Shown: positions 1 through 24,617 of the stretch, in pieces
Numbering within the stretch: position 1 is the stretch's first letter
Layout: every line of letters starts with the position of its first letter
Origin: a virus
IMG/VR virus record: IMGVR_UViG_3300027870_000018
Location: 1-24,617 of that record
Direction: 5' to 3' (one strand)
Length of the DNA: 24,617 bases
Position numbers and translations under genes: made by a program
Notes under the pieces: model-generated
The model's input: the letters and a program-made list of their open reading frames with translations, nothing else
Database searches by the model: none
What the model was told of the DNA's origin: nothing

Positions 1-310
1 CAGCCTCGTAGTCGGCGTCTCCAGCGTCGTCTTCGTACTGGTAGGCCGGCATGGCCTCCAGCGCGGAGCGCAAGGGACCGCCGCCTTCCAGGGGCAGCAG
101 CACATCAAGCTCTTCCACGGTGCGGGCCAGCACCACCAGGTGCACGTCGTGCTGGCTGTAGCCGCCGTTAGCACACCAGGATTCTTCGGGCCTGGTGTCC
201 ACGTCGAACACGGCGGCGGGCCATTGGGGGTTGGGCGGCAGCTCCACCGCCCAGGTGTTGTTGAGGGCGGGCGTGAGAGCTGCTGTCAGCAGCTGGTGAA
301 CGGTGGTCAT
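1..310 (-). CDS. Tail completion-like protein (DUF3168-like), partial
   Basis: The ATG at 310 overlaps the TGA of the preceding gp10-like gene as ATGA, and the frame stays open to the left edge, so about 103 residues are visible and the C-terminus is missing. It begins MTTVHQLLTAAL and continues with NPQWPAAVFDVDTRPEESW. The short N-terminal helix, the 'P.a.F.v' strand and the position directly after gp10 resemble DUF3168 tail completion or terminator proteins, which cap the tail at the head-tail joint. The family call rests on position and general pattern, not on a diagnostic motif. The acidic stretch near the window edge (YEDDAGDADYE) is not typical and may be a loop. Confidence 0.6.
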   Translation of the reverse strand, partial: MTTVHQLLTAALTPALNNTWAVELPPNPQWPAAVFDVDTRPEESWCANGGYSQHDVHLVVLARTVEELDVLLPLEGGGPLRSALEAMPAYQYEDDAGDADYEA

Positions 311-927
311 GGTTTGCGGGCTTTGTCGTGTTCTTTTTGCAGACGGTCGGCCATGGCTTGAATGGCTTCTTCCTTGCCCTGCTCCAGCGCGGGTCCTATG
401 AAAGGCTTCGCCGCCACCTCGCCCGTCGCTGCCGCACGCCTCGCTCTGAGGCCTGCGCCGGAACGATCCCGAGTGCGTGTCACCACCTTGCCGTTGCGAA
501 GGCGCTGCTGATAGGTCGTCGTGCTGTCTTCCACGGGGGCGCGCCCGACGATCTTGTGGCCCTTCTCTACCCAGCGCCAGTAATAGGGGTCGTTCTCATA
601 CTTGACGCCGATGCGCCCGCTCTTCATGACAACCAGCCGCTTTCCCGACTTTTTGGCCTTGCCAGTCAGATTGCGCCCATGCCGTACGCCCAGGTTGTAC
701 TGGGTAGTTCCTGGTGGCGCCTGTGGCTCACGCTTGATTGCGATGTTCTTCAACATCACGCCGGTTTTGACCGACCCATTCGCTTGAGCAATACCCTTGG
801 CCCTGCGCTTGAGAACGGACCCAGCGGCCGCGACCATCACGCGACTGGTGCGTGTTTCCATTCCGGTCTTCAGCTCACGGAACGACGCGGACATTTCGCC
901 AATGCCGAGGATCTCGGTTTTAGCCAT
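307..927 (-). CDS. HK97 gp10-like head-tail joining protein
   Basis: The protein has 206 residues from the ATG at 927 (MAKTEILGIGEM). The frame extends upstream to 978, but that extension overlaps the preceding gene heavily and has no ribosome site. The N-terminal segment (roughly residues 8-60, SASFRELKTGMETRTSRVM...AGSVLKRRAKGIA) is the usual opening of HK97 gp10-family proteins, which sit at the head-tail interface. The middle contains ENDPYYWRWVEKGHK, matching the conserved 'Y....E.G' region of the family, and the end has AKPFIGPAL, another family hallmark. It is rich in Arg and Lys. It starts just inside the end of the head closure gene and ends with an ATGA overlap into the next gene. 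Confidence 0.82.
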   Translation of the reverse strand: MAKTEILGIGEMSASFRELKTGMETRTSRVMVAAAGSVLKRRAKGIAQANGSVKTGVMLKNIAIKREPQAPPGTTQYNLGVRHGRNLTGKAKKSGKRLVVMKSGRIGVKYENDPYYWRWVEKGHKIVGRAPVEDSTTTYQQRLRNGKVVTRTRDRSGAGLRARRAAATGEVAAKPFIGPALEQGKEEAIQAMADRLQKEHDKARKP

Positions 928-1252
928 CGTTCTGCCCCGTGTCGCAAGTAAGCACCATCCAGCCGCGCGAGTTTGCAAGCGGCTTCACGTGCTGGATGTC
1001 GAAGACCTTGCCCCTGTGGCGCACGCGCATGGTCTCCAGAAGATCGTCGCGCAGGCGTATCAGGAACTCCACCCGCGCCACTGCGACTTCGCCGCCAGCG
1101 CTAGAGGCCTTGCGTTCGGTGCCGGAGTAGTCCGTGCGTTTGGCCCACACGGTTGTGTGCAGTACCCAGGCTTTTTGCATCCCGCCTGATGCGCCCTTGG
1201 CAAGCTGCAGGCTGTCGATGTTGATCCGGGTGTCGAGGTCCTGCGAGTTCAT
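920..1252 (-). CDS. Phage head closure protein (head-tail adaptor)
   Basis: The protein has 110 residues and starts MNSQDLDTRINI at the ATG at 1252, one base after the stop of the connector gene. It lies between the gp6-like connector and the gp10-like gene, exactly where the SPP1 gp16 / HK97 gp7-type head closure protein is found. The visible pattern 'R..........G......W...TTVWAKR.D' followed by 'VEFLIRLRDDLLETMRVRHRGKVFDIQHVKP' fits the family: a beta-barrel with the conserved 'F.IR.R......RV...G..Y.I..V' core near residues 60-90. The product seals the portal channel after packaging. Much longer reading in this frame toward 1543 is an antisense-like extension over the connector gene and was not used. 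Confidence 0.78.
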   Translation of the reverse strand: MNSQDLDTRINIDSLQLAKGASGGMQKAWVLHTTVWAKRTDYSGTERKASSAGGEVAVARVEFLIRLRDDLLETMRVRHRGKVFDIQHVKPLANSRGWMVLTCDTGQNDG

Positions 1253-1253
1253 C

Positions 1254-1568
1254 TCAGGCCCCCATGTTCCGGCGCATACGCAACATGTTGAGCGCGCCCG
1301 CCTCCTTGCGCTCCCGGTCCTGCGTGCTGTTGTTACCCACCAGCACGTCCACCAGCAGGATCTGAGCGGCAATGATGTCGGGCGTGCAGATGATGCCCCG
1401 CAGGTCAGCCGCGGCCTCACGGGCTGCAGCGTCTTCATACAGGGCACCGTCCAGGAATGCGACGGCCTGCGCGTGCGCCTGGTCGATGGCGTTGCCGATG
1501 TCACCGTCCAGGCTGTCGTCAAGCCGCAGGCGCAGGATGGCATCGGCCGGTGTCGGTTTGATGGGCAT
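1254..1568 (-). CDS. gp6-like head-tail connector protein
   Basis: The protein has 104 residues (MPIKPTPADAILRLRLDDS). The early LRLDDS...DGDIGNAIDQAHAQAVAFLDGAL pattern and the later DIIAAQILLVDVLVGNN helix match the all-helical gp6-like connector proteins that form the ring under the portal in HK97-type virions. The length is typical for the family (about 95-110). The ATG at 1568 is preceded by an AAGG sequence. The gene starts 11 bases after the stop of the Ala/Pro-rich protein and ends one base before the head closure start, so it is part of the same late operon. Confidence 0.8.
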   Translation of the reverse strand: MPIKPTPADAILRLRLDDSLDGDIGNAIDQAHAQAVAFLDGALYEDAAAREAAADLRGIICTPDIIAAQILLVDVLVGNNSTQDRERKEAGALNMLRMRRNMGA

Positions 1569-1579
1569 GCCTTCGCGCC

Positions 1580-2005
1580 TTACTTCTTCGCCGTCGGTGC
1601 CTTACGCGGCGCTGGGGCCTTCGCAACCGTCGCGGGCGCCGCGGCCGGTGCGGGCACCTCGGATGCAATCGCCTTCTGAGCAGCACTATCTGCATTGGCT
1701 GCCGACTCTGCATGCGGATTCCAGACAGCCCGGTCCGCACTAGCAGTTACAGCTACAGCAGCAGCAATTTCCTCCGGCGTGCTTTTAGCGGCGTAGCCGG
1801 TCGGTGGATAGTTCACAGCCAAATAGCCTGCTTCCACATACTCCTGCACGGTGGGGCCATCGTCGCGCAGGGTCGACACAGGCGCTGTGCCGCCCTCTTG
1901 CACGCGCTCGGCAGTGCCGGCGTCAATAAATTGCTGAGCGCGCTGGCTGTCCAGGCGCACCACATCACCCGCGCGTGGATCGGGTTTCACGAACTTGATC
2001 AACAT
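1580..2005 (-). CDS. Small head-module protein with Ala/Pro-rich tail
   Basis: The protein has 141 residues and starts MLIKFVKPDPRAGDVVRL. The ATG at 2005 has a good ribosome site, AGGAG, seven bases upstream. The first about 70 residues look folded. They contain GDVVRLDSQRAQQFIDAGTAERV, a pattern seen in short phage head proteins encoded between capsid and connector genes. The last about 75 residues are low-complexity and rich in Ala, Pro and Lys (ending APRKAPTAKK), and are probably disordered. No enzyme motif is visible. Its place in the operon suggests a virion or assembly role, but the function is not known. Confidence 0.7.
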   Translation of the reverse strand: MLIKFVKPDPRAGDVVRLDSQRAQQFIDAGTAERVQEGGTAPVSTLRDDGPTVQEYVEAGYLAVNYPPTGYAAKSTPEEIAAAVAVTASADRAVWNPHAESAANADSAAQKAIASEVPAPAAAPATVAKAPAPRKAPTAKK

Positions 2006-2062
2006 GCTGATCTCCTGGTGGTAAGTGGAAAGCCTCGGCCGAAGCCGAGGCCGCCGATCTCG

Positions 2063-2416
2063 TCAAGCAGCTTCGCCCTTGATCGAGAAGGTGAAGTTGG
2101 GCGTGGTGCCGCCCACTGTCCAGGCCGCGCGCACGAAGCGGTCGATTGGGACGCTGACGCGCTGTTGCCCTACTGCCGTCACTTGCGTGAAGGTGTGAGC
2201 AGTGCGCCAGGTCGTACCGTCGTGGCTGGTCTGGATGACGACATCGAGGGTCGGGGTGGTGCCGCTGCGCGCCGTAACGTCCAGCAGCACCCGCGCCGTG
2301 CCCTTGTCGCCCACTTCCACCACAGCACCGTTGCCGGTTGCTGTGCGCGCCGCGCTGGCCGCAAGGGTCAGCGCGCGCGTCGCGGCCCATCGGCCGCTTT
2401 TGGTGTTGTAGCCCAT
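2063..2416 (-). CDS. Probable head decoration or accessory structural protein
   Basis: The protein has 117 residues from the ATG at 2416 (MGYNTKSGRW), four bases after the capsid stop codon. A GTG start at 2443 would add nine residues but overlaps the capsid gene. The sequence is almost entirely alternating beta-strand pattern (GAVVEVGDKGTARVLLDVTA, PTLDVVIQTSHDGTTWRTAHTF), ending in FTFSIKGEAA. Together with its position directly after the major capsid gene, this suggests an Ig-like or beta-sandwich protein that binds the capsid surface. This is inference from composition and order; I do not recognise a named family. Confidence 0.65.
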   Translation of the reverse strand: MGYNTKSGRWAATRALTLAASAARTATGNGAVVEVGDKGTARVLLDVTARSGTTPTLDVVIQTSHDGTTWRTAHTFTQVTAVGQQRVSVPIDRFVRAAWTVGGTTPNFTFSIKGEAA

Positions 2417-2420
2417 GGCG

Positions 2421-3779
2421 TTAAGGCACCAGGCCGAAGTCACCGTAGATGAACGCCTCGGGACGGTATACCGCCAACGCCAGGCGTTCCTCGGCCAGGA
2501 TGGTCACCAGGTTCTTAGTGAAGTCGTCTTCGTTTTCCGTAGCGACTTCCACGCGGGCCTGCCAGCGGTCGAACACCTGCGCGCCCATCTGGAAGGCACC
2601 GGCCAGGAACTTGTCCACAGCAATGGCCTGGGTGGTCACCACCGGGCGATTCCACAGCGTGGCGCCAATGACGCCCTGAGGGTTGCCAATGATGTAGCGG
2701 CCGGTGGAGTCCTTGGTCAGCTCGATACGCGCCCAGTCGATGGGGTTGAGCACCATACCGGTAGATGGATACTCGGCCAGCTCGGCCTGCAGCAGCGCCA
2801 GGCGCAGCATGTCGATCTGGGTGGAATCAACCATTCCCAGGGGGTCCAGAAAGGCAGTGGCTTGCGGGATGATGCCCAGCAGGTTCTGACCGGTGCCGTC
2901 GCCGCTCAGCAGTTGCTGCTCTTCCTTATAGGCCAGGCCGTAGCGTCCGCGGTGGTCGATCAGGCTTGCCAGCTGCGGTGCGTCGCTGAGGATCTGGCGC
3001 GAGGCCTTGAAGAAGTGCGCGATGACCTTTGCGGTTGTGGTGACCAGGTCGTACTTCACGCTGGACTCGGGCTTCTTCGCGCCTTCCGCGACCGGTGCCG
3101 CGTTATTGGTGAACCCGGTTTCCTTGACGTACTCCAGCGCGCTGCCCTCCATCGCGCCGGGCGAGATCAGATCACGCACAGTCATGCGGCGCTCCGGGAG
3201 GCCCAACACGCCACCCAAGCGGGTGGTTTGCACCAGGTCACCAGCAGAGCCGTCAGCATCGGTGGTGAGGCTGGTGATCGCGGCCTTCACCGGCATATCG
3301 ACGCGGCCACGTGGCGTGGTCTTGGCCAGGAAGGCCTTGACTTCCTCGTTCTCCACGAAGCGCTGACCCAGCGACTGGTTGGAGGCAGCGCCCGTACCAT
3401 TGCCGTTCGCCTGAATCTGGGCCAAGGCTTGCTCTGCCGCCTTCAGATTGGCCTGCAGCTCGCCCTGCTTGATCAGCATCTCGTCCACCTTCTCCTTGTT
3501 GGCGGTGGACATCTGGACGCCCTTGGCAGCTTCTGCCAGCGCCTTCTCCCCAGCCTCCTTCACCTGGCCGCTGATCTTGTCCAGCGCAGCCTTGATCTCG
3601 GTGGGGTTGAAGTTCTGGGTGTCGCCCAGGATGGCGGCGCCGCCCAGAGCCAGAGCGATGTCTGGATGCGCCAGCAAGAAGGCGTGAATGGGAGCGGCTA
3701 CATCGACCCCCATGGCTTGGGCGCCGAGCGACACGGCGCAGAGGGCGATCAGGGCGACCGCGATGATTTTGCGTTGCAT
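2421..3779 (-). CDS. HK97-family major capsid protein with hydrophobic N-terminus
   Basis: The protein has 452 residues. Residues 57-125 (from FNPTEIKAALDKI) form the charged, coiled-coil-like delta or scaffold segment. The mature capsid fold follows, including GDLVQTTRLGGVLGLPERRMTVRDLISPG near residues 180-210 and the C-terminal FMGAQVFDRWQARVEVATEN...RLALAVYRPEAF typical of phage capsid family proteins. Unusually, residues 4-22 (KIIAVALIALCAVSLGAQA) look like a Sec-type signal or membrane segment, and residues 28-51 are hydrophobic too. The start at 3779 has an upstream AAAGG at a reasonable distance, so the extension appears genuine. It would be removed if the neighbouring ClpP-like protease cleaves the delta segment, as in HK97-type maturation. 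Confidence 0.9.
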   Translation of the reverse strand: MQRKIIAVALIALCAVSLGAQAMGVDVAAPIHAFLLAHPDIALALGGAAILGDTQNFNPTEIKAALDKISGQVKEAGEKALAEAAKGVQMSTANKEKVDEMLIKQGELQANLKAAEQALAQIQANGNGTGAASNQSLGQRFVENEEVKAFLAKTTPRGRVDMPVKAAITSLTTDADGSAGDLVQTTRLGGVLGLPERRMTVRDLISPGAMEGSALEYVKETGFTNNAAPVAEGAKKPESSVKYDLVTTTAKVIAHFFKASRQILSDAPQLASLIDHRGRYGLAYKEEQQLLSGDGTGQNLLGIIPQATAFLDPLGMVDSTQIDMLRLALLQAELAEYPSTGMVLNPIDWARIELTKDSTGRYIIGNPQGVIGATLWNRPVVTTQAIAVDKFLAGAFQMGAQVFDRWQARVEVATENEDDFTKNLVTILAEERLALAVYRPEAFIYGDFGLVP

Positions 3780-3806
3780 GGTGTGTTTACCTTTCAGGTG
3801 GGTGAG

Positions 3807-4667
3807 TTAAGAGAGCGAGAAATCACGGAGCGCGGAGAGCACTTCGGCACCTTGATGGGCCGAAGCGCGTTCGGTGGGATCGCCCGCACCGCTGCCAGCG
3901 GGATCGCCCGCGCTGGACTTGAATTCGGAGATGAGGCGCATGGCCTCTGACTTGGGGATGCCGCTGGCGCGCAGGGCGGCCTCCAGCCGCCGGGCCGCGT
4001 GGGCTTGCGCCTTGGCGTCGCCCTGCCCCACCTGGTCGGAGGGCAGCAGCTCATCCGCGAAGCCTTGCTCGATGGCAGCGCTGCCGCCGATCCAGGACTC
4101 GGCATCCATCAGCTTGGCGATGGCCTTGAGTTCTGCACCGGTGCGGGCCACGTAGATATCGGCCATGGCGGCGTCGAAAGGCTCCAGCCAGTCGGCGATT
4201 TCTCGCAGGTCGATGCGGTTGCCCGCAGCCACCACCCAGCTGTTGTGCACCATGAAGAACGCGGCACGCGCGATCTGTACGTTGTCCCCAGCCATGGCAA
4301 TGATGCTGGCGGCCGATGCCGCCATGCCCAGTACCTTCACGGTCACATCACCCTTGTGCTCACGCAGCAGGTTGTAGATGGCCAGGCCTTCAAACATATC
4401 GCCGCCCGGGCTGTTGAGGTTGACCGTGACCGGGCCGGCACCCAGGGTGCGCAGGGCCGATGCAACGCGCCGAGCGGTGACGCCCTCGCCCGTCCAGTAG
4501 TCGTAGCCGATGGCGTCGTAGATGCTGATGCTGCGGTCTTGCTCATCCTCTGCAGCGGACGCCTTCAGTCCGGGGTTCCAGCGCTCAAAAGCGCGGGGAA
4601 GGATCTCGCTGCGCACGCTGGCGCTTGGCCTGCCCATCGGGGCGGCCGGTAGGTTCTTCACGCTCAT
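3807..4667 (-). CDS. ClpP-like (S14) phage head maturation protease
   Basis: The protein has 286 residues from the ATG at 4667, with an AAAGG site upstream inside the end of the portal gene. The ClpP fold is clear: NLNSPGGDMFEGLAIYNLL near residues 83-101, the nucleophile region GMAASAAS with likely catalytic Ser118, and the catalytic His141 in FFMVHNSW. Acidic residues in EPFDAAMAD (165-170) are candidates for the third catalytic residue. It sits between portal and major capsid, the standard place for the prohead protease, and probably trims the capsid N-terminus. The C-terminal about 80 residues (from QAHAARRLEAALRASG) are a variable tail rich in Ala, Ser and Gly that may act as internal scaffold. 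Confidence 0.92.
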   Translation of the reverse strand: MSVKNLPAAPMGRPSASVRSEILPRAFERWNPGLKASAAEDEQDRSISIYDAIGYDYWTGEGVTARRVASALRTLGAGPVTVNLNSPGGDMFEGLAIYNLLREHKGDVTVKVLGMAASAASIIAMAGDNVQIARAAFFMVHNSWVVAAGNRIDLREIADWLEPFDAAMADIYVARTGAELKAIAKLMDAESWIGGSAAIEQGFADELLPSDQVGQGDAKAQAHAARRLEAALRASGIPKSEAMRLISEFKSSAGDPAGSGAGDPTERASAHQGAEVLSALRDFSLS

Positions 4668-4669
4668 GG

Positions 4670-5980
4670 TCAGCCTTTCTGCGGCTCGGTTTCGTTGCTG
4701 AAGCCCAGCCAGGCGCGTAGCGATGCGCGCGCCTGCTGGTCGGTGGTGGATGCCTGGCCCAGGGCATCCAGGGTGGTCATGGCCGATTGCACGGTGAGTA
4801 CCGCAGCGTTGCCACCCAGGGGGTCGCGGTCTTCCAGCTCGCGCACTTCGTCGCGGGTCAAGATGCCGTTGTTGACCATGGCGGTGTAGAAAGCAGCGCG
4901 GCCAGCGCTATCAGCCCGCAGCAGGCCTTCTACGGCAAACTTTGGGTAGAACCGCGTGCGCTCACCAGGAGTGAGCAGATCCTTGCTGATGGCCTGCTCA
5001 ATGCGCTTGAGCCAGGGGCCGAGCGTGAACATCAGGAAAGCGAGCATCTGCTGCTCGATACCGCTGCCCCAGCTGGTGGACTTCTCGGTGTGGCCCACCA
5101 TCCAGGGCGGTGTGCGAAACCAGCGGCAGATCTCCTCAACACTCCAGCCACGGGACTCCAACAGCTGCACGTCCTTCGGGTTGATGGTCAGAGGCTTGAC
5201 GTCGATGCCGCCTTCGAGCAGCGGGGTCTGGCCCTTTTCCAACAAGCCCAGCACGTTCTCGCGGAAGCTGTCGCGCTGCTCTTTCTTCAGGAACTCTTTG
5301 AACGTGTAGTAGATGTTTTGCAACGCGCCGTTGCGGAACACCTTGCCCGCAGCCTTGTCGGCAGCGATTGCCTGGCCGAATACAGCCGAGCCGTACTGCA
5401 CCACGCTGACGCCGTTTTTGCCATCCAGCGAGAAGCCCGGAATGGTCCAGACACGAGCGGCTGGGATGATGCGGCGTGTGCCGTTGTCGTCGGTGTAGTG
5501 CCACTCCAGGACGACGTTGCCCTGACGCTTGTGAGGGTTCAGCCGGTCTGGGTTGAGAAACACCAAGCCGACCAGGCGCCCGTTGAAGATCAGCTTTTCA
5601 GCACGGCCTGCGCCGCGCAGCAGCATGGCCGAAACCATTGACTCCCAAAACACCGCCGCCGTAGCGTCTGGGTTCGGCACGTCATGCAGAACGCTATAAA
5701 GCGGGTGCTGTTGCGCCAGGCGCTTGCCGCTGTCCCCCGTTCGCTCATAGATGCTGAGCGGCAGCGTGGCGATGGTCTCGGCAATCAGTCGCACGCACGC
5801 CCATACTGCAGAGATCTGCAGCATGGTGCGCGGGCTGATCGTGACGCCGGTGACGTTGTCCGAGCCCATCACCGCGGCCATGCCAGACACATCGCTGACG
5901 CTGACACCGTCGCCGCCGAACAGCGCGGTGACGGCTGCGCGGATGCGGCCTTGTCGGCGTTGTGCGGTTGGTTTCTTCAT
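4670..5980 (-). CDS. HK97-family portal protein
   Basis: The protein has 436 residues and starts MKKPTAQRRQGRIRAAV. The ATG at 5980 overlaps the TGA of the large terminase as ATGA. Family hallmarks are visible in order: SAVWACVRLIAETIATLPLSIYE near residues 50-75, HPLYSVLHDVPNPDATAAVFWESMV near 90-115, and EEICRWFRTPPWMVGHTEKSTSWGSGIEQQMLAFLMFTLGPWLKRIEQAI in the C-terminal half, which is diagnostic for HK97-type portals. The dodecameric portal forms the DNA entry channel and docks the terminase. The length is normal for the family (about 390-450). It ends two bases before the protease gene start. Confidence 0.95.
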   Translation of the reverse strand: MKKPTAQRRQGRIRAAVTALFGGDGVSVSDVSGMAAVMGSDNVTGVTISPRTMLQISAVWACVRLIAETIATLPLSIYERTGDSGKRLAQQHPLYSVLHDVPNPDATAAVFWESMVSAMLLRGAGRAEKLIFNGRLVGLVFLNPDRLNPHKRQGNVVLEWHYTDDNGTRRIIPAARVWTIPGFSLDGKNGVSVVQYGSAVFGQAIAADKAAGKVFRNGALQNIYYTFKEFLKKEQRDSFRENVLGLLEKGQTPLLEGGIDVKPLTINPKDVQLLESRGWSVEEICRWFRTPPWMVGHTEKSTSWGSGIEQQMLAFLMFTLGPWLKRIEQAISKDLLTPGERTRFYPKFAVEGLLRADSAGRAAFYTAMVNNGILTRDEVRELEDRDPLGGNAAVLTVQSAMTTLDALGQASTTDQQARASLRAWLGFSNETEPQKG

Positions 5981-7728
5981 GGGTTACCTGCTGGTTTTGC
6001 GCCAATGCCTGCGGGCGCGGAAAAGAAACCGTCCCGGTCGCCTTCGTCGGGGGTGTTTGCCAGTGCTCGGCCCAGTGCCATCAGCATGGAGATCACGCCG
6101 TCGATCTTGTTTTCGGGGCGCTCTTTCGTCGGCTGCATCAGCTCGTTGAACTTCGATTGCTTGACCACCAGGTTGCTGACCATCCAGGCCAGCACTGGGT
6201 TGCCTTCGTGCTGAAGCCGGCCCTCCAGCACCAGGTTCTCCACCTGGATCAGTGCCGGGGTGAAGAACATTGCGCGCTGCGCGATCTCGACCAGCGGCAG
6301 GCCTTCCTCGATCAGCTTGCCCGCGAAGTACATGGACAGAGCCGGATCGAAAGCGATCTCCTGCACGTCAAATCGGCGGCAGTACATGCGCATGTCGTCT
6401 GCCACGCAGTCGAAGTCGGTGAGTGCGCCGTCTGTGACCACCACGTAGCCCTGACGGGCCCAGCCTGCCAGGTGGGCGTTTCCGCTTTCCTGTACGGCCA
6501 GCTCGTTCAAGTACAGACGTGTGCACACGTTCCACACGGTGACGGGCTCATGCACGCCATCGGGGCCGGGCCGCAGCACGTCGGACTGCCATGCAAGCGT
6601 GAGCGCCGCAAAGTCCTTTTTCTGCGCAAGGTCCAGGCCCATATACACCCTGGAGCCGTCCGGTATGGCTGCGATGCTCAGCTCAGGCTCCGCACACTTC
6701 TCCCAGGCCCGCATGTCCATCCACGGGCTTTCACCGCTGACCCAAACGTTCAGGCGCTTGGTCAGGAAGTTGGACAGCGCGCTGGGCATGGCCATGGCTT
6801 TGCTGGCCTGCGCCTGCAGCTCATCGAGCTGGACCGACTTGCCCAGGTTCGGGTTGGCCTTGATCCACACCGCCGGGTCGAAATGGTCATCACCATCGTC
6901 CAGCGTGTAGATGATGCCGAACACGCGTTCGTCCTGCACAACTCGGTTCAGGATCTTGGTGATGTGCGTGCGGCGTTCGTAGCAGATGCCGCTGCGGTCG
7001 GTGCCCGCAGTGGTGATGGTCCACAGCAGCGACTGCTCACGCGCGCCGCGCGCGCTGTCGATCACGTCATAAACCGCCCGCGTCTTGTGCGCGTGCAGCT
7101 CATCGAGCAGCGCAAAGTGCACGTTCAAGCCGTCCAGCGTGCTGCCTTCGGCAGCCAGCGGCGCGGCCTTGCTGCTGGTGTGTGCCACCGTCAGGCTGTG
7201 CTGCATGATGGCGACGCCCAGGTGTGTCCGCAGGCCTGGCGAGCGCTCGGCCATGGCCTTGGCATCGTCGAACACGATGCGCGCCTGGTCACGGGTGGTT
7301 GCCGCCGTGTAGCACTCGGCACCGTGTTCGCCGTCAGCGGTGAGCATGTAGAGCAGCAGGCCAGAGCCCTTGGCGCTCTTTCCGTTCTTGCGTGCTTCTT
7401 CTTCGTAGGCCTCCAGGAATCGGCGCAGCCGTGTTTCTCGATGCACCCACCCGAACACTGTGGTCAGGATGAAGCACTGCCAGGGCTCCATCTGCAGCTG
7501 GCGCCCGTCACGCGCCCACTTACCCTTGATGTGGGGCAACAGCTCGATGAAGGCGCACGGGCGCGATGCCCGCTCGGCATCGAACACCCAGGGCCAGTCT
7601 TCACTGGGCTCGCGCGTAAGGTCATCTACTTGGCGTTGGACAGCCAGGCGGACCCATTTGCAGGAGGGGATCGTGCCGCCGAGAACATCGCGCATGTATT
7701 GGTGCGCGCGCTCGACGTATTCGTTCAT
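5977..7728 (-). CDS. Terminase large subunit
   Basis: The protein has 583 residues and belongs to the Terminase_1 / HK97-type large subunits that pump DNA into the prohead and cut concatemers. The N-terminal ATPase shows a Walker A variant, ARKNGKSA (residues 112-119), and Walker B LLDELHAH with Asp209-Glu210. The C-terminal RNase H-like nuclease shows MGLDLAQKKDFAAL, the FDPALSMYFAGKLIEEG segment and the closing KIDGVISMLMALGRAL, supplying the expected acidic residues. The gene overlaps the small terminase by ATGA at its start and the portal gene by ATGA at its end. Length and motif order are normal. Confidence 0.95.
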   Translation of the reverse strand: MNEYVERAHQYMRDVLGGTIPSCKWVRLAVQRQVDDLTREPSEDWPWVFDAERASRPCAFIELLPHIKGKWARDGRQLQMEPWQCFILTTVFGWVHRETRLRRFLEAYEEEARKNGKSAKGSGLLLYMLTADGEHGAECYTAATTRDQARIVFDDAKAMAERSPGLRTHLGVAIMQHSLTVAHTSSKAAPLAAEGSTLDGLNVHFALLDELHAHKTRAVYDVIDSARGAREQSLLWTITTAGTDRSGICYERRTHITKILNRVVQDERVFGIIYTLDDGDDHFDPAVWIKANPNLGKSVQLDELQAQASKAMAMPSALSNFLTKRLNVWVSGESPWMDMRAWEKCAEPELSIAAIPDGSRVYMGLDLAQKKDFAALTLAWQSDVLRPGPDGVHEPVTVWNVCTRLYLNELAVQESGNAHLAGWARQGYVVVTDGALTDFDCVADDMRMYCRRFDVQEIAFDPALSMYFAGKLIEEGLPLVEIAQRAMFFTPALIQVENLVLEGRLQHEGNPVLAWMVSNLVVKQSKFNELMQPTKERPENKIDGVISMLMALGRALANTPDEGDRDGFFSAPAGIGAKPAGNP

Positions 7729-8288
7729 CGGTGGGGATTGCTGAACATGGCGAAGCCTTGGGCTTTCGCTTCGGGTTTGGGGTCCATACCGGGCAGCTCG
7801 GGCTGCACGTAGTTGCTCGCCTGCACCCGGCCACGGGCCGCGGGGCTGAGGCCGAAGTGCATCAGGTAGCGGTTGAGCTGCTCACGCTGCGACTTGATCA
7901 GTTGCACGATTACGCTTTGCTGGGCGTAGCCGCTGGGGGTTACCGAGTAGCTGACCTCGTACACCGCGTCGGGGTACTCCATGCCCGCGTCGACCTTGGC
8001 ATTCACCTTGCCGTTGAAAGATGTCTCCAGCTCGGCCAGCCGCCCGGCAGCTTGGCAGTAGAGCGCGAGGGCCGAGCGATCCAGGCCGCTGATCAGGCCC
8101 AGCTCTTCCAGCAGCGGCGTGATGCGCTTCCACTCCTTCCGGGCTTCGATACCCAGGTGCTTCGGTGGACTCGGGATTTCAATGCGGGGATTGATGCCGG
8201 CCGTCAAGTCCAACGCCCGATTCTTGGTGCGGTCCGACATCGGATTGGGCAGCGGCCCCCGCGAACCAAGAGCATGAACTTGTGCCAT
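7725..8288 (-). CDS. P27-family terminase small subunit
   Basis: The protein has 187 residues from the ATG at 8288 (MAQVHALGSRGPLPN). This start is chosen because a perfect GGAGGT lies four to five bases upstream; an in-frame TTG at 8300 would sit on the ribosome site itself. The segment PPKHLGIEARKEWKRITPLLEELGLISGLDRSALALYC (residues about 40-80) is the signature of P27-family small terminases, which recognise the packaging site and recruit the large subunit. The C-terminal region contains PELPGMDPKPEAKAQGF. The stop overlaps the large terminase start. Confidence 0.92.
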   Translation of the reverse strand: MAQVHALGSRGPLPNPMSDRTKNRALDLTAGINPRIEIPSPPKHLGIEARKEWKRITPLLEELGLISGLDRSALALYCQAAGRLAELETSFNGKVNAKVDAGMEYPDAVYEVSYSVTPSGYAQQSVIVQLIKSQREQLNRYLMHFGLSPAARGRVQASNYVQPELPGMDPKPEAKAQGFAMFSNPHR

Positions 8289-8316
8289 ATCAACCTCCAA
8301 TGCAGAGGCAGGGAGT

Positions 8317-8409
8317 ACCCCCCCCCTCCAAAACTATCGCGCGTAAAAATTTGACTAGGCGGTCGGTTTCCGCTTCGAGGGTTCCAGACTTTTGACACCC
8401 CCCCCCTCC
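8317..8409 (-). repeat. Paired G9 tracts upstream of small terminase (cos candidate)
   Basis: The 13-base sequence ACCCCCCCCCTCC occurs at 8317-8329 and again at 8397-8409 in the same orientation, 80 bases apart, in the 147-base gap between HNH and small terminase. On the transcribed strand each copy reads GGAGGGGGGGGGT. In many HNH-carrying HK97-type phages the cos site lies close to the HNH and small terminase genes, so this gap is a reasonable place for terminase binding or cleavage. The function is inference; the repeat itself is directly visible. Confidence 0.5.
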
Positions 8410-8888
8410 CCCTGGACGACCGCGCGGCCCGCCGGTCACACATCTCGGTAGTTGCCCCAGGCCCGACGTACCCCGCGCGCCGACTCGGCCTTCGACTTCA
8501 GGTCGTGACAGGGACCGCAGATGGATTGCTCGTTCGTGTCGTCGTCGGCACCGCCTTCCGCCAGGGGCACACGGTGGTCGCGGATGGTGGCGAGCGTCAC
8601 GCGGCCTGCCTCTTGACATGGCTCGCACAGCGGCTTGCGGCGGAACAGATCAGCGCGCATGGCCTGCAGCCTGCGGCCAGTGATCCGCTTCGTCTCTTTC
8701 GCAGCTGGTGCCCATGCTTTCTTGGGATGCTTGGGGCAGCGGCCGGTGCCGTCGCGCACCAGCACACCGCAGCCCGGATGACTGCAGGGGCGAGGGGCGG
8801 CAACGGGCATGGTGATAGGTGGTCGGCGGATGGATTTAAACCACCAACCCGGCAGGCCTGAGCTTTTGACTCGTGTCCAGACTTTTGA
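8383..8888. repeat. 13-bp direct repeats TCCAGACTTTTGA flanking the HNH gene
   Basis: TCCAGACTTTTGA is present at 8383-8395 and 8876-8888, on either side of the HNH endonuclease gene, about 490 bases apart. The shorter core CTTTTGA also occurs at 8863-8869 and 9082-9088. These may be iterated terminase or HNH recognition sites, or may mark the ends of a transferred HNH cassette. The identity of the repeats is read directly; the role is not known. Confidence 0.5.
8436..8810 (-). CDS. HNH endonuclease (packaging-associated)
   Basis: The protein has 124 residues. An N-terminal Cys pair cluster (CSHPGCG...CPKH, residues 9-27) suggests a small zinc-binding knuckle. The HNH core follows: PLCEPCQEAGRV, then the ATIRDHRVPLAEGGADDDTNEQSICGPCHDLKS segment (about residues 72-107) with the paired CxxC zinc ligands, the DH of the first strand and the final H in CHDLK. 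HNH proteins encoded next to terminase genes in HK97-type phages work with the terminase at cos. The ATG at 8810 has no strong ribosome site. Its position immediately upstream of the small terminase supports a packaging role. Confidence 0.88.
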   Translation of the reverse strand: MPVAAPRPCSHPGCGVLVRDGTGRCPKHPKKAWAPAAKETKRITGRRLQAMRADLFRRKPLCEPCQEAGRVTLATIRDHRVPLAEGGADDDTNEQSICGPCHDLKSKAESARGVRRAWGNYRDV

Positions 8889-8947
8889 TCTGGCGAAACC
8901 TAAAGAGCTCTAATCATTTGAGCTTACGCCGACCAATAGATGAAGAA

Positions 8948-8980
8948 AAACCCCGGCAAGCGCCATGCCTGCCGAGGTTT
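8948..8980 (-). terminator. Intrinsic terminator, minus strand, upstream of late genes
   Basis: On the minus strand the sequence AAACCTCGGCA (8980-8970) pairs with TGCCGGGGTTT (8958-8948), giving an 11-bp stem with one G-T pair and an 11-base loop, followed by a run of T (8950-8946). It lies between the Q-like gene and the HNH/terminase operon, about 40-70 bases after a putative promoter. That is where a Q-controlled tR'-type terminator would be expected. It could instead simply end the early transcript. Confidence 0.75.
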
Positions 8981-9027
8981 CCACTGGTGCGTCACGGGTG
9001 GAGGCGCAACACACACACAGTGCCTGA

Positions 9028-9055
9028 AATGTATCGGAAAGGTCTATGTTGTAAA
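9028..9055 (-). promoter_or_regulatory. Putative late promoter (pR'-like)
   Basis: Reading leftward, TTTACA (9055-9050) is separated by 16 bases from TACATT (9033-9028). The -35 box matches consensus at five of six positions and the -10 at four of six. Transcription would begin near 9021 and meet the terminator at 8980-8948 almost at once. This arrangement, immediately downstream of a Q-like gene, mirrors lambda pR'-tR'. No experimental start is known. Confidence 0.5.
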
Positions 9056-9066
9056 ACTCCCCGCGT

Positions 9067-9489
9067 CTATAGCGCCTTGGCCTTTTGATCAGCTATCCGC
9101 GCTGCAACGCGCTTGCGTTCGCGCTCCTCAGCCTGCGCCTCTAAGTAGCCCGCCAGTGCACGGTCTGCCTGCTCCAGCTGCGCGTGGATCGTGGACTCCG
9201 CACGCTGCATGCGCCGTGCCGTCTCCAGCACGCCCAGGTCCTGCAGGTAGATGCACTCCAGTGTCTTGTACAAGTGGCCTTTGCCCAGCTTCAGCGAAGT
9301 GACCGCCTCATCCATCTGCACCGCCTCCTCCTCGAAGTGGGGCACCATCGCCCCGTTGTAGCTGCCGCGCTGCCACACGTCCACGGCCAGGATGTTGCGT
9401 GTGTGGTAGCCCAGGCCCGCATCGTTCTGCCTGGCCTTCCACAGTGCCCAGTTGTCCAGCCGCCGCTGGATGTGCTTAAGCCGCGCCAT
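9067..9489 (-). CDS. Q-like late antitermination protein
   Basis: The protein has 140 residues from the ATG at 9489 (MARLKHIQRRLDNW); GGAGG lies nine bases upstream. An ATG at 9507 is in frame but has no ribosome site. The layout resembles the phage 82/21-type antitermination Q family: an opening LDNWALWKA like the 'LERWGAW' start of those proteins, an acidic middle (EEEAVQMDEAVTSLK), a 'LYKTLECIYL' helix, then a sigma-region-4-like HTH, DLGVLETARRMQRAESTIHAQLEQADRALAGYL (residues 84-116). Q proteins load RNA polymerase at the late promoter and let it read through terminators. A promoter and terminator just downstream fit this job. The lysine- and arginine-rich C-terminal tail is extra. The alternative is an ArpU/RinA-type activator. 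Confidence 0.72.
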   Translation of the reverse strand: MARLKHIQRRLDNWALWKARQNDAGLGYHTRNILAVDVWQRGSYNGAMVPHFEEEAVQMDEAVTSLKLGKGHLYKTLECIYLQDLGVLETARRMQRAESTIHAQLEQADRALAGYLEAQAEERERKRVAARIADQKAKAL

Positions 9490-9805
9490 ACGTCCGGGCC
9501 TCCTCATCGGTCATGGGCCAGATGCACACGTGTGCACTGCCGAAAGCCACCAAGAACTCAGCCACCTGCGCCATGCGTGGATCGCCCCGGCCGAAGGGGG
9601 TGCCCAGCACATACCCACCCTCCAGCGCGTAGAAGCAACCCGGCTCGCCCCGCAGCCCACGGCGCACAAGCGCGAACGCCTCGGGTCCGATCTGCGCCGC
9701 CTTGTCTTCGATGGCCTGGCGAACGTTGGGCATGCGGGTCTTGATCACCTGCAGCCGTTGATCCACCAGCGCCCTCATTCCGTCCTGCGTTTGCTGCTCC
9801 GACAT
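9476..9805 (-). CDS. Hypothetical early protein upstream of Q
   Basis: The protein has 109 residues from the ATG at 9805 (MSEQQTQDGM), which has GGAG eight bases upstream; the longer frame from 9844 lacks support. It begins with a helical region (ALVDQRLQVIKTRMPNVRQAIEDKAAQIG) and continues GEPGCFYALEGGYVLGTPFGRGDPRMAQVAEFLVAFGSAHVC. I do not recognise a family. It overlaps the start of the Q-like gene by 14 bases, so the two are translationally coupled. The palindrome TGCACACGTGTGCA lies inside its 3' part (9523-9536) and encodes the AHVC residues. Confidence 0.7.
   Translation of the reverse strand: MSEQQTQDGMRALVDQRLQVIKTRMPNVRQAIEDKAAQIGPEAFALVRRGLRGEPGCFYALEGGYVLGTPFGRGDPRMAQVAEFLVAFGSAHVCIWPMTDEEARTYGAA
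9523..9536. repeat. Perfect palindrome TGCACACGTGTGCA
   Basis: This is a 14-base perfect palindrome centred on CACGTG, inside a coding region. It is a member of the family also found at 16067, 16816, 19735 and 21491. In phase-shifted form the same alternating sequence appears as ACGTGTGCACACGT at 6517-6530 inside the large terminase gene. Confidence 0.7.
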
Positions 9806-10083
9806 ACATGCCGCTCCTTTCCGGGCCGTCCACCCGTCCACCATTTATTACTGATCACACACACAAGACAGGAGGGTCTGCGCGCACGAGCGCGAGCGCA
9901 CACGCACCCATCCCTGCGCCCCTATGTATGAGGCTCACGAATCACAAGACAATGCAGCGGCTCCGACTGGTGAAATGGCTCCATAGCCCACCGCCGTGGC
10001 CTCAGTGGCAAACCCTGGACGGCTGGACGGATTGCCACGCATACGCGTGCAAGCCGCAGCCGGGGGCTGCCTGATGTGCAGTG
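9806..10083. other. Intergenic stretch with no supported gene
   Basis: I see no convincing gene here. A minus-strand frame from an ATG at 10042 would give 35 residues (starting MRGNPSSRPGF) but has no ribosome site. The part at 9845-9920 is rich in alternating purine-pyrimidine (CACACACACA, GCGCGCACGAGCGCGAGCG). A small hairpin (GCAGCC-GGG-GGCTGC, 10056-10070) has no T-run. The region may act as spacer or carry regulatory sequence for the leftward transcript. Confidence 0.4.
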
Positions 10084-10236
10084 CTATGTCATAGGCGCAT
10101 GCAAGGACGTCCCCGCCACTGCACCGCAACGCTGGCCGCGAATCGCGCCTCCAGACAGCGTTGCGCCACAGCGCGTTTGCTGACCCGTGATCTTTTCCGG
10201 CGCCGTGCGCGCCGCTCGCTGATCAGATCGGGTCAT
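10084..10236 (-). CDS. Small hypothetical protein, coupled to the primase-helicase
   Basis: This 50-residue frame starts MTRSDQRAARTAPEKI at the ATG at 10236, which overlaps the end of the large primase-helicase gene by 14 bases. It is supported mainly by a strong ribosome site, GGAGGTGGGGACT directly before ATG. The protein is basic, with two cysteines in a repeated context (RCGATLSGG and RCGAVAG). No family is recognised. It could be a genuine small phage protein or a chance frame; codon pattern alone does not decide. Confidence 0.5.
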   Translation of the reverse strand: MTRSDQRAARTAPEKITGQQTRCGATLSGGAIRGQRCGAVAGTSLHAPMT

Positions 10237-12922
10237 AGTCCCCACCTCCAGGGAACGCGGCCGCACCGGGCCACTCCCCATCGCCATCCGATGGCGCCGG
10301 TCCAGGGCCAGGCCCGGGCACAGGCGCGCCAGATGGCGCGTTGTCTTCGTCATCCTCATCCGGCGGCACCACGGGTGGCCAAACATCCGGCGCCTTGTAT
10401 CCCCGCCGGCGCTGGCCACCACCCTCGCGCTTGTCTTCCCAGCCGTACTTCACCAGCCAGTCACGCACCTGCGTTTCCAGCGGCGCGCTCGACTTGCCCG
10501 GGTCCGTGCCCAGGGCCACCACCAGCTCGGCCACCGTCACAAACGTGGTGTGCTGGTTGATGTAGGCAGCGCCCTTCGCCTCAGCGCTGGGCGCGCCCTG
10601 CCTGGTCAGCAGGTCATACAGCCGCGACTGGATGCCCGTCTCCACCACCCGCTTTTCCTGCTCTGGCAGAAAGTACCGCTGCTCATCCTCCTCAGACGGG
10701 AAGATCTGCGCACCCTGCAGGTACAGCGCCATGGCCTCAGCAAAAAGCTGACCGCGCCACTTCTTCACCCACTCGATGCGCAGCCGCCGCTCCACCCACA
10801 CGGGCCAGAATCGGCGGTTGCCCGTCAGGTCATAGAGGTACTTCTTTTTGTTGGTGGTGCACCAGATCACCACCTGGCGCGGATGCGGCTTCACGTACTT
10901 GCCGTAAGCGCCGCGGTACCGGTCGGTGGTGGTGCTGAAGAACTGCTTTACCGCCTCGCTGTCCGCGCGGCGGAAGGCCGTCATCTCAGACAGCTCGTAC
11001 CCCCACAGGCCCGCCAACTGCTCCATGCCATCCTTGCCGGCGCCGATATCGAAGTGCGTGTCGCTGAAGTAGTCCTTGCCCACCAAGGCCTGCACCAGCG
11101 TGCTCTTGCCCTTGCCGGTCAACCCCTCAAGCACCACCGAGTAATCGAACTTCACCCCCGGCTCGATGGCCCGCGCCACCTGGCCCAGCAGGATGTAGCG
11201 GCCCACCAGCTCCAGGTAACGCTTGAAGCGCGGCTTGGTGGCCAGCACCGCAGGGTCATGCCCCAGCACATGAATCAGCCACTTCTCCAGCCGCGGCGTG
11301 TTGTCCCACTTCAGGCTCTTGAGCCAATCCTGCACCGGGTGAAATGGGTTCTCATCCGCCACCGTCTCAATCGCCTCGGCCAGGGCCGCGCGTGATGGTG
11401 ACTTGATCTTGTATGTCTGCTCCAGGTAGTCACCCAGGCGCAGGTCGTCCTGGTCCTCCACCTGCCCGGCAACATCGCGCCAAGGCCACGCCTTGCGTGT
11501 TGCAGGCCCGTCGCGCAGCTTGTCATACCCCAGGCACCCCTGCAGATCCGGCGCCTTGCGCAACGCCGCCACGATCATCTTGCGATTGGGCTGCAGCTCG
11601 AACACCTTGATCTTGAGCTGCTCAGCGATGAACGCCAGGTGGGCCGAGAACTCGTCCCCATCGTCATCGCTGCCGCCACCTCCAGCGCCCCCAGTGCCAA
11701 CGGGACTATCGATTTTTTTTCCACCACCGCCGCCACCAACTGCCGCTGGTGCCGACACATCGGCCAGCACCGCCCGCGCGGTGCCAAAGTACGCAAGCAC
11801 GCGCTCGCCGTCCCAACCATCCGTCTCGATGGCATCGCGGCAGTCCCAGCCCGAAGGCTTCAAACCCGGCTTGTCAATTGGCAGGAGCTGCACAGTGCAT
11901 CCGTGCGTGTCACGCAGCAACGCGCCGATGCCCAGCATCGCCTTCATGCCCGGTTGCGCGTCAAACTCCAGGTAAGGCTGTCGCTGTTTCAGAGCGTCCC
12001 GCTCTTCATCGGTGTTGCACGCCTTCAGCTCATCACGTGGCGGTTTCTCCCGAAGTGAATCGCAGTCCGGCCACATGATCACCGTGTGCCCAGCCAGCCA
12101 TTCCCACATCGCTTTTTGCCAGGCATTGGAGCCGCCAGGCCAACTCACTACGCAATACACGTCGGGAGCGATGACATCGAGGAGGATCTGCAGACATTCG
12201 GCCTTGCGCTCCCCTTCCACCAGCACCACCGTGCGACCGTCAGGCAACCTGCCGCCAGGAAAATACAGCGGTCGCGGGTCAGCCCAAAAGCGCCACTTCC
12301 AGGTCTCGGTGCCATCGCGCAAGCTGCGCGCATAGGTGTACGGGATAGTCACCTTGTCGCCCGAGCTGTCGATGAAGCGCACGACAAAGCCGTACAGATC
12401 ATCCCCCACTTGGTATCGGGCCGTATGATCGATGCAGTCCTTACTCCGCTCCTTCGCTGGATGGATGAACGTGGGCTGCAGATGGTGGAGGGGCGCGGGC
12501 TTGATGGTCTCCCACTTTTCGGACTCCTTCTGCGGCTTGGGCTCAGGCGCGGGCCGTGGCGGCTTTGGCACAGGAGCCACACCACCCGCAGGCGCCATAA
12601 CCAGCCCGGCCACACTCTCAAGACCGTATTCACGGGCCACCTGCACAGCGGCCTTACCCTTCGACAGATCGTGAATGGCCGCATACAGGTCAAGCAGATC
12701 GCGCCCGCTTTCACCCGTGGAAAAGTCTTTCCAAAGCCCGGTTTCGACATTCACAGACAAGCTGCTGCCGCTATCACCAGCCACTGACCCGCAGGTGTAT
12801 TCCTTGTTTTGCGGGTTGTACTTTCCGTGCGGCAGCCACTCTTCCAGCAATGACAACGCTGTGCGCTGCAGCGCATCCGCAAGCTCTGCCCACTTGATGG
12901 GCGGCAATGGCTCACGGCTCAT
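10223..12922 (-). CDS. Primase-helicase, VapE/D5-like replication protein
   Basis: The 899-residue protein starts MSREPLPPIKWAELADAL. Residues 30-90 (PHGKYNPQNKEYTCGSVAGDSGSSLSVNVETGLWKDFSTGESGRDLLDLY) resemble the N-terminal primase-associated region of phage primases. Around residues 225-290, VVLVEGERKAE and VIMWPDCDS give the Glu and DxD of a TOPRIM domain. After a Gly-rich linker (GGGGGGKK...GGAGGGGSDDDGD, about 395-430) comes the VirE/VapE P-loop helicase: FHPVQDWLKSLKWDNTPRL, Walker A GLTGKGKST (600-608), WGYELSEM and TGNRRFWPV. The last about 45 residues are Pro/Gly/Asp-rich and look disordered. It probably initiates phage DNA replication. It lies in the early operon between the regulators and Q. 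A separate, minimal relative is encoded at 16046. Confidence 0.9.
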   Translation of the reverse strand: MSREPLPPIKWAELADALQRTALSLLEEWLPHGKYNPQNKEYTCGSVAGDSGSSLSVNVETGLWKDFSTGESGRDLLDLYAAIHDLSKGKAAVQVAREYGLESVAGLVMAPAGGVAPVPKPPRPAPEPKPQKESEKWETIKPAPLHHLQPTFIHPAKERSKDCIDHTARYQVGDDLYGFVVRFIDSSGDKVTIPYTYARSLRDGTETWKWRFWADPRPLYFPGGRLPDGRTVVLVEGERKAECLQILLDVIAPDVYCVVSWPGGSNAWQKAMWEWLAGHTVIMWPDCDSLREKPPRDELKACNTDEERDALKQRQPYLEFDAQPGMKAMLGIGALLRDTHGCTVQLLPIDKPGLKPSGWDCRDAIETDGWDGERVLAYFGTARAVLADVSAPAAVGGGGGGKKIDSPVGTGGAGGGGSDDDGDEFSAHLAFIAEQLKIKVFELQPNRKMIVAALRKAPDLQGCLGYDKLRDGPATRKAWPWRDVAGQVEDQDDLRLGDYLEQTYKIKSPSRAALAEAIETVADENPFHPVQDWLKSLKWDNTPRLEKWLIHVLGHDPAVLATKPRFKRYLELVGRYILLGQVARAIEPGVKFDYSVVLEGLTGKGKSTLVQALVGKDYFSDTHFDIGAGKDGMEQLAGLWGYELSEMTAFRRADSEAVKQFFSTTTDRYRGAYGKYVKPHPRQVVIWCTTNKKKYLYDLTGNRRFWPVWVERRLRIEWVKKWRGQLFAEAMALYLQGAQIFPSEEDEQRYFLPEQEKRVVETGIQSRLYDLLTRQGAPSAEAKGAAYINQHTTFVTVAELVVALGTDPGKSSAPLETQVRDWLVKYGWEDKREGGGQRRRGYKAPDVWPPVVPPDEDDEDNAPSGAPVPGPGPGPAPSDGDGEWPGAAAFPGGGDYDPI
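11713..11720 (-). other. A8 homopolymer in the primase-helicase linker
   Basis: On the coding strand there is a run of eight A (codons GGA AAA AAA ATC) at the Gly-rich linker between the TOPRIM and helicase halves. Such runs can cause transcriptional slippage. Loss of one A would shift into a frame that ends at 11575, leaving a primase-only product with a short alien tail. Whether this occurs is unknown. Confidence 0.35.
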
Positions 12923-12999
12923 GCGATCGCCCCCAGGCGCGCGCTACAGAAGCCGGCGTCTCCACCACCGGCGGCATCTTGAAACAAGGTCATGAGGTG

Positions 13000-13266
13000 T
13001 CAGACGCCCCATACCCGCAGCACGCTGCCCAAGTCCACGAAACCCGCCTCGGCCTCAGCCTCCACGGCAGGCGCGTATTCCGCCACCGGCCGGTTGCGGT
13101 GCTCCACGCGCCGCGTGCGCGGCTGGTGCAGCTGCTTTGCACGCACCATGTTCGGCACCGTATTGCGCGCGGCCTGCAGGCCCACGCAGGCCTTGGCCGC
13201 AATCTCCTTCAGCGTAGGGCCACGCTCAGGCGTTGCCAGTTCGCGGCAGGCGTTGAACAGTGCCAT
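13000..13266 (-). CDS. Small putative HTH DNA-binding protein
   Basis: The protein has 88 residues from the ATG at 13266 (MALFNACRELATPERG), chosen because GGGGGAAG lies five bases upstream. A GTG at 13290 would create a GTGA overlap with the CII-like stop and add eight residues. The segment GPTLKEIAAKACVGLQAARNTVPNMVRAKQLHQ reads as a winged-helix or HTH motif: 'ta.eiA..a.v....a..tv..l...g.l'. The C-terminal part is variable. It sits between the CII-like regulator and the replication gene, where lambda-type phages carry a regulator or replication accessory protein. The exact role is not known. Confidence 0.65.
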   Translation of the reverse strand: MALFNACRELATPERGPTLKEIAAKACVGLQAARNTVPNMVRAKQLHQPRTRRVEHRNRPVAEYAPAVEAEAEAGFVDLGSVLRVWGV

Positions 13267-13286
13267 GCGCACTTCCCCCGCCGGCC

Positions 13287-13784
13287 TCACGCTGCACCGC
13301 CTGGCTGAGCGTTCCAGCGCTCCATCGTCCGCTCGTGCTTCGCGGCCAGGTGACGCATCAGGCCCTGGCCGTCAGACACCAGCGCAGCCCACTTGGTGCG
13401 CACATCCTGGATCTCGTTCGTGCTGATTTGCCCATCGGCGTCTGCAGCAGCTGCAGCGCTGACCAGGTCGGCAAACTCGCGCATCAGCTGGGCCAGGGCC
13501 TGGCCCGTCACAGCGTCGCCCGACAGCTGCCCTTGGGGCAGCAGCACCAGCATGCCGCCCACAGCCTCGGCCACGCGGCTCGGATAGTCCACCGCATGGG
13601 CGCTGCCCACCTCGACGCACATGGCGGCAATCTCGGCCGCGTCCACTGCGCCCAGCTTGTACTGCGGGGCCGCACGCAGCTCCTTCTCCAGCGTGCTAGG
13701 GCTCTTGCCCAGTCGCAGGGCCACGGCATCGACGCCGCCAGGGTAGTGACGCACGGCGCACCGCACGGAATCAAGTACGTTCAT
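13287..13784 (-). CDS. CII-like phage regulatory protein (CP76 family)
   Basis: The protein has 165 residues from the ATG at 13784 (MNVLDSVRCAVRHYPGGVDAVALRLGKSPSTLEKELR), with GGTGGAG four bases upstream. The opening, with 'YPGG...A..LG.s..tL..el', is the signature of the CII-type family found in P2-like and Burkholderiales phages (Phage_CP76). The later HPS-like helices (AVDAAEIAAMCVEVG) also fit. CII proteins activate the establishment of lysogeny. The C-terminal part is alpha-helical with an acidic segment (AADADGQISTNEIQ). The upstream frame to 14042 is low-complexity and not included. It follows the Cro operon and precedes the small HTH gene. Confidence 0.8.
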   Translation of the reverse strand: MNVLDSVRCAVRHYPGGVDAVALRLGKSPSTLEKELRAAPQYKLGAVDAAEIAAMCVEVGSAHAVDYPSRVAEAVGGMLVLLPQGQLSGDAVTGQALAQLMREFADLVSAAAAADADGQISTNEIQDVRTKWAALVSDGQGLMRHLAAKHERTMERWNAQPGGAA

Positions 13785-14066
13785 CTGCTCCACCTTCAAA
13801 AACGCTAAAGACGCACCCCGCCCAGGCGCCGCACACTGCGGGCCAGGGAGAGAGTGAAAACATGGGAGAAAAAAGAACGCGCAACACCACGCAGCCGCAC
13901 AAAGCGCCGCGCACCTTCCCGCGCGCGGCACTGCCTTGGTTGGGGCGGGAGGGAGGGCCCGGCGGCGCGGCCTGGGGCGTGGTGGGCGCAGAAAAGGGGT
14001 GGGTGCCCGCAGACGTGGCAGCACAATGGAGTTCTCACACATCCACCAGCCACGAAAGGGGCGCCC
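13785..14066. other. Non-coding stretch upstream of the CII-like gene
   Basis: No gene is supported in these 282 bases. The sequence is strongly G-rich on the plus strand (for example the GGGGCGGGAGGGAGGG part near 13943). Frames that cross it are low-complexity Arg/Pro. It must carry the leader of the leftward transcript on one strand and the promoter of the plus-strand gene at 14067 on the other, but I see no convincing promoter boxes. Confidence 0.4.
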
Positions 14067-14333
14067 ATGACTTCAGACCAAGCGACCGAAGCGGAACCAG
14101 AGAAGACTCCAAACTTCACGCTGTACATATACGGCGGGGCAGAACCTGCCGACCTGTTTATTGGCAACAACTGGGTAACTGGGCCCATGCTCGTAGGCGA
14201 CCGAATCAAAGACCCCGCCACTGGCCGCCTGTTCGAGGTGGTGAAGCGGACATGGCTGTCCGGCAAAGCACGGGTGGCCAACATGGCTATACACATCAAA
14301 GAACTGCCACCCGAAGAAGACGACCTTCGCTAA
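14067..14333 (+). CDS. Small conserved-looking hypothetical protein, opposite strand
   Basis: The protein has 88 residues from the ATG at 14067 (MTSDQATEAEPEKTPN), with AAAGGG six bases upstream; the longer frame from 13854 is low-complexity. It reads like a folded small beta-rich protein: FTLYIYGGAEPADLFIGNNWVTGPMLVGDRI, then ATGRLFEVVKRTWL and VANMAIHIKEL. No family name is known to me. It runs against the early leftward operon, and its 3' end overlaps that of the minus-strand gene 14296-14559 by 38 bases. This convergent overlap and opposite direction suggest it is expressed separately, possibly in the lysogen. Confidence 0.65.
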   Translation: MTSDQATEAEPEKTPNFTLYIYGGAEPADLFIGNNWVTGPMLVGDRIKDPATGRLFEVVKRTWLSGKARVANMAIHIKELPPEEDDLR

Positions 14334-14559
14334 CGCCTTCAAGCAGCTCGCGCAGCTGCTTCACATCTGCGATCAGTGACGAGAGTTCTGGCGTTTCGGA
14401 GTCGAACCCGCAAGCCACCGCCTGCATGCCCGGCAGTGCTTTTGGAACCGTCCCTGCAGACCGCGCATCACGCCACTGTCGAGCGGCGCGCAATTCGGCT
14501 TCATATGCGATACGCCGTAGACGGGCAGACGGCTTTTCGATTGCAGTAGTGCTACGCAT
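14296..14559 (-). CDS. Hypothetical protein after Cro
   Basis: The protein has 87 residues, starting MRSTTAIEKPSARLRRIAYEAEL at an ATG that overlaps the end of the Cro-like gene by eight bases. It is mostly helical: an Arg/Ala-rich helix (AELRAARQWRDA) and a C-terminal SSLIADVKQLRELLEG. No domain is recognised. Its tight coupling to cro suggests an early regulatory or host-directed role. The 3' end lies opposite the end of the plus-strand gene at 14067-14333. Confidence 0.6.
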   Translation of the reverse strand: MRSTTAIEKPSARLRRIAYEAELRAARQWRDARSAGTVPKALPGMQAVACGFDSETPELSSLIADVKQLRELLEGVSEGRLLRVAVL

Positions 14560-14803
14560 GGGCCACTTCCTGGGTTTGTTCGCACAGATCAGGCCAAATC
14601 CGCGCCCATCGTGGGCAAAGCTGCTTGCGGGTTACCCTTCCATCCGTCAGGCGTTCAATCTCCCAACAGTGCTCGACAGGCACCCCCCGCTTCTTCCAGT
14701 TGCCTATCGCGGAAGGCGTTACACCAAGTCGCTCGGCAAGTTCATTGCGCCCGCCAGCGACGCACGCAGCGGCCTCATCAAGGGGGTGAAGGAGTGTTGA
14801 CAT
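14552..14803 (-). CDS. cro: Cro-like repressor (YdaS-type HTH)
   Basis: The protein has 83 residues (MSTLLHPLDEAAACVAGGRNELAERLGVTPSAIGNWKK). The pattern 'A...GG...LA..LGVtpsaI.nWk.rG.P.e.c..IE..t.G.vtr..L.P..w..iWP.L' is the YdaS/Cro family found in proteobacterial prophages. It is divergent from the cI-like gene, and operator-like dyads lie between them. The start codon has no ribosome site. A promoter (TTGATT-N18-TAATAT on the minus strand) would begin transcription at or within a base or two of the ATG, so the message may be leaderless. It opens the early leftward operon that leads to CII, the primase-helicase and Q. Confidence 0.82.
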   Translation of the reverse strand: MSTLLHPLDEAAACVAGGRNELAERLGVTPSAIGNWKKRGVPVEHCWEIERLTDGRVTRKQLCPRWARIWPDLCEQTQEVAHA

Positions 14804-14809
14804 TCGGGC

Positions 14810-14839
14810 ATATTAACACGTTACGTGTTTATCAATCAA
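14810..14839 (-). promoter_or_regulatory. Putative cro / early leftward promoter (pR-like)
   Basis: On the minus strand TTGATT (14839-14834) and TAATAT (14815-14810) are 18 bases apart. Operator-like dyad O1 (14815-14829) fills the spacer and touches the -10 box, and O2 overlaps the -35. Transcription would start near 14803-14804, at the cro initiation codon. Confidence 0.6.
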
Positions 14840-14866
14840 CACCACGTGTTGACACAGAACGTGTTC
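14815..14866. promoter_or_regulatory. Operator cluster between cro and cI (three dyads)
   Basis: Three related sites share ACGTGTT in one orientation. O1 is AACACGTTACGTGTT (14815-14829), a perfect 6-3-6 dyad. O2 is CAACACCACGTGTTG (14837-14851), also a perfect dyad but with a shorter spacing between AACAC and GTGTT. O3 is GACACAGAACGTGTTC (14851-14866). They lie between the divergent repressor genes and are the likely CI and Cro binding sites. Two more related sites occur at 15975-16013. Confidence 0.7.
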
Positions 14867-14877
14867 AATCCAGCCCA

Positions 14878-15333
14878 ATGAAAACAGTGGGTGAACGGAT
14901 ACGGCAAGCGCGGGAGCATCGCGGCCTCTCGGGGGAGGACCTTGCCAAAAAGGTTGGCTACAAAACCCAGTCCGGCATAAGCAACCTTGAGAACAGAGGG
15001 TCAGGTCATGGCGGCGAGAAACTCACGAAGATCGCTGAGGCGTTGGACTTTTCGGTGGAGTGGTTTTTGAATGGACCGGACACCCTCGACATGTCAACGG
15101 TCAAACGATTCCACAGCTACAAGGTTGCCAATGCACCAATTCCAATTTCGGTGGAGGACCAGCGCGGCAAGGATTGGGGCACACCCACCGGCCGAGCATC
15201 AGCGCTTCTAAACAAGCTTAGCGACCAGGGGTTGCTTCGCGCTATTGAGTACTTGGAGATGCTGGCAGAGAAGTACCCAAGGAACGGCGACAGCGCGGGT
15301 GATCATGTTCCCGCGCGCCTCGCGACGTCCTGA
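14878..15333 (+). CDS. CI-like XRE-family repressor without peptidase domain
   Basis: The protein has 151 residues. Residues 3-62 form a canonical XRE HTH: VGERIRQAREHRGLSGEDLAKKVGYKTQSGISNLENRG...LTKIAEALDFSVEWFLNG. The remaining about 85 residues are short and contain a helical segment (ASALLNKLSDQGLLRAIEYLEMLAEKY) but no S24/LexA peptidase domain: no Ser-Lys pair setting or Ala-Gly cleavage site can be found. It would hold lysogeny by binding the dyads on either side of the cI-HIRAN pair. The ATG at 14878 has no clear ribosome site. A TTGACA (14849-14854) lies upstream but lacks a matching -10, so its own promoter may need activation. The HIRAN gene follows 19 bases downstream. Confidence 0.85.
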   Translation: MKTVGERIRQAREHRGLSGEDLAKKVGYKTQSGISNLENRGSGHGGEKLTKIAEALDFSVEWFLNGPDTLDMSTVKRFHSYKVANAPIPISVEDQRGKDWGTPTGRASALLNKLSDQGLLRAIEYLEMLAEKYPRNGDSAGDHVPARLATS

Positions 15334-15352
15334 TACACCCGGGTAAAGAAGC

Positions 15353-15928
15353 ATGAGCAGACAGCGGAACGTCATCGATGTAGGGCTAGCACTGGTGTAT
15401 GGCATCTTGGCCGCACTGTGCCTGCCAATGGTTGTTACCGCAGCTACAGCAGCACCTGTGATGGTGGCTCCCCTGGTGGTTTCAGCGGGCCTGTGTTTGA
15501 TCTTTGGCCGACTCGCAATAAAGCGCTGGAAGAGCAGCGCAAAAGGCCTACAAAGCGAGTCCGCCCAGACAGATGCAGAACCGCGCGACCTTCAGCCAGG
15601 AGAGTTTTTTACGCGCGTTGTTGGCAGCAGCCATGCGAACTCAGATGGCAGCGACCGTCAAGAATCAATCCGCAAGTACTGCACTCCAGGGGCACCTCTC
15701 ACGATGGCGAGGGAACCGCACAACAGCTTCGACAGCAACGCCATCGCGGTGCGTTGTGGCGGCACCCAGATCGGATACCTCACGGGTGAAATTGCCGAAA
15801 AATTCGCCGCCGACGTGGACTCGGGCAAGCTCGTTCTATCGGGCAGAGTGACCAACATCACAGGGGGCACTCAAGACAAGCCCACCCTGGGAGTCAACAT
15901 TGTGTTGACCAGAACACAGAACCCCTGA
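15353..15928 (+). CDS. Membrane-anchored HIRAN-domain protein
   Basis: The protein has 191 residues. Two hydrophobic segments (about residues 8-28, VIDVGLALVYGILAALCLPM, and 36-54, VMVAPLVVSAGLCLIFGRL) are followed by KRWKSS and a polar linker. Residues about 86-185 form a HIRAN domain: FTRVVGSSHAN, then the signature REPHNSFDSNAIAV (120-133), then IGYLTGEIAEKFAADVDSG and TLGVNIVL. HIRAN domains are known in HLTF/Rad5-type proteins, where they bind DNA ends. The gene follows cI at a short distance on the same strand and lies between the two operator clusters, the place of lambda rexAB. A lysogeny-expressed exclusion or defence role is inference from position. Its weak ribosome site is AAAGAAG. 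Confidence 0.8.
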   Translation: MSRQRNVIDVGLALVYGILAALCLPMVVTAATAAPVMVAPLVVSAGLCLIFGRLAIKRWKSSAKGLQSESAQTDAEPRDLQPGEFFTRVVGSSHANSDGSDRQESIRKYCTPGAPLTMAREPHNSFDSNAIAVRCGGTQIGYLTGEIAEKFAADVDSGKLVLSGRVTNITGGTQDKPTLGVNIVLTRTQNP

Positions 15929-15941
15929 TGAATCCAGACCA

Positions 15942-15963
15942 GCGCCTACGAGCGCATTTTTTT
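15942..15963 (+). terminator. Possible weak terminator after the HIRAN gene
   Basis: GCGC (15942-15945) and GCGC (15952-15955) can pair around a six-base loop and are followed by A and seven T. The stem is only four base pairs, so termination strength is doubtful. The place, between the HIRAN gene and the next promoter, is right for the end of the cI transcript. Confidence 0.4.
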
Positions 15964-15974
15964 CGCCCAAATCA

Positions 15975-16013
15975 AACACGCAACGTGTTGACTGAATAAA
16001 CACATATCGTGAT
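15975..16013. promoter_or_regulatory. Second operator cluster upstream of the plus-strand operon
   Basis: AACACGCAACGTGTT (15975-15989) is a perfect 6-3-6 dyad that matches O1 between cro and cI at all but two central positions. AACACATATCGTGAT (15999-16013) is a degenerate copy 24 bases further. The first overlaps the -35 and the second covers the spacer and part of the -10 of the promoter at 15988-16016. CI or Cro bound here would shut off the operon that starts at 16046. Confidence 0.7.
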
Positions 16014-16016
16014 AAT
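15988..16016 (+). promoter_or_regulatory. Strong sigma-70-type promoter (pL-like)
   Basis: TTGACT (15988-15993) and GATAAT (16011-16016) are 17 bases apart, giving five of six consensus matches in each box. Transcription would start near 16023, about 20 bases before the first ATG. It is embedded in two operator-like dyads and drives the long plus-strand operon. Confidence 0.8.
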
Positions 16017-16045
16017 TCGGCCGTCGTTCATCAACGAGGGCCGAA

Positions 16046-16801
16046 ATGCATACCCACCCATCCCCCAGTGCACACGTGTGCACTACCCCCGCCGAACTCC
16101 GCGAATGGCTGCAGGGCCTGAAGTGGGACGGTACTCCCCGCCTTAACAAGTGGCTCCCCCAGGTGCTGGCAACGGCACCGCACGTGCGCTCTGCCTGGCG
16201 CCAGCGCTGGTACTTGGAGCTGATAGGCCGCTACATCGTGCTGTCCCATGTGGCCCGCGCGATGAACCCGGGCTGCCAGCTCGACTGCAGCATCGTGCTG
16301 GACGGCCCACAGGGCACTGGCAAGTCACGGCTGGTGCAGACCCTGGTGGGCAGCGAGCTGTACTCCGCTGCGCCGTTCAACGTCCGGGGCAATGCAGGCG
16401 CAACGCTGCAGGGCGTCTGGGCCTATGAGCTGACAGAGCTGGACGCCTTCCGCCGCGCCGACCGCGAAGCCGTCAAGGCCCTGCTGACCAGCACCAGCGA
16501 CCACTACCGCGCCCCCTACTCTCGCCAGGAAGCGACGTATCCCCGCCAGTGCGTGATCTGGTGCACCACTGGCAGCGCCCGGTACCTGCGGGCCGAGATC
16601 GGCACCCGCCGCTTCTGGCCCGTGCACGTACCCGCGCCCGTCGATATCGACTGGATCGAGGAGAACCGCGCCCAGCTGTTCGCCGAGGCCACCCAGCGCT
16701 TCATGAAAGGCGAGAGCTACACCCCGTCGCGCTTGCAGGAGATCTTGGTCATCGAGCCCGAGTACGCACGCCGGGTGCGGCAGGAAGGCGGTGTGGCATG
16801 A
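16046..16801 (+). CDS. Minimal VapE-like P-loop helicase
   Basis: The 251-residue protein starts at the ATG at 16046, with GAGGG five bases upstream. It aligns along most of its length with the helicase half of the large primase-helicase encoded at 10223-12922: LKWDGTPRLNKWL against LKWDNTPRLEKWL, YLELIGRYIVLSHVARAMNPG against YLELVGRYILLGQVARAIEPG, Walker A GPQGTGKS (87-94), WAYELTELDAFRRADREAVK, and GTRRFWPVHV. It has no primase half and no C-terminal tail. The first 15 residues contain SAHVCTT, encoded by the 18-base palindrome. It is first in the repressor-controlled operon. It may help replication, regulate the larger relative, or act in phage-phage competition; the sequence does not decide. 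Confidence 0.85.
   Translation: MHTHPSPSAHVCTTPAELREWLQGLKWDGTPRLNKWLPQVLATAPHVRSAWRQRWYLELIGRYIVLSHVARAMNPGCQLDCSIVLDGPQGTGKSRLVQTLVGSELYSAAPFNVRGNAGATLQGVWAYELTELDAFRRADREAVKALLTSTSDHYRAPYSRQEATYPRQCVIWCTTGSARYLRAEIGTRRFWPVHVPAPVDIDWIEENRAQLFAEATQRFMKGESYTPSRLQEILVIEPEYARRVRQEGGVA
16067..16084. repeat. 18-bp perfect palindrome AGTGCACACGTGTGCACT
   Basis: This is a perfect 18-base inverted repeat with CACGTG at the centre, just inside the first gene of the plus-strand operon. It is the best member of a family found in unrelated genes. Its central CACGTG resembles the centre of chromosomal parS sites (TGTTTCACGTGAAACA), though the arms differ. Confidence 0.75.
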
Positions 16802-17112
16802 CTACGCAGCACACCAGTGCACACGTATGCACAACCCTGCCGAGCGGCGATGTGCCCATGCGGGACAGATTTCTCTACCAGCCCTCAGGCGCCATGCACC
16901 TCATCAGCGCATGCGGCAATGTGAAGCGGTACATGTGCCCTCAGTACCCGGCGAAATACCCGTTCGTACCAATCGGCACATGGATGGGTCGCGAAGAACG
17001 CAAGGGCAGCGACGGTACTTGGTGGACTCAGGACACCGAGCCGGACTACTGGGTAGTGGACAACGTCGGCGACTTGGTGCGTGTGACATCGCAGAAAGGC
17101 GGTGCGGCATGA
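16798..17112 (+). CDS. Hypothetical protein
   Basis: The protein has 104 residues, with its start overlapping the helicase stop as ATGA. The N-terminal MTTQHTSAHVCTT repeats the SAHVCTT residues of the upstream gene because the same palindrome lies there. The rest contains RDRFLYQPSGAMHLISACGNVKRYMCPQYPAKYPFVP and WWTQDTEPDYWVVDNVGDLVRVTSQ, aromatic-rich and probably folded. No family is recognised. A more internal ATG (MRDRFLYQ) is possible if the palindrome lies in an untranslated leader, but the ATGA overlap favours the longer form. Confidence 0.65.
   Translation: MTTQHTSAHVCTTLPSGDVPMRDRFLYQPSGAMHLISACGNVKRYMCPQYPAKYPFVPIGTWMGREERKGSDGTWWTQDTEPDYWVVDNVGDLVRVTSQKGGAA
16816..16833. repeat. 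Degenerate copy of the 18-bp palindrome
   Basis: AGTGCACACGTATGCACA differs from the site at 16067 at two of 18 positions. It lies at the same distance from the start of its gene (about 20 bases) as the first copy does in the gene before. Confidence 0.6.
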
Positions 17113-17243
17113 ACATCCGTTGCACCATCACCGTGGGCGCCCACACGTACGCAGGCCTGTTCCCCAGCACCTGCGCCGCCGTGCTGGACGCAATGAAGCG
17201 CTTCCCCGACGCAGTGCGCATCAGCGCAAGGGCACTGCCATGA
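17109..17243 (+). CDS. Small hypothetical protein (44 residues)
   Basis: The gene starts MNIRCTITVGAHTYAGLFPS and is coupled by ATGA overlaps at both ends. The pattern 'v.v....y.g.f.st..A...A...fp....is.r.l' is common among very short phage operon proteins that appear to have a small alpha/beta fold. It is too short for a functional call. Position in a compact operon and the paired overlaps make it likely to be translated. Confidence 0.6.
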   Translation: MNIRCTITVGAHTYAGLFPSTCAAVLDAMKRFPDAVRISARALP

Positions 17244-17395
17244 GCGCCCCCATCCAGCTCATCCGCCTGCAGCCGCGCCGCCGCACCCGCCACCACGCAC
17301 TGCGCATAGCCGCCCGCATCGGCATGGGTGCGCTGTGCCTGGCGGTGTTCCTCACGGTGCTGTTCGCCGCGTACACCCGCCTGCCGGCGCACTGA
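17240..17395 (+). CDS. Small single-pass membrane protein
   Basis: The protein has 51 residues, starting MSAPIQLIRLQPRRRTRHHALR. A basic N-terminal half (about residues 9-26) is followed by one hydrophobic segment, IGMGALCLAVFLTVLFAAY (about 27-46), and a short tail. The charge pattern predicts the N-terminus in the cytoplasm. The start overlaps the previous stop as ATGA, and AAGGG lies upstream. No family is recognised. Confidence 0.6.
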   Translation: MSAPIQLIRLQPRRRTRHHALRIAARIGMGALCLAVFLTVLFAAYTRLPAH

Positions 17396-17403
17396 GGCCT
17401 GCC

Positions 17404-17838
17404 ATGACCAGTGCCCCCATGCACAACCCGCTGCCAGACAGAGACCTGTTCGGCTTGCCCGACTCTGCCGACGCATTTGCCTACGGCATAGACGCTGCGG
17501 CCGGGCCCGACTCCCCCGCGCACCAGCTGGTGTGCATGGGCACCCTGTCGCGCGACGCCGAAGTGCGCGTCAAGCCCGTGGGACCACAGGGCGACGCCGC
17601 CCCAGTGCTCTGCCTGGACCTGCAGGACGTGACGCCCATGGCCAGCGCCATGCACATCGAGCAGGTCTTCACAAACGCCGACCGCGCCAAGGCCGAGGCC
17701 ACCGCAGCCCGCCTGCGCAAAGGCATGCGGGTATCTGCCCGCTGCGCCATGCAGGACGTGCGCCTGTCCCTTACCAACGCGTTCGCCATCGAGGCGCAAC
17801 CCCCTCTCCCCACCCATTCGACTCGCAAGCACCCATGA
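17404..17838 (+). CDS. Putative OB-fold (SSB-like) protein
   Basis: The protein has 144 residues from the ATG at 17404, with GAGG seven bases upstream. Residues about 40-130 read as an OB-fold pattern: LVCMGTLSRDAEVRVKPVGPQGDAAPVLCLDLQDVT, then an insertion with MHIEQVF, then ATAARLRKGMRVSARCAMQDVRLSLTNAFAIE. The 'G.l..dae.r' opening strand and the 'lrkG..V.v.a' strand are those of single-strand DNA-binding proteins. The typical acidic SSB tail is absent. It lies between the minimal helicase and dNMP kinase genes, consistent with a DNA metabolism role. The assignment is tentative. Confidence 0.6.
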   Translation: MTSAPMHNPLPDRDLFGLPDSADAFAYGIDAAAGPDSPAHQLVCMGTLSRDAEVRVKPVGPQGDAAPVLCLDLQDVTPMASAMHIEQVFTNADRAKAEATAARLRKGMRVSARCAMQDVRLSLTNAFAIEAQPPLPTHSTRKHP

Positions 17839-18515
17839 GCCACCACACCCACGTCATCGGCCTCACCGGCCCCCTCGGCAGCGGCAAAGACACTGTTGCC
17901 GACCTGCTCACCACCCACTGCGGCGCCCACAAAATGGCCTTTGCCGACAACTTGCGCGCCGAGATTGTCGAAGCGTTCTGCATCGAGCACATCTACCTCA
18001 CGCGCCGCGAGACCAAAGAACACCCGCTGAGCGCACTGGCCTTGTCCCGCTGCCTGGACACCGCCTTCGTGGGCCGCATGATCATCCAGCACCAGCTTTT
18101 CAACGACGACCAGCTGGACCTGGACGCACCCCGCAGCCCGCGCCAGATCATGCAGTGGTGGGGCACCGAGTACCGGCGCGCCGCCACCCCCGGGTATTGG
18201 GTCAGCAAAGCCGCGCAGCACGTGCGCTGGCGCCACCAAGCCATGCGCGACCGTCTGATCGTCATCACCGACGTGCGCTTCGAGGACGAGGCCAACCTGG
18301 TGCACGCCCTGGGCGGCCAGATCTGGCAAGTGAAGCGCCCCGGTTGCGAGGTGGCCACGGGCGCCCACGTCAGCGAAGTGACGGGCGACCGCTTCAAGCC
18401 CAGCCTGGTCATCAACAACATGCACGACATCCGCCACCTGCAGCAGCTGGTGCTGGGCGGCTGGGCCGCGCGTGAATGGGGCCTGCCAGGCGTGCGCGTG
18501 GAGGTGCCAGCATGA
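17835..18515 (+). CDS. Deoxynucleoside monophosphate kinase-like protein
   Basis: The protein has 226 residues and starts at an ATG overlapping the preceding stop. The N-terminus has a P-loop, GLTGPLGSGKDTVADLL (Walker A GPLGSGKDT, residues 12-20). Then follow KMAFADNLRAEIVEAF, SPRQIMQWWGTEYRR near residue 100, and VITDVRFEDEANLV near 142-155, which together are the pattern of phage dNMP kinases related to T4 gene 1. These enzymes phosphorylate dNMPs, including modified ones, to supply replication. The length is normal. It is followed by a short unknown gene in the same operon. Confidence 0.85.
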   Translation: MSHHTHVIGLTGPLGSGKDTVADLLTTHCGAHKMAFADNLRAEIVEAFCIEHIYLTRRETKEHPLSALALSRCLDTAFVGRMIIQHQLFNDDQLDLDAPRSPRQIMQWWGTEYRRAATPGYWVSKAAQHVRWRHQAMRDRLIVITDVRFEDEANLVHALGGQIWQVKRPGCEVATGAHVSEVTGDRFKPSLVINNMHDIRHLQQLVLGGWAAREWGLPGVRVEVPA

Positions 18516-18880
18516 GCAATACCCGCCCCACCCGCGGCACCGACAGCGTCACGCTGTCCCAGCCCAACACAACCAGCGTGCACATCGTGCGCACCAAGCC
18601 CGCGCCGCTGCGCCAGGCCGGCCTGCATGACATCGGCGGCACCAACGTGTCGGTAACCGGCAAGGCCCTGGTCAGCCCGCTGCCGTCGCAGGCAGAGCTG
18701 CTGGCCCGCCTCAAGAGCGAGCGGCTGGAGCTGGCCACCAGCGACATGCCCGTGCGCAACAGCACTCAGCGGGGCGATCCGTACACATGCCCCGAGCTGC
18801 GCACCCAACCCTACCGCCGCGGCTCCGCAGATGCCTTGCGCTTGCCCAGCCGCACCAGTTTCACCAACGACAAGGCGTGA
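18512..18880 (+). CDS. Hypothetical protein
   Basis: The protein has 122 residues, starting MSNTRPTRGTDSVTLSQPN at an ATGA overlap with the kinase gene. It is polar, rich in Thr, Ser, Pro and Arg, with one possible helix (PSQAELLARLKSERLEL, about residues 57-73). It appears largely disordered and carries no recognised domain. Its place between the kinase and the ParB-like gene is the only functional clue. Confidence 0.6.
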   Translation: MSNTRPTRGTDSVTLSQPNTTSVHIVRTKPAPLRQAGLHDIGGTNVSVTGKALVSPLPSQAELLARLKSERLELATSDMPVRNSTQRGDPYTCPELRTQPYRRGSADALRLPSRTSFTNDKA

Positions 18881-18885
18881 TCACC

Positions 18886-21189
18886 ATGGAAACCACTCAA
18901 CACGACACCCCCACCACAGGCCAGGAAATGCGCATGGTGGAGGTGGCCCTTATCGAAGAAAGCCTGTCCAACCCGCGCAAGCACTTCAACCAGGACCGCC
19001 TGCAGGAGCTGGCAGACAGCATCCGGGCCAGCGGGGTGCACCAGCCCATCCTGCTGCGCCCGCTGCCTGGCAGCCGCGTCGAGGAGACCAGCTTCAAGCC
19101 ACTCGCGCCAAATGCCGCTTGGCCGCTCCATCGCTCGAAGCGCGACGTGCGCCCCACATACGAACTTGTCGCCGGCGCCCGCCGCCTGCGAGCCTGCAAA
19201 CTTGCCGAGGTGGCAGAGATCCCCGCCATGATCCGCGAGCTGACCGACGAGCAAGCGCTGGAGATTCAAGTCATCGAGAACCTGCAGCGCGAGGACGTCA
19301 CAGAGCTGGAGGAAGCCGAAGGCTACGAGGTGCTTATGCGCACCGGCAACATCACGGCCGACCAGGTGGGCGCCAAGATCGGCAAGAGCCGCAGCTACGT
19401 GTACAGCCGCCTCAAGGTGCTGGACATGTGCCATGCAGGGCGCCAGGCCATGCGCGAGGGCAAGCTCGACTTCAGCAAGGCCCTATTGGTGGCCCGCATC
19501 CCCAACGAAAGCCAGCAGTTCAAGGCCATCAAGGATCTGACCGAGACCGACTATGAGGGCGAGCCGCGCATCGGTGCGCGCCGAGCTGCAGCCTACATCC
19601 GCGAACACTACATGCTCGCGCTGGACAAGGCCTCCTTCTCGCGCACAGACGCGGACCTGCTGCCCGCTGCCGGCGCGTGCGCCACCTGCCCCAAGCGCAC
19701 TGGCGCCAACCCCGAGCTGTTCAACGATGTGAAGAGTGCAGACGTGTGCACTGATGCGCCGTGCTATCACAAGAAGGAAGAAGCGCACAGCCAGCAGCTC
19801 GCAGCAGAGGCCCGCGAGCGCGGCCAAACCGTCATTGCAGGCAAGGAAGCCGAGGAGCTGCAGGTCAACAGCTGGGGACCTGTGCCAAAGCTCAAGGGTT
19901 ACCGCCGCCTGGACCACGCCGACGACAGCCCGACCGACCAGCCACTGCGCAAAATCATAGGCAAGCAAATGAAGGCCGAGGGCATCGAGCCCACCCTCAT
20001 CGAGAACCCCCGCAAGAAAGGCGACATGATCGCCTGCCTGCCGAACGAGGTGGTGCTGCGCTTGATCAAGGCCGTTGAAGCCCAGGCCAAAGCACCCGAG
20101 GCCACGAACGTCAGCAAGGAAGTGCGCGAGCTGGCCGACACCAAGAAGGCCAAGGCCGATGCCCGCGCCGCCGCCCAGTACGAACAGGCCTGGCGTGACG
20201 AGCTTGTGGCCACTACGTGGGCCGAGGTGAAGTCGGGCGACGTCGATTGCTTCACCATCGACGTGCACCGCTACCTGGTCCAGCAAGAGGCTGCGCGCCT
20301 GTCCGTTGAGCAAGCCGAGAACATCGCCGTGCGCCTGGATCTGGGCAAGGTCGGCGCGCACAGCGCAGTCATCGACTACGCCAAGACCACGCCCACCCCC
20401 GAGCGCTTGCACCTGCTCATCATCATGGAGCGCACGTCCAGCGCAAACGACTACGGCTATGCAGGCCGCCAAGCCAATGCCGGCCTGATGTTGGTGGCAC
20501 ACGCCGCGCTGCAGGACAAACTCCCTGTGGTGATCCGGGATCTGAAGGCCGAGGCCAAGGCCAAATACATCCCGAAGCCCGTGAAACCTGCGGCCCCCAA
20601 AGGTACTTCTACCCCTAGTCCCGCTGCGCAAGCTACTACTACGCGCGAGGGGAAAGGGGAAAAGACCAAGGGCAAAAACAACCCCGCTGCGCAGGCCCGC
20701 GCTACCGCGCCCAAGACCACGAAGGCCGAGGCCAGCGCCCAGATCGCAGCCGAGCTGGCGGCGCTGGAGACCCATGAGCAGGCGCCTGCGGCGCAGGGCA
20801 ACGAAGGCGCCCCCGCTCCTGCGGGCGGGGACGCGGTTGACGCCGCGCCCAGCAACGACGCCGGCGCGCCTGCCCCGTCGGTCGCGAGGACCAAAAGCAA
20901 GGCCGAGAGCACATCGACGGCGACCGACTCCGCCGCGGCTACCCCTGGCCAGGACGGCGCAGACGCGAAGACCGGGGCAGCAGTGTCTGGGGGCGTGCTG
21001 GCTGTCGGGGCCCGAGTGAAGGTCAACGCCACCGCGCGCGGCCCCAAACAGGCCCCGCACGTGGGCAAGGAAGGCCATGTACTGCGCTGCATCAACCCGC
21101 TGACGTGGGAGGTGTCCATCCCCCGCGAAAAGCGCAGCGTGCCATGGGTGGTGACCTATCACGTGACGGAGCTGGAGGTGCTGGCATGA
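18886..21189 (+). CDS. Large ParB/RepB-family protein without ParA
   Basis: The protein has 767 residues from the ATG at 18886. The N-terminal ParB core is clear: LIEESLSNPRKHFNQDRLQELADSIRASGVHQPILLRP (22-59), a charged insertion, ELVAGARRLRACKLA (93-107), VIENLQREDVTELEEAEGY (129-147), then an HTH, NITADQVGAKIGKSRSYVYSRLKVL. A Cys cluster follows (CATC near 265 and VCTDAPC near 286), as in other phage and integrative-element ParB proteins. Residues about 560-700 are an Ala/Pro/Lys-rich linker, and the last about 60 (VGARVKVNATARGPKQAPHVGKEGHVL...) look like a KOW/SH3-type barrel. No ParA-type ATPase is in the window, so it may act as a DNA-condensing or regulatory protein, or use a host partner. 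Confidence 0.88.
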   Translation: METTQHDTPTTGQEMRMVEVALIEESLSNPRKHFNQDRLQELADSIRASGVHQPILLRPLPGSRVEETSFKPLAPNAAWPLHRSKRDVRPTYELVAGARRLRACKLAEVAEIPAMIRELTDEQALEIQVIENLQREDVTELEEAEGYEVLMRTGNITADQVGAKIGKSRSYVYSRLKVLDMCHAGRQAMREGKLDFSKALLVARIPNESQQFKAIKDLTETDYEGEPRIGARRAAAYIREHYMLALDKASFSRTDADLLPAAGACATCPKRTGANPELFNDVKSADVCTDAPCYHKKEEAHSQQLAAEARERGQTVIAGKEAEELQVNSWGPVPKLKGYRRLDHADDSPTDQPLRKIIGKQMKAEGIEPTLIENPRKKGDMIACLPNEVVLRLIKAVEAQAKAPEATNVSKEVRELADTKKAKADARAAAQYEQAWRDELVATTWAEVKSGDVDCFTIDVHRYLVQQEAARLSVEQAENIAVRLDLGKVGAHSAVIDYAKTTPTPERLHLLIIMERTSSANDYGYAGRQANAGLMLVAHAALQDKLPVVIRDLKAEAKAKYIPKPVKPAAPKGTSTPSPAAQATTTREGKGEKTKGKNNPAAQARATAPKTTKAEASAQIAAELAALETHEQAPAAQGNEGAPAPAGGDAVDAAPSNDAGAPAPSVARTKSKAESTSTATDSAAATPGQDGADAKTGAAVSGGVLAVGARVKVNATARGPKQAPHVGKEGHVLRCINPLTWEVSIPREKRSVPWVVTYHVTELEVLA
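19735..19752. repeat. Near-perfect copy of the 18-bp palindrome within the ParB-like gene
   Basis: AGTGCAGACGTGTGCACT differs from the perfect 18-base palindrome at 16067 at a single position. It encodes SADVCT within the Cys cluster of the ParB-like protein, so protein constraint could partly explain it. Confidence 0.6.
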
Positions 21190-21620
21190 AGGCTCTCAGC
21201 ATCCGCCAGCCCTGGGCCTGGCTCATCACCCGCCCCGACATCCAGGGCGCCGACGCCCGCGAAGCCGCCCGCCTAATCCACGCCATCAAGCCCGTAGAAA
21301 ACCGCACCTGGGAGACGCTGTACCGCGGCCCGGTGCAGATCCACGCCAGCCAGGTGTGCACGCGTGGCGACTACGACGCCTGTGTGCTGTTCCTGCTGTC
21401 AGACGAACGTACCGCCCACGTGGTGCAAGACCTGCCAGCGCGCGAGACCCTGGACCGGGGCGGCATCGTCGGTCTGGCCAACCTGGTGGCGTGCACACGT
21501 GCGCACGAGTCGCCCTACTTCTGCGGACCGTTCGGCTTTGTGCTGCAGGACGTCCAGCCGCTGCCCATGCGGCCAATGAAGGGACGCCTGGGCTTGTTCA
21601 ACATCGCGGGAGTGCTGTGA
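21186..21620 (+). CDS. ASCH-domain protein
   Basis: The protein has 144 residues, starting MKALSIRQPWAWLI at an ATGA overlap with the ParB-like stop. The opening MKALSIRQPWA, the KPVENRTWETLYRGPVQIHAS segment (about residues 35-57) and the GGIVGLANLVAC strand (about 90-102) are the hallmarks of ASCH (PUA-like) domains, which bind RNA or modified nucleotides. The closing PMKGRLGLFNIAGVL fits the last strand. In phages the family is found near defence and base-modification genes; some relatives hydrolyse modified nucleosides. The specific target here is unknown. Confidence 0.85.
   Translation: MKALSIRQPWAWLITRPDIQGADAREAARLIHAIKPVENRTWETLYRGPVQIHASQVCTRGDYDACVLFLLSDERTAHVVQDLPARETLDRGGIVGLANLVACTRAHESPYFCGPFGFVLQDVQPLPMRPMKGRLGLFNIAGVL
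21491..21506. repeat. Palindrome variant GTGCACACGTGCGCAC in the ASCH gene
   Basis: It differs from the core of the 16067 site (GTGCACACGTGTGCAC) at one position. A related phase-shifted sequence, AGGTGTGCACGCGT, lies at 21352-21365 in the same gene. Confidence 0.5.
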
Positions 21621-22120
21621 TGACCCACGGCCGCAAACCTCGCCGTGCCGGGCGCATCAGCCTTGATCCGCTGCAGCTGGCCCGCCTCAGCGCCACCAAG
21701 CACACCGCAGCAGAGCTTGCCAGCATGATGGACCCGACGCGCCAGTGCCTCAAGCTCGTGCGTGAGGGCGTTGCCACGCAGCTGCAGTTCGAGGTGCTGC
21801 AGTCCACCATCGTCATCGCTGAAGCCATCGAGAAAAGCGGCATCGTGCGCGGCCTGGCAGACCACCTTGCCAGCGCCCTGCAGGCCTGCAGCGCCATCGA
21901 GGCCCGCGCGCTCACCTCGGGCGCATGGCGGCAGACCGCCCTCTACTTCCAGGAACTGGACGCCCTGGCCACGGCCGTCGACCTGCACGAGTACCAGCTG
22001 CAACAGCTCAGCGCCCGCGAGCTGCACCGCATCGTCCAGCAAGCCATGTCCCGCGTCAGCAGCAGCGGCGGCAACGTGGTGCGCGTATCCGAGACCGACC
22101 TGGCCGCGATGGCCGCTTGA
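21620..22120 (+). CDS. Hypothetical helical protein
   Basis: The protein has 166 residues; its ATG overlaps the preceding TGA by one base (TGATG). It starts MTHGRKPRRAGRISLDPLQLARL. Almost all of it is predicted helix: TQLQFEVLQSTIVIAEAIEKSG, LADHLASALQACSAIEARALTSG, FQELDALATAVDLHEYQLQQLSARELHRIVQQAMSRV. The basic N-terminus (RKPRRAGR) could contact nucleic acid. No family is recognised. Confidence 0.7.
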   Translation: MTHGRKPRRAGRISLDPLQLARLSATKHTAAELASMMDPTRQCLKLVREGVATQLQFEVLQSTIVIAEAIEKSGIVRGLADHLASALQACSAIEARALTSGAWRQTALYFQELDALATAVDLHEYQLQQLSARELHRIVQQAMSRVSSSGGNVVRVSETDLAAMAA

Positions 22121-22132
22121 AGGATGTCCCGC

Positions 22133-23269
22133 ATGACCACCAATATCACTCCCCAGGCCGACCGCATGATCCGCCATGCAGCCCATAACCTGATCCACCT
22201 GGCCGCAATCCACGGACTGCTGCCCACCCTGGAAACCCAGCCGCGCCAGCCGCTGGCCATGGGCAACCACAGCCTGCGCCTCACCCTGCGCCCCGTGCGC
22301 AACCCCGACCCCGCAGCGGCCGACAACTGCCGCCGTCCGGACCTGCTGGAGAAGCTGACGTATCACGAAGGCGCGCGGCACGACATGAGCCTGGAGGACT
22401 GCATGTCCTTCCTGGCAGACGGCTGGAAGGAAACACCCGGCCGCTCTTACACGCAGCTGGTGCTGCAGCTCACCGAGCTGCTAGCGGCTGCGCCGTCCAA
22501 GCCCTATTGCTGGAGCGACTGCACGGCGTATACCGCCGGCATCGAGGGCGAACTGCAGGCCCTGCGCAAGAAGGTGGCCACGTACGAAGCGCGGGACGCA
22601 CTCAGGCTGATTCCCCAACACGCGCCGGCCGCCATCACCGCATCGCTCATGCGCGACGACGGCGGCGATGCACCCGCCTTTTGCCTGATGGCAGCATACC
22701 GGACCGAGGCGGACGCGCGCGCTGCGTTTACCCAGCTTGGGTTGCCGATCTCCGAGGGCAAACCATCCTGGGACAGCCACAACTGGCCGCAGATAGTCCA
22801 AGATTCGTCGGGCAATTGGTTTGGCGTGCGTGATGGCTGGGCCATGAGCATCGTCGGCCGCGTCAAGGGCGACGAATTGAACCTGCTGCGCGAAGACGGC
22901 GAGTTCTTGCAGCGAGGCACGCCATCCCCCGATTGGCGCACTTCCCTCGAACGGCGACCAGCCGCATCGGCGACCCATGGCTATGCCCCCTTGACCATTG
23001 CCGAGGCGCGCAACTTGACCTGCATGCTGGCCGGTGCCCCGTGGCCCGATGAAGTGCTGCCCGAGCTGCAGGAGCTGCTGACCATCTACGACAACCTGCG
23101 CGCCGCCGGCAACCGCCCGGTGGACCCCGCCAAGACCTACGAGCAGCTGCTGGTGAACCCGTGGACCGGCGAGGCGCGCGACGCTCGCGACGTCGAGAGC
23201 GACCCGAAGGGCCTGCTGATCATTCCTCCGGGCGGCTCCGTGCTGGCCAAGGAAGGAGATGACCGATGA
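22133..23269 (+). CDS. Hypothetical protein, about 378 residues
   Basis: The start at 22133 (MTTNITPQADRMIRHAAHN) has AGGA eight bases upstream; an ATG at 22124 sits on that ribosome site and is less likely. The protein has a helical N-terminus (residues 8-40), a Cys/Trp-containing segment (PYCWSDCTAYTAGIEGELQALRKKVATYEARDALRL), a central region (PTQLGLPISEGKPSWDSHNWPQI... type, from about 200) and a C-terminal helical segment (APWPDEVLPELQELLTIYDNLR). It could be a fusion of several small phage modules. No catalytic motif is apparent, and no function is proposed. Confidence 0.7.
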   Translation: MTTNITPQADRMIRHAAHNLIHLAAIHGLLPTLETQPRQPLAMGNHSLRLTLRPVRNPDPAAADNCRRPDLLEKLTYHEGARHDMSLEDCMSFLADGWKETPGRSYTQLVLQLTELLAAAPSKPYCWSDCTAYTAGIEGELQALRKKVATYEARDALRLIPQHAPAAITASLMRDDGGDAPAFCLMAAYRTEADARAAFTQLGLPISEGKPSWDSHNWPQIVQDSSGNWFGVRDGWAMSIVGRVKGDELNLLREDGEFLQRGTPSPDWRTSLERRPAASATHGYAPLTIAEARNLTCMLAGAPWPDEVLPELQELLTIYDNLRAAGNRPVDPAKTYEQLLVNPWTGEARDARDVESDPKGLLIIPPGGSVLAKEGDDR

Positions 23270-23520
23270 GCTACACCGTCGCACGCCTGCATAAAGCCCT
23301 GGGAAAGCTCATCGAGCAAGGCCACGGCCGGAAGCCGGTGCAGGTCAACAAGGCCACCTTTTACAACGCGCTGGAAGACGATGGCGCCGTCATCATGGAC
23401 ATCAATGCAGTCGAGGGGCCGCTGTGGATTCCAACGATTGACGACGACGGCGGAACGAAGTGCAATCGCGACGGCACCGAGTCGGGTAGCCGCGTGGTGG
23501 TGCTGAAAGGCGGTGCCTGA
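23266..23520 (+). CDS. Hypothetical small protein
   Basis: The protein has 84 residues, starting MSYTVARLHKALGKLIEQGHGRKPVQVNKATFYNAL; GGAAGGAG lies upstream and the start overlaps the previous stop as ATGA. A helix (VARLHKALGKLIEQGHG) is followed by short strands (VIMDINAVEGPLWIPTID) and a hydrophilic tail. The pattern 'T...L...L..li..G.g..pV.v....f......d......i..v' recurs in small phage proteins of unknown role. No named family is assigned. Confidence 0.65.
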   Translation: MSYTVARLHKALGKLIEQGHGRKPVQVNKATFYNALEDDGAVIMDINAVEGPLWIPTIDDDGGTKCNRDGTESGSRVVVLKGGA

Positions 23521-23957
23521 TGGACCACTTCGGAATCGGCGCCGCCATGGTCGGCATGACGCGCCTCTACTCCCAAACCGCCCGGCGGACCGGCCGCACA
23601 ACCGCCCTCCTCGATAGCCTGAAGGACGGCGACCGTGTGTGCTGCGCCACGACGGAGGAAACCCGCCACCTTGAGCGCATGTGCAGGGATCGCGGCCTGC
23701 AGGTGACGATCATCTGTCTGCCCATCCGAGATGCACAGCGGATCTTCGAGAAAGGCACATCCCAAGGCCTGACGATCTTCGACCACACCTGGGTAGAGCG
23801 CTACTACATGGCAGCAGTCGAGCGGGCGCAGGATGAAATCGACCAGCTGCAGCGTGAGTCGTCGGGCTGGAGCGAGGCGCACGAGAGAACCCGCGCACAG
23901 GCGCAAGAGCTGGCTCGCTGGCACGAGTACTATCCAACAGATCGGAAGGGACTGTGA
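23520..23957 (+). CDS. P-loop-like hypothetical phage protein
   Basis: The protein has 145 residues, with TGATG coupling to the gene before. After MDHFGIGAAMVGMTRLYSQ comes ARRTGRTTALLDSLKDGDRVCCATTEETRHLERMCRDRGLQVTIICLP. The RRTGRTT piece resembles the degenerate Walker A motifs of small phage P-loop proteins (usual form 'G+T' after a flexible turn), and the following strands fit the start of a P-loop fold. A long helical C-terminus (ERAQDEIDQLQRESSGWSEAHERTRAQAQELARWH) is coiled-coil-like. Walker B is not obvious, so ATPase activity is uncertain. Confidence 0.65.
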   Translation: MDHFGIGAAMVGMTRLYSQTARRTGRTTALLDSLKDGDRVCCATTEETRHLERMCRDRGLQVTIICLPIRDAQRIFEKGTSQGLTIFDHTWVERYYMAAVERAQDEIDQLQRESSGWSEAHERTRAQAQELARWHEYYPTDRKGL

Positions 23958-24313
23958 TGGCCGTCTACGTCGATGACATGTACCTGTCGCCGGCCGGCCA
24001 GCTCGGCCGCATGAAGATGTCCCACATGCTGGCCGACACCGACATCGAGCTGCACGCCATGGCCGACAAGATCGGCGTGGCGCGCCGCTGGTGGCAGAGC
24101 CCGGAGAAGACCAGCGGCAGCCACTACGACATCGCCATGAGCAAGCGGGCCCAGGCCCTCGCCGCCGGCGCCATCGCAATCACTTGGCGCCAGGCCGGCG
24201 CCATGAACACCCGCCGGCGGGTCACTGGAGAGCTGGGCGACCCTGCCACGGCCGAGGCCTGGCTGCAGGAACGAATGGCCGCCAAGCGGGCGGAGAAAGG
24301 TGCCACAGCATGA
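23957..24313 (+). CDS. DUF4031-domain protein
   Basis: The protein has 118 residues, starting MAVYVDDMYLSPAGQLGRMKMSHMLADTDIELHAMADKIGVARRWWQ. The N-terminal VYVDDM, GRMKMSHMLADT..ELHAMADKIG and SHYDIAMSKRAQALAAGAI are the full set of DUF4031 signatures, a family common in actinobacterial and proteobacterial phages whose function is unknown. The length is normal. It is coupled to both neighbours by short overlaps. The C-terminal about 35 residues (DPATAEAWLQERMAAKRAEKG) are a family-variable extension. Confidence 0.88.
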   Translation: MAVYVDDMYLSPAGQLGRMKMSHMLADTDIELHAMADKIGVARRWWQSPEKTSGSHYDIAMSKRAQALAAGAIAITWRQAGAMNTRRRVTGELGDPATAEAWLQERMAAKRAEKGATA

Positions 24314-24617
24314 TTGGACTGACGCCCGTGGCAGAAGGCCAGACGCTCACCATCGAGCAGGCTGCCGACGTCCTGCAGTGCGACACCGACACCGCTGCGG
24401 TACGGTTCAACACCGGGGAGCTGCCGGGCGTGAAATTCGGGCGGCGCTGGGTGATCCCTGCCCCCGCGTTCTTTCGGAGGTTGAACGAGCTGGCGCTAGA
24501 AGAAGCCGAACGCCGGCGCACTCAACTCGCTGCAGAGCGCGCGGCCGCTGCTGCGCGGGCCAAGGCGCCGCAAGCGCTCACGACGGCCACGCCCCAACCC
24601 AGGCCCGGCCCCTGCAG
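24310..24617 (+). CDS. Excisionase-like HTH protein, partial
   Basis: The frame opens at the ATG at 24310 (ATGA overlap) and runs to the right edge, giving 102 residues without a stop. Residues about 12-55 (TLTIEQAADVLQCDTDTAAVRFNTGELPGVKFGRRWVIPAPAFFRRL) follow the MerR/excisionase-like HTH plan: 'lt..eaA..L.v....v......g.lpg.k.g..w.ip...f...l'. A charged Glu/Arg/Ala helix follows. In this position, at the end of the pL-like operon, an excisionase or small regulator just before an integrase is expected, but the integrase itself is not visible. Confidence 0.7.
   Translation, partial: MIGLTPVAEGQTLTIEQAADVLQCDTDTAAVRFNTGELPGVKFGRRWVIPAPAFFRRLNELALEEAERRRTQLAAERAAAAARAKAPQALTTATPQPRPGPC

Follow-up and report, generated by a model that had tools for sequence, protein, structure and literature searches.

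A membrane-HIRAN gene in the Rex-type slot of a temperate-phage immunity module, a probable cargo site beside the repressor

To characterise a gene lying directly behind a phage repressor, we analysed a 24,617-bp IMG/VR virus record, a temperate-phage fragment referred to throughout as the window, together with relatives of its immunity region. Judged by its sequence contents across these relatives, the Rex-type slot of this repressor-operator module is, with good support, a cargo site, and the HIRAN gene that occupies it would be cargo outside the immunity circuit: the slot holds the HIRAN gene in the window, a zinc-ribbon membrane gene in a sister phage, and nothing in a third relative. The gene also lies closely behind the repressor gene and in the same orientation, arguing for expression in the lysogen, and we consider cargo status and lysogen expression, taken jointly, to be highly probable. 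Across several bacterial phyla, unrelated phages have similar genes next to the repressor, and this recurrence hints at a shared function in the lysogen, of which exclusion of other phages is the most likely. What is new here is the Rex-type slot as a cargo site, revealed by relatives of the same repressor-operator module; a pairing of this kind had been named before, and the window gene is one variant of it.

Leftward from the switch, the window encodes Cro-like and CII-like proteins, an 899-aa VapE-type primase-helicase, a Q-like protein, terminase, portal, head protease and head protein. A second operon points rightward, and its first gene past the right operators encodes a 251-aa VapE-like helicase domain (16046..16801, + strand; PF05272, E 1.2e-56). 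Two VapE-type helicase genes are therefore present in one phage, one per early operon (10223-12922 on the - strand and 16046-16801 on the + strand). The rightward operon also encodes an 800-aa ParB-like protein (18787-21189, + strand), and a small ORF (MTSDQATEAEPEKTPNFTLYIYGG...; 14068-14331, + strand) lies in the interval from cro to the CII-like gene, on the strand opposite that of their operon. The Cro-like gene (14552..14803, - strand), of the YdaS/P22 Cro family (PF15943, E 2.4e-18; PF14549, E 6.4e-10), opens the leftward early operon and is divergent from the repressor gene (14878..15333, + strand), which a profile match assigns to HTH_3 and which encodes 151 aa. The first-pass annotation had called the latter cI. 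It is indeed a repressor in the cI position, but since it carries HTH_3 and no S24 peptidase domain was matched in the 151-aa protein by Pfam profile search, on sequence grounds it is not a lambda-type self-cleaving CI. A Burkholderiales-type host is suggested by two observations: the region resembles the DNA of Acidovorax and Variovorax phages, and the Burkholderiales-order genome sample contains a relative of the repressor.

The membrane-HIRAN gene (191 aa; 15353..15928, + strand), defined by ORF, Pfam, hydropathy, AF2 model and fold alignment, begins 19 bp past the repressor stop on the same strand. No promoter or terminator was found on the + strand of this 19-bp gap, and given the operon-like spacing we predict a transcript shared by cI and the HIRAN gene. 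Two operator clusters flank the gene pair and have in common the palindrome AACACGT-N-ACGTGTT, the exact half-site of which (ACGTGTT/AACACGT) is confined to these two clusters within the whole window. The left cluster, equivalent to lambda OR (14815..14865), consists of AACACGTTACGTGTT at 14815, AACACCACGTGTT near 14838 and GACACAGAACGTGTT at 14851, with AACACCACGTGTT being shorter than the palindromes at 14815 and 14851. The right cluster, equivalent to lambda OL (15975..16013), consists of AACACGCAACGTGTT at 15975 and AACACATATCGTGAT at 15999, and is overlapped by a promoter-like TTGACT-17-GATAAT (15988..16016, + strand; one found versus 0.6 expected in shuffles), which would drive the rightward early operon. 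In lambda, the interval from cI to OL holds rexA and rexB. With the order cro (leftward), OR, cI and HIRAN (both rightward), OL and rightward early operon, the window is topologically equivalent to lambda and the analogy of placement is exact, in line with the Rex position originally proposed for this gene.

The sister phage (L063) has a repressor 57% identical to that of the window and the same Cro-like gene. Its operators at 3935 and 3970, and at 5041 and 5065, are the same sites with spacings matching the window, including a conserved 24-bp right spacing. Its slot is occupied by a gene on the opposite strand encoding a zinc-ribbon and a membrane segment (L063:4445-4987, - strand). In two further relatives (L278 and L279) the repressor is 43% identical to that of the window, and in L279, from a Burkholderiales-order genome, the right operators start about 20 bp past the repressor stop, leaving the slot empty. 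Operator-pattern scans of viral contigs yielded no further module beyond L063, and the corresponding neighbourhood of Acidovorax phage Aval had no comparable slot. As side observations, the zinc-ribbon gene of L063 would have its own promoter near the right operators, and a zinc-ribbon gene is likewise found downstream of cI in a Pseudomonas Detrevirus (L280).

Profile search and structure prediction agree on the HIRAN domain that had been recognised from the letters alone. PF08797 (HIRAN) covers residues 83-171 (E 4.7e-13; 49.2 bits versus a cut-off of 24.7), and AF2, given 17 sequences, models residues 81-190 at a pLDDT of 92-98 and places helices 4-32 and 38-70 ahead of the domain. The best solved Foldseek matches were the HLTF HIRAN domain and the bacterial HIRAN protein lp_0118; VIA-align over residues 81-191 of the window protein gave Z 12.2 (rmsd 2.1, 95 residues) versus HLTF HIRAN (6kcs) and Z 14.4 (rmsd 2.0, 99 residues) versus 3k2y. 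Codons of the domain (residues 83-189) extend over 15599..15919 (+ strand). The two membrane segments noted earlier also hold up, being called here from hydropathy together with modelled helices: hydrophobic segments at residues 10-28 and 33-51 (Kyte-Doolittle means 2.44 and 2.25) coincide with the helices of the model. This hairpin is encoded at 15380..15505 (+ strand) and is followed by the basic stretch GRLAIKRWKSSAK; with basic residues past the second helix, a cytoplasmic HIRAN domain is the favoured topology.

The DNA-end pocket of HLTF (PMC4666394) may be partly retained. Residues Y93, D94 and N91 of its dinucleotide pocket align with F126, D127 and N124 of the window protein, whereas Y72 and F142 are not kept (about H94 and P176, by alignment), so that DNA binding by the window HIRAN domain is not assured. 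Loss of F142 is common among bacterial HIRAN domains and was taken as a hint of single-stranded DNA binding (PMC8262856). A Pfam search matched no HipS or kinase domain in the window protein, and its neighbours are the repressor and VapE. The Foldseek and VIA-align fold matches included nothing resembling RexA or RexB, which does not in itself exclude such a structure. PADLOC matched a candidate family through its HIRAN part, and only weakly.

A single-protein tblastn with the window protein (P0001) across viral and genome contigs returned no relative. Alignment A1 was too diverse as a query, and relatives were found with smaller alignments; alignment A4, run phylum-wide against 398 genomes, gave no match in a set that lacked a positive control and is hence uninformative. 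HIRAN was present in 130 of 399 genomes in the Burkholderiales-order sample, and 76 of the 130 retrieved ORFs carried a hydrophobic N-terminal segment, which reads as a signal peptide. We therefore rejected the combination of membrane segment and HIRAN as a rare feature in its own right, and with such a signal-peptide family on chromosomes it is repressor adjacency that is informative. None of the 76 ORFs had a repressor-like HTH gene directly upstream, and many phage HIRAN proteins without membrane segments sit in other modules. The common chromosomal family (L069-L198), with its putative signal peptide and the motif ILLQNSPLAGFRYYEGKxLWxEMKVGD, has a HIRAN domain that is apparently exported, which is odd for a domain binding DNA ends.

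Repeated placement beside repressor genes, anticipated in the first-pass annotation, was found. The closest IMG/VR HIRAN relatives of the window protein (L012-L014, about 41%) have a C-terminal membrane helix, and two of the genes (L012 and L014) overlap an S24-type CI gene at its end; the same locus occurs as a prophage in an Anaerolineaceae genome (L047). A helix-turn-helix regulator is followed by a HIRAN protein with two helices in L015, and in L276 CI is followed after 13 bp by a HIRAN gene whose product has its hairpin at the N-terminus, the domain order of the window protein, and then by integrase. Small HIRAN genes without membrane segments lie behind repressor-like genes in L254 and L011, the upstream gene of L011 having an HTH match just under the cut-off. 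HIRAN is also encoded between repressor and integrase in Streptococcus phages 23782, phiARI0578, Javan348/IPP29, Javan349, Javan584 and 315.3, and in Staphylococcus phages JS01 and P954. Some of these Streptococcus and Staphylococcus lysogeny-module proteins have membrane segments; those of Javan240, 315.3, JS01 and P954 are without them. In P954 and JS01 (L241 and L242), the N-terminal half of the protein looks strand-rich and perhaps PH/GRAM-like.

The HIRAN proteins of phages 23782 and phiARI0578 are 88% identical, with an S24 CI in the former versus an ImmR-ImmA pair in the latter. Membrane-HIRAN genes accompany three repressor types, indicating that they do not depend on a single mode of induction. 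Mapped on a phylogeny of 102 HIRAN domains, adjacency to a repressor required seven changes, at least three of them forced by well-supported branches; several independent placements beside repressors are likely, on a tree that is weakly resolved. Among IMG/VR HIRAN ORFs, repressor adjacency was seen in 5/10 with a hydrophobic segment versus 3/38 without (p = 0.006, Fisher test; p = 0.056 once near-copies were collapsed), counts that are rough, having been assigned by hand with a home-made HTH profile.

Slot variation, the same placement beside unrelated repressors, the HIRAN fold, its aligned pocket residues and the precedent of RexAB all point, by analogy, to a protein that binds DNA ends at the membrane and thereby excludes superinfecting phages or aborts infection, a reading to which we give somewhat less than an even chance. 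As lysogenic cargo in the Rex slot, the gene would be expressed in the lysogen and be dispensable to the immunity circuit. Its helical hairpin would anchor the protein in the inner membrane, with HIRAN on the cytoplasmic side, where the domain may bind phage DNA, whether incoming or replicating, at its free or single-stranded ends. Bound DNA would then be held at the membrane, or membrane damage triggered, as is done by RexA with RexB in two proteins. For the window gene we infer the shared transcript, the topology, DNA binding and exclusion alike. Several points count against exclusion: no phenotype is known for any such membrane-HIRAN protein, the pneumococcal ThaL being only named in the main text that describes it; some lysogeny-module HIRAN proteins have no membrane segments and so manage without an anchor; T4rII exclusion does not strictly require DNA binding by RexA; and the PADLOC matches are weak. 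The wider proposition, that temperate phages of several phyla independently gained a single-chain RexAB-like slot protein that captures incoming phage-DNA ends and blocks or aborts infection, we consider unlikely in that full form.

A role in the lysogeny switch is doubtful, although it has arguments of its own: the protein might sense ssDNA ends or DNA damage and tune induction or excision of its own prophage via the repressor or recombination. With a window repressor lacking an S24 peptidase match, the damage signal could be sensed elsewhere; HIRAN domains are DNA-end binders, RexA shifts the lambda switch toward lysis, and SzaL, of a pneumococcal lysogeny module, alters competence-driven induction, sensitising the prophage (PMC12637031). 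However, self-cleaving CI and ImmAR regulators are both found alongside the same HIRAN protein, the L279 module works, or has worked in the past, without any slot gene, and such a role has no need for membrane anchoring. A block on incoming transforming or conjugative DNA, guarding the prophage from recombinational removal, appears improbable. Transformation-driven deletion does select on pneumococcal prophages, and thaL is named in the study reporting this (PMC12637031), but the main text there gives no ThaL data, and the idea presupposes natural competence in the hosts of the window phage, L012 and L276. It is more improbable still that a host HIRAN gene without a phage-specific role was captured, perhaps from the putatively secreted Burkholderiales family with its frequent hydrophobic N-termini, as the tree sets the window protein outside that clade (100/94 support) and nearer to small phage or mobile HIRAN proteins (L190, L206, L012, L011), its two-helix hairpin is not a cleavable signal, and none of the 76 chromosomal ORFs is directly behind a repressor-like HTH gene.

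If exclusion at the membrane is indeed the function, prophages would be using HIRAN, a domain known mainly from studies of eukaryotic fork repair, as a recurrent defence module, and exclusion genes could be sought in the Rex slot generally. Membrane capture of phage-DNA ends, if true, would define a class of prophage defence with, so far, candidate members only. One immunity module, found with a HIRAN gene, with a zinc-ribbon membrane gene and empty, provides a three-way natural experiment.

Several known systems bear comparison. For HIRAN domains in Hip modules, a role in detecting the DNA ends of phages entering the cell has been proposed (PMC8262856), and HipN and HipL resemble the window protein as bacterial HIRAN proteins with that proposed sensor role; the window protein, however, has no HipS-like or kinase domain and no adjoining kinase gene, and kinship with Hip antitoxins was rejected on these grounds. 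It shares with HLTF HIRAN (4S0N, 4XZF, 6KCS) the fold (Z about 12) and perhaps part of the DNA-end pocket, but is without helicase or RING, has lost Y72 and F142, and has gained a membrane anchor. RexA-RexB of lambda and RexAB of Pseudomonas putida resemble the window gene in position from cI to OL and, as predicted for the window, in joining a DNA-binding function with a membrane protein and in being made by the lysogen; in P. putida, DNA binding by RexAB is coupled to membrane damage (PMC12894663). They are two proteins, whereas the window has one ORF with HIRAN and no second slot gene, and no sequence or fold match of the window protein to RexA (RdgC-like) or RexB was found.

The nearest counterpart is pneumococcal thaL, named for its pairing of membrane and HIRAN in the lysogeny module of prophage phiRMV8 (PMC12637031), so that the earlier statement that no described system has this pairing does not stand; annotated Streptococcus and Staphylococcus phages carry HIRAN as well. 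The main text of that study mentions thaL once, without a functional test there. That study also names szaL and spaL, for zinc proteins of lysogeny modules, SzaL affecting induction by competence (PMC12637031), a possible parallel, by name only, to the zinc-ribbon gene of L063. ThaL-like proteins resemble the window protein in combining membrane segment(s) and HIRAN in one chain encoded in a lysogeny module with a repressor, and in phages 23782, Javan349 and Javan584 the helix hairpin comes first and HIRAN last, as in the window (phiRMV8 thaL being assumed identical to the 23782 gene). They differ in that HIRAN domains from Firmicutes cluster apart with branch support, the window and pneumococcal ThaL-type domains falling on opposite sides of a 97/93 branch, in a tree with long end branches and few columns; no similarity between the window and Firmicute proteins was seen outside HIRAN. 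The site also differs, the Firmicute gene lying between repressor and integrase and the window gene between two operator clusters of a Burkholderiales-like phage. Pneumococcal ThaL thereby gains a cross-phylum comparison set.
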